Positions 1 through 64,000 of a stretch of DNA of 64,000 bases are shown piece after piece. The DNA is from a bacterium (GTDB lineage: Bacteria; Orphanbacterota; Orphanbacteria; Orphanbacterales; Orphanbacteraceae): assembly GCA_025782575.1 (NCBI GenBank), contig JALGYY010000035.1, positions 372,001-436,000 on the forward strand, read 5' to 3'. Numbering within the stretch: position 1 is the first letter of the stretch; each line of letters starts with the position of its first letter. The notes beneath the pieces are model-generated. The model did not search any database. It was given only the letters and a program-made list of their open reading frames with translations, and was not told where the DNA came from. Made by a program: the position numbers and the translations under genes.

Positions 1-819
1 CGGGTCGGAATCGGATCCGTATTCCGCGATCTTCCTGTAATTGATATCCCCGGTGAGCTCCGTGGAATCCTGGTTTTTTTCGTCCTTTGGTTGGAACGTG
101 CCGATGCCGACTCTGTCTTTTTCGGAAATCAGGAGACGCTTGACGACGATGTGATCGAGTACCCGGGACCAGTCACCTTTGTACTCATCCAAGTATCGGG
201 CGTACTGAAAGCGGCAGAAAGGATTCAAATCCCCGGCGATCACAATAGGATAGGGGACCCGCTCTGCGAGCTCTTCGATCAGCCCCGCCCGAGCCTCATC
301 AGGCAGAAGACGGATGGGATCTTCATGCATGGGGGACCATTCGATCTGGCCGGTTTCGGGGTCCTTCCAGCCATATGTATACAGAGCCCCCTCAGGTATT
401 CGTGAATAGGCTTCCAGTCCATGCTTCAGCAAGCGGACAATTGTCGACTTCGAACTACCCACCGGCCCGTGAAGGAGAAGAATTCGCTTCTCAGGCCCAT
501 AGCCGAGCGCGGCCGCTTTAAATATCTTAATGAGCTTCATGAGGGGGAGATCGAGCCCGAAGACAGCGTCAGCCCCACGGTTCATGGGATCACTGAAGAA
601 ATTATAGTGGATGATATTCTTTTTGCTGTCCTGGTACTCCTTGGTTCCGTAGGAGAGCACCATGTCATAGACACGTTGATAGGCAGTGCGGAGAACGCTC
701 GGATTGTCATAGACAATGTTCAGATAATCTACGAAGTTTCCGGTCCAGTTGAGTTGCTCGTACCGATCAACACTCTGGGCCGCTCGAGCCTTCTGAATTA
801 AATCCTGGCCTCTGGACAT
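1..819 (-). CDS. prkA: PrkA family serine protein kinase, N-terminal part (runs off the left edge)
   Basis: The minus strand is open from an ATG at 819 to the window edge, giving the first 273 residues. The start follows AGGAGGGG with about 7 bases spacing. The product begins MSRGQDLIQKARAAQ, has an NTP-binding loop GPVGSSKST near residue 130, and ends in STELTGDINY and RKIAEYGSDSDP, both hallmarks of the PrkA AAA domain. PrkA/YeaG proteins are cytoplasmic serine kinases with an AAA-like ATPase domain followed by a kinase domain. They are linked to stress and sporulation responses, often beside a YeaH-type VWA protein and SpoVR. The kinase domain and any partners lie outside the window. The family call is secure; the biological role here is not visible. 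Confidence 0.93.
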   Translation of the reverse strand, partial: MSRGQDLIQKARAAQSVDRYEQLNWTGNFVDYLNIVYDNPSVLRTAYQRVYDMVLSYGTKEYQDSKKNIIHYNFFSDPMNRGADAVFGLDLPLMKLIKIFKAAALGYGPEKRILLLHGPVGSSKSTIVRLLKHGLEAYSRIPEGALYTYGWKDPETGQIEWSPMHEDPIRLLPDEARAGLIEELAERVPYPIVIAGDLNPFCRFQYARYLDEYKGDWSRVLDHIVVKRLLISEKDRVGIGTFQPKDEKNQDSTELTGDINYRKIAEYGSDSDP

Positions 820-1012
820 AGTATATTGCCCCTCCTGACATGCGAGACGTTGGAGACTACTCTACTCCATTTGTATCCGCCTATCGGCGTTTCGCGCACA
901 ATTCTTTAACATTCCGCTACATTTCACTGTTTCTTATCCTCCATTCCTCCCTTTCACCCCCATCCAGTGATCCCGGTTCGGGTTAACCGAATAGATGCTT
1001 CGATTGCAGCCT

Positions 1013-1048
1013 AAAAAAAAGGGGTGAAGCCTCATGGCTCCACCCCTT
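1013..1048 (-). terminator. Rho-independent terminator of the Cys-rich secreted protein gene
   Basis: On the minus strand a 13-base stem (1036-1048 with 1019-1031, one mismatch, loop of 4) is followed by a run of T. It lies about 30 bases after the stop of the gene at 1076-1621 and isolates it from prkA. Confidence 0.9.
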
Positions 1049-1075
1049 GAATCTAAAACTTGAAGTATACGCAGA

Positions 1076-1621
1076 TCAGACTTTCGGAGGACAACCCGCC
1101 GTCTTGCACAGGACTTCGCAACCGTTTCCGCCGCTCGTGCAATCCTTGAGGAGATCCGCATACACGGCGTTACCACTCGTGCCGGCAAACTCCAGGTAAC
1201 AGCCGTCTTTTCCCTTGAAAACCTCGGCTTTGAGATCGTGATCGACAGCAAGCTTGGTGGCAACTGTCTCCATCCAGCCATGGATGCTGTCGGAATCTCC
1301 GAGGACATAGATGCGGAGACCGTTCTCGGTCTGCACGGCTTTCATGGTACATGCCTGCTCACTTCCGTAATTGCACTTGGCAGCGGCGGCGCTCTTCGTG
1401 CCGCATAACGCTCCTGCCTTCTTAATGGAACCACAGGAAGCACTCGCCTTGAGGCCCTGGGCCTTTGCGGAACAGCAGCCGGACGCGCTCTTCTTCGCGC
1501 TGCAGGAGCTGGACTTGCCGTCGCTCTGATAGAAGACGCCGGAATCGGCCGTCGCGAAGGCCAGGCCTAGGACCGCCGGGACGGCGAGTAGAAGCAGGAT
1601 GCGCTTGCCGGGAAATTTCAT
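1076..1621 (-). CDS. Secreted cysteine-rich protein of unknown function
   Basis: This 181-residue protein has a clear Sec signal peptide (charged MKFPGKR, then a Leu/Ala-rich stretch ending near AFATA). The mature part holds twelve cysteines: about seven in a Ser/Lys/Ala-rich N-terminal half (including GCC) and five in a more globular C-terminal half (DGCY, KDC, NGC, VLC, AGCPP). The ATG at 1621 follows AGGAG at about 9 bases. It is monocistronic, with its own terminator. I do not recognise the family. The cysteine pattern would fit disulfides or metal binding in the periplasm. Its neighbours give no functional hint. Confidence 0.75.
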   Translation of the reverse strand: MKFPGKRILLLLAVPAVLGLAFATADSGVFYQSDGKSSSCSAKKSASGCCSAKAQGLKASASCGSIKKAGALCGTKSAAAAKCNYGSEQACTMKAVQTENGLRIYVLGDSDSIHGWMETVATKLAVDHDLKAEVFKGKDGCYLEFAGTSGNAVYADLLKDCTSGGNGCEVLCKTAGCPPKV

Positions 1622-1723
1622 GTAATTTATCTCCTGTCGGTTTAAGGGGTTACAGTTTTTCGATCAAGGTTATTATGCAATCAGAGGCGGAGAGTGACCT
1701 ATCTCCCTGCCAATTGTCAAGTT

Positions 1724-2761
1724 TCATCGGTGGCCGCGACTCTTTGTGCCGCCTGACCTCCCGCCTCCTCCGGATCGGCCGGGCGCTTTGCTCCCGCCGG
1801 CGTGTCCCGATCGGGATGTTCGGCCCGACCTCGAGATCTTGGAGCCGCTGCTGCCCCGGCTTGACGACGGCCGATCGACTCGCGCGCTGCTCTTCCCACC
1901 TGTCCGGCGAGTCCGACCTACCTGTGCGGACTCTCGTGTTCCTCTGGACCGGCTCCCCCGTTGAACTTTCGTTCCGGACGAGCGTGTGCTCCGTTCCGTC
2001 ACATAACGATGCGATGAGGCTCGGGATCTTGTGGTTCTGAACTTCGACCGGCTCGAACTTGTGCGGCTCGCCGCCGCCACGGTTCGGGTCCTCCGATCCT
2101 TGCCATAGGAAGAACGGTAGGCCGTCTCGTAAGTGCGGCCGCCTCCGGGCGTGTTGTAGTGGTGATCATTATGGTGACCGTACTGGTATCCATAGTGATG
2201 CCCCCACTGTTGGCCGTAATACCAGCTGACATAGAGCCCGGTGGAGTAGTACGGATAGTATGGGTAATATGAGGAATAGTAATACGAATAAGGGTCATGA
2301 TGCCACGAAGCGTAATACCATGGATCGTACCAGAACCAGTCCCAGTACCAGGGATCGTTCGCCCAGGTGTTTCGGGGGACCGCGTAGGGCACAAGGGCGA
2401 TATCGACTGAGCTCGGACTGTCATACCGGTTGTAGCCGATCTCCGCAGGAATTTCGCTCTTCTCTTCTTCCAGCTCGATATCGGACGGAGGAGTTTCCCT
2501 CAGGCCGTTATATTCCGATGAGCGGATCATCGCTTCGATTACGCTCTCAGGAACTCCTTCCTCTTTCAGTTCCAGAATGTCGTCCGCTGTCAGTTCGAAC
2601 GATTTGCCGCTTGCTTCGATCTGTGCAATGACGACACGTTCACCGACTCCCGCCTCGAGCAGCAGGATCACTTCATCGATATCGAAGTCGACAGCCTGAA
2701 CATCGGGAGAGATCAGAAAGAACAGAGGGAGAATCAAGATCCAGGGCAAGCGCCTATACAT
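1724..2761 (-). CDS. Secreted protein with Tyr/His-rich middle and Arg/Ser/Gly-rich tail
   Basis: The ATG at 2761 is preferred over a longer start because it follows AGGAG at 7 bases and begins a good signal peptide (MYRRLPWILILPLFF, cleavage near VQA). The 345-residue product has three parts. A short helical domain (about residues 25-85) contains GVPESVIEAM, a motif seen in many uncharacterised bacterial envelope proteins. A Tyr/Trp/His-rich stretch follows (about 125-210). A basic low-complexity tail of Ser, Arg and Gly runs to the end. Low-complexity tails of this kind can bind surfaces or polyanions, but no function is established. Codon use outside the tail matches its neighbours. Confidence 0.72.
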   Translation of the reverse strand: MYRRLPWILILPLFFLISPDVQAVDFDIDEVILLLEAGVGERVVIAQIEASGKSFELTADDILELKEEGVPESVIEAMIRSSEYNGLRETPPSDIELEEEKSEIPAEIGYNRYDSPSSVDIALVPYAVPRNTWANDPWYWDWFWYDPWYYASWHHDPYSYYYSSYYPYYPYYSTGLYVSWYYGQQWGHHYGYQYGHHNDHHYNTPGGGRTYETAYRSSYGKDRRTRTVAAASRTSSSRSKFRTTRSRASSHRYVTERSTRSSGTKVQRGSRSRGTRESAQVGRTRRTGGKSSARVDRPSSSRGSSGSKISRSGRTSRSGHAGGSKAPGRSGGGGRSGGTKSRGHR

Positions 2762-2939
2762 GACCGGACTCCTGGAAGGGGTAAATGCAATCGTCAAGAT
2801 GACCATACCTCAGAACCTGTGAAATTGCAAGGGCTTCTGGGGACTGACACCCTCGGGACGCCTCCCCTCCCTCGCCCGGGCACTCTTCGAATCCGGGCAC
2901 TCCGGACACTCCGAGTTTCGGCGGGCGCCCCTCTTTATT

Positions 2940-2978
2940 GAAACACGGAAAGGCGCCGGAAGGATCCCTCCCGGCGCC
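2940..2978 (-). terminator. Probable terminator after the small YxWVPGHW protein gene
   Basis: GGCGCCGG (2952-2959) pairs with CCGGCGCC (2971-2978) around an 11-base loop. On the minus strand the stem is followed by TTTCCGTGTTT, a weak T tract, about 30 bases after the stop at 3009. Confidence 0.65.
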
Positions 2979-3008
2979 AGAATCGTATCAGTTGTTCAGT
3001 CCGGTCGC

Positions 3009-3257
3009 TTATCCCCTGCGGTACATCCAGTGCCCCGGCACCCAGCGATATCCGATCCGGGGCCCGCACCAGGTCCAGTCTCCGGCTACCCAGGTCGCCT
3101 GTGCCCTGCAGAGGGCCGGCCGTGGAGCCTGCTTGACCACCACCACTGTCCTGATCGGTCGGTGGGAATATCGCCGGCCGCGATGGGCATCCGCCACGGT
3201 AGTGGTCAGAAGGAGTGCGGTCAGCGCTACAAGCCCGATTATCGTATTGCGTATCAT
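3009..3257 (-). CDS. Small secreted protein with a YxWVPGHW motif
   Basis: The ATG at 3257 follows AGGAGGA and starts an 82-residue protein with a signal peptide (MIRNTIIGLVALTALLL, cleavage near ADA). The mature C-terminus carries WVAGDWTW and then GYRWVPGHW. The Y-x-W-V-P-G-x-W repeat occurs in many small periplasmic or outer-membrane proteins of unknown function (YXWGXW/YxWVPG-type repeats). Two cysteines flank the first repeat. It lies 38 bases downstream of a lipoprotein gene on the same strand and may be cotranscribed with it. Confidence 0.72.
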   Translation of the reverse strand: MIRNTIIGLVALTALLLTTTVADAHRGRRYSHRPIRTVVVVKQAPRPALCRAQATWVAGDWTWCGPRIGYRWVPGHWMYRRG

Positions 3258-3295
3258 CTGGTCCTCCTCCATTTCAATTCGGTCTCTATTGCACA

Positions 3296-3637
3296 CTAGT
3301 AGTGAATCGCCCAGGCGTTACCGTCATAGTCGGCGTCGTCATTCATCAACGTCTCCTCCGTAAGGACGCCGACGGCCACGTGCATGCGACCGGGAATGTC
3401 TGAAACGGCATAGATCCCCGAGTATGTTCCGTCACCGTTGTTCGTCATCTCGATCCCCCTGTGGTTCACATGCAGAAACGCGAGATAGGCGGACTCGCCG
3501 GTTTCGACCGTTACTTCGATCTCGGCTTCATCGGTGAGCTCCGTCGCGGCCGGTGCCAGCGAACTGCTCGAGCCGTTGCAACCGGTGGCGAGAAAAACCG
3601 CTGCGGCGAGAAGAAGTGCTTGGAATGTCCAGCGCAT
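3296..3637 (-). CDS. Small putative lipoprotein
   Basis: The ATG at 3637 has AGGAGG upstream with good spacing and begins a 113-residue protein. A lipoprotein signal peptide (MRWTFQALLLAAAVFLATGC, lipobox LATGC) is followed by a Ser-rich linker and a small beta-rich domain. The stretch NNGDGTYSGIY resembles the D-G-x-Y turn common in Ig-like extracellular domains. A longer in-frame start at 3700 lacks both a ribosome-binding site and a signal-peptide context. Function unknown; it probably sits in the outer membrane or periplasm. Confidence 0.75.
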   Translation of the reverse strand: MRWTFQALLLAAAVFLATGCNGSSSSLAPAATELTDEAEIEVTVETGESAYLAFLHVNHRGIEMTNNGDGTYSGIYAVSDIPGRMHVAVGVLTEETLMNDDADYDGNAWAIHY

Positions 3638-3820
3638 ATTGTTACCTCCTCTTGCGTTGTTGTGAGAACTGACTCTCAGAGGGAGCAACGGATGTGCCAT
3701 GAAGAAAGAACTGCATAAGCTACTGGGATCGAATTAATTAGGAAGGTGGGGCACGAGAAGAGTCTCAGGAGAGATGAACCGATTCGAGCGGGTGGCTTTG
3801 TCAGGTGTTCGAAGTGGAAC

Positions 3821-3862
3821 GAAAAACCGGCCCGATACCCCTCTGGGCGATCCGGACCGGTT
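3821..3862 (-). terminator. Terminator downstream of the histone gene
   Basis: On the minus strand AACCGGTCC...GGGCCGGTT forms an imperfect stem (outer arms 3856-3862 and 3825-3831), followed by TTTTTCGTT. It lies about 35 bases after the stop at 3896. Confidence 0.7.
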
Positions 3863-3895
3863 CTCGAGTTTTTCGGACGTCTCCCAGGCGGTAGC

Positions 3896-4066
3896 CTAAA
3901 GGTCCTGCGGCTTCAGCGTCTTCCGGTTGTTCGCAACGGCGCGCTTCTCGGCCTTCGCGATCAAGGAGCGTACTTCCCTGTCCAGAGCATCGTAGAAATC
4001 GCTCGAGACGTTGCAGTTCTCGGCTGCGGCTTTCGTCCGGCTCTTCGAAATGATTAGATCTGCCAT
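3896..4066 (-). CDS. Bacterial histone-fold protein (56 aa)
   Basis: An ATG at 4066, 7 bases after GGGAGGG, encodes 56 residues starting MADLIISKSRTKAAAE. The C-terminal half fits a minimal histone fold: an alpha-2 helix (SSDFYDALDREVRSLIAKA), then loop RKTL, then PQDL. The R-(K)-T and downstream Asp pair at the second loop is the conserved histone RT/D signature. Single-domain histones of this size are known in Bdellovibrio (Bd0055) and scattered other bacteria, where they bind DNA. The gene stands alone with its own terminator, as expected for an abundant chromosomal protein. A longer in-frame extension upstream of 4066 reads antisense to the neighbouring permease and is not coding. Confidence 0.82.
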   Translation of the reverse strand: MADLIISKSRTKAAAENCNVSSDFYDALDREVRSLIAKAEKRAVANNRKTLKPQDL

Positions 4067-4169
4067 ACCTATACCCTCCCGAAATATCCACTGGAGACGG
4101 GGCCCTTCCCCGTTCTCCCGCCTATAATTCCGACGCACCGGGGGTCTGTCAACGAAAAAAACGCCTGAT

Positions 4170-6149
4170 TCAAGGTCGAGAGGCCGTCTCGCGGTATTCC
4201 TTGGCCCGGGGTGCGGAGACGGTTCGCAGGAGAGTGATCCCGGCAGCACCCAGGAGCAGGGCGCCCACGACTGTCTGAGTCGAGACTTCATCGATAAGAG
4301 CCAACCCTTCGAAACGGCCACCCAGCAGCACAGTTGCGTTGTACAGGATGTGAAGCACCATGGGCGGTACGATCGATCGACTTCTGTAGGCGAGAACGCC
4401 CGCAACGATTCCCATGATCGCCGTCGGCAGGAGCCGGTAGATGCTCAGGTGGAACAGGCCGAAGAAAAGACCGCCCACCAGAATCGCCTTCCAGGGCTCC
4501 ATCCCTCTCTCATGACGTCCCAGGATCAGCCCGCGAAAAAAGAGCTCCTCACAGATCCCGGGACTCACTGCAATTGCAAACAGGAGCATGGGGAGGCCCC
4601 CACCACCGATATCCAGAAGCCCCTCCATCTCCTTGAAGAGCTGCTCGGGTACGGGAAGGAAACGGCTTTGCAGGTGGAACATGAGGTTTGCGGCAAACAG
4701 TGTGGGAAGCGCCAGCAGGGCAGCCGCCACTACATGACCGACGGCCGGAAGCCTGAGACGAAACGTGTCAAGGTACGGAAGCTGATAGTACCGGGCGAAC
4801 AGGAGTGACGGAATCAGAAGCAGTCCCCAAAGCGTCAGAAGCAGGCCGCTCAGCAGATCGTAGGCCTGAATTGTGCTTCCGACGTAATAGAGAAGCAGCA
4901 GTTGTATGAAATAGAAAACATTGACTTCCCTGACCAGGGACCGATCGGCGCCCCGAGCCGGAGAGATTGAAGGAGCTGGGCCAAGTACAACCGCTTCACT
5001 CTCGAGATAGGAAACCGCTTTTCGGAGAACGATCACCGCGCAAATCGCATTCGAAAGAAAGACGGCGATCAGGGGGAGGACGGGGAAGTTTCCGAGCAGC
5101 GCCTCCCGGACGGCGAGCGAAACGTTGGCGATCGGAGCGAACGCCGCCACGGAATCAAGACGGATTCCTGGCAGAAGCGCAATAGCGGCAGGCACGATCG
5201 AAAGAAGCATAATCGGCATGAGGAGGGTCTGTGCTTCCCGATAAGTCCTTGCATGACTTGCCGTCAGAACAAGTACCGCGCTCAGAAAGATCGCCAGCGG
5301 CAGTGTAACGAGAACGACCACGAGTCCTGTCCCGGGCGAAAGCTCGAGAGAGGCCCGCGCCGCCGCCCCTCCCGTCAGTCCGAGTTTGATGGCGACGAAG
5401 TTCGAGACGAGAAAGAGGATGACCGAAGTGATCGCCATGAGAACGACAGCGAGGAACTTTCCCGCCACGACCGACCTCCTGTCAGCGAGCGAAGTGAGCA
5501 ACGTCTCGATCGTTCGTCGTTCCTTCTCACCGCTGAAGAGATCAACCGCTATGACCGAGGCGCCGTTCATGAGAATGAGAACGAGAAAAATCGGGAAGAT
5601 ACGGCCGAATTTACTCCCCGCCATTCGCTCTTCTGAAGCGATGTTGGTCTCCTCCACATCGACCACAAGATCCAGGTCGGCCGGAGCGCCGATTTCCTGG
5701 AGCCGTTCCCGGCGGAGTTCCCCCCTCCAGGAATCCACATGGTCCCGTATACGCTCCCGGGCCAGGCGGGACAGTTCCTTCGACCCATCGTAGAGAATCG
5801 AGATCTCCGTGGATGAATTCCCCTTTGTCGGGAATGTCGCAGGCAAGATGACGGACGCCTGTAATTCTTCCCGCCGAATGGACTGCTCGAAATTACTGGT
5901 CTCGCGGATTTCGATCAGATGATCTTCTTCGATTCTCTTTCGGAAACTGCGATCGGATCCGTCGATCGCCACCCAGACCGTTTCGTCTTCAAGGCCCTTT
6001 TCCCGCATCTCTTCGAGTCGTTGCTGGCCGAACAGGAGAACGGGAAAGAACGCGATGGGAAAAACGATCGTGGCGATAATACTCCGCCGATCACGCAGGA
6101 TGTCGATCGCTTCCTTGCGGAATACGATGCCGGTGTCGCGGAGATTCAC
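4170..6149 (-). CDS. ABC-2 permease (NatB-like) fused to a C-terminal CPBP intramembrane protease domain
   Basis: This 659-residue membrane protein has two modules. Residues 1-390 are a NatB/ABC-2 type permease: an N-terminal helix with PIAFFPVLLFG, a large external loop, then SGEKERRTIETLL and several transmembrane helices. Residues about 420-650 add further helices with the CPBP (Abi/CAAX protease) motifs EELFFRG, FGLFHL and HILYN, which supply the Glu-Glu, His and His/Asn metal-site residues. Fusions of this kind are known in NatAB-like exporters. The ATG overlaps the stop of the ATPase gene by 4 bases, so it is translationally coupled. It is the last gene of the operon that starts at 9231. 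The substrate is unknown. Confidence 0.9.
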   Translation of the reverse strand: MNLRDTGIVFRKEAIDILRDRRSIIATIVFPIAFFPVLLFGQQRLEEMREKGLEDETVWVAIDGSDRSFRKRIEEDHLIEIRETSNFEQSIRREELQASVILPATFPTKGNSSTEISILYDGSKELSRLARERIRDHVDSWRGELRRERLQEIGAPADLDLVVDVEETNIASEERMAGSKFGRIFPIFLVLILMNGASVIAVDLFSGEKERRTIETLLTSLADRRSVVAGKFLAVVLMAITSVILFLVSNFVAIKLGLTGGAAARASLELSPGTGLVVVLVTLPLAIFLSAVLVLTASHARTYREAQTLLMPIMLLSIVPAAIALLPGIRLDSVAAFAPIANVSLAVREALLGNFPVLPLIAVFLSNAICAVIVLRKAVSYLESEAVVLGPAPSISPARGADRSLVREVNVFYFIQLLLLYYVGSTIQAYDLLSGLLLTLWGLLLIPSLLFARYYQLPYLDTFRLRLPAVGHVVAAALLALPTLFAANLMFHLQSRFLPVPEQLFKEMEGLLDIGGGGLPMLLFAIAVSPGICEELFFRGLILGRHERGMEPWKAILVGGLFFGLFHLSIYRLLPTAIMGIVAGVLAYRSRSIVPPMVLHILYNATVLLGGRFEGLALIDEVSTQTVVGALLLGAAGITLLRTVSAPRAKEYRETASRP

Positions 6150-6895
6150 GCCGGATTGCCTCGCATGAGTGAGCGGAATATTTTTTCAAGGAAACGCTCG
6201 CCTGTCTTTTCACGGAGGCCGTCGAGCGTGTCAACTGCAAGAATTTCGCCCCGGTCAATGATCCCGATTCGATCGCAGAGCCGCTCGGCTTCACTCATGA
6301 TGTGGGTGGAGAACACGACACACTTCCCGGCCGAACGGCACTCTTCGATGAAAGTGAGAAGGGTGTCCGCCACGATGATATCAAGCCCGGACGTAGGTTC
6401 GTCAAATATCAGAATCGGTGGATCGTGAACGACCGCGCGAGCGATGGAGACTTTCTGTTTCATTCCGGTGGATAGTTTTTCGCAACGAACGTCCGAGAAT
6501 TCTTCCATGTCGAACAACCGGACAAGCTCGTCAATACGGGAATGCAACCGATCGTCCGGAAACCGATTCAACTGGCCGAAGTATCGGAGGATTTCTCTCG
6601 GTGTGAGCCTGTCGTAGAGACCTGTCTCGCCGGACAGATAGCCGATCGATGCGCGCACACGTTCCGGCTCTCTGATGACATCGTACCCGTTCAGGGTGGC
6701 CGTTCCGCCGGAAGGCTTCAGGATGGTCGAGAGGAGTCGGAGGGTCGTCGTCTTGCCGGCGCCGTTCGGGCCGAGCAGGCCGAAGATCTCACCTTTGACA
6801 CACTCGAAGCTCACCTGGTTCGCGGCGATGATCTCCCCGCGCCGCTTGTCGTGATAACGTTTGACCAGGCGATCAGCGGCAATCATGACCGACAT
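6146..6895 (-). CDS. ABC transporter ATP-binding protein (NatA-like)
   Basis: This 249-residue cytoplasmic ATPase has Walker A GPNGAGKTT (about residue 40), signature LSTGMKQK, Walker B ILIFDEPTSGLD and switch His in STHIMSEAE. It sits between two ABC-2 permeases, 2 bases after one and overlapping the other by 4 bases. The three genes therefore look like one exporter of the NatAB class with a heteromeric membrane part. NatA-type transporters export sodium or small organic molecules; the substrate cannot be told from sequence. Confidence 0.93.
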   Translation of the reverse strand: MSVMIAADRLVKRYHDKRRGEIIAANQVSFECVKGEIFGLLGPNGAGKTTTLRLLSTILKPSGGTATLNGYDVIREPERVRASIGYLSGETGLYDRLTPREILRYFGQLNRFPDDRLHSRIDELVRLFDMEEFSDVRCEKLSTGMKQKVSIARAVVHDPPILIFDEPTSGLDIIVADTLLTFIEECRSAGKCVVFSTHIMSEAERLCDRIGIIDRGEILAVDTLDGLREKTGERFLEKIFRSLMRGNPA

Positions 6896-6897
6896 GA

Positions 6898-8145
6898 TCA
6901 GTTCTCCCCCCTGGAAAAGACAATCGCCGGCAATGAGCGGAGCGACCGCCCACCGGTTCCGAGCAGAACATCCTCGTCACCATATACTTTCTGAGCCACG
7001 TATAGCGTGACCGATGCAGAGAGGAGAGTGACCAGGATGACAATGATCGATGGAACGAGCGGCAGGGGACCGGTAAGAGTCTGACGAAAAAGTAGAACGA
7101 CATTCGTAATCGGGATGAGAGCGGTAAGGTTCGTCAGCTCAATACCGCCGGTAGCCCCGAACACCGCCGGAATGATGGACAGGAAGTAAAAGGGCGCGAC
7201 ATAACTTTGTCCCTCCTTGAAAGTACGGGCGAAAGCCGCCAGCGTGATCATGGCCGACGAGATCAGCGCGGCAAGCAGTGTGCCGGTCACCAGGATGACA
7301 GGAATCGCCATGAGAGGCACGTGGATGAGCGCCCTCTCTTCCTGACCCTCGATCATGCGAAGCATGTGAGTGAGAGCGATGACCATCCCGATGAGATTCA
7401 GCAGCAGAGCGGTCATCGCAGCTGTAACGACCGCCAGGAACTTACCGGCCAGAATGCTCTGGCGCGGAGCACCGGCGGTCAGGATGCTCTCCACCGTCTT
7501 TCGTTCTTTCTCTCCGACAAGCGCGTCTACAGCGGGGTGCATGGCGCCTATGGAAAGCATGATCACCATGATGAGAGGGAGCACGAGTGAAAGCAGAAAT
7601 CGTCCCATCTCTTCACTCGAGGCGACGTTTACTTCAGTGATGAATACGACCTCGATCGTTTCCGGTGTCTCGCCGTATTCCGTCAGTCGCCGGGAGATCT
7701 CATTCTCCCTGTAATCCTTCAGGATCTCATCTATCCGAGACCTCGCTGTAGTGGAACGATCTCGCGAAAGGTCGTAGTAGGTCTCAATCCTCGGGGGGGA
7801 TGCGCCGCCGTTCGTGAATCGAATGAAGGCATCCAGTTTGCCCGTTTCCATTTCGGCAAGGGGATCGTCCGGTGTGAGAAGGAGCAACCGCTCATCGCCC
7901 CGAACGAGTTCCGCCAGTCCGGGCAGATTTTCATCTCCCTCCCATGCAAGTCGCGATTGCTGCCGCTCGAGGCTTCCCGATTGGAACTGAGTCCATTGCA
8001 GTATGCCCCAGATGAGGGCGGGGTACAGGAAGAGGGGGATCACCAGTGTGTAAATCAGAGTGTTTCGATCGCGGATTGCAGAACGGATTTCGTGGCGAAA
8101 CACGGTGCCCGTCAAACGGAATCGAGACATGATCACGGGTGACAT
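6898..8145 (-). CDS. ABC-2 type permease (NatB-like)
   Basis: This 415-residue permease has an N-terminal transmembrane helix (TLVIPLFLYPALIWG), a long extracytoplasmic region of about 140 residues, the conserved GEKERKTVESIL segment and five or so C-terminal helices. It starts 3 bases after the stop of the sigma-Ogt fusion gene. An alternative ATG lies five codons in. The GEKERKT motif is shared with the permease-protease at 4170-6149, so the two permeases are paralogues and probably pair as a heterodimer. Confidence 0.9.
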   Translation of the reverse strand: MSPVIMSRFRLTGTVFRHEIRSAIRDRNTLIYTLVIPLFLYPALIWGILQWTQFQSGSLERQQSRLAWEGDENLPGLAELVRGDERLLLLTPDDPLAEMETGKLDAFIRFTNGGASPPRIETYYDLSRDRSTTARSRIDEILKDYRENEISRRLTEYGETPETIEVVFITEVNVASSEEMGRFLLSLVLPLIMVIMLSIGAMHPAVDALVGEKERKTVESILTAGAPRQSILAGKFLAVVTAAMTALLLNLIGMVIALTHMLRMIEGQEERALIHVPLMAIPVILVTGTLLAALISSAMITLAAFARTFKEGQSYVAPFYFLSIIPAVFGATGGIELTNLTALIPITNVVLLFRQTLTGPLPLVPSIIVILVTLLSASVTLYVAQKVYGDEDVLLGTGGRSLRSLPAIVFSRGEN

Positions 8146-8148
8146 ACC

Positions 8149-9231
8149 TTACCGCCGGTCAGTTCCGGAGGCTGGAAAGAGTCCCGCGTGTCCCTCGAGA
8201 GCAAGGAGCTTCTCTTTACTTTCGAGGCCCCCTGAAAACCCGTGAAGTCTTCCCCGGCTCGAAAGAACCCGATGACATGGAATCACCAGAGGAAGAGGAT
8301 TTCCGCCGAGTGCTCCCCCCACGGCCCGCGTCGCACGGGGCCGGCCGATTTTTTCCGCCAGATCGCCGTAACTCCGGACGGAGCCGAAGGGAATTTCGGC
8401 ACAGGCCGCGAGCACATCGGACTGGAAAGGGCTCGCATCGATCAGGCGGTAGGGAAACGTGAATTGCTTTCGATTGCCGGCAAAATACTGATCCAACTCC
8501 CGCATGACCGGTTGGAGCCGGCCGGGATCTGAAATCCCCTTCGGCGCGAAACGAGGCACGAGACAGGACAACCACTCCCGTTCGGACCGGTTGCCGATCC
8601 CGATTCGCACAACCGCCCCGTCGACCATGGCTGCCCAGATCCGTCCGATCGGTGAGTCCGTCGAGCTGTAGCCGGCGGTCCGATCCGGCTCGGGCCCGTC
8701 TTTCTTGAGCCGACGCCGAAGTCGGTTCCGAACAGCTGCAGGAAACGAATTTCGAAACAACTTTTCGAAAACGCCTTCAGGAGGCCGGCCGGTCTGCTCG
8801 GAGAGCCGTTTCAAAAGTCGATTGCTGCGTTTCCTGAGCGTCCCGGGAGTGATCTTGAGAAGTGTAGCCATCTTCTCGGATCCCATGACGGGCAGGCTGA
8901 AGACCACATGCGCAAGCTTCTCGATTTCCGGGAGATTATTCCAGACCTCCAGAATCTGCGCCGCGGTCCCTCTCCGAGCGTCCCTCTTCCCTCCGGAGAT
9001 CGGCTTGTACCGTACTTTCCTGGCACGCTCTCGATAGAGCCTCAAGAGGCGAATGGCAGACTGCAGACTCTCTGTCCGGTTCGCCCCCCGCTTTCCGCCA
9101 CTCCAGGATCTGAGGAAGAACTCATGAATCAGATCTTCCGCGTCCAGTGGATCATGTACGAGGAGGAAAAAGAAAGGGCCCACCCACGTAGACCGATCAT
9201 CGAAGTCTTTGTCAGGCACCTCTACCTCCAC
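8149..9231 (-). CDS. Fusion of a sigma-70/ECF-like region with O6-alkylguanine-DNA alkyltransferase
   Basis: This 360-residue protein joins two units. Residues about 20-165 resemble an ECF sigma factor: DAEDLIHEFFLRSW matches region 2, and LPEIEKLAHVVFSLPV with MATLLKITPGTLRKRSNRLLKRL matches the region 4 helix-turn-helix. Residues about 195-350 are a full Ogt-type methyltransferase with SYGDLAEKIG, RAVGGALGGNP and the active-site PCHRV (Cys about 319). Such enzymes transfer an alkyl group from O6-alkylguanine to that cysteine. The start is a GTG at 9231 or, with GGAGGT upstream, a GTG at 9219. It is the first gene of an operon with the ABC exporter. E. coli Ada fuses the same enzyme to an AraC-type regulator, so a self-sensing regulator is a reasonable inference. 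Confidence 0.82.
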   Translation of the reverse strand: MEVEVPDKDFDDRSTWVGPFFFLLVHDPLDAEDLIHEFFLRSWSGGKRGANRTESLQSAIRLLRLYRERARKVRYKPISGGKRDARRGTAAQILEVWNNLPEIEKLAHVVFSLPVMGSEKMATLLKITPGTLRKRSNRLLKRLSEQTGRPPEGVFEKLFRNSFPAAVRNRLRRRLKKDGPEPDRTAGYSSTDSPIGRIWAAMVDGAVVRIGIGNRSEREWLSCLVPRFAPKGISDPGRLQPVMRELDQYFAGNRKQFTFPYRLIDASPFQSDVLAACAEIPFGSVRSYGDLAEKIGRPRATRAVGGALGGNPLPLVIPCHRVLSSRGRLHGFSGGLESKEKLLALEGHAGLFPASGTDRR

Positions 9232-9685
9232 CGGCTCAGATCCAGAGTTAGAAACTACATTAACAAGAGAGATCGCGGGCGGAAAGGCGAATTGTTCGAG
9301 CGGTCAATGCACGGAATAGAAAACGGTTGCTCCCGGGACCGGCGAAGTCGCGCGAGTTCAGGTTTTACATGAACTCGATAGTCAGAATCGTTTATATATG
9401 ATCCAATCAATTCGACGAAACCGACTTTCGATGCTATACTTTGAATGAGAATCACATCAGCCTCCCCCAGCAAGTCTCCCAGGGTAGGAGGAGATGGCGT
9501 CCCCTTCGGCGCCGCAAACAAACACACTGAAAAAATTTGTTGAGCAGGCAATTGAAGACGCTTGGTAGAGCGATCGCTGCGGTTGTCGTGGCTCCGGTTA
9601 CCCGACCCACTTAAACGGATTACCCCCTGGTTGCGAGGTCTAGAGCCAGCGCTTCAGGCGGCGATCGCTCCCTTATTCGCGATCT
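9232..9685. other. Intergenic region without a recognised gene
   Basis: This stretch separates two minus-strand genes. I see no convincing coding region, RNA gene or terminator. Two copies of the palindrome GCGATCGC occur (near 9571 and 9661). A minus-strand reading frame at 9255-9551 lacks a good start and any recognisable motif. Confidence 0.5.
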
Positions 9686-11098
9686 TCAATGTGAGTCTGC
9701 GGAAGTTTTTCGATTCGACCGCCTGCCCCGTTTCCCGGTGCCCCTCGAAACAAGATCAAGACGGTATTTCTTGAAGAGATGCCACATGCTCCGTTCACTC
9801 ATGCCTAGTTTTCGTGCCGCGCGCGCCTGGACCCAACTGCACCGATTGAGGGCATCGATCAGGACGCCTCTCTCAAATTCGGAGACCCGCTTCTGAAACG
9901 AAGGGACCTCATCGACTGTAGTCCGGCCGCCGCCGGCCGATCCCTGGATCGTGCCGGGAAGATCGCCCGGTGTCAGGTAGGGTCCTTCGCCGATCACGAC
10001 AGCACGTTCGACCGTGTTCTCCAGCTCCCGAATATTGCCCGGCCACTCATGCCTCATCAGGATATCGAGGACATCCTCCGCCACTTTTTTCCTCTCCAGG
10101 CCGTTCGCCCTGCAATAACGGGTGATGAAATGCTCCACCAGAATCGGAATGTCTTCCCGCCTCTCCCTGAGGGGGGGGATCGAAATGTTGATCACATTCA
10201 ATCGGTAGTATAGATCGGAACGAAAACGCCCTTCACGAATCTCACGCGAAAGATCCTTGTTCGTCGCCGCGATCACTCTCACGTCGGCGGGTATCGGGTG
10301 AGTCCCCCCCACCCTCTCGATTTCACGTTCCTGTAGTGTGCGCAGCACTTTCGCCTGAGTAAGAAGGCTCATGTCACCGATCTCGTCCAGAAAGATTGTT
10401 CCGCCATCAGCTCTCTCGAATTTCCCGATCCTCTTGTCTACAAGAGTCGCCGTGTTCTTTTCGATGCCGAAAAGTTCACTTTCCAGTAGCGATTCCGGAA
10501 TGGCGGCGCAATTGACTTTGATAAAGGGGCCGTCCCGACGCTTTCCCTCCAGGTGAATCATTGAAGCGACCAGCTCTTTCCCGGTGCCGCTCTCTCCGAG
10601 GATGAGGACAGAGGATCTGACGTTCAAGACCTTACGGGCACTGGCGAGTACCCGGCGAATCCCCTCTGATTCCCCGATGATCTCGTTCGGCTTCTGGATT
10701 CCGGGCAAGCGGGTTCTATCGACCGGTCTGCGCGCGATCATCGGATTGTCACGCCTCACTGCGAGATTGACGAGATAGGGAAGTGCGGAAAGTTCGTCCT
10801 CCGGCAAAACCAGCGCCGACCGGCTGTCCAGCACGCCGCCGGAATCCAGGTAGTCAGGTGTAATCCAGACGACCGGAACATCGGACAGCCGCCTGCTTCT
10901 CCAGCTTCGAAAGATAGGATCATCAGCTAGATCCGCGCTGGCCACCACCAGGATCGGCTTCGGAACGAGATCCGTCCCGGGGAGATCGTAGGAATGAGTG
11001 ACGACAGAGAAGTCTGTCTCTTCGGGCGCCTTGCCACGTAGGGAAGAGTGAATCCGCTCGGCTTCGGCGCCGCACAGCAGAATGTGATGTCCCATCAT
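9686..11098 (-). CDS. NtrC-type AAA+ transcription activator with degenerate receiver and GAFTGA loop
   Basis: This protein is about 470 residues long. The N-terminal 120 residues look like a receiver-fold pseudo-domain without an obvious phosphoacceptor. A complete AAA+ domain follows: Walker A GESGTGKE, Walker B GGTIFLDEIGDM and sensor segments. The C-terminus is a Fis-type helix-turn-helix (QARAARKLGMSERSMWHLF). The loop that normally reads GAFTGA and contacts sigma-54 reads NTATLV here. The ATG at 11098 is preferred because a consensus promoter places the transcript start near 11171, too close to the GTG at 11164 for a ribosome site. Targets are unknown. The loop change makes canonical sigma-54 activation doubtful. 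Confidence 0.88.
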   Translation of the reverse strand: MMGHHILLCGAEAERIHSSLRGKAPEETDFSVVTHSYDLPGTDLVPKPILVVASADLADDPIFRSWRSRRLSDVPVVWITPDYLDSGGVLDSRSALVLPEDELSALPYLVNLAVRRDNPMIARRPVDRTRLPGIQKPNEIIGESEGIRRVLASARKVLNVRSSVLILGESGTGKELVASMIHLEGKRRDGPFIKVNCAAIPESLLESELFGIEKNTATLVDKRIGKFERADGGTIFLDEIGDMSLLTQAKVLRTLQEREIERVGGTHPIPADVRVIAATNKDLSREIREGRFRSDLYYRLNVINISIPPLRERREDIPILVEHFITRYCRANGLERKKVAEDVLDILMRHEWPGNIRELENTVERAVVIGEGPYLTPGDLPGTIQGSAGGGRTTVDEVPSFQKRVSEFERGVLIDALNRCSWVQARAARKLGMSERSMWHLFKKYRLDLVSRGTGKRGRRSNRKTSADSH

Positions 11099-11177
11099 GG
11101 CGTATCTCGATGTCTGAGTCTGGGAGCGACAGAAACCGGTGGGGTCCGGAGAGAACCTGGGCACAATTTACACCATC

Positions 11178-11207
11178 ATTATACCCGAGAGCCTCCCCGC
11201 CTGTCAA
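11178..11207 (-). promoter_or_regulatory. Sigma-70 promoter for the AAA+ activator gene
   Basis: TTGACA (11202-11207) and TATAAT (11178-11183) are both full consensus on the minus strand, 18 bases apart. The predicted start of transcription is near 11171, giving a leader of about 70 bases. Confidence 0.82.
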
Positions 11208-11279
11208 AGAGAAGTGGGGACGAGGTATCCACTCTGGTACCGGGGAGGGCGACTTCTGATATCAGGACGAATCAGGGTG

Positions 11280-11309
11280 TTGACAAACGATAGGGCTGTT
11301 TTCTATCCT
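11280..11309 (+). promoter_or_regulatory. Promoter of tRNA-Glu
   Basis: TTGACA (11280-11285), an 18-base spacer and TATCCT (11304-11309) lie just upstream of the tRNA. Confidence 0.75.
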
Positions 11310-11327
11310 ATGGATCCGCTTCAAATG

Positions 11328-11400
11328 GTCCCCATCGTCTAGTGGCCTAGGACATCGCCCTTTCACGGCGGGAACAGGGGTTCGACTCCCCTTGGGGACG
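11328..11400 (+). tRNA. tRNA-Glu (anticodon TTC)
   Basis: A full cloverleaf can be drawn. Acceptor arm GTCCCCA pairs with TGGGGAC, the D arm is GTCTAGTGGCCTAGGAC, the anticodon loop CTTTCAC contains TTC, and the T arm is AGGGGTTCGACTCCCCT. The CCA end is not encoded. The sequence is very close to the E. coli tRNA-Glu. No clear terminator follows. Confidence 0.97.
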
Positions 11401-11434
11401 CTTCATCGTTATCGATCCGGCACAGCCTACTCCG

Positions 11435-11690
11435 GCTCGGGATCACTCCCCACCACCAGAGCGGCTCCAGCTCTTTCTTCTCCGGCCAGATCTGATTGAG
11501 GGTTTCTCCCTCGAACACCTCACCGTTATTGATCACGAAAGCCACGGAATTCGTATTGCGAATGTTCTCGAGTGGATTGCGATTCAGAATGACGAGATCG
11601 GCGAGCTTACCCTGTTCGATGCTTCCGAGATCATCCGCCAGCCCGAGCTGTCCCGCGCCATCCAGTGTGGCGGTGGGAGTCGGCGACTCG
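11435..11690 (-). pseudogene. 3' remnant of an amidohydrolase gene
   Basis: The minus strand encodes TATLDGAGQLGLADD, GSIEQGKLADLVILNRNPL and, after about 40 residues, PLWWW. This is the C-terminal end of the large secreted amidohydrolase/imidazolonepropionase-like family, in which A-T-x-x-x-A-x-x-L-G and G-K-x-A-D-L-V close the TIM-barrel and beta-sandwich. The first roughly 80% of such a protein, including the metal-binding HxH, is missing. The frame then runs on into antisense tRNA sequence without its natural stop. Only the remnant is present, between tRNA-Glu and the phosphofructokinase gene, consistent with a deletion or a past integration event next to the tRNA. Nothing else is seen in 11401-11778. 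Confidence 0.78.
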
Positions 11691-11778
11691 GAATAACTAG
11701 CGAAATGGATTCGTCTCAAGGAACACGTAAGAGAATTCCCTGCCCTGATCGTCGTATATGATTCTTGAGATGCACGGG

Positions 11779-12810
11779 TCAACCGAAAAGAGCCTCTGCC
11801 GCTTTCCATGTATCTCTGTCGACGAGTTTGAATCCGGCAACAGCTTCCTCGAGCGGGGTGAGTCCGATCGTCTCGCCCCGAAGGGCGACCATCTTTCCGA
11901 AACCGCCTCGATGAACAGCGTCGATCGCCGCTACGCCGAAACGTGTACCGAGGACCCGATCGAAAGCAACGGGAGGACCGCCGCGCTGCACATAGCCGAG
12001 CACGGTCGCCCTCGTCTGGATTCCGGTCTGCTCGGCAATCCGGTTCGCCAGCAAAGGCCCCGCCCCGCCCAGCATGACGTTTCCGAATGCGTCCAGTTCC
12101 TTGTGCTGGGTGATCAGGTTGGGTGTCGCGTCCCGCTCATGAGCTCCCTCGGCCACAACAAGGACGGCGTGTCCCTTCCGGTCGTGACAACTCTTGAGAG
12201 TGGCGCAGACCTCGTCCAGGTCGAACGGGAATTCGGGCACCAGAATCAGGTCCGCCCCGGCAGCCATTCCGGATTCCAGCGCGATCCATCCGGCATGACG
12301 GCCCATCACCTCGAGAACCATGAAACGGTGATGAGAGGCGGCTGTAGTCCTCAGCCGGTCCGCAGCCTCCGTCGCGATCGTAACAGCGGTCTGGAATCCG
12401 AATGTGTAGTCGGTTCCTCGGAGGTCATTGTCGATCGTCTTAGGTACGCCGACAGTGGGGTAGCCCTCTCTATGAAGACCGAGACAGACGCCTAGAGTGT
12501 CGTCCCCCCCGACTGCGATCACACCATCGAGCCCGGCTCCTCGTATGGTCTCCTCGATCTTCGTCATCATCCCGGAGTCTCCGATCGGGTTGGTCCGGGA
12601 CGTGCCTAGAATCGTTCCGCCAAGGTCGATAACACCAGCGACATCTTCGTATCCAAGCGGAGCCATCTCGTCGTCGACGAGGCCCCGCCAGCCGTTTCGG
12701 ATTCCGACGACTTCATCGCCGTATTGTTTGATCGCCCGCACGGTGACGGCTCGAATGACAGCGTTCAGCCCGGGGCAATCTCCGCCTCCGGTGAGAATTC
12801 CGATCTTCAT
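11779..12810 (-). CDS. pfp: 6-phosphofructokinase with PPi-type active-site residues
   Basis: The ATG at 12810 has AGGAGG 9 bases upstream and gives the usual family start MKIGILTGGGDCPGLNAVIRA. The 343-residue cytoplasmic enzyme phosphorylates fructose 6-phosphate. Two positions separate ATP- from PPi-dependent members. Here the GGDD motif (GGDDTLG) carries Asp where ATP enzymes have Gly (GGDGS), and PKTIDNDL has Lys where ATP enzymes have Gly (PGTIDND). Both point to pyrophosphate as phosphoryl donor, hence a possibly reversible glycolytic step. Other family motifs are intact (GRHAGW, EGAHE, LGYVQRGG). It is transcribed alone, divergent from the gene at 12994. Confidence 0.92.
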   Translation of the reverse strand: MKIGILTGGGDCPGLNAVIRAVTVRAIKQYGDEVVGIRNGWRGLVDDEMAPLGYEDVAGVIDLGGTILGTSRTNPIGDSGMMTKIEETIRGAGLDGVIAVGGDDTLGVCLGLHREGYPTVGVPKTIDNDLRGTDYTFGFQTAVTIATEAADRLRTTAASHHRFMVLEVMGRHAGWIALESGMAAGADLILVPEFPFDLDEVCATLKSCHDRKGHAVLVVAEGAHERDATPNLITQHKELDAFGNVMLGGAGPLLANRIAEQTGIQTRATVLGYVQRGGPPVAFDRVLGTRFGVAAIDAVHRGGFGKMVALRGETIGLTPLEEAVAGFKLVDRDTWKAAEALFG

Positions 12811-12904
12811 CTCCATATGCCTCCTGTACAGCCTGGGTTTCCGGAGAGCATTGTGAATTCCGGCGCTCCCGTCAACCTTCCCATCCGATCTATCCCCCCT
12901 CCGC

Positions 12905-12933
12905 TTGACACCCCTTGGGCAACTCTCTAGGTT
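12905..12933 (+). promoter_or_regulatory. Promoter for the secreted protein gene at 12994
   Basis: TTGACA (12905-12910), a 17-base spacer and TAGGTT (12928-12933) lie 60 bases upstream of the GTG start. Confidence 0.6.
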
Positions 12934-12993
12934 CCAGGTAGGGAGGGTGCGACGCATTCTCAATCTGGGTCCATTCAAAAGAGGAGGGTCACC

Positions 12994-13710
12994 GTGCTAT
13001 CGAATCTTCTCCGTCATCGTCAATCGTTCTCCTCCCCTCTTGTTCTGTTGCTCCTGATCGCCGTCCCCCCCCTGATCTGTCCGATCGAACTATCCGCGAA
13101 AGATAAGGACTCCCCCCAACCACGGCCCACTGAGCGGGCCACCCCGTTCAACCTGGACTCCCCTTCCCAGATCAGGGACATCCCATCGGGATTCCTTTTC
13201 CACGGAGATGATTACGTCGCCGAGTTTCTGCCCGAGGGCGTCATCTGGAAATGGGGTGACGGAACGAACCAGTACGCTTTCTGGGTCGTCGAAGTTCGCG
13301 GATCGCGAGGACAGATATTCTGGACCCGAAGCAAAGAATCGGGAGATTTTCGAATCGATGGCGATCGAATTCTTTACGAGAGAACAACATTGATTCATGA
13401 GATGTACGAGGGAGACCGGGAAGGGGTAACACAGTTCTGGTACTTTGAAGACAACCCGCTATGGGAAGGGGGCAATCTGGAAATCGTCGGGGAGCTGCTG
13501 ACCAAGCTCCAGGTTCGGGTGGAAGAAGGGATGATTCAGTTCTATGACGGGGAGGAAAAGTGGGCCGGCTCGTTTTTCGAGATAAACGCAACCGATCGGA
13601 ACGGACGACTGCTCGCACTCTCACCCAACCTGGACGGGAAGACCGTCTCGCTCAGTGTGCCAGCCACCTGGTTATACGAATTGAACAGTGCGAGCGCCGA
13701 GGACAGATGA
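12994..13710 (+). CDS. Secreted protein of unknown function
   Basis: A GTG start at 12994, with GAGGAGGG 6 bases upstream, begins a 238-residue protein. A signal peptide (LVLLLLIAVPPLICP) is followed by a Pro-rich linker and an all-beta domain with GFLFHGDDYVAEFLPEG and FWVVEVRGSRGQIFW. Repeated aromatic/charged strands and no cysteine pairs suggest a periplasmic or surface beta-sandwich. I do not recognise a family. It is convergent with the DUF512 gene and has its own promoter. Confidence 0.72.
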   Translation: MLSNLLRHRQSFSSPLVLLLLIAVPPLICPIELSAKDKDSPQPRPTERATPFNLDSPSQIRDIPSGFLFHGDDYVAEFLPEGVIWKWGDGTNQYAFWVVEVRGSRGQIFWTRSKESGDFRIDGDRILYERTTLIHEMYEGDREGVTQFWYFEDNPLWEGGNLEIVGELLTKLQVRVEEGMIQFYDGEEKWAGSFFEINATDRNGRLLALSPNLDGKTVSLSVPATWLYELNSASAEDR

Positions 13711-13746
13711 GTAAAGCCGGCGACGGATGGTGCCCTGGAATGCAGT

Positions 13747-15087
13747 CTAGACATGAGGGTAGGTGCCTCCCCCCTCGGCCTCGCGACACTGCCCTTCCCA
13801 GATCAGGCGGATCAGACCCTCCGCACCTGAAGGGGCATGGAGTTCCGGTGCGCCGGACTCTTCTTTGATTCTTGTCGGGGAATAGTCGTCGAGAAGCAGT
13901 CCATTGGCCCGCGAAACCATTTCTGACGGAATCACAACCGGATACCCTGCGCCCCTTTCCCTGATGGCCTCAGCCGTGTCCGCTCCGCCGAGCAGTCCCG
14001 CAACGTTGATCGCAGATCCCAGATACCGGTTTTCTACATCCACCAGCCTGGCGTCGATCCCATGATCTCGCCGGAGCCGTTCGAGGTGTTGCTCGAGGAT
14101 CGGTGCGAAGAGCTTGCCGGTAACCACGGCAATTTTCGCAAGGGCGGGGGTCTGCCCCCTCAATTCGTTCAGCGTCCTCGAGAAGGATTCGCTGAACGCC
14201 CGGACCATACCGACCCCATCCTCATATTGGTCGAATTCTTCATAGTAGTCGGCCTCCGGGATCGGCAATTCAGCTTTCAAGTAAAACTCGTCGCCCGGAA
14301 ATACGAATCGGGTCTGGTGTTGCGCCATCATGGACTTCTGGTGATCGTGAATGCGCTCGAGGACCGCACGGGCCACCTCACGAGTTACCGGCTGGAGAAG
14401 CGGATCTTCGGGCCTGTGCTCGGACAGCCCGAGCGGAACTACCGCCACGGCCTTTACGCCCGGGTAGTACGCTGCCAGAGTATCCAGCGTTTCGTCCAGT
14501 ACGGCCCCATCGTTCAGAGTCGGGCAGAGGACAATCTGCCCGTAAAGTTCGATTCCGCCGGCGAGCAGCTTCTCCATCGTGGGAATGAGCGGCCTCTTGG
14601 GCGGCCTCCCCAGAATGACAGCCCGAACTTCCGGATCGGTCGCATGTACGGAGACGTAGAGAGGCGAGAGACGTTGTTCCAGGATTCGATCAATATCTCG
14701 ATCCTTGAGCGTATTCAACGTCATGTAGTTCCCGTGGAGAAATGAGAGGCGGAAATCCTCATCCTTCACTTTGAGGGTAGGCCGGACACCTGCCGGAAGT
14801 TGGTCGATGAAGCAGAAGATGCACTTGCTCCCGCACAGCTTCGTCCTCATCTGCTCGAAATTGACTCCACGCATGGGAAGAGGTTGCTCATCGATAGAGA
14901 GTGAGAGCTTTTCGGCCCCGCGGAGGAGGTCAAGCTCCAGTTCGCCGTCCGAGGCATGAAAACGAACATCGAGATGATCGTTAACTTCCCGGCCGTTGAT
15001 CGTGAGCAGCCGATCACCGGCGCAGGCACCTGCCTCCCGTAGTGGCGAGTCCTGGTCAAGGCTCTCGATTTGCACTCCAGCAGCCAA
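13747..15087 (-). CDS. DUF512 radical-SAM-like iron-sulfur protein with N-terminal PDZ domain
   Basis: This 446-residue protein starts at TTG (15087), 6 bases after AGGAGAG. Residues 1-60 form a PDZ-like domain (DSPLREAGACAGDRLLTINGREV). Next comes CGSKCIFCFIDQLP, a CX3CX2C radical-SAM-type cluster motif, then the FLHGNYMTLNTL and QIVLCPTLNDG segments and the C-terminal DUF512 region (VVTGKLFAPIL). The family (TIGR03279-like) is widespread in anaerobes and cyanobacteria; its reaction is unknown. No neighbour suggests a substrate. The family call is firm, the function open. Confidence 0.9.
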   Translation of the reverse strand: MAAGVQIESLDQDSPLREAGACAGDRLLTINGREVNDHLDVRFHASDGELELDLLRGAEKLSLSIDEQPLPMRGVNFEQMRTKLCGSKCIFCFIDQLPAGVRPTLKVKDEDFRLSFLHGNYMTLNTLKDRDIDRILEQRLSPLYVSVHATDPEVRAVILGRPPKRPLIPTMEKLLAGGIELYGQIVLCPTLNDGAVLDETLDTLAAYYPGVKAVAVVPLGLSEHRPEDPLLQPVTREVARAVLERIHDHQKSMMAQHQTRFVFPGDEFYLKAELPIPEADYYEEFDQYEDGVGMVRAFSESFSRTLNELRGQTPALAKIAVVTGKLFAPILEQHLERLRRDHGIDARLVDVENRYLGSAINVAGLLGGADTAEAIRERGAGYPVVIPSEMVSRANGLLLDDYSPTRIKEESGAPELHAPSGAEGLIRLIWEGQCREAEGGGTYPHV

Positions 15088-15414
15088 CTCTACTCTCCTT
15101 GTTCTCTAGTAATATTAGCCTCGCAGAGGATGACCGCGCAATGCCCACGTTCCATGCGATCTGCAATCCGGGGCCACCCGAAATGCAACTGAGTCCTGAG
15201 GAAATTCAGGGTGAATGAGCGAGGATTCGACTGAACCGGACACGCCTCCCCGGGGACCTCGGAAGAGATAATTTCCAGGGCAGCGGAATCTCTTCGGCGA
15301 CAACCATTTAGAGCCCCTCCCCATCTGAGCGACCGGAATTGGCACAGTGTATGCCACTTCTTCAACCAGGAAACCTCGGAGATCAAGCCAAACACCAGGA
15401 GGAGGTCCCTTAGC
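15088..15414. other. Intergenic region, nothing recognised
   Basis: This 327-base gap lies between divergent genes. Minus-strand frames across it have no motif, start context or composition suggesting a gene. It probably holds the promoters of the DUF512 gene and the small secreted protein gene, but I cannot place them. Confidence 0.5.
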
Positions 15415-15669
15415 ATGAACGTAAGAACCGCGCTGATCTTGGCGCTCATCGGCTGCCTGTTTGCCCCTGCCGTCTTCGCTAGCCAGGATAGGGGAGCACA
15501 GGAGGCGACGAGCGGCTTCGGTATTGAACGGGAAACGCAACTCAATGTGTTCTCCCAGGGGAACGATCAGAACTCCGTTAGCCGTCTCGGCATTTTCGGC
15601 AATCTGTTCCGTCTCCAGATCGAAGCCATGTTCCGGTATCTATCAGCATGGAGCAGTATCTGGACGTAA
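15415..15669 (+). CDS. Small secreted protein (84 aa)
   Basis: An ATG preceded by AGGAGGAGG encodes a signal peptide (MNVRTALILALIGCLFAPAVFA) and about 60 mature residues (SQDRGAQEATSGFGIER...). No domain is recognised. The good ribosome site, the clear signal peptide and the terminator about 40 bases after the stop support a real short gene. Confidence 0.6.
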   Translation: MNVRTALILALIGCLFAPAVFASQDRGAQEATSGFGIERETQLNVFSQGNDQNSVSRLGIFGNLFRLQIEAMFRYLSAWSSIWT

Positions 15670-15709
15670 GAAAGAGGCGAATGATCGGACTCGCTGCGAG
15701 TCAGAATTA

Positions 15710-15740
15710 AAGGCGGCGGGCCTTCGTGGCCCACCGCCTT
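15710..15740. terminator. Bidirectional terminator between convergent genes
   Basis: AAGGCGGCGGGCC (15710-15722) pairs with GGCCCACCGCCTT (15728-15740) around TTCGT. T-rich sequence follows on the minus strand (TTTAATTCT), weaker on the plus strand (CGCCTATTTC). It serves the M36 protease gene and probably the small secreted gene. Confidence 0.85.
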
Positions 15741-15766
15741 CGCCTATTTCAGGATTTGCTCCCTAC

Positions 15767-18718
15767 CTACTTCACAAGCAACATCTTTTTCGTTTCGGAA
15801 AACTCGCCACTCGTCAATTTATAGAAGTAGACCCCCGATGAGACTGGCTTACCTTTCAAATCCGTCCCGTCCCACGCTGTCTCGTAGCGGCCCGCTTTCT
15901 GCGTTCCGTCAATCAGGGTCCGGACACGGCGACCACCTACATTGAAAACTTCCATAGTGACCCGCCCTTCCCTGGGAATGGCATAGGCGATACGGGTAGT
16001 AGGATTGAACGGATTGGGATGGTTCCCGTCAAGTGAGTACGCTCTCGGCGCCAACCCTGCAATTTCGTCGGCCGACCCGCCGATTCCGGTCGCGATACCA
16101 GGACGGACGAATCGGAACTCATCGACTCCGGCGTGAATTCTTGTGGGCGCCCCGGTATCCCGGGCTACGAATCGAAACTGCACACTGTCGATTGTGCCGA
16201 ACATCGCGCCGAGATCGAGTTCGACTTCGACCCAGGATTCCGTTCCCGTTTCAACGTGTTCGATCTCGGTCCAGCTTGAACCGCCGTCCACACTGACAAC
16301 CGGATCCCACACTTCATCCAGGGTCTCCAGCGGGCCGTCGGCTCCGAAGTTATTGGAATACCAGCGGTGATAGCGAGCCACAACGCCCGGCGATCCGCCC
16401 AATTGATAGAACGGAGAGTAGAGCGTGGTCTTCCCTTCCTTTACCTCGTTATTTGCACCTGTCGGACCGGTGAAGAAGCAGTTTATTCCGTCAGGCGTGA
16501 CGTCGTCCTCCGGCCTTGTGGCCTTCATCACAGGGTCGCCGTTCGCCCAGATGCCTTTCGTGGCATCGTCAGTCGAGTCGCCGAGTGTCCACCCGCCTAC
16601 GCTCTCACAAGGATCGTAGATGAAGACCACGTCGTACCAGTGGTTGTTTGCCGGGGCGTTAGGAGGACTCCAGTTCACATGGAACACCGAATCCGCTGCT
16701 TCGACATAGTACTGTACCCGAGAGCCCTGAACCTGCGCCGGGATCGAAGCGTCGTATTCATCAGGATTCGCCGTAGCGGTCATCGAAACGGACGAAAAAA
16801 CGCCTCCGTCCACGTTGTAGTAGAGCGTGACCGATGAAGGATCGATCCCCCCGCTCAATCCCTCGACAAGCGCGGTAACCGTGCGTGCGCTCAGCGTGTC
16901 GGTGGTCGAAGGAAGGCCGGCGTGAGTGATCTGGACACCGGCGGAAATCACAGGAACAGTAAACCCGATTTCCTCGGCCGCCCCTGCGAATTCGACGAAA
17001 TTGGGAGTCCCCGTGTCGAGATCGCCATCATTGTCATCATAGATAAACGTCCACGTTACCTGATCCTGGACGTTAGAAGGTATTCCGGCCGAACGGCTCT
17101 GCTGCCAGATGATCGGGAGGAGCGAGTCTGTAAATGTTTCGCCATAGGAGGTGATCATCCGGTTCCGGGTCTCCCAGAAGTACGCTGAAATCGCCTGGCC
17201 GTCATGATGGCCTGAGCCGTTATTGTCATCCGGGAATACGTAGCCCATGCTTGCGCTACGGATCCCGTGGTTGCAGGCCCCGTTAGTGAAACCGATGCCG
17301 AGGGTGGGCCGCTTCAAAAGGAGCAAGCTGATCACATCGGAGTTGCCTTCGCTCTGGGCACTGCTGAAAGGGTTTCCGGAATAGGTCCACTGAGAAATTC
17401 CGTGGCCGTACTCATGGTAGATCACGTCACCCAGCAAGGCCGTGTTTGCGAACGATGGCGATCCGAGACAGTAGTTCGTGGAGGCACCGTCCCACCAGGC
17501 ATTACCAGGGCAGAATCCGTCGGTCCTCTCCAGATTGACTGTCATTTTGAAGTCATCGGCTGTCATGGCCGGATCGATTTCCTGCAACTTGTCGCGCACA
17601 ACCCAGTGGTGGTACCAGGCGTCTCTTTCCGCCGCTCGTGAGTTGCTGTCGTCCCAGTAGAAATCAGCCACCTCTTCGACGAGAAGATCGATCGTATCAC
17701 CGGAGATGGGAGGGCCGTTGGCGATCGTCTGAATGAACCTCGGACCGTTGAAACGGATGTCCACCGTCACGCTGCCGGTCTCAGCTGTCGTAAAACTCCA
17801 GAGGCCGTCATCAGAAGTATTGGTACGCTGACCATCCGACAGATTGACGAACTGCTTCTTGAGGGGCAGATTGTCCAGCGTTCCGCAGTAGTCCGGGTTA
17901 TCGACATCAGCCCGAATCGATCCCGAAACCGTCGCCATTTCATATGTCTGCCGGCGAGCGTAGATCTCCCCGGTATTGGCATCGATCCAGTTCTCCCATC
18001 CGCCGAACGGATTGCTCATGTGGAGAATCACCTTCCAGGTGGGGCGATAGACGTAGCCGTCTCCCTCTTCCTGCGGGTAGATGAAGAGTTCAGGATCCTC
18101 TCGCATGAAGTCGAAATCATCCACGAATGACATGTCCCCTTTGGCGATCGCTACCGCCTCCTGCTCGGAGATCAGCCCTTCCACATCGGCTTCCATACCG
18201 GGATGAAAGTCCGACCCGATCGCAAAGATCCGGCCCGACTCGGTCATCACCACATGGGCACGACCGCCGTATACCCAGAGTCCTTCATATATCTCTCGAA
18301 ATACGACCGACCACTTCCCATTCGTTCCGACCGTCCAGGGCTCGCCCAATCGGCCCGCACTCAGGTGAAGCAGGTCCTCGTTTTCAGTCAGGAATGTGCG
18401 CGCAATTTCTTCGGCCCTTGTCTTGTCGGCCACATGCTCGTTCACATAGTTGAACCCGCTTCCGAGGATGTGGTGGGGAGTTCCCAGGATCGGATCCCGT
18501 TGGATGGCCCAGTTCCCACCGAAGCGATTCTTGAATTCCTGCAGGTCAGGATCGATCCGCTCTTCGCTACGGACGAAGCGTTCGAACACCTTCTCCTGGA
18601 TACCCGATTTGCCGAACTCGAGCGCCTGCTGGGATTCGGCCGGCCGGAATGCGGCCGATGGTGACACCAGGAGCGCCGACAGGCATAGAAATGCGAAAAC
18701 TCTGCGATCTAGAGACAT
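15767..18718 (-). CDS. Secreted M36 (fungalysin-like) zinc metalloprotease with C-terminal FlgD-Ig sorting domain
   Basis: This 983-residue secreted protease starts with a signal peptide (MSLDRRVFAFLCLSALL). A propeptide with FTP/PepSY-like features follows, then the catalytic domain with HEYGHGISQW (HExxH near residue 435) and the downstream zinc ligand in SEGNSD. A beta-sandwich region comes next. The last about 85 residues are a FlgD-like Ig domain (NHPNPFNPTTRIAYAIP, GVYFYKL, KKMLLVK). Such C-terminal domains are used for export or surface anchoring in FCB-group bacteria. The start is ATG 18718; a GTG three codons upstream is possible. It is monocistronic with a terminator and likely degrades extracellular protein. 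Confidence 0.93.
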   Translation of the reverse strand: MSLDRRVFAFLCLSALLVSPSAAFRPAESQQALEFGKSGIQEKVFERFVRSEERIDPDLQEFKNRFGGNWAIQRDPILGTPHHILGSGFNYVNEHVADKTRAEEIARTFLTENEDLLHLSAGRLGEPWTVGTNGKWSVVFREIYEGLWVYGGRAHVVMTESGRIFAIGSDFHPGMEADVEGLISEQEAVAIAKGDMSFVDDFDFMREDPELFIYPQEEGDGYVYRPTWKVILHMSNPFGGWENWIDANTGEIYARRQTYEMATVSGSIRADVDNPDYCGTLDNLPLKKQFVNLSDGQRTNTSDDGLWSFTTAETGSVTVDIRFNGPRFIQTIANGPPISGDTIDLLVEEVADFYWDDSNSRAAERDAWYHHWVVRDKLQEIDPAMTADDFKMTVNLERTDGFCPGNAWWDGASTNYCLGSPSFANTALLGDVIYHEYGHGISQWTYSGNPFSSAQSEGNSDVISLLLLKRPTLGIGFTNGACNHGIRSASMGYVFPDDNNGSGHHDGQAISAYFWETRNRMITSYGETFTDSLLPIIWQQSRSAGIPSNVQDQVTWTFIYDDNDGDLDTGTPNFVEFAGAAEEIGFTVPVISAGVQITHAGLPSTTDTLSARTVTALVEGLSGGIDPSSVTLYYNVDGGVFSSVSMTATANPDEYDASIPAQVQGSRVQYYVEAADSVFHVNWSPPNAPANNHWYDVVFIYDPCESVGGWTLGDSTDDATKGIWANGDPVMKATRPEDDVTPDGINCFFTGPTGANNEVKEGKTTLYSPFYQLGGSPGVVARYHRWYSNNFGADGPLETLDEVWDPVVSVDGGSSWTEIEHVETGTESWVEVELDLGAMFGTIDSVQFRFVARDTGAPTRIHAGVDEFRFVRPGIATGIGGSADEIAGLAPRAYSLDGNHPNPFNPTTRIAYAIPREGRVTMEVFNVGGRRVRTLIDGTQKAGRYETAWDGTDLKGKPVSSGVYFYKLTSGEFSETKKMLLVK

Positions 18719-18883
18719 ACACTCCACCCTTCAGCTGTTGGGAGACAAGCTGGAACATTCATTTCGGCTGGAGCAGCCGATCTGGGGGTTCTAGAGTAAC
18801 TATATCAAAACCGGTGCAAAAGAACGAGCAAAAAGCTCCTATCCTTTCAATATCAGGATCAGCGAAGCGGTGGGACAAACGGC

Positions 18884-20488
18884 TCAATCACCCAGGTAAC
18901 CGAGGGCCTTCAGCCTCTCCAGGGCGGCAGGGTCGATTTCAACTGTATCAACTTCTACTGACCCGATCCCCGCTATCTCGGCCATCTTGAGGTCGAGTAT
19001 CTTTTTGTGGATCGCGGCCTCCGCCGCCCTTTCGTACAAGAGGTTCTTTGTCTCACCCGGATCCTCGGTGAGATCGAAATAGAGATCGCCCGGGTCGATC
19101 TGGCCCTCGAAATTGATCACTCGAATGTACTTTCTATCTTTGGTCCGGATGCCGCGAATATCGTACGGCCCATATCGCTGCAGAAGCTCTTCATGGTAAG
19201 CAATGCGCTCCGGCCCGTCGTTGTTGCCGTAGACAAGGGGGAGCGCACTCCGGCCCCGGGCCGTTTCGTCGGGCTCCAGTCCGAGATACTCGAGAACGGT
19301 CGGGACGATATCTACACTGGAAACCACATCATCGATCTCCTGACCGGTCCGCCCCATAGGCGGGAATCGGACGGGAGAGGGAATCGAAAGCACCATCGGC
19401 ACGTGAACGGAACCTTCATAGATGATCTTGTTGTGCCCCCAGAAACCGTGTTCCCAGAACTCCTCTCCATGGTCGGAAGTGTAGATGACAAGCGTGTTTT
19501 CCCACTCGCCCCGCGTTTCAAGCGCGGAAACAAGCTTGCGCAGTTCGGAATCCCAGTAGGCGATCGCGCCGTCGTATTGGGCCAGAAGATTTTGGAGTAC
19601 CCGTTGCTCGGGCTTGCCGAGTTCATGCTTCCAATCCGAAACAGGCGCTTGGTCCCACTCCGGATCGAACAGTTTCTGGTAAGCAGGAGGCGGCTCATAC
19701 GGATTGTGAGGATCGATATAGAAAAGAAAACCGAAGAGGGGTCGATCTTCCTCTCTTCCGTCAATCCAGTTCAGGAACTTACCGTTCACACGGCCGGCCG
19801 GAGTGTGGGCCCAGTTCGGGTCATGTTCGAACTTGTCGAAACCCTGTGAGTATCCCTGCCGTGGTCCCAGGTGGGGATTGGTGGCGTAGCCATAGGTCTG
19901 ATAGCCGGCATCGCTCAGGTATTCGGATAAGAGGGTGAATCGACTGGAAAGCACGTTCGAATAGCTCACGATGCCATGCTGACTCGGATAAACGGATGCG
20001 AGGATACAGGGCGTGGAAACGATGGTGTGCGTCCCCTGTGAAACACCGTTCGTAAAGACGACAAGTTCGTCCCGCTGAGAGTCGAGATAGGGTGTGGTTT
20101 CGACCTGATATCCATAGAGGGACAGATGATCCGCTCTGGTAGCATCGGTGACAAGTAGAAGGACGTTCGGCTCCCCTCGCGTGTTCATGGGGACGAGAAT
20201 CGCGAAGAGGATACCGGTAGCCAGGAGGCTCGTCCCGTAGGCGATCCCCCTGCTCCGGAACAACCGGTTCCCGGCAATCACAGCTGGAATTCCGACAAGG
20301 AACCCGAGTCCGAGGAACGCTGCCCAGAACACTTTCATCTGGTCAGGAGCCAGGCCGCCGTATGGAATGGCCATGATCTGCCATAATGCCGCTGCCGCGC
20401 CTATGACGATCCCGATCCCCCCCCCGATCAGGGGATTCGCCTTCTCGACCGGAGGGAAGTCCTCCAGATCCTCCTCAAGATGATCCAC
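18884..20488 (-). CDS. Membrane-anchored sulfatase/alkaline-phosphatase-superfamily enzyme
   Basis: About 534 residues with three N-terminal transmembrane segments, then a sulfatase-fold domain: NVLLLVTDATRADHLSLYG (metal-binding Asp), the active-site strand HTIVSTPCILASVYPSQHG, DHGEEFWEHGFWGHN and a C-terminal EDPGETKNLL. The residue aligned with the formylglycine Cys of sulfatases is Thr (H-T-I-V-S), as in the phosphoglycerol and phosphoethanolamine transferase branch. A transferase or hydrolase acting on phosphate groups in the envelope is therefore more likely than sulfate chemistry. The GTG at 20488 has GGGAGG upstream; TTG at 20491 or 20545 are alternatives. It lies 115 bases downstream of the ABC permease on the same strand. 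Confidence 0.85.
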   Translation of the reverse strand: MDHLEEDLEDFPPVEKANPLIGGGIGIVIGAAAALWQIMAIPYGGLAPDQMKVFWAAFLGLGFLVGIPAVIAGNRLFRSRGIAYGTSLLATGILFAILVPMNTRGEPNVLLLVTDATRADHLSLYGYQVETTPYLDSQRDELVVFTNGVSQGTHTIVSTPCILASVYPSQHGIVSYSNVLSSRFTLLSEYLSDAGYQTYGYATNPHLGPRQGYSQGFDKFEHDPNWAHTPAGRVNGKFLNWIDGREEDRPLFGFLFYIDPHNPYEPPPAYQKLFDPEWDQAPVSDWKHELGKPEQRVLQNLLAQYDGAIAYWDSELRKLVSALETRGEWENTLVIYTSDHGEEFWEHGFWGHNKIIYEGSVHVPMVLSIPSPVRFPPMGRTGQEIDDVVSSVDIVPTVLEYLGLEPDETARGRSALPLVYGNNDGPERIAYHEELLQRYGPYDIRGIRTKDRKYIRVINFEGQIDPGDLYFDLTEDPGETKNLLYERAAEAAIHKKILDLKMAEIAGIGSVEVDTVEIDPAALERLKALGYLGD

Positions 20489-20603
20489 CAAACCATCCTC
20501 CCTTGACCGGCGTCCGACTACAGAAACGGGAACATGGTAGCACAACGGAATGACCGCGCGGAGAGTGAAGAAGCGAGAGGGTCACGGCCCGGGATCGGGC
20601 CTT

Positions 20604-21413
20604 TCAATACTGTCCGAGAGTACCGTCCCGTCTCGCCCGGTTAATGGCGAAACGAGCGGCGAGAATGCCTACGAAGAGGGCCACGACCGTAAACGCTATG
20701 AGTGAGAGCAGCTCTCTTTGCAGGCTCCCGAGACCGTGACCGCTCAGAAGAGACATGCGCATCCCTTCGAGCGAATAGGTGAGTGGAATGAATTTCGCAG
20801 CATCCTGGAGCCAGTCCGGAAGTACGGTGAGCGGAAAATAGACACCCCCGAGAAGACGGCTGAGAGAAGTGAAAATCCAGTTCACCGGGTTGCCCCGTTT
20901 CATGACCAGAATAAAACTCGCAGCCAGAATGCCGAGGGAAGAAAATGAAACGACGGTCAGGGAGAGAAAGATCAGTGCCACCGGAATATTCGGATTAGTG
21001 AGGCGGAGATCGAAGAAGAGAACACCGACAATGAGATAGAGAACGATCTGGAAGGAGGCCCAGATGAAACTCCACATCGATGATGATATCAGATAGGTGG
21101 AAAATCGCGTCGGTGTGGAGAGAACCGCCTCGAGCGTGCCGAGCACCTGCTCCTCTCGAATCCGGGCGGAGAACGAATTCAGTCCCGTGGAGAGGTAGTT
21201 GGAGACAGCGACGCCGATCAGCACGAACGAGAAGTAATCGCCGCCATATTTCTCCAGGTAGGGATTCATTGTCGTATCTATCAACTGCGCGAGAAAATAG
21301 AACATGGTCAGCGTGAGCGCGACAGCAAGAAACTGCATCACAAACGCGAGGCGATAGCTCGAAGCTACGACGAGATCTTTCCAGAGAAATGCATACGGTT
21401 TGCTCCGATTCAT
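20604..21413 (-). CDS. ABC-2 type permease, probable RiPP exporter subunit
   Basis: This 269-residue protein has six predicted transmembrane helices and the ABC-2 arrangement (YLSTGLNSFSARIREEQVLGTLEAVL before the core helices, PLTYSLEGMR near the end). It overlaps the ATPase gene by 4 bases and so forms a transporter pair with it. Its position at the end of the RiPP operon suggests export of the modified peptide or self-protection, by inference from gene order only. Confidence 0.88.
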   Translation of the reverse strand: MNRSKPYAFLWKDLVVASSYRLAFVMQFLAVALTLTMFYFLAQLIDTTMNPYLEKYGGDYFSFVLIGVAVSNYLSTGLNSFSARIREEQVLGTLEAVLSTPTRFSTYLISSSMWSFIWASFQIVLYLIVGVLFFDLRLTNPNIPVALIFLSLTVVSFSSLGILAASFILVMKRGNPVNWIFTSLSRLLGGVYFPLTVLPDWLQDAAKFIPLTYSLEGMRMSLLSGHGLGSLQRELLSLIAFTVVALFVGILAARFAINRARRDGTLGQY

Positions 21414-22408
21414 TCCTCCACCTTCCTCGAGTACCGCTTGTAGATTTCCTCGAGAGACCCTCGTTCGATCTCAAGCCGGCGCATTGTTCCATAGCGACCG
21501 CTGAGGGCATGAATCAGACTCTCGGGACTGACATCAGGGCGGCCGAACCGGAGTTCGCAGCGGCCGATACCAGGACCGGTCGGAATCAGTTCCAGATTCT
21601 CGAGATCCGGAAGGCTTCGGAGCGGCTCGAACCACCCCTCATCAGGATCCGTAACTTCGATACAGACCTCCAGATGGATCTCGAACTGCTCGACTACCTC
21701 ATCCGGAGTTCCCGCCGCCAGCACGTGACCCTGATGGAGAAAAACGAGCTTGTCCGAGATTCGATCAACAGCGCCGAGATCATGGCTCGCCAACAGAATG
21801 GCGCATCCCTCCTCATGGGCGAGATGGCGCAACCGATCTAAAAACAGTGAGCAGGTGTAGGGGTCGAGACCTCTCGTCGGCTCATCGAGAATCATGATGG
21901 GCTGGCTGCCGATCAGAGCTCTTACTACCGATAACTTCTGCTTCGTCCCGGTGGAATATGTCATGAATCGAGAATCGATCTCCCGGATCTGAAGCAGCTC
22001 CGCCAGTTCGTCGATTCCCTGTCGAATCGTTTTTTCGTCTATGCCTCGGAGTTTCCCGAAGAATCGGAGATTCTGGCGGCCGGTCAGGCGGTAATAGAAG
22101 CTCCGTTCCTCGGCCATGCAGATACCCAGGCGACTTCTGGTATAGAGGCTGTCCCGGACCGTATCCCGTCCGTCCACGAGTGCCTCGCCTTCGCCGGGCA
22201 GGATGAGCGAGGCGAGGATTTTGAGAGCGGTCGACTTGCCGGAACCGTTCGGGCCTAGCAGGGCTACGATTTCGCCCGGGTCGACATGGAAGCTGACATT
22301 CTCGAGAGCCTGAATCGATTCCCTCCGAAAGGGATTGCGGAAGAGCGCATCCAGACCACGCTTCACCGGATAAGCTTTCGATACCGACTTCAATTCGATG
22401 GCGTGCAA
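21410..22408 (-). CDS. ABC transporter ATP-binding protein, probable RiPP exporter subunit
   Basis: This 332-residue ATPase has Walker A GPNGSGKST, signature YSTGTKQK, Walker B IMILDEPTRGLD and switch His in ASHDLGAVDR. About 85 extra C-terminal residues follow the nucleotide-binding domain, as in antibiotic and lantibiotic exporters of the DrrA/CcmA type. It starts 32 bases after the nucleotidyltransferase gene in the same direction and overlaps the permease gene. Confidence 0.92.
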   Translation of the reverse strand: MHAIELKSVSKAYPVKRGLDALFRNPFRRESIQALENVSFHVDPGEIVALLGPNGSGKSTALKILASLILPGEGEALVDGRDTVRDSLYTRSRLGICMAEERSFYYRLTGRQNLRFFGKLRGIDEKTIRQGIDELAELLQIREIDSRFMTYSTGTKQKLSVVRALIGSQPIMILDEPTRGLDPYTCSLFLDRLRHLAHEEGCAILLASHDLGAVDRISDKLVFLHQGHVLAAGTPDEVVEQFEIHLEVCIEVTDPDEGWFEPLRSLPDLENLELIPTGPGIGRCELRFGRPDVSPESLIHALSGRYGTMRRLEIERGSLEEIYKRYSRKVEE

Positions 22409-22440
22409 ACTCGTTCCTCCAGATATCGCTGCCGACTCGT

Positions 22441-23625
22441 TCAGTGAAGACGCCGGAACGGGGAGACTATCAGATTCGAAATGACGTCGATCAAAGAAAT
22501 AAAGCCGGACAAATGTCGCCTGACACGACGTGACACGGGGATCGGCTCTTCCTTCGTATAGTAGAGTTCGGCGCTATAAGCTTCATCCGGAAAGACAAGC
22601 CTCCAGGCGAAGTCGGATAGCTTGTGATCACCGAAGTACGCGGAAGACCAGATTCGGAATCGGAGTTCGCGGCCCGACGAAATGGGAAAGAAGTCAGACC
22701 CGCGATAACGGGATGCGAATCGCTCCACCCGGGACGGCATGGTGGTGTCGTAACGGGGATCACCCCAGAAGCGGCGGAGAAAGAGGAGCGCCGCCTGCGT
22801 CTCCTCTCGCATGCCCCACAATTCGGCGTGCCGGATCACATGATCCGCCGTAATGGAAGGTTGAGCATGAAAGAGTCTATCGAGATCGACGAGTCGCTTC
22901 AGAGATAAATAGTGAGACATGCGCAGACTTGCCATTACATAGACGATCTCATCGAGAGGGGCGAGAAGTTCGATCGGCGATCCGCCTAAACTTCCCTCGA
23001 TACGCCGACGGAACAATTTCGACGTATCGACCCGAAGGCTGAACGGATTGTGGAGCAGATTCCAGTGGAGTTCCACTACGTCGACTGTCTTTCTTCGCCT
23101 GACATAGACGACATGAAAGTGATGGCGCCGGTAGAAGCCCCTTGAGTGCACGAGTTCGAAGAGCGCGTAGCCGAGTGATTCAAGAAGGCGCTCGGCTGTG
23201 GCGAGCTGCTCCGGAGGCACGAGCAGATCAAGATCGCGCACATCACGCAGCGAGGAATCGCCGTAGTTTCGCTCGGCCAGCGGGAGACCCTTCAGAACCA
23301 GACAGTGGACCTCCCCCTTCCGAAAGTGCCCGAGAACTTCCTTCAATTCATGTTCTCGAAGAAGGGATCGAACGATGCTCTTCTCCGATTCGTTCAGGAG
23401 ACGGTCGACGAGACTGGGCGGTGCGAGTTCGCGCAGCCAATCCGTCTTCAGAATGGCAGAGGCTGCGAGAGGGACGATCTTAGTAGAGAACAAGAGTTCC
23501 TCGAAGCGGTCCCAGACGAACCATCGAGAATCGGCGATGATGGCCCCGATTCTCGTCCGATCGAGTTCCACTCGGAGCACTTCCCTGACAAGGTCCATTT
23601 CAGAAGACAGACGGACACCGTTCAT
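22441..23625 (-). CDS. Nucleotidyltransferase-family protein of a RiPP cluster
   Basis: This 394-residue protein belongs to the uncharacterised nucleotidyltransferase family NTP_transf_5. It has LVLKGLPLAERNYGD, then the metal motif RDLDLLV, then the helix ERLLESLGYAL and VVELHWNL with DEIVYVMASLRMSH. The family is frequent in lasso-peptide-type clusters together with a kinase, as in the pseudomycoidin cluster, where these enzymes tailor the peptide. It overlaps the B2-type protease gene by 4 bases, so expression is coupled. The specific reaction is not known. Confidence 0.88.
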   Translation of the reverse strand: MNGVRLSSEMDLVREVLRVELDRTRIGAIIADSRWFVWDRFEELLFSTKIVPLAASAILKTDWLRELAPPSLVDRLLNESEKSIVRSLLREHELKEVLGHFRKGEVHCLVLKGLPLAERNYGDSSLRDVRDLDLLVPPEQLATAERLLESLGYALFELVHSRGFYRRHHFHVVYVRRRKTVDVVELHWNLLHNPFSLRVDTSKLFRRRIEGSLGGSPIELLAPLDEIVYVMASLRMSHYLSLKRLVDLDRLFHAQPSITADHVIRHAELWGMREETQAALLFLRRFWGDPRYDTTMPSRVERFASRYRGSDFFPISSGRELRFRIWSSAYFGDHKLSDFAWRLVFPDEAYSAELYYTKEEPIPVSRRVRRHLSGFISLIDVISNLIVSPFRRLH

Positions 23626-24146
23626 TCCTTCCGCCCCCGATCCCGGGCAAAATAGGCGCTGTGATCAGCGTCACCCCCTATCGCTCCGTTTCTAGGGAGC
23701 GAAAACAGGGAAACGAACTTCGCGATGTCTTCATCGGTCTCCAGAAAAGGCTTTCCTTCGAGGGTGAGCCAGGAGTGTCCCTCCCATCCCTCTTCCCGGG
23801 GATCGACGCCGAAAGAGACCCGGACCGGTACGCCGCTCCGGCGGAAGAGATGGGAGAGCAGCAGGCACCGGCGAAGGCAGGTGCGTTTGAACGGGAAGAG
23901 AGGGGAGCGCAACAGCTTCTCGGTAAGGGCGTAGGAAATAGCCGCGCCTTCGATGTGGGGCTCCACTCCTTCGGGTAAGCCGGTTGTGGGAAAGAGGCTC
24001 TCCACCGGCCTCCAGGGGAGAAGCAGAAAAAGACGAATCGCTGTGAGGGTCGACCTGAGAATATGCCAGAAATTTGGCGGCCGAAGGAGTACATGCCCAG
24101 GGAGCGAGTACTCGACGATCGCTCTTTCCAGGTGAGGCACTTCCAT
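23622..24146 (-). CDS. Lasso-peptide-type B2 leader peptidase (transglutaminase fold)
   Basis: This 174-residue protein matches the Transglut_core3 family that contains lasso peptide B2 proteases. The Cys nucleophile lies in TCLRRCLLLSHLFRRSGVP, the His in EGHSWLTLEGKPF, and a downstream Asp in ETDEDIAKF. These enzymes cut the leader from the precursor after the recognition protein has bound it. The gene lies between the HprK-like kinase (26 bases) and the nucleotidyltransferase (4-base overlap). The start context is weak, but the reading frame is supported by the motif order. Confidence 0.88.
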   Translation of the reverse strand: MEVPHLERAIVEYSLPGHVLLRPPNFWHILRSTLTAIRLFLLLPWRPVESLFPTTGLPEGVEPHIEGAAISYALTEKLLRSPLFPFKRTCLRRCLLLSHLFRRSGVPVRVSFGVDPREEGWEGHSWLTLEGKPFLETDEDIAKFVSLFSLPRNGAIGGDADHSAYFARDRGRKE

Positions 24147-24172
24147 GAGATGGGTTCCATGCGTCCGGGGTG

Positions 24173-25135
24173 CTAGAGCAGGTCCTCGCGGATCCGATCA
24201 GCCAGCGACCGGGCATCCCCCCCGAAGAGGAGCCGGTAAGGCTGTACGCCATCTACCATTTCGCCTAGTACGTCGATGTGATTCTGAACGAGCTCTTTCG
24301 CGGCAGGCAACACCGATTGCGGAATGAGCCTGATCAGCGCTTCCTCTTTCGTCACCGGTTCGAATGTCGTCCGGGGCTCCGTCACGACTTCAGGAAAAAG
24401 AAGCAGACTAGGTGCCACGCCGCCTCTTCTTCCCCCGCCGGGAAGGTCGGCCTCCTCCAATATAAGTTTTCCCATCTCCGAGGTGAAGCGTTTCCCCCAC
24501 TCGGGGAAGAACCTTTGGGATCCTCTGCCGATTTTGACCGGCTCCGGGAACGCATCCATGACAATCCCTTCATCGGATCTTGAAAGAAACAGAGTGTCGT
24601 CGGAAATGAGCGGACATCCCGACATGATCGCGGAGAGCGCGGAGGTGGACTTCCCGGAACCGCTCATTCCGCTCACAACCACGCCCCGCTGATCGACCAG
24701 GAAGCCGGCGCCATGCAATGGGAAATGTCCTCGCTTTCGCATCCATTCAATCAGGGGAAGATAAAAGAGCCTGTGCCCGATGATCCATGAATTGGATTCA
24801 TGGTCCGGATGAACGAGACACTCCACCGTACCGCTCTCCAGGTCGCACCGAGCAAGAGAACGTTTCTCGACGACAATCAAAAGCTCGCCATCTTCGTCGT
24901 GTATGGTGAAGTCTCGAGCTGCGGAGAAAGAGAGGGGCTCACTGCGAGGCATGGCCGGCCGGCCGACTTCCTGCTGAAGGCGAAATTGATAGTGGAGGTC
25001 TGGCTCTCGACCGATGATATCGACCTCGAGCAGAGCGGCTGCGCGAAGAACCGATGCACGCACCGCTCGACTCGGGCAGTCCACCTCGATCGTCTGATCG
25101 AGCAGCGCCAGACTGATCCTGTCCGGTCTGCTCAT
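24173..25135 (-). CDS. HPr-kinase-like kinase of a RiPP cluster
   Basis: This 320-residue protein has the HprK-type P-loop SGMSGSGKST (about residue 165) followed by LISDDTLFL, and the preceding FPLHGAGFL. HprK homologues in lasso clusters (paeninodin, pseudomycoidin) phosphorylate a residue of the precursor. An N-terminal 140-residue domain is less conserved. The gene begins 2 bases after the PqqD-like gene stops. A role in modifying the peptides encoded at 25517-25767 is inferred from this context. Confidence 0.88.
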   Translation of the reverse strand: MSRPDRISLALLDQTIEVDCPSRAVRASVLRAAALLEVDIIGREPDLHYQFRLQQEVGRPAMPRSEPLSFSAARDFTIHDEDGELLIVVEKRSLARCDLESGTVECLVHPDHESNSWIIGHRLFYLPLIEWMRKRGHFPLHGAGFLVDQRGVVVSGMSGSGKSTSALSAIMSGCPLISDDTLFLSRSDEGIVMDAFPEPVKIGRGSQRFFPEWGKRFTSEMGKLILEEADLPGGGRRGGVAPSLLLFPEVVTEPRTTFEPVTKEEALIRLIPQSVLPAAKELVQNHIDVLGEMVDGVQPYRLLFGGDARSLADRIREDLL

Positions 25136-25137
25136 CC

Positions 25138-25419
25138 CTAGTCGCTGATTGTGACGAGGCCGTCTTCCGCCAACCGCTCGGCCAATTCAATGCAGTCCGT
25201 AAGGGCGATCGACTCTTCCACGTCAAATGAACCGGCGAGCCGGCGGGCGATTTCGCGTACTGACCTCGTACCATCAATCGCTTCCCATATGAACCGGCCG
25301 GTGCTGTTCAAGCTGAAGTAATAGCCACTTTTCAGATCGACGAGAATGCCTTTTCCATCCACGCTGCGGGAGGGGGCATCCGGTGATTGGGTCAATATGG
25401 TACCCTCTGAAATTGACAA
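25138..25419 (-). CDS. PqqD-like RiPP recognition element (B1-type)
   Basis: This 93-residue PqqD-family protein starts at TTG (25419), with AGGGGG 8 bases upstream. The motif order VDLKSGYYFSLNSTGRFIWEAIDG, TRSVREIARRLA and the acidic C-terminal helix define the winged-helix RRE fold, which binds leader peptides through a beta-strand contact. In lasso systems this protein (B1) recognises the leader YxxP motif, which both upstream peptides carry. It is the first gene after the internal terminator. Confidence 0.92.
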   Translation of the reverse strand: MSISEGTILTQSPDAPSRSVDGKGILVDLKSGYYFSLNSTGRFIWEAIDGTRSVREIARRLAGSFDVEESIALTDCIELAERLAEDGLVTISD

Positions 25420-25457
25420 TCTCTTACCCCCTTTTCATCCGCAGAGAGTCTGTCTCC

Positions 25458-25490
25458 AAAAAAAAGATGGGAAGGCAACGCCTTCCCATC
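25458..25490 (-). terminator. Intra-operon terminator between precursor peptides and RiPP enzymes
   Basis: A perfect 11-base stem (25480-25490 with 25466-25476, loop of 3) is followed by eight T on the minus strand. It lies 26 bases after the stop of the second peptide and 38 bases before the PqqD-like start. Partial read-through would give more precursor than enzyme. Confidence 0.93.
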
Positions 25491-25516
25491 TCTCACAATC
25501 GTTCGAATTTCGAAAA

Positions 25517-25648
25517 TCAGCCGCCGTCAACCGGATCGTGCAACTGCGTTTCAATAGCGGGAATGTGAACCCTGGCAGTTGAAACAAGCGTGATTTCCCT
25601 GAGATTGTCATGCCGAATGATCTCAGGTGTTTCGTACGCTATTTTCAT
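25517..25648 (-). CDS. RiPP precursor peptide 2 (43 aa)
   Basis: ATG at 25648 overlaps the stop of peptide 1 (ATGA). The 43-residue product begins MKIAYETPEIIRHD and continues NLREITLVSTARVH, ending HDPVDGG. It shares with peptide 1 the pattern Y-E-x-P-x-I-x-R-H-x-x-[LI]-R-E-I-T-L-V-S-T-x-R-V and then diverges. This is the arrangement of a conserved leader followed by a variable core. Tyr5 and Pro8 make the YxxP motif that lasso B1 proteins recognise. If the core starts after REITL, no Asp or Glu falls at core positions 7-9, so a normal lasso ring is not possible. It is too short for routine gene finders. Confidence 0.82.
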   Translation of the reverse strand: MKIAYETPEIIRHDNLREITLVSTARVHIPAIETQLHDPVDGG

Positions 25649-25767
25649 ATCCGAGCTTCTTCATGCTCCAGCACATCGGGCTCAACCCGAGGGGTGGAGA
25701 CGAGAGTAATCTCGCGAATGCTCTCATGCCGCACGATTACAGGCTTTTCGTAGATTTCAACCTTCAT
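25645..25767 (-). CDS. RiPP precursor peptide 1 (40 aa)
   Basis: ATG at 25767, about 50 bases after the predicted transcript start, encodes 40 residues beginning MKVEIYEKPVIVRHE, then SIREITLVSTPRVEPDV, and ending EHEEARI. The leader YEKPVIV matches the lasso-leader YxxPxI pattern and REIT resembles the conserved Thr near the leader end. The part after REITL is acidic and differs from peptide 2. It is the first gene of the operon, in ATGA overlap with peptide 2. Core boundaries and modifications are not known. Confidence 0.82.
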   Translation of the reverse strand: MKVEIYEKPVIVRHESIREITLVSTPRVEPDVLEHEEARI

Positions 25768-25824
25768 TGGCCTAGAACGCTCCCATGTGGTCTTTCGCTA
25801 CTCTGTTAGCAGTACTCCATGAGA

Positions 25825-25853
25825 ATAATAGACCCTTCCAGGAAAGGTGTCAA
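25825..25853 (-). promoter_or_regulatory. Promoter of the RiPP operon
   Basis: TTGACA (25848-25853), a 17-base spacer and TATTAT (25825-25830) on the minus strand make a near-perfect sigma-70 promoter. Transcription would start near 25818. Confidence 0.85.
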
Positions 25854-26083
25854 TAACTAATTGTAAAATAGCAAGTTGTGAGGCAAAGGACACATTCGGG
25901 GCACTATTTGGCCGATACACTCTTTAATAGCGGCGTGGCTGGGCCCTCGAGAAGCTCATTCGGGCTGAATTACCGCCGTTCTGGCCTGCCGCGCCCCCAA
26001 AGCCCCCATCGGGAGAGCCCAAGCGCACCAGACGGTCTCAGTACAGGCCCTGTCAGTGGCTCCTGAGCCTATCAGCATCTCTC

Positions 26084-26635
26084 CTAGATTCTACCCGCTC
26101 GATGGATCCCATACCAGTAGAAAGCGGCCACCACCAGAGCGTGGGCGATTTCGCCCCCTTCCATCATCTTGAGGACCTCAGATTCCGGCCTCAGGATGAC
26201 CTCGATCTCCTCTCCAGGATCCAGACTCATTTTTGAACTCGGAGAAGCGCCCTCAGCCAGGTAAGTGTGGCACCGGTTCGTCTGGAATGCCGGATTCGGC
26301 TCAACTACTCCCAGCGGGACCCAGCTTCTCGCCTCGTATCCCGTTTCTTCTCTCAATTCGCGGCGAGCAGCCTCTTCCGGCGAGGAGTCTCTGGCATCCA
26401 CTCCCCCCCCCGGAATTTCGAGAGTGTACTCTCTGGTACCGTGCCGGAACTGGCGGACCAGCAGGATTTCCCCAGCATCCGTCCTGGCGATCACATTGAC
26501 CCAGTCCACAGTCTCCATAACAGTGAATTCTCTTTGAAAGCCGGTGGAAGGTGAAACCGAGCGGTCAAGGCGGACTGAAAAAATTGCGAAATCGCCCGCA
26601 TGCCGCGACTGAAGCCGGGTCCATTTCTCGTCCAT
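26084..26635 (-). CDS. Nudix hydrolase, ADP-ribose pyrophosphatase-like
   Basis: ATG 26635 follows GGAGG at 5 bases. The 183-residue protein carries LVRQFRHGTREYTLEIPGG and a Nudix box ending AARRELREETGY, typical of ADP-sugar pyrophosphatases (NudF/ADPRase) that hydrolyse ADP-ribose to AMP and ribose 5-phosphate. The first Glu of the canonical box (G-x5-E) is replaced by Ser in GVDARDSSPEE. The catalytic RELREE is intact. It is divergent from the second Nudix gene. Confidence 0.9.
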   Translation of the reverse strand: MDEKWTRLQSRHAGDFAIFSVRLDRSVSPSTGFQREFTVMETVDWVNVIARTDAGEILLVRQFRHGTREYTLEIPGGGVDARDSSPEEAARRELREETGYEARSWVPLGVVEPNPAFQTNRCHTYLAEGASPSSKMSLDPGEEIEVILRPESEVLKMMEGGEIAHALVVAAFYWYGIHRAGRI

Positions 26636-26657
26636 CACATCCTCCGATCAAACGGCA

Positions 26658-26686
26658 GTATAGCCTGCAGGGAATTGCCCCGCAAC
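26658..26686 (-). promoter_or_regulatory. Promoter of the ADP-ribose pyrophosphatase-like gene
   Basis: TTGCGG (26681-26686), a 17-base spacer and TATACT (26658-26663) on the minus strand lie directly upstream of the ribosome site at 26635. Confidence 0.65.
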
Positions 26687-26704
26687 TCCGGGAAGTGTCC
26701 CGAA

Positions 26705-26733
26705 TTGACTTCGTCGATCTCGTCGGTTATGGT
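26705..26733 (+). promoter_or_regulatory. Promoter of the Nudix-glycosyltransferase operon
   Basis: TTGACT (26705-26710), a 17-base spacer and TATGGT (26728-26733) are divergent from the promoter at 26658-26686. Confidence 0.6.
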
Positions 26734-26797
26734 CCTTATGAGTCACTTAATTGCTTTTCTCATAAACGGTTTCAGAATACCCCATCGAGAGGACGCC

Positions 26798-27553
26798 ATG
26801 TCCGCCAAGCCCCGGAGGTTTCTCGCTGGCGCGGTCCCCCCTTTTCTGATCGTGCCGATCAAAGAAGGGACCTCCCAGTCGAATCAGATTGATGAAGCCC
26901 AGTACCTCTGGAAAGATTGTAATATGCCCGCTTTTGATACTTGGGAAGCGGCCGCCGCTTTCTCCAGAAAAGAGTGGCGGAAGAAAACGAGATTTCTCAT
27001 CTTGAACGGCCCTGCACTGATCGATGACCGTGTACCGATCTACGGCGAGAACGGAGCCTATACCATCGAGGGTGACGTCCACCGTCGCTACGCCCTGAAC
27101 CTGAATCAACAGACCCGCCGTCAGATCAGTGCCGGGGGAGTTGTCCGGTGTATGGGAAAAGACGGCCCCATGCACGCGCTGATTCAGGTCAAGCGGAAAG
27201 GAACCCTTCGATGGGAAGTCCCGAAGGGAAAAATCAAACGACATGAAAGGCTCCGCGATGCCGCAATCCGGGAAGTGCGGGAAGAGACGGGATTGCAGTC
27301 TCCTGTTCACGCACTCGAAGCTCTCGGCCGCGTCGATTACCTGTTCCTTGCCGATGATCGACACCTCTACTTCAAGAGCGTCCATTATTATCTGCTGGAA
27401 ACGGAGAACGCCGACCCTCTCACACCCCGCGCAGAAGAGGGCATTACTGACGCACGCTGGTTTCCCGTCGAAAATGCATGGGAAATCGTGTCATTTCCGA
27501 ATCTCAGGCCCATCCTCCGGCGGGCGGCAGATCGGGGAGACCTGACCAAGTAG
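26798..27553 (+). CDS. Nudix hydrolase (diadenosine polyphosphate hydrolase-like)
   Basis: A Nudix domain (about residues 110-240) contains SAGGVVRCM, LRWEVPKGKIKRHERLRDAAIREVREETGL (complete box apart from H/R at the first Glu region) and ARWFPVENA. The VPKG(K/H)-type box is usual for enzymes acting on dinucleoside polyphosphates. About 85 N-terminal residues precede the domain. The start is chosen at ATG 26798 because AGAGGA lies 4 bases upstream and a promoter fits; ATG 26924 (MPAFDTW) is a shorter alternative. The glycosyltransferase gene follows after 13 bases. Confidence 0.82.
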   Translation: MSAKPRRFLAGAVPPFLIVPIKEGTSQSNQIDEAQYLWKDCNMPAFDTWEAAAAFSRKEWRKKTRFLILNGPALIDDRVPIYGENGAYTIEGDVHRRYALNLNQQTRRQISAGGVVRCMGKDGPMHALIQVKRKGTLRWEVPKGKIKRHERLRDAAIREVREETGLQSPVHALEALGRVDYLFLADDRHLYFKSVHYYLLETENADPLTPRAEEGITDARWFPVENAWEIVSFPNLRPILRRAADRGDLTK

Positions 27554-27566
27554 GGGACGTCCCACC

Positions 27567-28688
27567 GTGCGCGTCACCATGTTCCTCTTCCATACGTTCC
27601 AGAATGATCACCGTGTATTGAAAGAAGCCCGGACGCTCATCGCTGCCGGGTATGAAGTGACGCTGATCGCGCTCAGGGAGAATGATGACTTCCCGCCGGT
27701 TCGGGTCGAGTCGGGCATTCATGTGCGTCGCCTTCGGATGCACCGCTGGCCCTTCCGGAAGGGGCGATATCTCGAGTACTTCGCCCGCGCCGCCGTCGCC
27801 GCGTTTCGCCAGGACGCCGACGTTTACCACTGCCATGATCTGGACACACTCCTGCCGGGATTCTTAGCAGCCGCCCTCCGTGGCAAACCTGTAATATACG
27901 ACTCTCACGAACTTTTCACCGAAACACACTTTCTGATCGGAAGATCCAAAGAGAGATTGATGTGGAGTATAATCGAGCGGATCTTCATCCGGTTCACGTC
28001 TCGCGTGATCACGGTCTCGGAACCGATCGCCGTAGAACTGGCCCGGCGATACGGAATTGAGAAGCCGGTCTTGCTGCGAAACCTCCCCCGGTTCATGCCC
28101 CCCCCTGAACCCGATCCCTTCTTTCCAGAAGACGAGCGGCGCCCGCTCTTCATCTGTCAGGGGTACATGCAAGAAGGCCGGGGCCTTGAGACGCTTATCC
28201 GGGCAATGGCCGAGGTGCCTGACGGCCGGCTCATTCTTCTTGGAGACGGTGAAATATCTGAAAAGCTGCAGGACCTGATTCTGAAGCAAAGCCTGGAACA
28301 CAGGGTCAAGCTGCTCCCCGCAGTCCCAATCAGGGAGCTCCCTTCCCGTACGGCAGACGCCGACTTCGGACTTATTGCCTACCGGACTGACTCCCTGAAT
28401 TTTCGGTACGCTCTGCCAAACAAGTTCTTCGAGTACATCATGGCCGGGGTACCGGTAATCACATCGGACATCCCGGAAGTGTCGCGCCTCGTTCGGGAAT
28501 TCGACCTCGGGATTGTTGTAGACGATTGCACGCCGACCGGTTTCGCCTGCGCTATGCAGCAGATCGCAACGGATCATCACCGCCGGAAACGATTCAAGGA
28601 AAACTGCCTGAAGAGCACACGCCTCCTGTGCTGGGAGACGGAAGAGACCAGATTACTTCAAGTCTATCAGGAACTGACCCCCCCCTAG
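27567..28688 (+). CDS. Glycosyltransferase family 4
   Basis: A GTG start at 27567, after AGGGGAC, gives a 373-residue GT-B enzyme. The N-terminal half shows FHTFQNDHRVLKEARTLIAAGYEV and YHCHDLDTL. The C-terminal donor domain shows GRGLETLIRAM, LILLGDG and FFEYIMAGVPVITSDIPEV, the retaining-GT4 E-x7-E region. It transfers a sugar from a nucleotide donor, probably during cell-surface polysaccharide synthesis. No other polysaccharide genes are nearby; it is paired only with the Nudix hydrolase. Confidence 0.9.
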   Translation: MRVTMFLFHTFQNDHRVLKEARTLIAAGYEVTLIALRENDDFPPVRVESGIHVRRLRMHRWPFRKGRYLEYFARAAVAAFRQDADVYHCHDLDTLLPGFLAAALRGKPVIYDSHELFTETHFLIGRSKERLMWSIIERIFIRFTSRVITVSEPIAVELARRYGIEKPVLLRNLPRFMPPPEPDPFFPEDERRPLFICQGYMQEGRGLETLIRAMAEVPDGRLILLGDGEISEKLQDLILKQSLEHRVKLLPAVPIRELPSRTADADFGLIAYRTDSLNFRYALPNKFFEYIMAGVPVITSDIPEVSRLVREFDLGIVVDDCTPTGFACAMQQIATDHHRRKRFKENCLKSTRLLCWETEETRLLQVYQELTPP

Positions 28689-28704
28689 CCCGGACTTCTC
28701 ACGA

Positions 28705-28730
28705 GATCCTGCAGCCGCGAATGCAGGATC
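28705..28730. repeat. Inverted repeat between convergent genes
   Basis: GATCCTGCA (28705-28713) and TGCAGGATC (28722-28730) form a 9-base stem over the lexA stop codon, 17 bases after the glycosyltransferase stop. No T run follows on either strand, so it is at best a weak terminator. Confidence 0.55.
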
Positions 28731-29337
28731 AGATATATCGGAGTAGCCCAACTACCTTGCCGAGGATACGGAACTCCCCGTCTGCCGGATCGATCTGGAT
28801 CGGCTTCATTTTCTTGTTCGCCGGCCGAAGCTCGATCTCGCCATCTTGCTTGTGGAAGTACTTCACAGTCGCTTCGTCTCCGATCAACGCCGCAATAATC
28901 TCGCCGTTTCGAACCTCGGTAGTCGGACGAACCAGTATCATATCCCCATCCGAAATGTGGGCTTCCACCATGCTCTCACCTCGGACGCGCAGCAGGAATT
29001 CCCCATCCCCCCGGAGAAACGAAGGGTCGATCATGAACGTGTCTTCAATGTTTTCCTCAGCAAGAGTAGGAACACCCGCGGCAATCCGGCCGAGGAGGGG
29101 TATGCCCTGATGATCCTCAGGTTCGATGTAGTTTAATTCCAGCGCCCGCGACTTACCCATTGCTCTCTTGATATATCCTTTCCGCTCAAGGGCATTCAAG
29201 TGATCCACAACGCCCTTCGTCGACCGAATTGAGAATCGGAAACCGATTTCCCGTATGGTTGGCGGGTAACCGTATTCTTTATAATGCTGCACGAGATAAT
29301 CATAGATCTCCCGCTGGCGGTCAGTCAGCCTCTTCAT
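28729..29337 (-). CDS. lexA: LexA SOS repressor
   Basis: This 202-residue protein has the LexA winged helix-turn-helix (MKRLTDRQREIYDYLVQHY, YPPTIREIG, KGYIKR), the Ala-Gly self-cleavage site in GRIAAGVP, the catalytic Ser in RGESMVEAHISDGD and the catalytic Lys in GDEATVKYF. It represses DNA-damage genes until RecA-ssDNA triggers self-cleavage. It starts 38 bases after the stop of the polymerase-like gene and has no promoter of its own that I can see. Both are therefore probably transcribed from the promoter at 32012-32041, which would make lexA autoregulated from a distance. Confidence 0.97.
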   Translation of the reverse strand: MKRLTDRQREIYDYLVQHYKEYGYPPTIREIGFRFSIRSTKGVVDHLNALERKGYIKRAMGKSRALELNYIEPEDHQGIPLLGRIAAGVPTLAEENIEDTFMIDPSFLRGDGEFLLRVRGESMVEAHISDGDMILVRPTTEVRNGEIIAALIGDEATVKYFHKQDGEIELRPANKKMKPIQIDPADGEFRILGKVVGLLRYI

Positions 29338-29374
29338 CTCACACTCCCCTCAGCTGTATTGCAGCTTGCCTCTC

Positions 29375-31987
29375 TCACGATCCTGTCGAACGGAAACCTA
29401 GAAGCGGAAGCGGAATCTGTTCATCCCGCCTTTGCGGTTTTCGGTCTCCCTCTTCTCCTCCTGCTCGTTTCTCTCGTTGTCTGGCTGTTGAAGCTCGTTT
29501 CAGCCCGCTACTCCGCCGGCCTGAACTTTCCGCGCGATCAAATGCCATCGCGATGCGCAAGAGAGCCGGTCTTGGAAACGGCCTGGAAGCCATACGCTCA
29601 AGAAATTCCCCGACTGACCGAAACGGTCCCCCGCATTCTCTTTCCTGCGTAATCAGATTCCCCAGATCGGCATCGATTCCAGGAACGATCGCAAACCCGT
29701 TCCTGATTCCTCCGTCAACCTCGGTGAACATATACTCGCTGCTGTTCTTGTCTACAGGAAGGAACGGGGTCCCCTCCTTTTGAAAGCCCTCGACCAACAG
29801 GTGAAGCCTTCTCCTGTCCCCCAGTGACCGATTCAAAATTCTCGCTGCAAAACCGTTGAGACTCCCCTGTTTCCTTGCACTCAATGTCTGGATCGCACCT
29901 GCCAGACGGAGCATGATTCCCCTCTCGGGGACGAGGGGTGTAACGGCACACAATATCGAGAATACTTTTTCTGCGAAACGGTCTCCTACTCCTCGATCCA
30001 CCGATCGCCGGACGAAGAAGGACCGATCAGCTCTCAGTTCCGGACCCTCGCCGCATTTCATTCGGTTGAAGAGATCTTCCGCTTTGGCGTGTTCCACCTT
30101 TGTCATTCTGCGAATGATCTCTACTACCTGCTCACGATAGAAAGGGACGCCGTCGGTAACGGTTAGAATCTTTTCAATACCGCCTCCCATGAGTGGAATC
30201 GGGGCGTTCCCTTTCCTGATCTTGATGATTCTACGGACAAGATCACCCCGTTTGGAGTCCAGACCGGCTGCGACGAGAAGGGCGATATCCTCCCGATTCC
30301 GAGGAGCCAGCATTCTTGCCAGCCGTCTATGCACCGGTCTTGCTGACGCCAGGATACCCGCCCAGTTCCCCTTTCCGAGAAGCGAATTTCCGTCATCCTC
30401 TTCCGGCAGATCATCCGTTGCCCGTAATGCTTCGTCCATCGACGATGCGCGGATTTCAAGATCCAAACCGGCGTTCATCTCCCAGCATGACTCCGGAGAG
30501 TCACACCAGATGAGCGACTCTTTCTCGGCCTGGTAGGTCATGATCGTGTCTCGCGACCAGGGTGGTGTCTGATTCACCAGTAGAGGGTCCGGAACTTGGT
30601 TTTCCCGGTAGTGGGGTTCGAATAGATTTTGGGTGGATCGATTCGATGTGGGTCCGGACCACTCTCCTGGTGACGATCGTACAATTCGATCGAGACGCTC
30701 TTGATCGGCCTGGCTGAGAAAGACCGGCCGAATTTCATGACTGATTGATTCCGCATACCTCTCACTCATAACCCGCCTGAAATTGTCGACTGACTTACGG
30801 TCTCCGTCGATTACAAAACGCATCCTTCCCTGACCGGTTGGTGTTGAAGCCGACAACTTGTTCTCTTCGGGATCAATGCTCTGAAGACCGGTTAAATAGC
30901 CGAGGAGGCTACCGGATAGGTAGGTAGTCGAGATGCGCGCTCTCCGATCAATCTGTCTCACCAGCGCGAACGCTTTCGAAATCTTCTGGACCGCCGGCAA
31001 TAGTCCCTTGTCCTCATACCGCCAGTATTCAGTCCAGAATCGATTCCCGATCTCCTTCATCTTCCAATCCGGCTTGCCTTGATATTGCTTCTCGATTTCC
31101 GATTGGCATCTGCGAATGAGTTCATCTCCTTCGCTTGCGATCGTTGCCCGATGGACCCTGTCGTTCGCCGCCCCTCCGCACCGCTCGGCGATCTCTTCCG
31201 TCCGGTCGAGCGGTTGAGGGTCGTCTCGGTAACGCTCCTCCATTTCGTCACAGGAGGGCAGGTGCACCGCCCCTTCGACGACCAGCGGATCGGGGCTGTG
31301 AGTCCCCCCGCCGGGAGGGAGAATCGCCCTCAGTTCGGCAAGTCGGGGTCGATCTCCTTTGGTCAGGCATCTGACCGGATCAGCCGCTACTCGATCGAGA
31401 CCGAATCGACGCTCCAGTTTCCGAAGGAAGGGATCGACGAGGCTCTCATGTCGGCTGTTGGTACGGCTTACTTCCAGATAAAAATGGGATGGTGTGAACA
31501 GTGATGCGAGAAGAGCGGCGGCACGTGATGCCTCGGCGATGAGGCCCTTTACCAGGGCGCCCGATACAGGGCCGGTCATCCCGCCGCTGAGAGCGATCAA
31601 CCCCCTGCTGTACCGACCGATTTCATCGAGGTCGGCGATCCCCCTCCGGCGATCGATTCGCCCGGGGGACCATATGAGACGAAGAAGCCTGTCCAGATTC
31701 CAACGGCCCCGCAGGTCCTCGCACAGAAGAGTGAGGGTGTACACACGCTCGGAAGAGAGGGATCCGCCTGCGGGGAATGCGACTTCTACTTCCGCCCCTT
31801 CGATCGGAGCTACATCTGATTCGTCAAAGGCGGAACGGGCCTGAACGAACCCGAATAGGACACCACGATCGACTACGGCCCCTGCACGGATACCCCTCGC
31901 GGCCAGAGCCCCGGCCAGATCGACCGGATCGATCAGTGAGAGGACCGGCGAGAATTTGGTGTGCAGCCTTAGTGGCACGTAGCTCAT
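29375..31987 (-). CDS. Degenerate DNA polymerase III alpha (DnaE)-like protein cotranscribed with lexA
   Basis: The ATG at 31987 (MSYVPLRLHTKFSP) follows GGAGGA. The 870-residue product follows the DnaE layout: PHP-like N-terminus (LHTKFSPVLSLIDP, about 1-230), RTEEIAERC, a finger/palm-like middle (TTYLSGSLLGYLTGLQSIDP; LARMLAPRNREDIALLVAA; GVPFYREQVVEIIRRMTK) and a basic C-terminal tail. It is shorter than real DnaE (about 1050-1180 residues). The PDxDxDF and other catalytic Asp segments are not recognisable; only VIDGD remains at the corresponding place. ImuC/DnaE2 polymerases are classic LexA-regulated partners in mutagenic repair, so this is probably an inactive or much diverged relative. 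ImuA and ImuB are not in the window. Confidence 0.75.
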   Translation of the reverse strand: MSYVPLRLHTKFSPVLSLIDPVDLAGALAARGIRAGAVVDRGVLFGFVQARSAFDESDVAPIEGAEVEVAFPAGGSLSSERVYTLTLLCEDLRGRWNLDRLLRLIWSPGRIDRRRGIADLDEIGRYSRGLIALSGGMTGPVSGALVKGLIAEASRAAALLASLFTPSHFYLEVSRTNSRHESLVDPFLRKLERRFGLDRVAADPVRCLTKGDRPRLAELRAILPPGGGTHSPDPLVVEGAVHLPSCDEMEERYRDDPQPLDRTEEIAERCGGAANDRVHRATIASEGDELIRRCQSEIEKQYQGKPDWKMKEIGNRFWTEYWRYEDKGLLPAVQKISKAFALVRQIDRRARISTTYLSGSLLGYLTGLQSIDPEENKLSASTPTGQGRMRFVIDGDRKSVDNFRRVMSERYAESISHEIRPVFLSQADQERLDRIVRSSPGEWSGPTSNRSTQNLFEPHYRENQVPDPLLVNQTPPWSRDTIMTYQAEKESLIWCDSPESCWEMNAGLDLEIRASSMDEALRATDDLPEEDDGNSLLGKGNWAGILASARPVHRRLARMLAPRNREDIALLVAAGLDSKRGDLVRRIIKIRKGNAPIPLMGGGIEKILTVTDGVPFYREQVVEIIRRMTKVEHAKAEDLFNRMKCGEGPELRADRSFFVRRSVDRGVGDRFAEKVFSILCAVTPLVPERGIMLRLAGAIQTLSARKQGSLNGFAARILNRSLGDRRRLHLLVEGFQKEGTPFLPVDKNSSEYMFTEVDGGIRNGFAIVPGIDADLGNLITQERECGGPFRSVGEFLERMASRPFPRPALLRIAMAFDRAESSGRRSSGLKRASTARQREKRAGGEEGDRKPQRRDEQIPLPLLGFRSTGS

Positions 31988-32011
31988 AGCTTCCTCCATC
32001 GAGCTACACAA

Positions 32012-32041
32012 ACAATACTACACATTTGTAGCCTGCGTCAA
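32012..32041 (-). promoter_or_regulatory. Promoter with candidate LexA operator for the polymerase-like/lexA operon
   Basis: TTGACG (32036-32041) and TATTGT (32012-32017) are 18 bases apart on the minus strand. The inverted repeat CTACA-aatg-TGTAG (32018-32031) fills most of the spacer, a standard position for a repressor site. A second TGTGTAG half-site follows at about 32003-32009. Confidence 0.6.
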
Positions 32042-32085
32042 ATCTTTTTGTGCTTTTTCTCCGTTTGCCCGGGGGGATACCCGGG

Positions 32086-32874
32086 CTAGAACAGTCCCTT
32101 ACTCGAGCCTCCGTCGAACGCGACCGTGTTTCCTGTCAGGAATGCCGCTTTTTCCGAAGCGAGGAAAAGGACGAGATCGGCCAGCTCCTCCGGTTTACCT
32201 AGACGGCCCACCGGCATTCCGGCCGCCCAGTTGTCGAAGACCTGATCCACATGCTCCCCCGTCTTCTCAGACCGATACTCGGCCAGTTCCTGGAGCCGAT
32301 CAGTTCGGGTATAGCTCGGAGCCACGCAGTTCACCGTAATGCCGTGCCGGCCCACCTCCCCGGCAAGTGTTTTGGCGAGACCGACGATCCCGGGCCTCAG
32401 CGTGTTGGAGACAAGAAGGTTTTCAATCGGCTGTTTCGCCGAAATCGAGACGATCGGTACGATTCTCCCCCACTTCTTCTCTTTCATATGGGGAAGCACA
32501 GCCTGAGTGAATCGGACGACCGACAGAAAGACCTGATCGAATGCCTGCCTCCAGGCCGCCTCCCCGACCTCTTCGAACAGGCCTGGCGGGGGGCCGCCGC
32601 AATTCGTAACGAGCACGTCCACGCCGCCGAAGCGATCATCCGCTCTCTCGACCACGTTCCGGATCGCCCGCTCATCGGTGATGTCACAGACAACCGGGTT
32701 CGCCTCACCCCCCGCTGCCTCCACCAGGCCGGCCGCTTCTGCCAGGGTCTGTTCCGATCGCGCACAGAGCGTGACGTGCGCCCCCTCCCCACCGAATCCG
32801 ACGGCAATCGCGCATCCGAGTCCGGTGGAAGAAGCAACCACCAATACCGATTTTCCTTGCAAGCCGAGATCCAT
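32086..32874 (-). CDS. Short-chain dehydrogenase/reductase family protein lacking the YxxxK pair
   Basis: This 262-residue Rossmann protein starts 7 bases after GGAGG. The cofactor loop is ASSTGLGCAIA and NCGGPPPG matches the usual NNAG region. At the catalytic site the usual Ser is followed by NLLVSNTLRPGIVGLAKTLAGE, where the Tyr and Lys of YxxxK are not present. A known SDR subgroup with SNxxR in this place shares the feature. The C-terminal GITVNCVAPSYTRTDRL and FDGGSSKGLF are typical SDR. NAD(P) binding is likely; the reaction is uncertain. Confidence 0.85.
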   Translation of the reverse strand: MDLGLQGKSVLVVASSTGLGCAIAVGFGGEGAHVTLCARSEQTLAEAAGLVEAAGGEANPVVCDITDERAIRNVVERADDRFGGVDVLVTNCGGPPPGLFEEVGEAAWRQAFDQVFLSVVRFTQAVLPHMKEKKWGRIVPIVSISAKQPIENLLVSNTLRPGIVGLAKTLAGEVGRHGITVNCVAPSYTRTDRLQELAEYRSEKTGEHVDQVFDNWAAGMPVGRLGKPEELADLVLFLASEKAAFLTGNTVAFDGGSSKGLF

Positions 32875-33026
32875 TTTGAAGCCTCCGTTCTTTTTTGGAT
32901 TGTCCTGATTTACGTCAAAAGTCCTCTGAATACCCCGGAAAATCGATAGGGACCCCGCTAAAGACCGGCGAGATGCGGACGATACTTGGAGTGTATGTCG
33001 ATCTCAATCCGACGAGAGGGAAACCC

Positions 33027-33416
33027 ATGGCCACTCATAAAATACTCGTTGTGGACGATCAGCAGGCGATCACCTGCTCTCTCTCCTTCTGCCTCATCAA
33101 GGAAGGGTATGAAGTCCTTGTCGCGGAAAACGGTCTCGATGCCGTCAAGATGGTGGTGAACAACACACCCGACCTGATCATCTCGGACATCATGATGCCT
33201 GAGGTAGACGGTTACGAGCTCTGCCGCCGCATTCGGGAGTACCACAAAACACGAGATATTCCATTCATTTTCCTGACAGCCCGGACCACTGACGACAACA
33301 AGGTCAAGGCGATCCAGATGGGCGGGGATGACTATATTGTAAAGCCTTTTGACCTGCAGGAGTTGCTGCTCAAAGTTCGTCGCAAACTGGAACAGCGCGT
33401 CCCGGCCTCCCCCTGA
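33027..33416 (+). CDS. Single-domain response regulator (CheY-like)
   Basis: ATG 33027, 6 bases after GAGAGGG, gives a 129-residue receiver domain: KILVVDDQQ (acidic pair), DLIISDIMMPEVDG (phospho-Asp), FLTAR (Thr) and DDYIVKPFD (Lys). There is no output domain, so it acts by protein contact or as a phosphorelay shuttle. No histidine kinase is adjacent. It may be cotranscribed with the membrane protein and exporter genes that follow. Upstream in-frame starts lack a ribosome site. Confidence 0.92.
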   Translation: MATHKILVVDDQQAITCSLSFCLIKEGYEVLVAENGLDAVKMVVNNTPDLIISDIMMPEVDGYELCRRIREYHKTRDIPFIFLTARTTDDNKVKAIQMGGDDYIVKPFDLQELLLKVRRKLEQRVPASP

Positions 33417-33433
33417 AGAGGACCCCCGGAGCC

Positions 33434-33895
33434 ATGGAATTTACTATCCTGAGTGAATCGGAGCTGACGGTTCTCTGGGTGATCGCGCTCCTCCTGCCTG
33501 CCGCATCTCATATTCTGGTACGAACCGCGGGCATGCGCATGGGAATCGATCCCGGAAGGGCGCTCCCTCGTGTCACTCTCCTTACGGTCGCGACGATCAC
33601 AACCCTGGTCTGGCTCACAGGCTCTCGGTTTTCCGCCGTCACCGTTGGAGAGGATTCCGTTCACATCGCCTACGCTATCCCCGGTGGCCGCGTGCTGGAA
33701 CTCACTCGTGAGAACATCGCCGAGGTGCGCCTGACTGAGTCTCGATTCCCCAGAGCGGCCTACCGCGTTGAGATCGAATCGGCAAGTGGTCGAGTCTACC
33801 GTTCGGTCGGCGTTACTCCGAACGGTCTTAATCCCCTCTATGCGATCCTCGAAGAGTTCCGACCGGGCGAAACGCCCTACATCGCCCTCCGCTAG
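33434..33895 (+). CDS. Small membrane protein with a PH-like C-terminal domain
   Basis: This 153-residue protein has two N-terminal transmembrane helices (LWVIALLLPAASHILV; VTLLTVATITTLVWLTG) followed by a beta-rich cytoplasmic domain (GEDSVHIAY, NIAEVRLTESRFPRAAYRVEIES). The strand pattern is like bacterial PH-fold domains. It starts 17 bases after the response regulator and precedes the adaptor gene by 42 bases. No function is assigned. Confidence 0.75.
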   Translation: MEFTILSESELTVLWVIALLLPAASHILVRTAGMRMGIDPGRALPRVTLLTVATITTLVWLTGSRFSAVTVGEDSVHIAYAIPGGRVLELTRENIAEVRLTESRFPRAAYRVEIESASGRVYRSVGVTPNGLNPLYAILEEFRPGETPYIALR

Positions 33896-33937
33896 CCGAC
33901 CCCTTTTTGGTTCTCAACTGTCCCCCATAGCGATACA

Positions 33938-35182
33938 ATGGCGGGCAAGGTCATGAAAAAGAAACCGATCATCATCGTTATCGCCTCCGTCGCCGTCGTC
34001 GCACTTCTTGTCGGCGCCAATCTGAAGCAGGATCGATCGAAGAGCGTTGAGGTCGAAACCGAGAAAATCAAACGCCGCAACATCAAGGCTGTCGTAACAG
34101 CCTCAGGAACCATCCAGCCGAGACGTCGCGTCGATGTATCAGCCAATCGCATGGGTACGATCACTCAGATCGCCGTGCAGGAAGGGGACGTTGTCGAAGA
34201 AGGTGACTTTCTCCTCCAGATCGATCCCATCCAGTACGCACAGACCGTAGAACAATCCCTCGCTTCGATCGCCTCTCTTCAGGCTGAACTCGAGCAGGCC
34301 GCTATCAATCTGAATCTTGCCGAGCAGGAGCTTGTTCGATTCGAGCGACTGCGAGAGCAGGACCTCGCCTCGCCTCAAGCTCTTCTGAAAGCGGAGACCG
34401 ATTTCAAAGTGGCGCAGACCCGCCGCCGGGCACTCGTCGGGAAGAGACGGGAACAGGAAGCGATGCTCCGGAAAGGGGAGCACGATCTGGAACTGTCCAC
34501 AATTCTGGCGCCCATGTCCGGAGTGGTAGTGAGCTTGAACGTCGAGGAAGGAGAAACAGCGGTCATCGGTACGATGAATCAGCCCGGAACCGTTCTCTTA
34601 AGCGTGGCTGATCTCTCCGAACTGGAAGCGGAAGTGGAGGTCGATGAGACGGATGTGGTCGAGATCGCCACAGGGAACCGGGCCGTCATCTCCATCGACT
34701 CTTATCCGGATACCACATTCGGAGGGGTGGTGACTGAGGTGGGAAACAGCGCGATTCGCGTCGGGAGACAGACCGAGTCTGTCGATTTCAAAGTGGTGAT
34801 CAGACTGGACGATGCCATCCCCGGCGCGAGGCCGGGACTGTCGGCCACGGCAGACATCATCATCGCCGAGCGGGAAAACGTACTCTCCGTTCCTATTCAG
34901 TCACTTACAATCCGTACGGACAAGGACGATCGGGACAATGGAGAGAACGAGGATGATGTTCGCGACGATGACCCGACGATCAAGCGCCGGCGTGATGACA
35001 GAGAAGGCGTGTTCGTTCTCGACGGAAAGATTGCGCGCTTCGTTGCCGTGGAGACCGGCATTGCGGGAGATCTCTACTTCGAAGTCATCTCCGGCATCGC
35101 GGAGAACGACGAAGTCGTATCAGGTGACTTCAAAGCGATCCGGACCCTGAAAGACGAGGATCCCGTCAAGAGAGCCAAGTGA
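33938..35182 (+). CDS. MacA-like periplasmic adaptor (HlyD family)
   Basis: This 414-residue protein has an N-terminal membrane anchor (KKKPIIIVIASVAVVALLVG), a lipoyl half-motif (VQEGDVVEEGDFLLQID), a long coiled-coil hairpin (about 105-185), the second lipoyl half (LAPMSGVVVSLNVEEGE) and beta-barrel domains. A highly acidic and basic insertion (about 330-355, rich in Asp and Arg) sits in the membrane-proximal part. Adaptors of this type link MacB-like permeases to outer-membrane channels. The next gene overlaps by 4 bases (GTGA). The start may also be five codons later. Confidence 0.92.
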   Translation: MAGKVMKKKPIIIVIASVAVVALLVGANLKQDRSKSVEVETEKIKRRNIKAVVTASGTIQPRRRVDVSANRMGTITQIAVQEGDVVEEGDFLLQIDPIQYAQTVEQSLASIASLQAELEQAAINLNLAEQELVRFERLREQDLASPQALLKAETDFKVAQTRRRALVGKRREQEAMLRKGEHDLELSTILAPMSGVVVSLNVEEGETAVIGTMNQPGTVLLSVADLSELEAEVEVDETDVVEIATGNRAVISIDSYPDTTFGGVVTEVGNSAIRVGRQTESVDFKVVIRLDDAIPGARPGLSATADIIIAERENVLSVPIQSLTIRTDKDDRDNGENEDDVRDDDPTIKRRRDDREGVFVLDGKIARFVAVETGIAGDLYFEVISGIAENDEVVSGDFKAIRTLKDEDPVKRAK

Positions 35183-36405
35183 CGACCGAAGGGATCCGCG
35201 TCGCTCTTGCCGCCCTCACCGGGAACAAGCTCCGCACCTTCCTGACACTGCTCGGCAATATCGTCGGCACAATGGCAGTGATCGCCGTCGTTTCATTGCT
35301 GGACGGCATCGACCTCTACGCGCGCCAGGAGCTGGCTGCCGAGGGGGCGAATGTGGTCACCGTCTCCCGGCTCGATCATTTTGAAATGCTGACCGATTTT
35401 GACTCCTTCGTTCAAGCTTACAGGCACAACCCTCAGTTGGAATGGGACGATCTACTCTACCTGCGTGATCGCATTCCGGATGTTGAACTTCACGATGTCG
35501 TCACCAGGCGGAGGGCGACCGTACGGGCAGACGATCGTGCGGTGCGTGGTGTGGGGATCGAGGGACGGACAGAAACCTTCAGCCTGGTCGAAAGCATAGA
35601 ACTGAGTGGTGGCAGGACCATCTCTCCTCTCGAGGTGCGTCGGCGGAAACCGGTAGCGGTACTCGGAGCCGATCTGGCAGTGGAGCTCTTTCCCGGCGTC
35701 GATGCTATCGGAAGAACAGTAAAGATCGCGGGGCGTCATTTCCGCGTCATCGGCGTCTCTGCACCCCGTGCGAATCAACTCGGCGTGAACAGAAACCGCT
35801 ACGCTGTAATCCCCTATCCGACGTTTGACAAATCCCTCGGTGATGGTTCTGATCTCGACCTCAAGTTTAGCGCATACACTCCTGATCTGGTACCCGACCT
35901 GATCGAGGAACTCCGATTCGCCATGCGTCTCAGACACGGTCTGAAACCGTCCGAGCCTGACGATTTTGCAATCACCACGAGAGACAGAATATTATCGATA
36001 TGGGAAGGGATTTCCGCAGCAGTCTTCCGCGCACTTGTCGGTCTCGCCTCCATCTCGCTCGTGGTCGGAGGTGTGGTGCTCATGAACGTAATGCTTGTCG
36101 CAGTTACGGAGCGAACCCGCGAGGTAGGGCTTCGCAAGGCTCTCGGTGCGAGGCGCCAGGATATCCTCATGCAGTTTCTCACAGAGTCGATCACACTCTC
36201 TCTTCTTGGTGGGGTGATCGGCGTCCTTCTCGGATTCGGAATCGCGGCAACCATCTCGGCATTCACGCCCGTGCCGAGCGCCATCGAACCATGGTCCGTC
36301 GGCGCCGGACTGGGAGTGACATTCGTAATCGGTGTCCTCTTCGGTACGTATCCCGCGACCCGGGCGGCCCAGCTCGATCCTGTGGAGGCTTTGCGCCATG
36401 AGTGA
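35179..36405 (+). CDS. MacB-type ABC permease (FtsX superfamily) without ATPase domain
   Basis: A GTG start overlaps the adaptor stop. The 408-residue protein has one N-terminal helix (LTGNKLRTFLTLLGNIVGTMAVIAVV), a periplasmic MacB core domain of about 220 residues, and three C-terminal helices with the FtsX signature NVMLVAVTERTREVGLRKALGARRQDIL. MacB proteins normally carry or partner an ATPase of the MacB/LolD type; none is encoded in this cluster. It overlaps the following permease gene by 8 bases. Confidence 0.92.
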   Translation: MTTEGIRVALAALTGNKLRTFLTLLGNIVGTMAVIAVVSLLDGIDLYARQELAAEGANVVTVSRLDHFEMLTDFDSFVQAYRHNPQLEWDDLLYLRDRIPDVELHDVVTRRRATVRADDRAVRGVGIEGRTETFSLVESIELSGGRTISPLEVRRRKPVAVLGADLAVELFPGVDAIGRTVKIAGRHFRVIGVSAPRANQLGVNRNRYAVIPYPTFDKSLGDGSDLDLKFSAYTPDLVPDLIEELRFAMRLRHGLKPSEPDDFAITTRDRILSIWEGISAAVFRALVGLASISLVVGGVVLMNVMLVAVTERTREVGLRKALGARRQDILMQFLTESITLSLLGGVIGVLLGFGIAATISAFTPVPSAIEPWSVGAGLGVTFVIGVLFGTYPATRAAQLDPVEALRHE

Positions 36406-37684
36406 GTATCAACCGAGGCGAAACACCGGCGGAGATGCTCCCGGGGGGGCTGCACTGATGCGAGAGAATTTCCTGCAGGCGTTCGAGGTGATTCGAGGGC
36501 GGCGTCTTCGGTCCGGTCTCCTGATTCTCGGCGTCGCGATCGGCGTCACCGCGATCCTTGCCGTCGTGGCCATCATGCTTGGCCTCGAATCGAAGATCGA
36601 GTCTGACTTCACCGCGGCAGAGAAACCCTATGTGAGCCTTCATAAGTACGACGCCCTCAAAGAAGGACCGCACAGTCCACGCGCGACGGCCCGCCCCGAT
36701 ATCAATCCCGGCGATGCCGAAATGCTTCAACAATATTGTGATGCGGCAGCGTTTATCGATTTTCGCTACAAGCCTGCGGCGGGCAGGATCTGGCGCCTCT
36801 CCCGGGGAGCGGAGAGAACACAGCCGATATCAATTATCGGCACGGATATTTCCTTCCTCAATATTCATCCTATCGATATGGAGTACGGCCGCTATTTCAA
36901 TGAACAGGAAGTGACACACAGAAAACCGGTGGTTGTTCTGGCATATGGTCCGGCGCAGGATCTCTTTCCTCACACCGACCCGATCGGACAGTCCGTCCGC
37001 ATCGGGCCGCGCCAGTACGTTGTGATCGGAACGATCGCGCGAAGAAAATCGATCCTCGGCGGAATGGCGGACAATTTCGGGATCGTTCCCTGGACGACTT
37101 ATGAAAAAGATCTGAAAGGCGAACTGGATGAAGGACAGGTCGTGCTCGCCCCCGTTACCGGCCGCTCTCTCGATGAACTGACCGAACAGGTGATCGAGGT
37201 CATGCGGGTTCGCCATAACATCCTCCCCGGCGATGAGAACGACTTCGAGACCCTCTCATCGGAAGCCTTCGCCGGAATCGTGGGCCGTGTGACGGGAGCG
37301 ATCGGCATGGTGCTCATCGTGATTTCATCGATCGGTCTTTTAGTCGGGGGAATCGGCGTAATGAACATCATGCTTGTCTCGGTGACGGAACGGACCCGCG
37401 AGGTCGGCCTCCGCATGTCACTCGGCGCGAGACGAAAGGATGTTCTCTTCCAGTTTCTGGTAGAAGCGTCAACGTTGACCGGCCTGGGAGGGTTTTTCGG
37501 CGTGATCGGCGGAATGGGGGCCGCATGGGGCGTCTCGCGAGCATCCGGCTTCCCGTTTAGAGTATCAGTCTTCTGGATCGTGATTGCCGTAGTCTTTTCG
37601 GCGGGGATCGGACTCCTGTTCGGCCTCTATCCGGCGAACCGGGCGGCCAAGATGGATCCGATCGAAGCATTGAGACACGAATGA
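36398..37684 (+). CDS. Second MacB-type ABC permease (FtsX superfamily)
   Basis: ATG 36398 follows GGAGG at 9 bases, inside the end of the previous gene. The 428-residue product repeats the same architecture: N-terminal helix (GLLILGVAIGVTAILAVVAI), periplasmic domain, and C-terminal helices with NIMLVSVTERTREVGLRMSLGARRKDV. It is a paralogue of the preceding permease, and the two probably form a heterodimer. The ends of both proteins (MDPIEALRHE and LDPVEALRHE) are nearly identical, marking a duplication. Confidence 0.92.
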   Translation: MSEYQPRRNTGGDAPGGAALMRENFLQAFEVIRGRRLRSGLLILGVAIGVTAILAVVAIMLGLESKIESDFTAAEKPYVSLHKYDALKEGPHSPRATARPDINPGDAEMLQQYCDAAAFIDFRYKPAAGRIWRLSRGAERTQPISIIGTDISFLNIHPIDMEYGRYFNEQEVTHRKPVVVLAYGPAQDLFPHTDPIGQSVRIGPRQYVVIGTIARRKSILGGMADNFGIVPWTTYEKDLKGELDEGQVVLAPVTGRSLDELTEQVIEVMRVRHNILPGDENDFETLSSEAFAGIVGRVTGAIGMVLIVISSIGLLVGGIGVMNIMLVSVTERTREVGLRMSLGARRKDVLFQFLVEASTLTGLGGFFGVIGGMGAAWGVSRASGFPFRVSVFWIVIAVVFSAGIGLLFGLYPANRAAKMDPIEALRHE

Positions 37685-37697
37685 GGGGTGGGAAGAA

Positions 37698-38549
37698 CTA
37701 CTCGTAGCCGGGCCCGCTACCACCGGGAGTCCACGCTGATCGATCGGGAGGATTGGGAACGACTACATCCGGCGGCACGAGGCTGGACACCAGGACGGAC
37801 TGGGGGGAACAGACCGGTACGCAAGACGCGGGTGGAACACTCGGCTCATCCCGCCAGTCAATGAAATAGTATTCCCAGTCGGGGTTCGCACGTGGATCGA
37901 TTCGGTCGGGCAGCATGTCCACTCGCCGAAGGATCGCCTCTGTATTCAGTACAGGGCAGAAGCGATGGGATCGGGCGCGGGAGAGCAGCAGCCTCTTCAG
38001 CCGGTCCTTGTCGAGCAGGTAGACCTCGTCTTCGGTGATCCGACCGCAGCGAAGCCAGTCCTCTTCACTATAGAACCCGAAACCGAGGCGGTGACAACCC
38101 CACCAGTTGAACCACTCGCTCGATTCGCCGAAACAGTACTGATTATCGCTCGGGCTCGATTCACGATCCTCGAAACAGTAGTAGCCGCCGTAAAAAAACG
38201 AGCGCCAGGTCTCTTCCCTCCCGTTCACGAAAAGCCGGAACGATTTCCAGCCACGAACGAGATTGGTGATCCGAAGAAACTCCTTGGAGTCATCGGCGCG
38301 ATAACCTACCCGGTGGATCGTGATCCCGTTCCTGCTGATCGTACGATAGTGGGGATTACCAATGCACAGGTCGAGTGCCGTCTGGAAGCTCGTTGAACGG
38401 CTTGCCTGGAACTCCACTTCGAGCCATCGGGGTGACTCGGGCTCGCCGCGGCGCCCTTGTTCCCCACGAAGGGCATGCCCGCAACGGGAGCAGTAGTTTT
38501 CAGTTCCCGCCAGTTCCTGGCTGCATACGGGACAGGATCTCTCTTGCAT
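37698..38549 (-). CDS. Zinc-ribbon protein of unknown function
   Basis: ATG 38549 follows GAGGT at 5 bases. The 283-residue protein starts with a zinc ribbon (CPVC...CSRC, residues 5-25). A large domain rich in Trp, Tyr and Phe follows (RSFFYGGYYCFEDRES, WFNWWGCHRLGFGFYS). The C-terminus is Pro-rich. The aromatic central domain is not one I recognise. It is convergent with the permease operon and lies between it and glutamine synthetase, 107 bases downstream of nothing obviously related. Confidence 0.75.
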   Translation of the reverse strand: MQERSCPVCSQELAGTENYCSRCGHALRGEQGRRGEPESPRWLEVEFQASRSTSFQTALDLCIGNPHYRTISRNGITIHRVGYRADDSKEFLRITNLVRGWKSFRLFVNGREETWRSFFYGGYYCFEDRESSPSDNQYCFGESSEWFNWWGCHRLGFGFYSEEDWLRCGRITEDEVYLLDKDRLKRLLLSRARSHRFCPVLNTEAILRRVDMLPDRIDPRANPDWEYYFIDWRDEPSVPPASCVPVCSPQSVLVSSLVPPDVVVPNPPDRSAWTPGGSGPGYE

Positions 38550-38656
38550 GGGTACCTCAAAGGAAAAGCCGGCACTCGGCACGGCGCCACCTGAAGAGTA
38601 TACCCACCATCCTACCGGCAGACAAGGTGGCCGCCGGCTCGACTCGCGTCGGTAGG

Positions 38657-39982
38657 CTAGTAGGCGACCAGATACTTCTCCCTCTCCCAGGGATGAACCT
38701 GCTGGAGATATTCGATCCAGACGGCTCGTTTTCCGTCGATATAATGTGCGGAAATATGAGCGCCGAGAGCCTCCATTATGACTTTGTCCTTCTCCAGGGC
38801 ATCGATCGCCTGGCCAAGGTCGATCGGCAGATCGCTGATCTTGTGACGCCTCTGTTCCCGCTGGCTCATCTGATAGATGTTCTTGTTCACCGGAGGACCC
38901 GGATCGATCTTTTTTTCGATGCCGTCCAGCCCCGCAGCGAGAGTTGTAGCAATCGCGAGGTAGGGATTCGCGGCCGGATCGGGGATACGGAGTTCGCATC
39001 TGGTGGCGATCCCCCGGCGATCGGGCACACGGACAAGGGGCGAACGGTTCTTCTCTGACCAGGCGACTTTAGTAGGAGCCTCAAAGCCGGGGACGAGTCT
39101 CTTGTAGGAATTCACGAGGGGATTGGTGATCGCCAGAAAGCCCCGGGCATGCTTGAGGAGGCCCCCGATATAGTGGAGCGCCACCGGGGAGAGTTGATAC
39201 TCCGCCGTCTTCTGGTAGAACACGTTCTTACTGCCTTTGAAGAGTGACTGGTGGCAGTGCATCCCGGAGCCGTTCATTCCATAAAAGGGCTTCGGCATGA
39301 ACGTCGCATGCATACCGTGCTGGCTCGCGATCTTGCGGACCACAAACCGAAAAGTCATCAGGTTGTCGGCGGTCGTGATCGCATCGGCATACTTGAAGTC
39401 AATTTCATGCTGGCCGGGCGCCACCTCATGATGGGCCGCTTCCACCTCGAAGCCCATCACCTCGAGATGGTGCACAATATCCCGCCGCACTTCTTCCCCC
39501 TGATCGACCGGGGCGAGGTCGAAATACCCCCCGGCGTCGTGGGTCTCGGGAATGATGTCGCCGTTCCCGTCGCGGGGAAGCAGGAAGAACTCGGCTTCGG
39601 GACCGGCCATCATGGTGTATCCCGATTTTTTCGCTCTCTCACAGATTCTCTTGAGCGCCTGGCGCGGACAGCCTTCGAACGGTCGTCCATCCGGGTAAGC
39701 CACATCGCAGATCAGCCTCGCCGTTCCCCAGGTTTCACCCGCCCGCCACGAAAAGACCCGAAATGTATCGAGATCGGGCACCAGAATCATGTCCGACTCC
39801 TCGATTCGAGAAAACCCCTCAATCGACGAACCATCAAAGAGGATCTGCCCGTCCAACGCCTTCTCAAACTGCGATCGGGGAACTTCCACATTCTTGGTTA
39901 TGCCGTGGATGTCCGTGAACATGAGACGCAGAAACTGGACGTTCCGCTTGTCCGCCTCTTTTAGAATCTCTCTTTTGGTCAT
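38657..39982 (-). CDS. glnA: Glutamine synthetase type I (GSI-alpha-like)
   Basis: ATG 39982, 6 bases after GGAG, gives 441 residues, the usual length of the alpha class. Motifs include the N-terminal FTDIHGITKNVEVP, FDGSSIEGF, the ATP/glutamate-site region GNGSGMHCHQS-like MNGSGMHCHQSL, and ERKRLVPG-like YKRLVPGFEAPT with NRSPLVRVP. The adenylylation loop of GSI-beta is absent (KNIYQMSQREQRRHKI in its region), so control is probably by feedback or a regulator rather than by adenylylation. It makes glutamine from glutamate, ammonia and ATP. It is transcribed alone, divergent from pilT. Confidence 0.97.
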   Translation of the reverse strand: MTKREILKEADKRNVQFLRLMFTDIHGITKNVEVPRSQFEKALDGQILFDGSSIEGFSRIEESDMILVPDLDTFRVFSWRAGETWGTARLICDVAYPDGRPFEGCPRQALKRICERAKKSGYTMMAGPEAEFFLLPRDGNGDIIPETHDAGGYFDLAPVDQGEEVRRDIVHHLEVMGFEVEAAHHEVAPGQHEIDFKYADAITTADNLMTFRFVVRKIASQHGMHATFMPKPFYGMNGSGMHCHQSLFKGSKNVFYQKTAEYQLSPVALHYIGGLLKHARGFLAITNPLVNSYKRLVPGFEAPTKVAWSEKNRSPLVRVPDRRGIATRCELRIPDPAANPYLAIATTLAAGLDGIEKKIDPGPPVNKNIYQMSQREQRRHKISDLPIDLGQAIDALEKDKVIMEALGAHISAHYIDGKRAVWIEYLQQVHPWEREKYLVAY

Positions 39983-40210
39983 CTGTTCTCCTTCACTCAA
40001 TCGGGCAGGCGCCCCGGTCCGATGTGTACAGCTCGACAGTCATCTTACTATCATTTGTCACAATTATCGGCCTTGGAGAGCCCCAACACAACACAAATAT
40101 GCAATTTGACAGGAAACGAATGGTCAATCTGCATTTTCAATGAAGCACAGGCGAGGCTCACAGAAAGCCTCGGGACGGCCGATAATCAGAAGAGTGCGGG
40201 GAGGATATCC

Positions 40211-41328
40211 ATGCCTAAAATTGATGCAATTTTCAAAATAGTGCTAAAAGAGGGCGCTTCAGACCTTCATATGGTCAGCGGAGCCAAGCCGATGCTTCGC
40301 GTGCAGGGCGAAATCCGACCGATCGACTACGATGAAATCAGCGCCGATCTGGACAAGCGCTCTTTTCGGCGAGATCATGAACGCCGGACAGAAAGAAGAA
40401 TTCGATCGGGAAGGTGATGTGGATTTCGCCTATGAAGTGCCGGGTGTAGTCCGATTGAGATGCAATATCTACCGGCAGAAGAATGGCATCGCCGGTTGCT
40501 TCCGCCTCCTCCCCACTCGCATAATGACTCTCCAGGAACTGAACCTCCCCGAGCATTTACAGGAGTTCACGGACTACGAAAAGGGGGATCGTCGTGGTCA
40601 CCGGAACAACGGGCAGCGGGAAGTCGTCCACTCTGGCAGCTCTCATTGACCACATCAACCGGACCAGAAAACTTCATATTTTGACGATCGAAGACCCGAT
40701 CGAATACGTCCACCAGAGCCGATTGTCCCTCGTGAATCAGCGAGAGGTGGGGGCCAATACAAGATCGTTCGCACGAGCACTTCGCGGCGCCCTTCGCGAA
40801 GACCCCGATATCATTCTCGTGGGTGAAATGAGAGATCTCGAGACGATCAGCCTCGCCATCACTGCCGCGGAAACGGGCCATCTCGTATTCGGAACACTTC
40901 ATACACCAAGCGCTCATCAGACTGTAGATCGCATTATCGATTCATTTCCCGCAGACCGGCAGGAACAGATACGCACCTCCCTCAGCGAATCTCTTCGGGG
41001 AGTGATCGCGCAAAAGCTGATTCCCCGCGCCGATGGATCCGGACGGATCGCCGCGCTCGAGATTCTAAAATGCACCCGCGCGATTTCAGCGCTCATTCGT
41101 GACGGCAAGACGTTCCAGATCCCCTCGATGATGCAAGTCGGGAAGAAAGACGGGATGCTCAGGCTGGATGAAGAGATCGTTCGCCTGATCAAAGAAAAAA
41201 CGATCGAGCCTCATGTAGGACTGCAGTTCGCCAACGACAAAGAACTCATTCGGCCCCTTCTTCCCCGTATCAATCCGGCCAGAGTGGCACCCGTGGATAG
41301 AGTCGCTCAATCTGCAAATTCGTTATGA
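40211..41328 (+). pseudogene. pilT: pilT-like pilus retraction ATPase with two +1 frameshifts
   Basis: ATG 40211 has GGAGG 7 bases upstream. Three frames are needed to read the full protein. Frame 1 (40211 to about 40358) gives MPKIDAIFKIVLKEGASDLH. Frame 2 (about 40360-40583) gives ALFGEIMNAGQKEEFD to FTDYEKG. Frame 3 (about 40587-41328) gives Walker A GTTGSGKSS, ITIEDPIEYVH, Walker B DPDIILVGEMRD, the His box GHLVFGTLHT and a normal C-terminus. Each shift equals one extra base. The second lies in a run of five G at 40583-40587; the first is near AAGCGCTC. Everything else is typical PilT. Either the gene is broken or the sequence holds two indel errors. Confidence 0.88.
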
Positions 41329-41834
41329 AAAATAAGTCGGAATCGGAGGCTCGATCGCTTCTGGGCAAGGACGACCTGATCGGGTCGCTCAAAGTAGCGG
41401 GCATCTTCGATCTCTGCCAGTTCCTGATGCTGAACAGGAAGAGCGGCACCCTTACCCTGTTTCGGCGGGGAGGAACATCCCGCCTCTACTTCATCAATGG
41501 ACAGATCATCAATGCGTCCCAGGAACCGGAAGGGAAGCAGGGTAGAGAGATCGCCCTCCAGACACTTCGGATCGATCGGGGAGGATTCAGGTTCCGAGAG
41601 CAAAACCCTTCCACTTCTCATCTTATCAAGGACGTCACCCAGAACCTCCTTCTCGATGCGGCTCGGTTGATTGACGAGTCTATGTTGGACGGCGGCAAGG
41701 ATCCCGGCGATACGACAACCGGATCGCTGGAGGAGGAAGTCCTTCACAAACAGGAAGTCGGTGAAGAAGTTAGAAAGCTTTTCACCATGATCGAGGAAGA
41801 GGTCGCGAGTGAAGGCGAGGCACCTCCTAATTGA
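41325..41834 (+). CDS. DUF4388 (PATAN-like) domain protein
   Basis: Starts in 4-base overlap with the pilT-like gene. Residues about 15-105 form the DUF4388 domain: DLIGSLKVAGIFDLCQFLML, NRKSGTLTL, LYFINGQIINA. A helical acidic tail (about 105-169) follows. DUF4388 proteins occur with response regulators and type IV pilus or gliding genes. Its coupling to pilT and to the pseudo-PilT gene suggests a role in regulating pilus retraction. That role is inferred only. Confidence 0.88.
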   Translation: MKNKSESEARSLLGKDDLIGSLKVAGIFDLCQFLMLNRKSGTLTLFRRGGTSRLYFINGQIINASQEPEGKQGREIALQTLRIDRGGFRFREQNPSTSHLIKDVTQNLLLDAARLIDESMLDGGKDPGDTTTGSLEEEVLHKQEVGEEVRKLFTMIEEEVASEGEAPPN

Positions 41835-42585
41835 CACGATCCTCGGCCATGCAGTCGGAGCGAAAGCAGAGCAGGTCATTCTGCGAATCGGTCGCCCACC
41901 GATGCTGGTGCGCTCCGGCAAGGTAGCGGATAGGCTGAGCGGTCATGTGACCGCAGAGACGATTCAAACCGCCATGAGTCGCGCGGGCGAATCGATGGAA
42001 TTCAAATATGACGGACAGGTCTGGCGCCTGGCGGCCTCCTGGCCGGGTGAGGGAGTGGCTCTCCGATTCAAGGGGCGGGCTCCCTCCCTGGAAGAGACCA
42101 ATCTTCGCGAGGAGATGCTCGATGCGATACTGGCCAGGAGACCGGGTCTCGTGCTGCTGGTCTCCGATCCCCCCGACAGACGCCGGTATCTGTGCCAGGC
42201 CGTTCTCGACCATGCGGCCGGACAGGGCAGCATCGTTCTATCGGTGGGGGAACATCCAGGTGCGGACGAAGTCGGTCGAATCCTCTCGGTCTCGCCACCG
42301 GCCAGGACAGAAGAGAGAGTACGCATTATCGATCAGGCTCTCGCCCTGTCGCCGGCGCTGGTGAGCTTTCCGCAGGTTCGAAACGGGAATGACGCGGGGC
42401 TGGTTCTCGACCTCGTACGGGCGGGCCTGACCGTTCTCGCGAGTCTCCCCGGCCGGGACGGTGGGGACGCCCTCTGCCGGACTGCCGACTGGTTCCGGAC
42501 TTCGATTGACCGCCTGGTGAGAGACAAAAAAATCGGGGAGAACGAGGTGACACGCTTCACCCCTCTTCTCCCCAATCCTGCTTGA
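41809..42585 (+). CDS. Degenerate PilT-like protein lacking a Walker A motif
   Basis: A GTG start at 41809 overlaps the DUF4388 gene by 26 bases. The 258-residue protein keeps the PilT N-terminal pattern (AEQVILRIGRPPMLVRSGKV) and the strand before the P-loop (RPGLVLLVSDPPDRRR), but the P-loop GxTGSGKS is replaced. The Asp and His boxes (EDPIEY, GTLHT) are also not visible; their places read LSVGEHPGADEV and VLASLPGRDG. It is probably a catalytically dead paralogue that could mix with PilT in hexamers or act as a regulator. Confidence 0.75.
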   Translation: MKARHLLIDTILGHAVGAKAEQVILRIGRPPMLVRSGKVADRLSGHVTAETIQTAMSRAGESMEFKYDGQVWRLAASWPGEGVALRFKGRAPSLEETNLREEMLDAILARRPGLVLLVSDPPDRRRYLCQAVLDHAAGQGSIVLSVGEHPGADEVGRILSVSPPARTEERVRIIDQALALSPALVSFPQVRNGNDAGLVLDLVRAGLTVLASLPGRDGGDALCRTADWFRTSIDRLVRDKKIGENEVTRFTPLLPNPA

Positions 42586-42607
42586 ACGAACCGGCTGGAA
42601 CTCCTGG

Positions 42608-44977
42608 TCAGCTCTCCGGCATCTCTTCTATTTTGCGCAGATAAACCCGGCTCTCCAGATTTTTCTTGAACTCACGGAAGAACTTCTCCAGATCGGGCGC
42701 CTGCTCAGCGGCGATACGATAATTGACCGGCTCCAGACTATAGCTCATCTCGAAGATCACGAGAGGCTCGAGTCTGATATCCTCGACCACCTCGAACGTA
42801 TCCCCAACGGCAAGGGTATCAAGAACATCCACCCAGTTCTCTTCGGCCTCATAGTAGAAAGCCATATCGCCGAACGGGTAGTTAGCCTCGAAGTTTTCAG
42901 GAAGCATGTCTTTGATCACTTCATATCCTTCGGGCACTACGAATTCCACTCTTTCCGAACCGGACTCCGGAAACGGGAAACTGATCACCGTTTTTCTAGT
43001 AGCGGCATTTACGGGGAAGATCTGCGCCGGCACCATCTGGCCGAACATGCCCCCCTTCAGGACGAGCGTATCGCCCTGCTCTTCGACGAACCCGCCTGGG
43101 TACTTTATATCAAAAACGATTCGATAGGGATCATCGTTCGATGTGCCCCGGTCGTGATCCCATCCTGTGACGAACGCGCCGTCCGGGAAGTTCAGACCGA
43201 GCCAGTTCTGCTGCATCACCTTCCCCTGATTCGCTCCGTGTGCGTAGAACCGGTTACGGTAGTAACGATTCTGCTCCCCCGCAAATTCCACGGTGTCGCT
43301 TTTCACCCAAGAACCGTCCTCCTGACGGTTTATCCTGCCGACGGCGTCGAAACGATTATTTTTCGACCGGGAATCCTGAGTCTGAAGCCAGTCGGGCGTC
43401 CCGGGACGAATCGGGAGTATGGCGGTGAACTCGAACGACGCGGGATCATCTTCGATGCCGACGCCCTTATCCGATGGGTCGAGAAGGAACTCGTCATCCT
43501 CGGTCTTGACAACGACGAGAGCACGATCGAACTGGAAGAGTCCGGGGAAGACGCGAACCAGTCCCCCTGTTTCATTGGCAGTGGCGATCCCGAAGTCCGC
43601 ATCAAAACCGGCGTAGCGCAGCATGGATACCAGAAAGAGTGCTAGGTCCCCCCGAGTCACCCGCTCCAGATTAACTGTATCGACAGGCCGATTCGGAACG
43701 TAACCGTCGACACCCAGTTTGATCGGGATAATGTCGAACTTCTCCTGAGCCGCCCTGAATAATGCAGCGATCTTTTCACTGTCTGTCAGCTCCGCACTCG
43801 GGAGGTCATCCGCCGGTTCCTCGATCACCTCCTCGCCAAGCGCGTCATCTTCTTCGGCAAATTCATCGTCTTCATCCGCAAACTCATCGTCCTCGTCGGC
43901 AAACTCGTCAAATTCGTCGAACTCGTCCGCTGCAGCAGCTTCGGCTTCCGCTTCGAGACGTTCCTGCTTGGCGGCTTCCGCATTTTCGAGCGCCTCCCGG
44001 ACGATCGGACCCACTGCCGCATCGTTCCCGCTCGAAGCGAGCCGCTGCTCCACTTCAGCTGAGTACCAGCTCAGAATCTCTTCCCAGGACCTCTTGAAAT
44101 TGGGATTCACCATGACACGGGGGGCGGACTCGACCGGTGGAAGGCCGAACTGTTCCACGGGGTTGGCCGCAATGTTGTTGTAGGTCCACTTCATCGTCGT
44201 CATCTCACCTTGAGGCGTCGACACGGTCGACATGACGAGATGGGCGTCACGATCCCCTTCCCGTTGTGCCGTCAGAGCCTGCCCAAGCCAGTTGAACTGG
44301 GCCTTAAGGGCGGTTCGATCGTTATAGGTAAACTCCGCCTGATAGGTGGGGAGATCGAAGTGGAACTGGAAGTCCATATATCCGTACTCATTCTCCCCCT
44401 CTATCGTGTAATAGAGGCTTACCACGCCGGGTACGGGAATCTCATCCAGACTGAACACGAGCTCAGTGACATGGCTGTAGAGGTCAGACTCATCCGGAAG
44501 AGCGCGGCGGAGAGAGATCGCTCCATCCGGTATCTCCCGGAACTTGCCTTTGGTGTCGACGATTTCGACGCTCGTCCGGATCGCGGTCTGCCCGGCCTGG
44601 AGGGGAATGACCCACTCCTGAAACCGGGCGGCGGCCACCTCGTCGAGAATGGCATACTTCTGCTCCACACGGGTACTGGTGGTGAATGAAGAACCGAGTG
44701 CCTGTGTGGCGGACCGGGAGCCTGTAATGTCGCTCTGCGCGGAAGCATCCTGGCGGACGACATCACCGGTGTACTCAAAGTCGAAATTGGCACGGTCAAG
44801 CAGGCAGACAAGACTCTCATGCTCGTACTTCTTCTGCACGTTCTTCCAGAATTTATCGGTCTTTTCACCCGCCTGAAGAGACCCGGCAACAACGACCGTG
44901 CCGCCGATCAGCAGAACTCCCACGGTGAGAACGTGCCAATATCGGTTCCGAACCAGTTTCATCCGAGTGCCTCTCAT
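42608..44977 (-). CDS. Secreted DUF3857/transglutaminase-like protein with acidic repeats
   Basis: ATG 44977 follows AAGGAAGG and begins a 789-residue protein with a signal anchor (WHVLTVGVLLIGGTVVVAG). Residues about 45-330 match the DUF3857 beta-domain pattern (YAILDEVAAARFQEWVIPL, VDTKGKFREIPDG). An acidic low-complexity block of DEFADEDD repeats lies about 350-410. A transglutaminase-like segment follows (TRGDLALFLVSMLRYAGFDA, FDRALVVVKTEDDEFLLDPS), in which the expected Cys is not evident. The C-terminal third is beta-rich (SYSLEPVNYRI). It is probably periplasmic. Function unknown. Confidence 0.8.
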   Translation of the reverse strand: MRGTRMKLVRNRYWHVLTVGVLLIGGTVVVAGSLQAGEKTDKFWKNVQKKYEHESLVCLLDRANFDFEYTGDVVRQDASAQSDITGSRSATQALGSSFTTSTRVEQKYAILDEVAAARFQEWVIPLQAGQTAIRTSVEIVDTKGKFREIPDGAISLRRALPDESDLYSHVTELVFSLDEIPVPGVVSLYYTIEGENEYGYMDFQFHFDLPTYQAEFTYNDRTALKAQFNWLGQALTAQREGDRDAHLVMSTVSTPQGEMTTMKWTYNNIAANPVEQFGLPPVESAPRVMVNPNFKRSWEEILSWYSAEVEQRLASSGNDAAVGPIVREALENAEAAKQERLEAEAEAAAADEFDEFDEFADEDDEFADEDDEFAEEDDALGEEVIEEPADDLPSAELTDSEKIAALFRAAQEKFDIIPIKLGVDGYVPNRPVDTVNLERVTRGDLALFLVSMLRYAGFDADFGIATANETGGLVRVFPGLFQFDRALVVVKTEDDEFLLDPSDKGVGIEDDPASFEFTAILPIRPGTPDWLQTQDSRSKNNRFDAVGRINRQEDGSWVKSDTVEFAGEQNRYYRNRFYAHGANQGKVMQQNWLGLNFPDGAFVTGWDHDRGTSNDDPYRIVFDIKYPGGFVEEQGDTLVLKGGMFGQMVPAQIFPVNAATRKTVISFPFPESGSERVEFVVPEGYEVIKDMLPENFEANYPFGDMAFYYEAEENWVDVLDTLAVGDTFEVVEDIRLEPLVIFEMSYSLEPVNYRIAAEQAPDLEKFFREFKKNLESRVYLRKIEEMPES

Positions 44978-45068
44978 AAACCCTTCCTTCTCTGCAGGGC
45001 AGCAAAGCCCTTGATCGTCGATCCGACTATCCATGATTCTTCGAGAAACGACCACTGTTTGACAGCCG

Positions 45069-45722
45069 TTAGATTTCCATCGTCTCGCCCGGTTCGAGGA
45101 CCCGGATCTCCGCCTTTTCCCTGGCGTATTCAACAAAAGCGTCCGCGCTCTGATCGATAATCGGAAATGTCCGATAGTGGATCGGGACGGCTATCCTGGC
45201 GCCACAGAGTTGGACAGCCTTCGCCGCCGAGCGCGCACCCATGGTGAAACGGTCACCGATCGGGACGAACGCCACGTCGATCTGGAAGAACTCCGGCAGA
45301 AGTCCCATATCCGCGAGAAGTCCTGTATCTCCCATGTGATAGACGGTACGGCCGTCCATCTCGACAATCACGCCGGTCGGGTCGGACGCGGGGGAGGAAT
45401 GGGATGCATTGACCAGGCTGAACCGAACACCATCGTTTTCTACACTGCCTCCGATACCCATCGGTTCCGTAGTAATCCCCTCATTCCCCGCCATATCGGT
45501 AAGCTCGAAGACCGATACGAATGTCGCGCCTGTTCGCCTGCAAATATCGAATGAGTCACCCAGGTGGTCCATATGGTCGTGAGTAGCGATCACGAAGTCC
45601 GCCTCTGTTATGTCAGAAGCCGCGATCGCAGCCAGATCGTTCCCCGTCAGAAATGGATCGATATAAATCGTTTTGCTTCCGACCAACTCAACAGCGGAAT
45701 GACCTAAGTACCGTATTTTCAT
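45069..45722 (-). CDS. UPF0173 metallo-beta-lactamase-fold hydrolase
   Basis: ATG 45722, 8 bases after AGGAGG, begins MKIRYLGHSAVEL, the standard family start. The 217-residue enzyme carries the metal motif THDHMDHLGD (HxHxDH), YHMGDTG and IPIHYRTFP-like VPIHYRTFP. These cytoplasmic metal-dependent hydrolases (YtkL/UPF0173) have no fully settled substrate. A reading frame further upstream is not supported. The gene is followed downstream by the DUF3857 gene in divergent context. Confidence 0.92.
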   Translation of the reverse strand: MKIRYLGHSAVELVGSKTIYIDPFLTGNDLAAIAASDITEADFVIATHDHMDHLGDSFDICRRTGATFVSVFELTDMAGNEGITTEPMGIGGSVENDGVRFSLVNASHSSPASDPTGVIVEMDGRTVYHMGDTGLLADMGLLPEFFQIDVAFVPIGDRFTMGARSAAKAVQLCGARIAVPIHYRTFPIIDQSADAFVEYAREKAEIRVLEPGETMEI

Positions 45723-46003
45723 CAGAATGACCTCCTGTTTTCCGGGCCGCCCCAGTATACCCGCCTCTCCCGAGACCTGCAACCGGCTTTGAGAGGGTTC
45801 TTGCGAGGGAGAGTTCGCGGGACGCGTCCGGCTCGGACCGGGGGCACCCCGGCTCGTATGGCGGGCCGGCCCCCACTGGACGAATTCCCGGTCTTTTGTT
45901 ATAAACGACGTGAGGGTGGGACTGACAGACCGCCGATAGACATCAGAACCCTCTCCCATGATCATCAGGAAACTGATAGTTCTGACATCCCGGAAAGGGA
46001 CCC

Positions 46004-46603
46004 ATGCTAAGTGCCGTTTTCATGCCGATCGCGTTTCTGGCCGGACTCGCCGGTCTACCCTCTCCTTCAACTGAAAAGATCGACGAAGCACTTCCATGCG
46101 CGTCATGGATGGTTGCCGAAGAGACTCATGTGGTCGTTACGGCAGACTGCGTCGAACTCGAGGGGCGCTGTCGGCTCCGTGATGTTGGTGGCACAGGGGA
46201 ACGCCGTGTGCGCTATCCCCTGCCCCATGCTGACGCGGAACTGGTCGGCGCCTGGATTCGTTCACAGGGGGGGGACGAGCAGCCGCTCACGGTGATACTG
46301 GATGGTTCCGGATTTCTTTTTGATCTACCGCCGGGTGGACAGGGAGATCGGGTTCGACTCCGCTATCGAATCCGGCGGGATAAGAATGCAGAAAGGATCG
46401 TTCTTCGGGATCGGGAGACCTGGGGTCGAGAACTGGAAGAAGCAGAATTTCTGATCTACGTCGCCGAAGATCTGGACGAGCCGTCTCTTTCCTATCCGTT
46501 CCGATATCGGGGGCGGACGAACGCCCACTCTGTTTATTATTATCGGGCTGCGCCGTTTCTGCCCGACAACGATCTCGTCATTTCCTGGCCTGCCGGACAC
46601 TGA
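46004..46603 (+). CDS. Secreted protein of unknown function
   Basis: This 199-residue protein starts with MLSAVFMPIAFLAGLAGLP, a signal peptide, after AAAGGGA. The rest is beta-rich (VVVTADCVELEGRCRLRD, RRVRYPLPHADAELVGAWI, FLIYVAEDLDEPSLSYPFRY). The pattern of an N-terminal beta domain with YPLPxxA resembles VIT/DUF4139-like domains, but I cannot assign a family. It is convergent with the AgmX-type gene. Confidence 0.7.
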   Translation: MLSAVFMPIAFLAGLAGLPSPSTEKIDEALPCASWMVAEETHVVVTADCVELEGRCRLRDVGGTGERRVRYPLPHADAELVGAWIRSQGGDEQPLTVILDGSGFLFDLPPGGQGDRVRLRYRIRRDKNAERIVLRDRETWGRELEEAEFLIYVAEDLDEPSLSYPFRYRGRTNAHSVYYYRAAPFLPDNDLVISWPAGH

Positions 46604-46622
46604 TCCCTGCTTCAGACCTGTG

Positions 46623-47552
46623 CTACTGATCGTGACTGAAGTGGAATGAGTACCGTACTACAGTTTCGCATCCATTCTGGACCGGGAATTTCCAGGCGAA
46701 AATTCTCACCTTGATACACTCTTCCATTTCCGATTCCCCGATGGTAGTGGCAAGAATATCCACAGTATGCACACGCCCTGTCGGAGAGATGATGAACCGA
46801 ACGCCCACTTCCCCTTCCCGGCCGGGTGACCGGAGAAGGAGCCTGTTGTAGCAGCTCCGGATCCCACCCTTGTGCTTCGCTACGACTCTGGCGATTTCGG
46901 CCTCTTCCCTGCAACCGTCCGCTCCGTCAAGAGAGAACTCCGCACCATCGATCGCGCCGTCTCTTCGCTCGAGCACGAGGGCATCGCTCGAACCATCCCC
47001 CAGCGAAGCGACCAGGTTACTCGCTCTCTGCTTCGCCACACCGCCGCCGAATCCGCTGCCCATACCGTCACCGAACCCGATTCCCGACTCACCTTCGGCC
47101 TGGCTCCCGGATATGCGGCGAACATCGCCAACACCCCGGAGAAGTTGCGATATGCCGTCCGATGCATAGACTGAGCCGTCCCGTGCCGATGCCACGCGGG
47201 TTCCCGTCTTCGTTCCACCCAGCTTCCCGAGCACACCCATCTTCGTTACCCGCTGGAGAGGATCGCCCCCTCCCCCACCTGACCTCCTGCCCTTCGGGGG
47301 TGCTTCACTCTTTACACCCTTACGTTTCCCTTTGGACACCGGGATCTTCGGAGCAACCGGTTCCGGCAGATTGAGCATCGCCGTTTCCGGTGGCTCGAAC
47401 CGTATCTCGATAACCGCCGGCTCTTCCATGGCCCATACCCCGGCCGGAAGGAACGGTGTCAAGTCAACGCGAGCGACTCCCACACCGAAGATGAGATGAA
47501 GTCCGATCGATCCCATCGCCAGTCTCCGGAACAGAGGGCTCTCTTTTCTCAT
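46623..47552 (-). CDS. AgmX/PglI C-terminal domain protein (TonB-like energy-transducing component)
   Basis: This 309-residue protein has one N-terminal helix (AMGSIGLHLIFGVGVARV), a Pro/Gly-rich middle, and the AgmX/PglI domain at about 215-305: VVAKHKGGIRSCYNRLLLRSP, VRFIISPTGRV, CIKVRIFAWKFP. In Myxococcus, proteins of this class belong to the gliding-motility (Glt/Agl) machinery. It overlaps the ExbD-like gene by 4 bases and is the last gene of the operon. By gene order it is likely driven by the ExbB/ExbD motor. Confidence 0.9.
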   Translation of the reverse strand: MRKESPLFRRLAMGSIGLHLIFGVGVARVDLTPFLPAGVWAMEEPAVIEIRFEPPETAMLNLPEPVAPKIPVSKGKRKGVKSEAPPKGRRSGGGGGDPLQRVTKMGVLGKLGGTKTGTRVASARDGSVYASDGISQLLRGVGDVRRISGSQAEGESGIGFGDGMGSGFGGGVAKQRASNLVASLGDGSSDALVLERRDGAIDGAEFSLDGADGCREEAEIARVVAKHKGGIRSCYNRLLLRSPGREGEVGVRFIISPTGRVHTVDILATTIGESEMEECIKVRIFAWKFPVQNGCETVVRYSFHFSHDQ

Positions 47553-48025
47553 TGCTGAATCCCTCCCGGCCGGTCAGAGCGTTCGTACGCGGCCAGCGCC
47601 AGATTGGAATAGCCGGCCTGATGGCTCGTGAAAAGAACGGCATAGAGCATATCGAACGGCACCAGCCGATCTCCCTGGATCAGCACCCTTCGACTCGATT
47701 CGTCCGTACCCACCACATCACCAAGCTCTTGGGCCAGCCCTGGAATGAGCAGCTCCCCTTTCCAGTTTTCAAACGTAGCCACCATCTTGGGACCTACCGA
47801 AACACCATTGGCTGTAACGGCGATCACCCGATCGGTCTCCATTACTCTTTCATTTGATGTTGATTCGGGAAGCTCCAGATCCTGCGCGGCATGCAGCAAC
47901 GCTCCCTCCGGTGAAAACGAAAGGAGAAGAAAGATGAGAAGGATGGACAGGATGTCGACGAGTGATGTCACAGTTAGCACCGTGGCCTTCCTCTTTTGCC
48001 TGCCGGTTCTGCGAGATGGCCTCAT
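47549..48025 (-). CDS. ExbD/TolR-like motor protein 1
   Basis: This 158-residue protein has one N-terminal transmembrane helix with the conserved Asp (TSLVDILSILLIFLLLSF) and a periplasmic domain ending FTSHQAGYSNLALA. It pairs with the ExbB-like protein to convert the proton gradient into motion. It overlaps the AgmX-type gene by 4 bases. Confidence 0.9.
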   Translation of the reverse strand: MRPSRRTGRQKRKATVLTVTSLVDILSILLIFLLLSFSPEGALLHAAQDLELPESTSNERVMETDRVIAVTANGVSVGPKMVATFENWKGELLIPGLAQELGDVVGTDESSRRVLIQGDRLVPFDMLYAVLFTSHQAGYSNLALAAYERSDRPGGIQQ

Positions 48026-48026
48026 C

Positions 48027-48512
48027 CTACATACCCTCCCCGGTCGGCGCCGAATGAAGGGCGGAAAGGGCGATCTCCCCGAATCCCGCCACCCGGCATA
48101 TGTCCATCACACCCAGAACATCTTCATAGGCGACGGATCGATCAGCTGCGACAGTCACTTTCTGTTCGTCCGGATATTCGTGGCGGATCGCTTGCAATAG
48201 CGCGGCCAGTTCGGCCGGTTCATACGCGCCATCCTCTTTCAAAACGGTCGGAAGAAACCCGCCGGTCCCCCCCACCGTGATCCCCTGCTCGGACACCACC
48301 ACAAGAAGACTCAGATCCGTATGCGCTTCATACTGGGACGCTCCCTGCTCGCCGCTCCCCTTGGGGGGCAGGTTGAGATCGAGAACGGTCACTTTGGCGA
48401 AAACGGCGGCGAGCAGGAGAACCGGCACCAGAACGGTAAACAGGTTCATCATGGGAACCATGTCAACGTCCGCCACTTCCGCTGCGGCGCGAGCCGCCCG
48501 ACTTGGCCTCAT
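48027..48512 (-). CDS. ExbD/TolR-like motor protein 2, transmembrane Asp replaced
   Basis: This 161-residue protein has an N-terminal helix VDMVPMMNLFTVLVPVLLLAA and a periplasmic domain ending MDICRVAGFGEIALSA. At the place of the proton-carrying Asp of ExbD/TolR (PxxD) it reads MMNLF, i.e. Asn. It may therefore be a structural rather than proton-conducting partner. It lies 2 bases after the ExbB-like gene and 1 base before the other ExbD gene. One ExbB plus two ExbD is the AglQ-AglR-AglS arrangement of Myxococcus. Confidence 0.88.
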   Translation of the reverse strand: MRPSRAARAAAEVADVDMVPMMNLFTVLVPVLLLAAVFAKVTVLDLNLPPKGSGEQGASQYEAHTDLSLLVVVSEQGITVGGTGGFLPTVLKEDGAYEPAELAALLQAIRHEYPDEQKVTVAADRSVAYEDVLGVMDICRVAGFGEIALSALHSAPTGEGM

Positions 48513-48514
48513 GT

Positions 48515-49462
48515 TTATTCTCCCGCCGTGACGTACTCGGCAATCTTCTTTTCTGTCTCCGCGATCCCCATCTTGGTCTCTTCGTAGGGACTTGCCTGGT
48601 CCGTTTTATTCCACTCCTCGATCAGATTCGTCATGACCGCGAGTCTCGTTTCCAGTTCTTCGGACGCACGATCGGCACGAGACCCCAGAAGCCCGTGCAT
48701 GGCGAGCGTCGGAATGGCGACGAGCAATCCGAATCCGGTGGTTGCCATCGCCACCGAAATCCCCCCGGCCAGGGCGGCCGTCCGCTGGGCCGCTGCGACA
48801 CTGGCAACCGCCTCGAACGCGAGAATGAGCCCGACAATTGTGCCGAGAAGACCGAGCAGCGTGGAGATGTTGGCGCTCACGGCAAGAAGCGGAAGACGGC
48901 GCTGAATCACAGGCGTCTCCGCAAGATAAGCTTCGTCGATCAAGTTCTGAAGTTCATGCCTCCGGTGGCCATGCCGGATTCGAAGTACTCGCTGCGCAAT
49001 CCGGCCGAAAGGTGTATCGCTTCGATCAGCCAGGGCTCGGGCCTCTTCGATCCGCCTGTCTCGGACAAGTCGGATAATCTGATCAAAGCTCTCCCGACTT
49101 CTCTCACCTGCGCGAAAATAGAGAAAGATCCCTTTCTCGATCGCGACGGCCGCAGCGAACCCGCTGACGAGAAGAATCGCCCACATGAAAGGTGCACCCG
49201 CACCCTGGAACGCGTGACCGGCGAACCGAATCAGTTTCCCCACTCCGGGCGGTTCAGGAACCGTTTTAGCAGGGACCGCTACTCCCCCGAGCGGAACCGC
49301 TGGTGTCGTCGCCGCCACCGTTGCTCCGGCTGTTCCCGGCGCAGTTACCGGCTGCGGTGTCGTGCTTACCGCCATCTGGGCCGCCGCTCCGGATGCCATC
49401 ATCATCAGAAAGAACCCCATGAGCGGGATCCAGGCTCTCTTAGTCATATTCCTCATTCTCAT
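48515..49462 (-). CDS. ExbB/TolQ/MotA-type proton channel
   Basis: This 315-residue protein starts with a signal-like helix (WIPLMGFFLMMMASGAAAQ), then a Pro/Thr/Ala linker, then the MotA/TolQ/ExbB channel: FMWAILLVSGFAAAVAIEKG, the cytoplasmic helical region and SANISTLLGLLGTIVGLILAF with GGISVAMATTGFGLLVAIPTLAMHG. The last two helices carry the usual small residues and Thr. The N-terminal extension is found in ExbB paralogues of many Gram-negatives. It is followed after 2 bases by two ExbD genes. Confidence 0.92.
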   Translation of the reverse strand: MRMRNMTKRAWIPLMGFFLMMMASGAAAQMAVSTTPQPVTAPGTAGATVAATTPAVPLGGVAVPAKTVPEPPGVGKLIRFAGHAFQGAGAPFMWAILLVSGFAAAVAIEKGIFLYFRAGERSRESFDQIIRLVRDRRIEEARALADRSDTPFGRIAQRVLRIRHGHRRHELQNLIDEAYLAETPVIQRRLPLLAVSANISTLLGLLGTIVGLILAFEAVASVAAAQRTAALAGGISVAMATTGFGLLVAIPTLAMHGLLGSRADRASEELETRLAVMTNLIEEWNKTDQASPYEETKMGIAETEKKIAEYVTAGE

Positions 49463-49465
49463 CGG

Positions 49466-49765
49466 TTACCTTTCCTTTCCATCTATGAGTTCTACTGTTT
49501 GACTATCGAAATCCGATTTGATCACAGGGAGAAGCCAGTCCTCTCCGAGTTCCCGTTCGATCGGGAATAGTTCGTAGAGAAAGTCGGCACTCCGTTCCCG
49601 GATAAAGAGTGTCGAAGGGTGGGGAACCTTTCCCTCGATATTGAGCTTGTCGAGATCGATTACCTGCCTCTTCGGTTTCTGTGCCGACTTTTTCCCGGCA
49701 TCGTCCCCCTGGGCCGGCGCACCGATCAAGAGTGCGAGTACAATCACCCATCCAAAGTGTTTCAT
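49466..49765 (-). CDS. Small periplasmic protein of the motor operon
   Basis: This 99-residue protein has a signal peptide (MKHFGWVIVLALLIGAPAQG) and a charged mature part with KRQVIDLDKLNIEGKV, a motif seen in small proteins near TolQ/AgmX genes. It overlaps the TPR gene by 4 bases and precedes the ExbB-like gene by 3. Function unknown; the coupling suggests it is part of the same complex. Confidence 0.8.
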   Translation of the reverse strand: MKHFGWVIVLALLIGAPAQGDDAGKKSAQKPKRQVIDLDKLNIEGKVPHPSTLFIRERSADFLYELFPIERELGEDWLLPVIKSDFDSQTVELIDGKER

Positions 49766-52700
49766 CGAGCATCACTCCCTGTTGCGGTCCGGTTCTCGTT
49801 CATTCGGTAAGACAGCGACGGAGATTCAGGCCCGCCCGGGACCTCTTCGATTTCCTCCATCCAACGCAGTCCCCGTTCCTCGAACGGTGTGGCTTTCTCT
49901 TCAAGTAATGACCGATAGAAGGCGAGTTCCTCTTCAGAGAGGCCGGGGGGCGCAGGCGCCTGCCGAAGCTCGGCGGCACCACGCTGGTTCCAGCCGGCCG
50001 CCTTGATGGCAAGATCCGAGAGGCGACGATTCAGAATGTAAGCTGCAGATCCCTCTGACTCACCCTGGCGTCCCAGTAGCTCGGCCGCCGCCTGCCACCG
50101 ATCTTCCGCCAGGTTCAATGCTGAAATCCAATCGACGAGCGCGTCCGAATGCACCTCGAACCACGCTTCATCCGGCTCATCCGTTCGAGCAGGCAGGCTC
50201 GCATGATCAAGGGCACTTGAAGCCATCTGCATCAGCGAATCGGCAAGCTCTTCATAGAGCGGCACAACATCTCGTGTCGGATCTGTGAAGGTCTCCCGCA
50301 GTGCGAGCGCGTCTGAGTAGTAAGGCTCCAGCAGATCGATGTCGGGCACCCGTCCCCGATCCCATTCTCGAAGAAACGCCGCCCGCCCATAGGCCTCGAG
50401 AAGATGGGCCAGCTCCCGAGCAGCGGGAGCGGTGATCTTCTCGAAGTGGAGGGAGATTCCGGCGCGATAGTGCTTCACCGTCTCCTGCATGAGGCGGGCA
50501 GGACCGGAAGAACCTTGCCCGCTCCGCCAATTCGCCAGAGATGAATCAAGACTGACTCGGTTGTTTCGCGCGAGCGCAAAGTGGGCGCGGGCGGCCGGGA
50601 AGGCCTCTCGCTCCGTGGGTGTCGCGCCCACTCTGTCCATCGACACTGTCTGATCGTATGCTTCCAACCCGTTGCCATAGTTTCTGATCGCTACTTCAAG
50701 CTGATTCTCAAGTTGCCGGTTCTCCCCTGCCCGGACCCATAGTTCGGTCGAGCCCGCCTGGGGGACCGTTGACAATCCCGCGCACCTTTCGAATGCGGCG
50801 GCCGCTTCGCCGTAAGACGATTCCGATTCATGGAGTTCAGCAAGATGGAAGAGTGCCGAGCCCGCTTCGCCGCTCCCCTCATGGAGCCGGGATACATCCT
50901 CAAAGCCTTGCTTCGCCCGGCTTGGATCCCCCGCCCTGGAAAACGCCCGGGACGCTTCGAGAAGGTCCCTTGGAAGATTCGTGAGAGAGTGACTGGCAGT
51001 TAAGAACCGGGCAGCTGCGTTGCCGTCGCCATTCTGTTCCGCTTCAAGAGCGCACGCCCTGATTTCGGCAGCCGGCTCATCCCGCCCCGCTAAATACACG
51101 ACTACACTTTCGGCGACAGCCAACCCATGCTGATAGCGCCCCGCCCGAACAAGACAAGCCATCTGCCGCGGGAGGGCGTCCAGTCTTACATCCGAGTCGG
51201 GGTAGTTTTCGAAGATCGTTCGATAGGCGTGGGCGGCTTCGAGCCAGCGCCCCCCATCCTCCATCCCGTTCGCCGCAAGAAAAGCGCTCGCGGCCGCCCG
51301 GTCCATGTTCTCGGAGCGATCAGTCCGATCAGACGCGGTTTCGGCCGCCAGAAGATAGTATCGCTCGGCTTTGCTCTGCTGATCGAACCGGGAGGCCATA
51401 CGTCCCGCACGAACTGCCGCCTCCGATCGAAGAGGGGAGTCTTCGCGAGCCGCGATCATTCCGCAAAGGGCGATACTTCGCGTCCCGTCTCCCTCGTCGG
51501 CCAGCCTTTCCGCTGCCACAAGAATCGCCTTCTCCGCCTCCACCTCGCCTCGATCCTGAGCATCATATCGTTCCGCCCCATCGGCCAGCTTCCAGCCGGG
51601 CGCATTTCCATCCCGAAGGGCGAGAAAGGCGCCGCGAAGGGCCTGCCTCTTTTCGTCCGCCTCAAGGGCATCCCAGTCGATTCGGTCATAGCTTTCGATA
51701 CTCGATTCGAACTCGCCGAGCCGATACCAGGCCTCTGCAGCAAAGAGGAGAGCGCGATCGGCCTCTCCCCCCCCGCTCAACTCGCTTACATAGAGCTCGA
51801 AGAGCGCCGCCGCCACGGCGAGGTCACTGTCGCCCCCGGCGCGGTACCGAATGAGCGCCGCGTTCCACAGGTTTCGCTGAACCCGTCGATCTGTATCATC
51901 GATTCGATCCATGTCATGACGGTGTATCGTTCGCCACGCGCCCGTCGGTCCATACTTCTCGTGGAAGAGTTCCATCTCACGCCCCGCATCGATCTTCTCG
52001 CCCCGAACTGTCAAGCACTCGATGATCTTGTCATGAAGAGCGGGAGCGTCGTCCTCGTCAGGGTGGGTCGAGAGGACGCTTCTGTATGCACGCTCCGCCT
52101 GCACAGAACGATCCTGGTCGAGCAGAACATCAGCCAATGCGGTTACCGCGAGCCGGCGATAGGCGGGATCTTCGAATCGAGCGGCAAAACCGTCGAGATC
52201 ATCCGGGTTCGTTTCGGTCTGCACCAGCGCGAGTGAGCGGAGAACTTCGCCGAGTCCTCCTCCACCGTGATCAGATCCGCTGGTTTCGAAGGCGCGATCG
52301 GCGGCGCGCTGAAAGGCGTACCCGGCCTGGAGGGCAGAATTCGTCTTAAGGTGACACCAGCCGGCCTTGTAGTCGATCTTGAACCGGGCGGGATCCCCTC
52401 CCCACGCGACCGCGGAATCGTAGGCGATGAGAGCCTCTCTCCAATTCTCCGCGGCGAACTCGAGGTCCCCTACTCGAACGGCGGCACGGGCACGATAGGG
52501 TGACGCCTCCCCGTCCATAATGATCTCTTCGTAGAATTCGATCGCACGATCGTTCCTGCCCATGTCCTCGTAGCAAACCGCCAGGGCATACACTGCTTCC
52601 CCGTGACCCGAAAAATCGGGGTACTGTTCGATGATCTCCGTATAGGCAGCAATAGCCCGTTCATAGTTCAGCGTCGGTCGGTTCGAATTGAGCCCGTCTT

Positions 52701-52932
52701 CGTACGCGACCACCGATTCGAAGTGCACTTCTTTTTCCCGGGCGGCGTAAAGCCCGGCAAGCTGGATCAGCACCGGCGCCCGCATATCACTGTCAGGATA
52801 ACGATCCAGCAGAGCTTCGAAGCGGGCGATGTTGTCGCCCCGCTCGGATGGTTCACTTCCGAACGCCCCGTTAACGGCGGAAATGCCGACCAGGAAAGCG
52901 ATCACCAATATCATCCCAATGGATTGCTTCAT
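49762..52932 (-). CDS. Large TPR-repeat secreted protein
   Basis: ATG 52932 begins a 1056-residue protein with a signal peptide (MKQSIGMILVIAFLVGISAV). Nearly the whole length is made of degenerate tetratricopeptide repeats, e.g. ALAVCYEDMGRNDRAIEFYE, AWYRLGEFESSIESYDRI and SALFHLAELHESESSYGEA, with spacing of about 34-37 residues. Extended TPR solenoids of this kind (AgmK/GltE-like) act as periplasmic scaffolds in Myxococcus motility complexes. The 4-base overlap with the next gene and the operon context support a scaffold role, by inference. Confidence 0.85.
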   Translation of the reverse strand: MKQSIGMILVIAFLVGISAVNGAFGSEPSERGDNIARFEALLDRYPDSDMRAPVLIQLAGLYAAREKEVHFESVVAYEDGLNSNRPTLNYERAIAAYTEIIEQYPDFSGHGEAVYALAVCYEDMGRNDRAIEFYEEIIMDGEASPYRARAAVRVGDLEFAAENWREALIAYDSAVAWGGDPARFKIDYKAGWCHLKTNSALQAGYAFQRAADRAFETSGSDHGGGGLGEVLRSLALVQTETNPDDLDGFAARFEDPAYRRLAVTALADVLLDQDRSVQAERAYRSVLSTHPDEDDAPALHDKIIECLTVRGEKIDAGREMELFHEKYGPTGAWRTIHRHDMDRIDDTDRRVQRNLWNAALIRYRAGGDSDLAVAAALFELYVSELSGGGEADRALLFAAEAWYRLGEFESSIESYDRIDWDALEADEKRQALRGAFLALRDGNAPGWKLADGAERYDAQDRGEVEAEKAILVAAERLADEGDGTRSIALCGMIAAREDSPLRSEAAVRAGRMASRFDQQSKAERYYLLAAETASDRTDRSENMDRAAASAFLAANGMEDGGRWLEAAHAYRTIFENYPDSDVRLDALPRQMACLVRAGRYQHGLAVAESVVVYLAGRDEPAAEIRACALEAEQNGDGNAAARFLTASHSLTNLPRDLLEASRAFSRAGDPSRAKQGFEDVSRLHEGSGEAGSALFHLAELHESESSYGEAAAAFERCAGLSTVPQAGSTELWVRAGENRQLENQLEVAIRNYGNGLEAYDQTVSMDRVGATPTEREAFPAARAHFALARNNRVSLDSSLANWRSGQGSSGPARLMQETVKHYRAGISLHFEKITAPAARELAHLLEAYGRAAFLREWDRGRVPDIDLLEPYYSDALALRETFTDPTRDVVPLYEELADSLMQMASSALDHASLPARTDEPDEAWFEVHSDALVDWISALNLAEDRWQAAAELLGRQGESEGSAAYILNRRLSDLAIKAAGWNQRGAAELRQAPAPPGLSEEELAFYRSLLEEKATPFEERGLRWMEEIEEVPGGPESPSLSYRMNENRTATGSDAR

Positions 52933-52997
52933 GCCAGCCGTTCCTCTTTCAGTGACTGTCTGATCCGCACCCTGGTCGCGACCCGTCTCGAAGACGG

Positions 52998-53594
52998 CTA
53001 CCGGAGAGCGGTTCTCTCCAGGTTCTTCAAAGTCAGGCGCCGACCCACACCATCGGCAAGGACGTCGGCGCAATCGAGAGCGAGTGCCACTACATCTCGA
53101 AGGTGACCCGGATCAGTCCTTCCCGACAGAAGCCGGCCATCGCGATGCACCACTATTCCCTTGTCCAGGTCGTAGACCCGAATCATCATCGACACTTCCG
53201 GCGAGTCCCATTGATCACCCGCCTCAAAACTAAGGATCTGGCCCAGAACGAGAATGTCGCAGCCGGTCACCCTCTGAATCGCCCTGAGATCCTCTCTCGA
53301 CGTTCCATGGGGAGCATTTTCCCCGGCATCCGAGAACAGCCCCTCCAGCTCACGAGGCCCTGCCACCTCAACTTCGCCGAGAGAAAGTCGTGTGGCGAAT
53401 TCATAAGCCAGTTGCGATCCCATATTTTCCTTTGGTCCCTCTCCGCCCCCGTCAAACACCATGACGGCTACCCGCCTCGCGGGTATGCTGTCGTCCGGCG
53501 CATGCACCGCTATCCGGCCCGACGAGGAACATCCCATGAGACCGGCTGCCATACAGCAGCACCAGACAATCAGCAGATGCGTTTTCGTTTTCAT
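52998..53594 (-). CDS. LpoB/CsgG-like lipoprotein
   Basis: This 198-residue lipoprotein (MKTKTHLLIVWCCCMAAGLMGC, lipobox LMGC) has a mature domain with RRVAVMVFDGGGEGPKENMG, ELEGLFSDAG, LRAIQRVTGCDILVLGQIL and IRVYDLDKG. This is the Rossmann-like fold of the CsgG/LpoB/DUF799 type, often found in outer-membrane lipoproteins. It lies between the small secreted gene (18 bases) and the TPR gene (65 bases). Confidence 0.8.
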   Translation of the reverse strand: MKTKTHLLIVWCCCMAAGLMGCSSSGRIAVHAPDDSIPARRVAVMVFDGGGEGPKENMGSQLAYEFATRLSLGEVEVAGPRELEGLFSDAGENAPHGTSREDLRAIQRVTGCDILVLGQILSFEAGDQWDSPEVSMMIRVYDLDKGIVVHRDGRLLSGRTDPGHLRDVVALALDCADVLADGVGRRLTLKNLERTALR

Positions 53595-53612
53595 AGTTAT
53601 TCCCCTTCTTCC

Positions 53613-54095
53613 CTACCACCCCATATAGAGCGACAAACTAAAATGGGCGAGAAAGCCCAGACCGAACGCGAGTTTCTTTTCATCACCGTCGGAAGTGAAA
53701 AACGTGGCCAGTGCACCGGCCATGACACCTTTGCCGAACGCGTAGTAAGTGACTTCCCCGCGCGAAAGCTCCAGGTCGTCTCGTCGAAAGCGACCTGAGG
53801 CGCGAAGGGAGCTGGGTGAATCCATTTTGCCGCCCAGAGGATCGTCAACGATCAGGAAGTTTTCTACTTCGCCGGTAGACCAGCGGATCTCACGCACCTC
53901 CGCGAGAGGAAGTAGCCGGCTTTCACCGGCTCCCTTCTCCAGAAAGACGAGATCCGCTGAATCAATCGAAAGAACACGCCCCTTCTTCTCTGATAAATCA
54001 GCAAGCGTGATGGCATCCACTCCCAGGTCGCCGGCCCATACGGGTCCGCCAACGAGAACGGCAATCAACAGCAATCCTGAAATCGGCATTCTCAT
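53613..54095 (-). CDS. Secreted protein of unknown function in the motor operon
   Basis: This 160-residue protein has a signal peptide (MRMPISGLLLIAVLVGGPVWA) and a beta-rich domain (KKGRVLSIDSADLVFLEKG, LLPLAEVREIRWSTGEV), followed by a possible C-terminal membrane segment (AFGLGFLAHFSLSLYMGW). It overlaps the upstream TPR lipoprotein gene by 4 bases. No family is recognised. Confidence 0.75.
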   Translation of the reverse strand: MRMPISGLLLIAVLVGGPVWAGDLGVDAITLADLSEKKGRVLSIDSADLVFLEKGAGESRLLPLAEVREIRWSTGEVENFLIVDDPLGGKMDSPSSLRASGRFRRDDLELSRGEVTYYAFGKGVMAGALATFFTSDGDEKKLAFGLGFLAHFSLSLYMGW

Positions 54096-55885
54096 TGGTT
54101 CTGCCCCTCTCTCGATCCGGTCACCGAACCGGCAAGCTCCTGTTCATACTGGATCTGAGCGAGAGAAAACTCCGCTCGTTCACGGATCTTCTTTCTCAAT
54201 AGAACCGCCTCTTCCGGGTCGATCGACTCGGCGAGAATCAACTCGTCATTCAAGCGATCAAGAACCAGTGATTCATGGCGTACACGATACCCGGCGAGTT
54301 GATCGTTCCCCCCCTCGGCACGATCCCCCATGAGGAGCGCCACGATCCGGTACTCCACCGGTTCGATCTCTTTCAGCAAACGATCGCGGGTTTCATCGAG
54401 CCGGATGCGGGCGGCCGCCTGAGCGCGCTCACCCTCCTGCCAGCTGCTGCAAAGTAAGAGCGCCGACTCGAATGCCTCGGCGGAGCTGTCGAACCGCCGG
54501 AGCCTCGCTTCGCAGGTTCCAGCCAGAATGCTCGCTTCTCCCCGCCATCTCGGCGGCGCATCATCTCTAACATGAGCGAGATACCCGAGGGCACGAGCGT
54601 AGTCTCCCTGCTCGGCAGCCACCCAGGCGAGACCGAGGCTGGCACGAGAGCGGTAATCCCCCTCCACCAGGGCGTACCACTTGGCGGCTGACTCGCCGTC
54701 ACCGCGGGAGAAATGGAGGTCGCCGATAGCTACGAGCGCCTTGTCACGAAGGCGCCTGTCGGATTCGGTCACCGCACCGGGGGCGGCTACGGCAGCGAGA
54801 GCGGCCTTCGCCGCTTTCGTGTCCCCGTTTGCCCGATACGGATCAGCGAGCGCATACCGGGCAAACCGGTACCACGCGCTCTCAACCGGCACCGATTGAA
54901 GCCGGGCGATCGCTCCGTCACGGTCGCCCATTCGAAGCATGGATAGCCCCGACAGATAACGGGCAGCCGCGTTCTCCGCAGTCTGTTTCCATTGATTGTC
55001 GATACGGCGGCCCAGCACGATCACTTCCTCGTCTTCACCGTCATCGAACTTGAGATCCATCATCTGATAGAGCGAACGGCGGCCGAATTGAGTCTCTCCC
55101 AGACTCGCATAGACCTGCCTGGCTCCTTCTTTCATTCCCAGTTCCTGCAACGACCGCCCGAGATAAAACTGGGCTTCGTCCCGCAGATCGCTCTTCCCGT
55201 ACCGGTGAACGATGGAGCCGAATTTATCCGCGGCATCCCAGAACTCTCTCTTTTCGTAGTGCTTGATCGCTTCCCGCCAGATGGCGTGATCCCTCGCCAC
55301 GTAGAGGGGACCGAAACGCTCGGCAAGACCCATTTTCTTCGTGAGAAGCCGGACACCGTAAACCACACGATCCTGATTCGTATTGATCGGGATGACGTAG
55401 CTCCCCCCCACATCAACCTGAGCGGTGAGCATCACTTCCCCTGTGTGTGTCGAGATCATCCGGCAGCCCATTTCGAAATGAGGCTTACCTTTCCAGCCGA
55501 AAAAGCTCTCCTTTTCGCTGTATCCGATGATGGTCCCCACAAAAACAGCGTCTACCTGCAGCTCCTCACCCAGGTGACGCGCGACAGGGCGAGTCACGCC
55601 ATGCTCATAGCCATACCGCTTCATGAATTCTCGAACTTTGTAGCGGTCCACAAGGGCGGGAAAATATTTATGCGCTTCGATCGAGAATGCGTCCGTTGCG
55701 AATTCGGCCAGGTGAGCCGGGGCGTCCGGGCTCTCCTGAAAGAAGAGCAGAACCGCCACGTTATCCACTGTATGGAGTTCCATAGGCGGCCGGCGTTTGA
55801 CGATTACTCCTGATGAACACGAAATTGTCACCGCCGCGATGATGAGCCCCGCGATGGTCGTTAGTCTTTGAAAGCGATGAGCCAT
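54092..55885 (-). CDS. Lipoprotein with CsgG/LpoB-like N-terminal domain and TPR repeats
   Basis: ATG 55885, 7 bases after AAGGAGAG, begins a 597-residue lipoprotein (signal ending TISC). Residues about 30-200 form a domain like that of the lipoprotein at 52998-53594 (VDNVAVLLFFQES, ELQVDAVFVGTIIGYSEKES, GEVMLTAQVDVGG). TPR-like repeats follow (WDAADKFGSIVHRYGKSDLRDEAQFYLG, GLAWVAAEQGDYARALGYL). It is the first gene of the nine-gene operon, divergent from the Clp-like gene. Confidence 0.82.
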   Translation of the reverse strand: MAHRFQRLTTIAGLIIAAVTISCSSGVIVKRRPPMELHTVDNVAVLLFFQESPDAPAHLAEFATDAFSIEAHKYFPALVDRYKVREFMKRYGYEHGVTRPVARHLGEELQVDAVFVGTIIGYSEKESFFGWKGKPHFEMGCRMISTHTGEVMLTAQVDVGGSYVIPINTNQDRVVYGVRLLTKKMGLAERFGPLYVARDHAIWREAIKHYEKREFWDAADKFGSIVHRYGKSDLRDEAQFYLGRSLQELGMKEGARQVYASLGETQFGRRSLYQMMDLKFDDGEDEEVIVLGRRIDNQWKQTAENAAARYLSGLSMLRMGDRDGAIARLQSVPVESAWYRFARYALADPYRANGDTKAAKAALAAVAAPGAVTESDRRLRDKALVAIGDLHFSRGDGESAAKWYALVEGDYRSRASLGLAWVAAEQGDYARALGYLAHVRDDAPPRWRGEASILAGTCEARLRRFDSSAEAFESALLLCSSWQEGERAQAAARIRLDETRDRLLKEIEPVEYRIVALLMGDRAEGGNDQLAGYRVRHESLVLDRLNDELILAESIDPEEAVLLRKKIRERAEFSLAQIQYEQELAGSVTGSREGQNQ

Positions 55886-56212
55886 TCTGGTCTCTCCTTC
55901 GGGCAATGAGCCGCAGACATAGCGACGCCTCACCCAATCCCATGTTCGAAATCGCAAGAGACATGCCACGGTCATATGAACCGCAGTTCATTGGCCGGTA
56001 AGTGAACAGGGCGCCGAAACCGACGGGGAATTCGGCGTTTCCGTCTGGTCAATCTAAGACCGCAGTCAGCGCTTGCTCCCCACGCCTGCGGTTCAAGGAG
56101 TGATCCTCTGTTCAGATTCCGCACAAGGAATCGACGTTGACATCGAGGAAATCAACCCCCTACCCTTGAGGATCGGAGCGTGAGGTCGATTCCCTGAGAG
56201 AGGAAATTGATT
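55886..56212. other. Divergent intergenic region with a plus-strand promoter
   Basis: The region separates the motor operon from the Clp-like gene. A plus-strand promoter is plausible at 56137-56166 (TTGACA, 18 bases, TACCCT), giving a start near 56173. I cannot place the minus-strand promoter. No RNA gene is recognised. Confidence 0.5.
56137..56166 (+). promoter_or_regulatory. Promoter of the Clp-like gene
   Basis: TTGACA (56137-56142) and TACCCT (56161-56166) are 18 bases apart, with about 40 bases from the predicted transcript start to the ATG. Confidence 0.55.
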
Positions 56213-58048
56213 ATGGACACGAAAGAACCGATTCCAGAGATCCTGAAGCCGCGGGAAATCTCCATTCTCGACCAGATTTCCGTAAATATGTCTGAAAGTC
56301 TCCTGGAGAGACGTTTCGGCTCGATTGTCCCCTGGAAAGAAGAGGTAAACCGCCTTCTCGAGACGCTCCAGAAGCGGAGCAATCACAATGTGTTAATGCT
56401 GGGGCCTTCAGGAGTCGGGAAAAGAACCATGGTCCTCAGGCTGGCTGAGCAGATCGCAGCAGGACGGGTTCCCCCCCGATTACGAAACAAGGACATCCTG
56501 GAGATCACCCTCCCCTCTGTTCTTCCTCTCATCCAGGATACGGATGAGTTCGAGAAAGTGCTCTTTCTCGCCGTAAAAGAGGCGCTCGACCGGGGAGATG
56601 TCATTCTCTATTTCAATCAGCTCGATAACTTTCTTGGCTCATCGGACGGAAGTTTTCTGGATGCTTCCTATCTACTAGAAGCGACCACCCGGCAGGCGGA
56701 CCTGCAAGTGATCTCCTCGATGTCGGACTGGGCCTACAGAAAACTGGTAAACGAGCATCAGTGGCTACGGTTCAACCTGGTTACGTTGGGAGTGAATGAG
56801 CCTTCGCCCCAGATGGCGAAAAAGATCTTGCGCGTGGTCCGGGCCAAACTGGAGAGCTTCCATGAACTCGAAATTACTGAAGAAGCGGTCGACAAAGCGA
56901 TCGATCTCTCCAACTACTATCTGAAGACGCGGGTTCTCCCCGGCAAGGCGCTCGAAATTCTCGACGAAGCTTGCGCGGAAGAAGTCGTGCGGGCCATGCG
57001 GAATCGCCGGCATCGCGAAAAGGTCGTAACGGCCGATCGAATCTCGGAAACGGTAAGCAAGAAGTTCGGTATTCCCGTGGATAAGCTACGGGATAGAGCG
57101 GGAAGCGAGCTGCTCCATATCGAGGACCGTCTGAAGGACCATGTTAAGGGACAGGACGATGCGATTCGAAAGGTGTCAAATGTAGTCCGAGTGGCCAAGC
57201 TGAACCTCTCTTCCAATCCGAACCGCCCCGACGGCGTATTCCTGTTCGTCGGCCCGAACGGTGTGGGGAAGACGGAACTCGCCAGGCGACTCGCGATTGA
57301 ACTCTTTGGCGGCGATGAGCATCTCATCAAACTCGATATGGCACAATTCTCGGATGACGACGCCGTGCAGAAACTGGTCGGTGGCCCGGGCATGTCAGGT
57401 GTCAAGAAAGGGGTTCTCTCCCGTCTTCTCGAGAAGAGGCCGAACGCTGTCTTTCTTATTTCCGGCATCGAGAAAGCAAACGCCAGAATCGGTCCGATTC
57501 TGCTTCAGATTCTGAACGAGGGGCAGACCGTCGATGATGAAGGTCGGATTCTCTCGTTTGCGAGCACCACAATGGTGATGGTAGCGAATTCGGATAACCT
57601 GATGCCCGATGAACAGGAGCGAACCGTCGGCTTTACGGAAACGGCCGACGAGAAGAAGCTATGGAACCAGCGTCGGGCGATCGAGACGGCGACGAGGGAG
57701 TACTTCGGGCCTGACTTTCTTGCCTCTTTCGATGAACTCGTCTTCTTCGACCCGCTGACACCTGAATCGGTGAGCGAGATTACCGCGCTCGAAATCGATC
57801 GGATTCGTGTACGGCTCGGACGCCAGGGTATTCAACTGGCGGTGGAGCAGGACGTATTCGATCTCGTTGCGGGTGAGGGAAGCTCGCGGTCCACCGGTGC
57901 AAAACAGGTCGCCCATGCAGTGGAGAACATGGTTCTGCAACCGGTTTCCCACTATCTGCTAAAGCATTTAAACGCCAAGAAGATCCGTCTCATAACGAAG
58001 AAAGATGCGATTCAGGTCGTGGGTGGTCATTCGAAAAAGCAGGTCTAA
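56213..58048 (+). CDS. Two-module Clp/Hsp100-like AAA+ protein with lost Walker B acids
   Basis: ATG 56213, about 9 bases after GAGGA, encodes 611 residues with two AAA+ modules. Module 1 (about 20-240) has Walker A GPSGVGKRT; the Walker B place reads VILYFNQLDNF instead of ILFIDE. Module 2 (about 325-600) has Walker A GPNGVGKTE and a ClpB-type middle (KLDMAQFSDDDAVQKLVGGPG). Its Walker B place reads AVFLISGIEKAN instead of LLDEIEKAH, and the pore-loop GYVG reads GMSG. The ClpA/B N-domain and coiled-coil M-domain are absent. ATP may be bound but hydrolysis and threading are doubtful. Function unknown. Confidence 0.88.
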   Translation: MDTKEPIPEILKPREISILDQISVNMSESLLERRFGSIVPWKEEVNRLLETLQKRSNHNVLMLGPSGVGKRTMVLRLAEQIAAGRVPPRLRNKDILEITLPSVLPLIQDTDEFEKVLFLAVKEALDRGDVILYFNQLDNFLGSSDGSFLDASYLLEATTRQADLQVISSMSDWAYRKLVNEHQWLRFNLVTLGVNEPSPQMAKKILRVVRAKLESFHELEITEEAVDKAIDLSNYYLKTRVLPGKALEILDEACAEEVVRAMRNRRHREKVVTADRISETVSKKFGIPVDKLRDRAGSELLHIEDRLKDHVKGQDDAIRKVSNVVRVAKLNLSSNPNRPDGVFLFVGPNGVGKTELARRLAIELFGGDEHLIKLDMAQFSDDDAVQKLVGGPGMSGVKKGVLSRLLEKRPNAVFLISGIEKANARIGPILLQILNEGQTVDDEGRILSFASTTMVMVANSDNLMPDEQERTVGFTETADEKKLWNQRRAIETATREYFGPDFLASFDELVFFDPLTPESVSEITALEIDRIRVRLGRQGIQLAVEQDVFDLVAGEGSSRSTGAKQVAHAVENMVLQPVSHYLLKHLNAKKIRLITKKDAIQVVGGHSKKQV

Positions 58049-58096
58049 CGGAAAGCGGGCGGGAAATCTGACTCGCTGACTGATTGCAATGCAGTA

Positions 58097-58135
58097 GAGG
58101 GTCAACCCGAATCATAACGGGCTGACCCTCTTTTT
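58097..58135 (+). terminator. Terminator of the Clp-like gene
   Basis: GAGGGTCA (58097-58104) pairs with TGACCCTC (58123-58130), with an inner CCCG/CGGG pair, followed by TTTTTATAT. Confidence 0.92.
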
Positions 58136-58159
58136 ATATGCTCCCCCTTCGGCCCTAAC

Positions 58160-61153
58160 TCACTGGTTATTCGGGAAGCGGGGATCCCATCGGGGAACGA
58201 CCGGGTCGTCCAGGTCCCAGTTCTTTCTCCACTCGAGAGCGCGAGCGGCGTCGATCAACCGGATCGCCTCCTCGATTTCCTTCGATGGGGTGATGTCACG
58301 GGATGCATCCCTCGCCACATCGTAAACGAATCCCAGATCGCTCTCACGGGCCCAATAGGACTTGCGCAGAATTTCGGCGAACTCGGCGATTGCCGCGTCG
58401 AACCGGAAGCGCGGGGGCGCGTTCTCGAATCGATCGTGGACGTCGCGGAGCCGAATCGACTCTTCCCTCTCCGTCACCTTGCCCGTTTCCGGACTCTCCC
58501 AGCGGAGACGAACGGTCGCCAGTTTTTTACTTTCCGGACGCTTTTCCAGTTTCACTTCGAACAGCGCCGTCACCTCATGACCGGCGCCCACTTCACCGGC
58601 ATCGACCTGATCGTTACGGAAGTCCCTGTCCGCCACGTCACGGTTTTCATAACCGATGAGACGGTATCGTCGAACCGTACCCGGTTCGAAATCGACCTGA
58701 ACTTTGACCTGTTTGGCGATCGACTGGAGTGTGCCGGTCAGGTTCTCGACGAATACGCGCCGCGCTTCGTCGATGTCGCCGACGTAGTAATAATTACCGT
58801 CTCCATTGTCGGCCAGCTTCTCCATCAGCACGTCGTTGTAGTTTCCCATGCCGAAGCCGACCGATGTCAGTTCGACACCGCGGGAAGCGTCCCGGGCGAT
58901 TCGCTTCAGGATGTCTTCCGCGCCGGTACGCCCAACGTTGGCCACGCCGTCGGAGCAGAGAATGACACGGTTGATCCAGCCGGGCTGAAACGCGCGGGCT
59001 GCGTTAATATAGCCTTCGACCAGGCCCTGTTCCGCATTGGTCGATCCTGACGGGGTGAGGGAAGCGATAGCTGACTCGATTATACTGCGATTCTCGAGCG
59101 ACATCGGCGGAAGCACGGTACGAGCCCGGCTGCCGTAAACGACGATCGCCACATGATCCTGCCCCTTCAGTTCATCCAGCAGCAGAAACAGAGTCCGCTT
59201 GACGAGCTCGAGCCTGTTTTCGCGGGCCATCGAACCGGAGACGTCGATCACGAATGTCAGGTTGGCCGGCTTCCGGTTTCGAACGTCGATTTCGCGTCCC
59301 TTAAGACCGACCCGCAACAGAACCAGATCTTCGCCGAAGCGCGAAGGTGCTGCGTCCAGATGAATGGCAAACGCATTCTCATCTTCCCATCCCCGCCTGT
59401 CGTAAGATGCGGGAACGAACTCGCTCGGTCGGGGCGGAGCGTAACGGTGATCGAAGAAGTTAATGAACTCTTCGACGCGGACAGCGTCCTTCGGCGGAAG
59501 GGTGTGCCGCTCCAGATAAGAGCGAGTGAGCGTGTACGAGCCGTTGTCCACGTCTACCGCGAATGTCGAGAGCGAATCATCCATCGGGTCGATGAATGGA
59601 TTGACGCCGTAATGCTCGAAGAACATGGCGTCGAACGCCCGCCCGTTCACCGGGTCTGTGCCACCGACGGAAATGGGGTAGCGTTGTGATTCGGATTCGT
59701 GGAGATCATTCACGGCACCGAATAACTTGAAACTGCTCCCCGCTTCGGACTCACTCTTCGGCTCTGAGGAAGTGGGCCCACCCCCGCCACGGAAGAGTCC
59801 CTTTACATTGCCCCAGTTCCCTTCTTCAGGGGCCGGCTCACTGTCGGTTTTGCGAGTATCGGAACGGTGAGAGACATCTTTTTCGGGGGATGGTTTCGAT
59901 CCGTTCATGTATCCCAGCGCGTGCAGCCTACCCTTCTGCTCTCGATTCAATTCGATCTTGTCGTGGTGGTCGGTTACTTCGATTGCATCGAGCGTGGTGC
60001 GCGAGGTATCGAGCTGCACATTGATAGTGGTCGTTTCTCCGACCTTGATTTCTACATTCTCAATTTCCCGGGAATAGTATCCGATTCGGTTGACTTTGAT
60101 CTGATAGACACCGGCAGGAATCGACGGCACGCTGAAAGTGCCGTCCGACTGCGTAGTCCCTCCACGGCCGATGGCTCCGATAATGATATTTGCATACGGG
60201 ATCGGCTTTCCGTCCAGGCTTGAGTGAACGGTTCCCTCAAGGGTCCCCGCTCTCTGGCTTTGGGACCTAGCCATTCTCCGTTTCTTAGCCTCGGCGCCCC
60301 ATCGGTTTGCTTCGGCAATCCTTCTCTTGTCAGAGTCCGCAATCCACCGTTTCTCAGACTCCGCGCGACGTCTCTCACCCCTGGCCACCCGCCGTGCTTC
60401 AGCCTCCGCCTCGCGCTGTTCCGCTTCCTGCTGCCAGATCGTGGCGAGCGAACCGACCGCCGAGTAAAAGTGGAAGACAGGCATGATGGTGCCGCCCGGT
60501 TCACTCCCTCGTACAGGAATGATGTTCTCCCGGACGGGCTCCCCGCCTGCATGAGCGGCCGGAGCTGAGGAGCTCTTGGTCGGCACATCGGAGAGCGCTT
60601 TATCCGCAGGTGCCTTGTCGGCGGGCGGCTTATCGGCAGGCAGTTTGAAGGAAAGCGTTCCATCTTTCTTCTGAAGCGCGGACTTCGCCTCCCCTGCCGC
60701 CTGCTTCGTTGCGACCTCTGCCGGCCGACTCTGTTTCACCGTCTTCTGCGGGGGCCGCTCCTCGTTTACAATTACACTAGGTACAACCCGATCGTCTTCT
60801 GGCGCGACATCGGGCGTCACGTCGCCGGGCGCCGCATCATGCACTAGAGCACGCTCCTCAGTCGACTCAGGAATCCCAGGACCCTGCAAGACCGGCTGTC
60901 CTTCCTGAATCAACTCATGCGGGGCCGTACCTGATGCCAGGCGATCGACCTCTGTCTTCTTCGTGTCATCGAGATTCACATAAGTAATCAAAAGCAGGAC
61001 GGCAAGCGCCGCACCACCAATTGCGGCCGGCATGGGCAGCCAGGGGATCCCCCGCCTGCGCCCTTTCTTTCTCTCGTCCGTGATCGCCTGCCAGATCCGG
61101 CGCTGCTCATCGTCTGTCATTTTTGCGCATTGCTTTTCGAATTGCTCTTTCAT
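58160..61153 (-). CDS. Membrane-anchored anti-sigma/VWA protein (YfbK-like)
   Basis: ATG 61153 overlaps the ECF sigma stop by 4 bases. The 997-residue protein begins MKEQFEKQCAKMTDDEQRRI, an anti-sigma-like cytoplasmic segment, then one transmembrane helix (GGAALAVLLLITYV). A long Lys/Pro/Ala and Glu/Arg coiled linker follows, then a carboxypeptidase-regulatory-like beta domain (YANIIIGAIGRGGTTQSDG). The C-terminal half is YfbK-like: IDPMDDSLSTFAVDVDNGSY, a VWA domain with MIDAS DVSGSMARENR, and a DUF3520 tail. It is likely a sigma-factor partner sensing the envelope. The VWA part is well conserved. Confidence 0.9.
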   Translation of the reverse strand: MKEQFEKQCAKMTDDEQRRIWQAITDERKKGRRRGIPWLPMPAAIGGAALAVLLLITYVNLDDTKKTEVDRLASGTAPHELIQEGQPVLQGPGIPESTEERALVHDAAPGDVTPDVAPEDDRVVPSVIVNEERPPQKTVKQSRPAEVATKQAAGEAKSALQKKDGTLSFKLPADKPPADKAPADKALSDVPTKSSSAPAAHAGGEPVRENIIPVRGSEPGGTIMPVFHFYSAVGSLATIWQQEAEQREAEAEARRVARGERRRAESEKRWIADSDKRRIAEANRWGAEAKKRRMARSQSQRAGTLEGTVHSSLDGKPIPYANIIIGAIGRGGTTQSDGTFSVPSIPAGVYQIKVNRIGYYSREIENVEIKVGETTTINVQLDTSRTTLDAIEVTDHHDKIELNREQKGRLHALGYMNGSKPSPEKDVSHRSDTRKTDSEPAPEEGNWGNVKGLFRGGGGPTSSEPKSESEAGSSFKLFGAVNDLHESESQRYPISVGGTDPVNGRAFDAMFFEHYGVNPFIDPMDDSLSTFAVDVDNGSYTLTRSYLERHTLPPKDAVRVEEFINFFDHRYAPPRPSEFVPASYDRRGWEDENAFAIHLDAAPSRFGEDLVLLRVGLKGREIDVRNRKPANLTFVIDVSGSMARENRLELVKRTLFLLLDELKGQDHVAIVVYGSRARTVLPPMSLENRSIIESAIASLTPSGSTNAEQGLVEGYINAARAFQPGWINRVILCSDGVANVGRTGAEDILKRIARDASRGVELTSVGFGMGNYNDVLMEKLADNGDGNYYYVGDIDEARRVFVENLTGTLQSIAKQVKVQVDFEPGTVRRYRLIGYENRDVADRDFRNDQVDAGEVGAGHEVTALFEVKLEKRPESKKLATVRLRWESPETGKVTEREESIRLRDVHDRFENAPPRFRFDAAIAEFAEILRKSYWARESDLGFVYDVARDASRDITPSKEIEEAIRLIDAARALEWRKNWDLDDPVVPRWDPRFPNNQ

Positions 61154-61728
61154 GACCTCTGCTCCTGCATTGGGGTTGCCGAATTGAGGTCGGCGGCATC
61201 TTGTAAAAGTGTGCGAAGCGCTTCTTTCCCTCGATGATGGTGGACCCGGGCAGTCGGTTCGCTGATACCGAGCGATTCGGCGATTTCGCGAAATGAGTAA
61301 CCCATCCACTCTCGAAGCAAAATGACGCTCCGCTGACGGTCGGAGATCTTCTTGAGCGATCGATGAAGAAGGGCCGCTTCCAGAGGATCACCGAATGAAT
61401 GGTCCACCGGAATCTCGGCGACGTCATCGAGTGAGAAGGTCTGCTTCATCCTGCGGAGAAACCGGCGCTTCCAGTCACGTGACCGTCGAATCGCGATTCC
61501 ACAAAGCCACGCTTCGATCGATCCCTCACCACGAAACGAATGAATCCCCCGTACGGCGCTCACGTATGTTTCCTGAAGTACGTCCATGGCATCCTCACGA
61601 TTTCCGATGTGGTAGAAGATGAGGCCGAACAGCCTGCCCCGCGTTTTGTCGTAGAGTTCGCGCCACGCGAGATCTTCACCATCGATCAGACGTTTTGTGA
61701 GTTTTTGATCCGGTGCGTCGGCATTCAT
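61150..61728 (-). CDS. ECF sigma factor
   Basis: ATG 61728 follows GAGAGGAA. A longer start at 61761 has a poorer ribosome site. The 192-residue protein has region 2 (LYDKTRGRLFGLIFYHIGNREDAMDVLQETYVSA) and region 4 (LREWMGYSFREIAESLGISEPTARVHHHRGKEALRTLL). It directs RNA polymerase to its own regulon. The overlapping gene encodes an anti-sigma/VWA protein, the usual partner arrangement. No target promoter is identified. Confidence 0.93.
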   Translation of the reverse strand: MNADAPDQKLTKRLIDGEDLAWRELYDKTRGRLFGLIFYHIGNREDAMDVLQETYVSAVRGIHSFRGEGSIEAWLCGIAIRRSRDWKRRFLRRMKQTFSLDDVAEIPVDHSFGDPLEAALLHRSLKKISDRQRSVILLREWMGYSFREIAESLGISEPTARVHHHRGKEALRTLLQDAADLNSATPMQEQRS

Positions 61729-61863
61729 CCGGAGATTCCTCTCACTTGTTCGTAGTTCCATTCCCGTTCTGTGCTCATGGAGTCGCAGGTCCGGATCGGA
61801 ACGTTTACAGATGCCGGGAAGACTGTACGATTATTTCGTGCAGGGAGGGGGTGAGGTGAGTGG

Positions 61864-63096
61864 CTATCCCCGGCTCGCAAGCAGAGTCTTCAGCCGCCGT
61901 TGAAGATCGACCTCGTCGCCGGGCTCGAATCCGATCTTTCTTTCGACAATCGTCCCCTCTCGATCAATGAGAAAGAGAGTAGGAATCCCTCCCACCTGAT
62001 AAGTCCGTCCTGTAACGCCCCCCATGCGACGATCCATGACAACGGGAAACGAGAAACCGTTTTCTTCCATGTAGTGGTCGACATGAGAAACGGAATCGTC
62101 GTAACTGACCGTAAACAGCAACAGGTTCTGCTCTTCAAACCGCTCGACGAGATTGACAAGTTGAGGAACCTCCTCAACACATCCGGATCACCAGGTGGCC
62201 CAGTAGGCGAGAAGTGTGGGCCGGCCATCGCGGACGGCGGAAAATTGAATGGAGCGGCCCGAGCGGTCAGGCAGCCGGAAATCAGGTGCCCGATCTCCTA
62301 TTAGAAGCGCCGTCCGAGGCTCAGGCGGAATTGAAGGCGTTCCCCAAACGACCCATTGCCCGGCAGGATCCCATCGGTCGAGCGTAAAGGCCCGGCCGTC
62401 GATCAGGAATGATTCATCGAGTCTAAATCTTTCCACACTGTTTCGGTTCCCGTCAAACATGCCATCACCGTTCTGATCGATCAGGAGGAGATCCTCAGCC
62501 TCGAACAGTCCGTTCCCGTCTCCGTCGTAGAGCGCGAACCGCGGGCCTCCACCCGGAAACTGAGCCTGACGGAGCTCGGCGGATTCATAACGAAATTGAA
62601 CGCTTCCGTTTCTGGTGCGAAGAAGGGGGAGTATGCGAAAGGACGGGGCCGGCAGATCGATCGGCTCGGATTGGAAGTAACCGGGATGGCCGGGATAAGG
62701 GGTAATCAGGAATTCGACAGTCGGATGATCGGTCCCCTGATACTCGATTCGGAACTGCATGTCGTCGAGCACCCCGCCCCGAGTGGCACGTAGCGACACG
62801 ATCGCCTCCGTGCCGCCATCTCCCCCGCGGGGAAGTTTCACTGTCCATTCGACGACCTCATCCGGTGACGGTACTTCGTCGTTCAAAGAAGCTTCTACTG
62901 TCATCTCCAACTGGGGCGAGGCGCTCCATACGGGATGCTCGCCCAGAGGAACGGTCTCCAGTTCTGTAGGACCGGAGCTCCCACCACAGGATAGCGCGAG
63001 GATCAGAAGGACGCCGAAGAGCGCGCGGGACCCGGCTCCTGCTCGATTGAATTCCCCAGGTGCAGTACCGGAAACTATTGGTCCGTAGTTTCTCAC
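61864..63096 (-). CDS. TlpA-like lipoprotein with an in-frame TGA at the first redox position (candidate selenoprotein)
   Basis: One frame runs from ATG 63096 to 61864 (410 codons) and is interrupted only by TGA at 62188-62190 (codon 303). The N-terminal 220 residues are a lipoprotein (lipobox LALSC) with beta-rich domains. A TlpA-type thioredoxin domain then starts at GDRAPDFRLPDRSG and reads LLAYWATW-[TGA]-SGCVEEV. Beyond the TGA it stays coding: LLLFTVSYDDSVSH, then VGGIPTLFLIDREG (cis-Pro) to the natural end. The TGA takes the place of the first Cys in WATWCxxC, giving U-x-x-C. A hairpin follows at the right distance. The start overlaps the lipid-kinase gene by 4 bases. The alternative is a sequencing error or nonsense mutation. 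Confidence 0.85.
62160..62190 (-). promoter_or_regulatory. SECIS-like element after the in-frame TGA
   Basis: Starting 9 bases after the TGA, GTTGAGG (62172-62178) pairs perfectly with CCTCAAC (62160-62166). The loop AGGTT contains the GGU that bacterial SelB recognises. The loop begins 16 bases after the TGA, at the short end of the 16-37 base range reported for bacterial SECIS. Confidence 0.65.
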
Positions 63097-63998
63097 CCGC
63101 CCCTCTTGCTTGATCCGTGATGCCCGAAATCATGGGGAAGTCTCACTTTGAGCGCCCCCGGTTTCAGGGTGTAATCGAGCACCGCACCCGCTTCGATCGG
63201 TTCACCATCGACATGGAGCGGGCCCCGGTTCGTTCTGGTAATACGCGCGGCGCGACAACGGTAAATCTCCACTTGCGGAATCGACCGGATCGAACCATCA
63301 AAAAGTCTGGGTGAATTCACCACTACTTCGAGGGCGTTCAGACTTCGAACCATGACAACATCCAGGATGCCGTCAGTCGGGTCGGCTTCGGGAGCGATGA
63401 TCGCACCGGAACCGAACTGGCTTGTATTGGCAACGGTCACGAGAAAGACGGGAGCGATCACTTCCATGTCATCGAACTGCAGGCTGACTTCTACCGGCCT
63501 GTACTGGAGTGATTCCCGAGCCGCGATCCCGAGATAGGGAAGCAGGCCGCGCACCTTGCTGCGGGTGAATTCTTCGCCGACAATCGCGTCAAAACCGAGT
63601 CCCGAAACACAGAAGAACGGCTCACCGTTCACATAACCGACATCGAGCGAAACGTCGCGGCCGCCACGAAGGACCTGGTACGCGCCTCGCAAAGTCGAGC
63701 CGATTCCAAGTGCCCGCGCGAAGCCGTTCCCCGAGCCGAGAGGGAGCACGCCGAGTGTGGACCCTGTACCCGTCAGGGCATCAGCGATATGGTGCACCGT
63801 CCCGTCGCCACCCGCCGCGACTACAAGATCAACACCGCTCGCTGCGGCCGATCGGGCGGAGGAAATCAGATCTTCCTCACTGCGAGGCACAAGGACCGTC
63901 ACCTGATCATCCGGCAGGACACCGGACACACGTTCCCCGAGTCGCTGTCTGTCCCTGGGGAGTCCGGCCTTGGGATTGACGAGTACTGTTACTTGCAT
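63093..63998 (-). CDS. Diacylglycerol/lipid kinase family protein (DagK-like)
   Basis: ATG 63998 is 2 bases from the window edge, so its ribosome site is outside. The 301-residue protein has VNPKAG, the catalytic GGDGTVHHIADAL, LPLGSGNGFARALG and SGLGFDAIVGEEF, all DAGK_cat family motifs (DgkB/YegS/LpxK-like lipid kinases). It phosphorylates diacylglycerol or a related lipid with ATP, in the inner membrane. It overlaps the TlpA-like gene by 4 bases and probably shares its transcript. Confidence 0.93.
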   Translation of the reverse strand: MQVTVLVNPKAGLPRDRQRLGERVSGVLPDDQVTVLVPRSEEDLISSARSAAASGVDLVVAAGGDGTVHHIADALTGTGSTLGVLPLGSGNGFARALGIGSTLRGAYQVLRGGRDVSLDVGYVNGEPFFCVSGLGFDAIVGEEFTRSKVRGLLPYLGIAARESLQYRPVEVSLQFDDMEVIAPVFLVTVANTSQFGSGAIIAPEADPTDGILDVVMVRSLNALEVVVNSPRLFDGSIRSIPQVEIYRCRAARITRTNRGPLHVDGEPIEAGAVLDYTLKPGALKVRLPHDFGHHGSSKRGG

Positions 63999-64000
63999 GA

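Follow-up and report, generated by a model that had tools for sequence, protein, structure and literature searches.

Linear polyphosphorylated peptides (LPP) are products of the lpp cluster of Paenibacillus alginolyticus (Nat Commun 2026; PMC13381572). The LPP precursors follow the motif YxxPxVLxHQxIxFETxxS, in which the leader is cleaved after T-1 and S3 is phosphorylated (PMC13381572). In the Bsf system of Bradymonas sediminis, Ser3 of BsfA is phosphorylated by the kinase plus B1, and Ile occupies position -2 of the leader, which is cleaved by B2 (PMC10368454). Here, we analysed a window of 64,000 nucleotides (the whole stretch of DNA under study), which carries an operon related to these systems. 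Our data suggest that this operon encodes a cyclase-independent RiPP system making linear, phosphorylated and exported peptides, and we put the probability of this reading at about 0.72.

Organization and conservation of the operon

Two tandem lasso-type precursor genes are followed by genes for an RRE, an HprK-like kinase, a B2 protease, a nucleotidyltransferase and an ABC exporter (Table 1). The promoter, both precursors and the enzyme genes were all found where a first-pass annotation of the window had placed them. For comparison, we used seven genomes of the phylum, which are the genome of the window (G000) and six relatives labelled Candidatus Eisenbacteria, a lineage without cultured members. 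The five-gene order, which had been suggested for checking in related genomes, was present in all seven (5 genera) with intact catalytic residues. Across this set the operon enzymes are 44-77% identical and keep their catalytic motifs, with the ABC-2 permease as the best-conserved operon product (70-77% identity). Each genome contains exactly one PqqD/RRE protein, one B2 protease and one close kinase homologue. A linked Asn_synthase cyclase was not found near any B2 gene or operon in the seven genomes, and three of them lack any cyclase-like protein, which bears out the earlier proposal of a RiPP product unlike a normal lasso peptide.

Table 1. Features of the locus; coordinates are positions in the window
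Feature	Coordinates	Strand	Evidence
Sigma-70-type promoter TTGACA-N17-TATTAT, ahead of precursor 1	25825..25853	-	consensus scan, 11/12 matches
Precursor 1 (P1), 40 aa, MKVEIYEKPVIVRHESIREITLVSTPRVEPDVLEHEEARI	25645..25767	-	profile E 2.5e-16; leader pS/pN 4.9 vs P2
P1 leader recognition motif, Tyr6 to Thr21; predicted cleavage after Thr21	25705..25752	-	Y, P, I and T invariant in A2; LPP spacing
P1 predicted phosphosite Ser24 (core Ser3)	25696..25698	-	11/11 invariance; LPP and BsfA precedents
Precursor 2 (P2), 43 aa, MKIAYETPEIIRHDNLREITLVSTARVHIPAIETQLHDPVDGG	25517..25648	-	profile E 1.3e-16
P2 predicted phosphosite Ser23 (core Ser3)	25580..25582	-	11/11 invariance; LPP and BsfA precedents
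Intrinsic terminator/attenuator hairpin 3' of P2, ahead of the enzyme genes	25462..25494	-	-25.3 kcal/mol, z -5.3
PqqD-like RRE, lasso B1 type; sole PqqD protein of the genome	25138..25419	-	PF05402 62.9 bits, over cut-off
HprK-like peptide kinase	24173..25135	-	Pfam 25.9 bits, under 33.3 cut-off; BsfK motif and HprK/PEPCK fold
B2-type transglutaminase-fold cysteine leader peptidase; single copy in the genome	23622..24146	-	NF033537 and PF13471 over cut-off
NTP_transf_5 nucleotidyltransferase	22441..23625	-	PF14907 148.6 bits
ABC transporter ATPase, DrrA-type	21410..22408	-	profile matches
ABC-2 type permease	20604..21413	-	profile matches
Membrane sulfatase/phosphotransferase-superfamily protein, possible accessory	18884..20545	-	PF00884
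Trans precursor, encoded away from the operon, MKSDKTRTYEKPRFDCQGNVKEITLISVKPPDDDDDDVTS			

Inspection of the kinase indicated that H141, G156, G159, G161, K162, S163, D179 and D180 are invariant in the seven genomes, and all eight residues of the BsfK motif (H-G-G-G-K-S-D-D) are present with identical spacing. The AlphaFold model of this protein (pLDDT 68.5) matches PEPCK and HprK/P structures with E-values between 1e-7 and 2e-4. In the RRE, residues D75 and N38 are invariant and align with D70 and N33 of LppB, which contact the leader Tyr and Pro. The Cys and His of the B2 protease are conserved, and so is the motif R-D-[LI]-D-L-L-[VI] of the nucleotidyltransferase. A query with the kinase alignment returned matches from the same lineage only; a search of genome contigs with the single kinase and a query of viral contigs with the nucleotidyltransferase yielded nothing.

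The hairpin 3' of P2 became visible by folding and was not picked up by the terminator scan. Similar hairpins follow most other precursors, and each precursor seems to possess its own promoter and terminator. The sulfatase-like gene adjoins the operon in four of the seven genomes. This gene and the P2 hairpin go beyond the first-pass annotation, as do a third G000 precursor on another contig (G000:C2:318697-318816) and the finding that the system extends outside the operon, with most precursors encoded in trans.

Precursor peptides and leader motif

The start of P2 overlaps the stop of P1 via ATGA, and both peptides have in common YE.P.I and then REITLVST. When the seven genomes were searched with the precursor profile, 11 precursors were detected in six genomes (E<=2.5e-16), and the next best match had an E-value of 0.5. 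Codon differences between the leaders of P1 and P2, and between those of other precursor pairs, fall mainly on third positions (pS/pN about 2-11). Because of this codon pattern and the clean E-value gap, P1 and P2 are real genes and not chance reading frames; the precursor leaders are under purifying selection. The first-pass annotation would have been refuted if relatives with the enzymes had lacked conserved small frames, but precursors were present in five of the six relatives. In two of them (G001 and G003) a precursor lies in the operon ahead of the RRE; the remainder carry theirs only or also elsewhere, and these remote precursors came from the later profile search. An operon precursor was missing in four of the six relatives examined, and the profile search found no precursor in G005 (82% complete).

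Alignment of the 11 precursors (A2) gave the motif Y1..P4....H9......T16..S19, in which Y, P, I15, T16 and S19 are invariant and H is present in 10/11. The spacing of Y, P, T and S in all 11 is the same as in the LPP motif, and Q10, F14 and E15 of the latter are not matched. Motif Ser19 corresponds to core Ser3, the residue that is polyphosphorylated in LPP and phosphorylated in BsfA. Canonical lasso leaders, however, have Thr at -2, so that the Ser would then be core residue 2, which counts against core Ser3.

Seven of the 11 precursors are encoded away from the operon, and six of these seven lie directly 3' of a gene for a secreted Ig/FlgD protein of ~1000-1400 aa. This association with surface-protein genes is a new lead. 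The cores are very short, down to about 10 residues ([LM]xSFxPP). Since most precursors are encoded in trans, while RRE, B2 and kinase are single in each genome and a linked cyclase is absent, we infer that the dispersed precursors share one machine.

Proposed mechanism and possible function

Our model builds on gene content, conservation, single-copy enzymes, dispersed precursors and invariant residues, all of which were directly observed, and on the activities of characterised homologues. The lone RRE would bind all precursors, those of the operon as well as the remote ones, through their Y..P.[ILVF] leader. The HprK-like kinase would act on the precursor presented by the RRE and (poly)phosphorylate Ser3 of the core, which is motif position 19. 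The NTP_transf_5 protein may put a nucleotide or a hexose on the phosphate, but this step is uncertain because LppN was inactive in a published heterologous test (PMC13381572). Leader removal would fall to B2, whose most likely cut follows Thr16 and puts Ile next to last in the leader; the peptide, which should carry no macrolactam, would leave through the ABC-2 exporter. The product is best read as a linear Ser3-phosphorylated secreted peptide, which is probably further nucleotidylated or glycosylated.

What these peptides do can be suggested only tentatively. A speculative scenario, to which we give rather limited credence, is a lineage-wide surface decoration, in which very short linear peptides, encoded at scattered loci beside large secreted Ig/FlgD proteins, are processed in trans by a single RRE-kinase-nucleotidyltransferase-B2 machine, and the Ser3-phospho-linked peptides would join or regulate the cell surface and not serve as antibiotics. 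Less probable still is a tether, in which a phospho- or nucleotide-activated Ser3 would anchor the peptide on a polysaccharide of the cell surface or on the Ig/FlgD protein encoded next to it. The position of trans precursors next to a secreted Ig/FlgD_ig gene in all six precursor-bearing genomes would fit a tether, as would the glycosyltransferase and O-antigen ligase genes near the trans precursor in G000, the adjacent sulfatase/phosphotransferase-superfamily gene (4/7) and the location of LPP clusters in capsule loci (PMC13381572). However, this is association only, the apparently separate promoter and terminator of each precursor argue against it, and no linking enzyme was identified.

Lasso cyclization and cluster decay as alternatives

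Of the lasso features, an RRE (B1) and a B2 leader peptidase are present (PF05402 and NF033537 over cut-off), but a macrolactam cyclase is missing from the cluster in all seven genomes, and not all cores have an acidic ring acceptor at 7-9. The search for a cyclase elsewhere in the genome, as proposed earlier, gave a mixed result: none was linked, but G000 encodes two unlinked Asn_synthase-like proteins (L002 and L003, ~630-655 aa, start MAG[AI]FG) that lack the glutaminase Cys and could in principle work in trans, which is a point against the linear model. There is a small chance that such a protein cyclises the products, which would then be genuine lasso peptides carrying a phosphate. L002 and L003 show a weak resemblance to the NF033535 model of lasso cyclases (63-68 bits against a cut-off of 525), and P1, G000b, G001a, G001b, G003b and G002c have an acidic residue in or close to core 7-9. 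Both proteins, however, score better with asparagine synthase and EPS amidotransferase models and are surrounded by unrelated genes, and no Cys-less cyclase-like protein was found anywhere in G001, G004 and G006 despite the retained operon and precursors. We therefore rejected L002 and L003 as cyclase candidates. Moreover, five of the 11 cores lack an acid at 7-9 when cleavage is placed after T16 or one residue later (P2, for which this had been noted before, the G003 operon precursor, G002 LTSFQPPPPK, G004 and G006), and the presence of cyclase-like proteins does not track the acceptor. That the operon is a decayed, productless pseudomycoidin- or Bsf-type lasso cluster is very unlikely, although all retained genes have counterparts in bsf/psm clusters, since the lack of a linked cyclase in 7/7 genomes and 5 genera means that its loss is not recent, and catalytic motifs and leaders have been preserved.

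Comparison with known systems

The preferred cyclase-independent system shares with LPP a discrete RRE, an HprK-like kinase, an NTP transferase, an ABC exporter and the lack of its own cyclase, as well as variable cores, one to three precursors and an identically spaced leader (Y1..P4.[hydrophobic]6..H9..[IL]12...T16..S19). In contrast to LPP, which involves a SipW-type signal peptidase and an MsbA-like exporter, it has a B2 cysteine protease and a separate DrrA-type ATPase plus ABC-2 permease, most precursors are encoded in trans and the lineage is not Bacillota. A SipW/archaeal-type signal peptidase I (TIGR02228) was found in 0/7 genomes, and the control genomes were positive. By profile score the RRE is closer to those of lasso systems (TbiB1 39.8 bits, PbaB1 34.6) than to LppB (22.3). 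We rejected LPP membership on the basis of the peptidase, the exporter and the profile scores of the RRE; judged from its genes, the system appears to work like LPP without being a member.

With Bsf it has in common B1, B2, kinase and nucleotidyltransferase, the spacing of the kinase motif, core Ser3 and a penultimate leader Ile, which gives the best-fitting cleavage. Bsf differs by its cyclase BsfC and by a leader Tyr at -17, one residue further out; the present system has dispersed precursors. Paeninodin and pseudomycoidin also involve an HprK-like kinase, and pseudomycoidin in addition a nucleotidyltransferase acting on phosphoserine, but these peptides are cyclised and phosphorylated at a C-terminal Ser, and the present precursors have no common C-terminal Ser. 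The pseudomycoidin analogy drawn in the first-pass annotation thus holds for the two enzymes and not for the phosphosite, for which LPP and BsfA are the better models. The HPr-rel A/B and SynChlorMet cassettes (NCBIfam) also combine a PqqD-like protein with an HprK-related kinase and were rejected with scores far under cut-off (36.5 of 200, 43.1 of 200, 19.2 of 125 and 27.5 of 100 bits).

Cyclase-free B2/RRE loci are also present in other families, and the precursor search there gave L107 as the only credible candidate (E 0.012). The operon described here suggests that some RRE matches without a nearby cyclase, which have so far been viewed as potential false positives, belong to genuine RiPP systems, and trans-encoded precursors cannot be seen by cluster-based mining. 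The constant place of these precursors beside one surface-protein gene offers a practical starting point for finding out what phosphorylated linear RiPPs do. Compared with the known systems, the lasso-type RRE/B2/kinase/nucleotidyltransferase machinery is stably maintained here as a pathway without a cyclase, outside Bacillota and with another protease than the recently described LPP family.

Conservation of the operon

The first-pass annotation had described an operon headed by two lasso-type precursor genes (P1, P2), and on re-examination of the window its coordinates and descriptions proved correct. Genes for a PqqD-like RRE protein, an HprK-like kinase, a B2 leader protease, an NTP_transf_5 protein, an ABC ATPase and an ABC-2 permease follow 3' of a terminator-like hairpin. 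We found this RRE-kinase-B2-nucleotidyltransferase-ABC-ABC order to be identical in all seven genomes sampled (one family, five genera), and the operon is fixed in this lineage. At the protein level, the enzymes are 44-60% identical and the permease 70-77%.

The kinase carries all eight BsfK motif residues at identical spacing (H141, G156, G159, G161, K162, S163, D179, D180) and a model of it, of moderate confidence (pLDDT 68.5), corresponds to the PEPCK/HprK fold. The Cys and His of B2 and the R-D-[LI]-D-L-L-[VI] motif of the nucleotidyltransferase are conserved in the seven genomes. RRE residues D75 and N38 are invariant in 7/7 and correspond, by hand mapping from a printed alignment, to D70 of LppB, which hydrogen-bonds the leader Tyr, and to N33, involved in the leader kink at Pro (PMC13381572). 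A Nudix hydrolase gene is invariably the upstream neighbour within the family and almost touches the RRE gene where the precursor is absent. The membrane-anchored sulfatase/phosphoethanolamine-transferase-superfamily protein encoded 3' of the operon in four of the seven genomes, including that of the window (G000), could act on the phosphopeptide or on surface glycans.

Features of the precursor system and related loci
Feature	Position	Strand	Remark
Promoter TTGACA-N17-TATTAT	25853-25825	-	5' of P1
P1	25645-25767	-	overlaps P2
P2	25517-25648	-	overlaps P1
Terminator-like hairpin	25462-25494	-	3' of P2; -25.3 kcal/mol, z -5.3
Sulfatase/phosphoethanolamine-transferase-superfamily gene	18884-20545		directly 3' of operon
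Nudix hydrolase gene	26084-26638		
Remote precursor, G000	G000:C2:318697-318816 (L083:9695-9817)		equivalents L078, L079, L080, L081, L082
Remote precursors, relatives	G001 C20; G002 C2 (two); G003 C13; G004 C41; G006 C202		
Cys-less Asn_synthase-like protein L002	G000:C16:6450-6806		stand-alone; ~630-655 aa
Cys-less Asn_synthase-like protein L003	G000:C45:42283-42633		stand-alone; ~630-655 aa
Distant precursor	L107:6031-6198		MKKKVEKKKYSKPTVKKNEPLVNITFATAGVGAGAVPGSGGAAESAIG

Precursor genes

When the seven whole genomes were searched with a precursor profile, 11 precursors were recovered in six of them (E 6e-23 to 2.5e-16), and the next best match had an E-value of 0.5. The small frames noted earlier are kept in five of the six relatives having the enzymes. 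Changes between leader codons fall mostly on the third position (pS/pN from about 2 to about 11 in the pairs tested), and the G004 and G006 leaders share the same protein sequence. The E-value gap and the codon pattern show that P1 and P2 are real genes.

Precursors stand 5' of the RRE gene only in G000, G001 and G003, and each precursor-bearing genome contains at least one remote copy (seven in total). The remote precursors have short cores ([LM]xSFxPP...). Six of them begin 69-109 bp past the stop codon of a gene whose product is large (about 980-1390 aa) and secreted, with Ig-type domains and a FlgD_ig domain at the C-terminus according to a domain scan of the G000 copy. The remaining one, the second G002 copy, lies a few hundred bases 5' of this Ig/FlgD_ig gene. 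By similarity, a second secreted-protein gene follows downstream in five genomes (Vps10/BNR plus FlgD_ig in G000); at the corresponding place G002 has a frame of comparable size and C-terminal ending. For most precursors a separate TTGAC-type promoter and hairpin terminator can be recognised, several single promoter matches being statistically weak. Since the PqqD protein, B2 and the close kinase homologue each occur exactly once per genome, one machine would have to serve all precursors, operon and remote. The new element of the system is this dispersal of precursors tied to a surface-protein gene.

Cyclase

The cyclase reported as absent from the operon was also sought elsewhere in the genome, and in G000 we found a genuine AsnB and two Asn_synthase-like proteins, which carry MAG[AI]FG in place of MCGI and lack the glutaminase Cys; such proteins occur in some members of the family. 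The two in G000 might be regarded as hidden lasso cyclases. However, they are unlinked to the operon, lie nearer to asparagine synthase and EPS amidotransferase models than to lasso cyclase, and are missing from G001, G004 and G006, which all have operon and precursors. Moreover, five of the 11 cores lack an acid at positions 7-9. For these reasons, a linear product appears much more likely than a cyclised one.

Cyclase-free loci in other bacteria

When 186 other genomes sampled across the domain were examined, stand-alone B2 occurred with Asn_synthase in G082, G104 (C18, C164), G185, G156 and G012. B2 plus RRE with kinase, nucleotidyltransferase or both was found in G048, G074, G104:C47, G046 and G026, and no cyclase was found beside them within the stretches inspected (at least 7 kb on each side, except for G104:C47, close to a contig end). 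G125 had B2 and nucleotidyltransferase only. RRE-Finder lists about 8,000 lasso-type RREs, only about 4,000 of which co-occur with peptidase and cyclase. Because of these loci and counts, we conclude that cyclase-free relatives are widespread. In the literature searched, largely other than subscription papers, we found no description of such relatives apart from linear polyphosphorylated peptides (LPP).

Loci L102, L103, L104 and L108, from unrelated families, combine B2 and RRE with kinase and/or nucleotidyltransferase without cyclase; no precursors were identified there. Another cyclase-free RRE/kinase/B2 locus, L107 of a distant genome, has a lasso-type precursor with Thr where Ser19 would stand.

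Proposed mechanism and comparison with known systems

Counted from the leader Tyr, residues Y1, P4, I15, T16 and S19 are present in 11/11 aligned precursors. In LPP, Bacillota RiPPs described in 2026 (motif YxxPxVLxHQxIxFETxxS), Tyr stands at -16, cleavage follows Thr-1 and an HprK-like kinase multiply phosphorylates Ser3 (PMC13381572); position by position, S19 equals this core Ser3. In the phosphorylated lasso peptide Bsf, kinase and B1 partner phosphorylate core Ser3, and B2 removes a leader with penultimate Ile (PMC10368454), matching the invariant Ile preceding Thr16. These position matches lead us to predict, by analogy with characterised homologues, the following most likely route: the RRE would bind the leader, the kinase would (poly)phosphorylate core Ser3, the NTP_transf_5 protein would add a hexose or nucleotide, for which pseudomycoidin provides the precedent, B2 would cut after Thr16 and the peptide would be exported.

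The window system differs from LPP in the defining peptidase and from lasso peptides in lacking a linked cyclase. Judged from its genes, it is a real, conserved, cyclase-free RiPP system, apparently of the phosphorylated lasso/LPP kind, and its mode of action would resemble that of LPP and Bsf.
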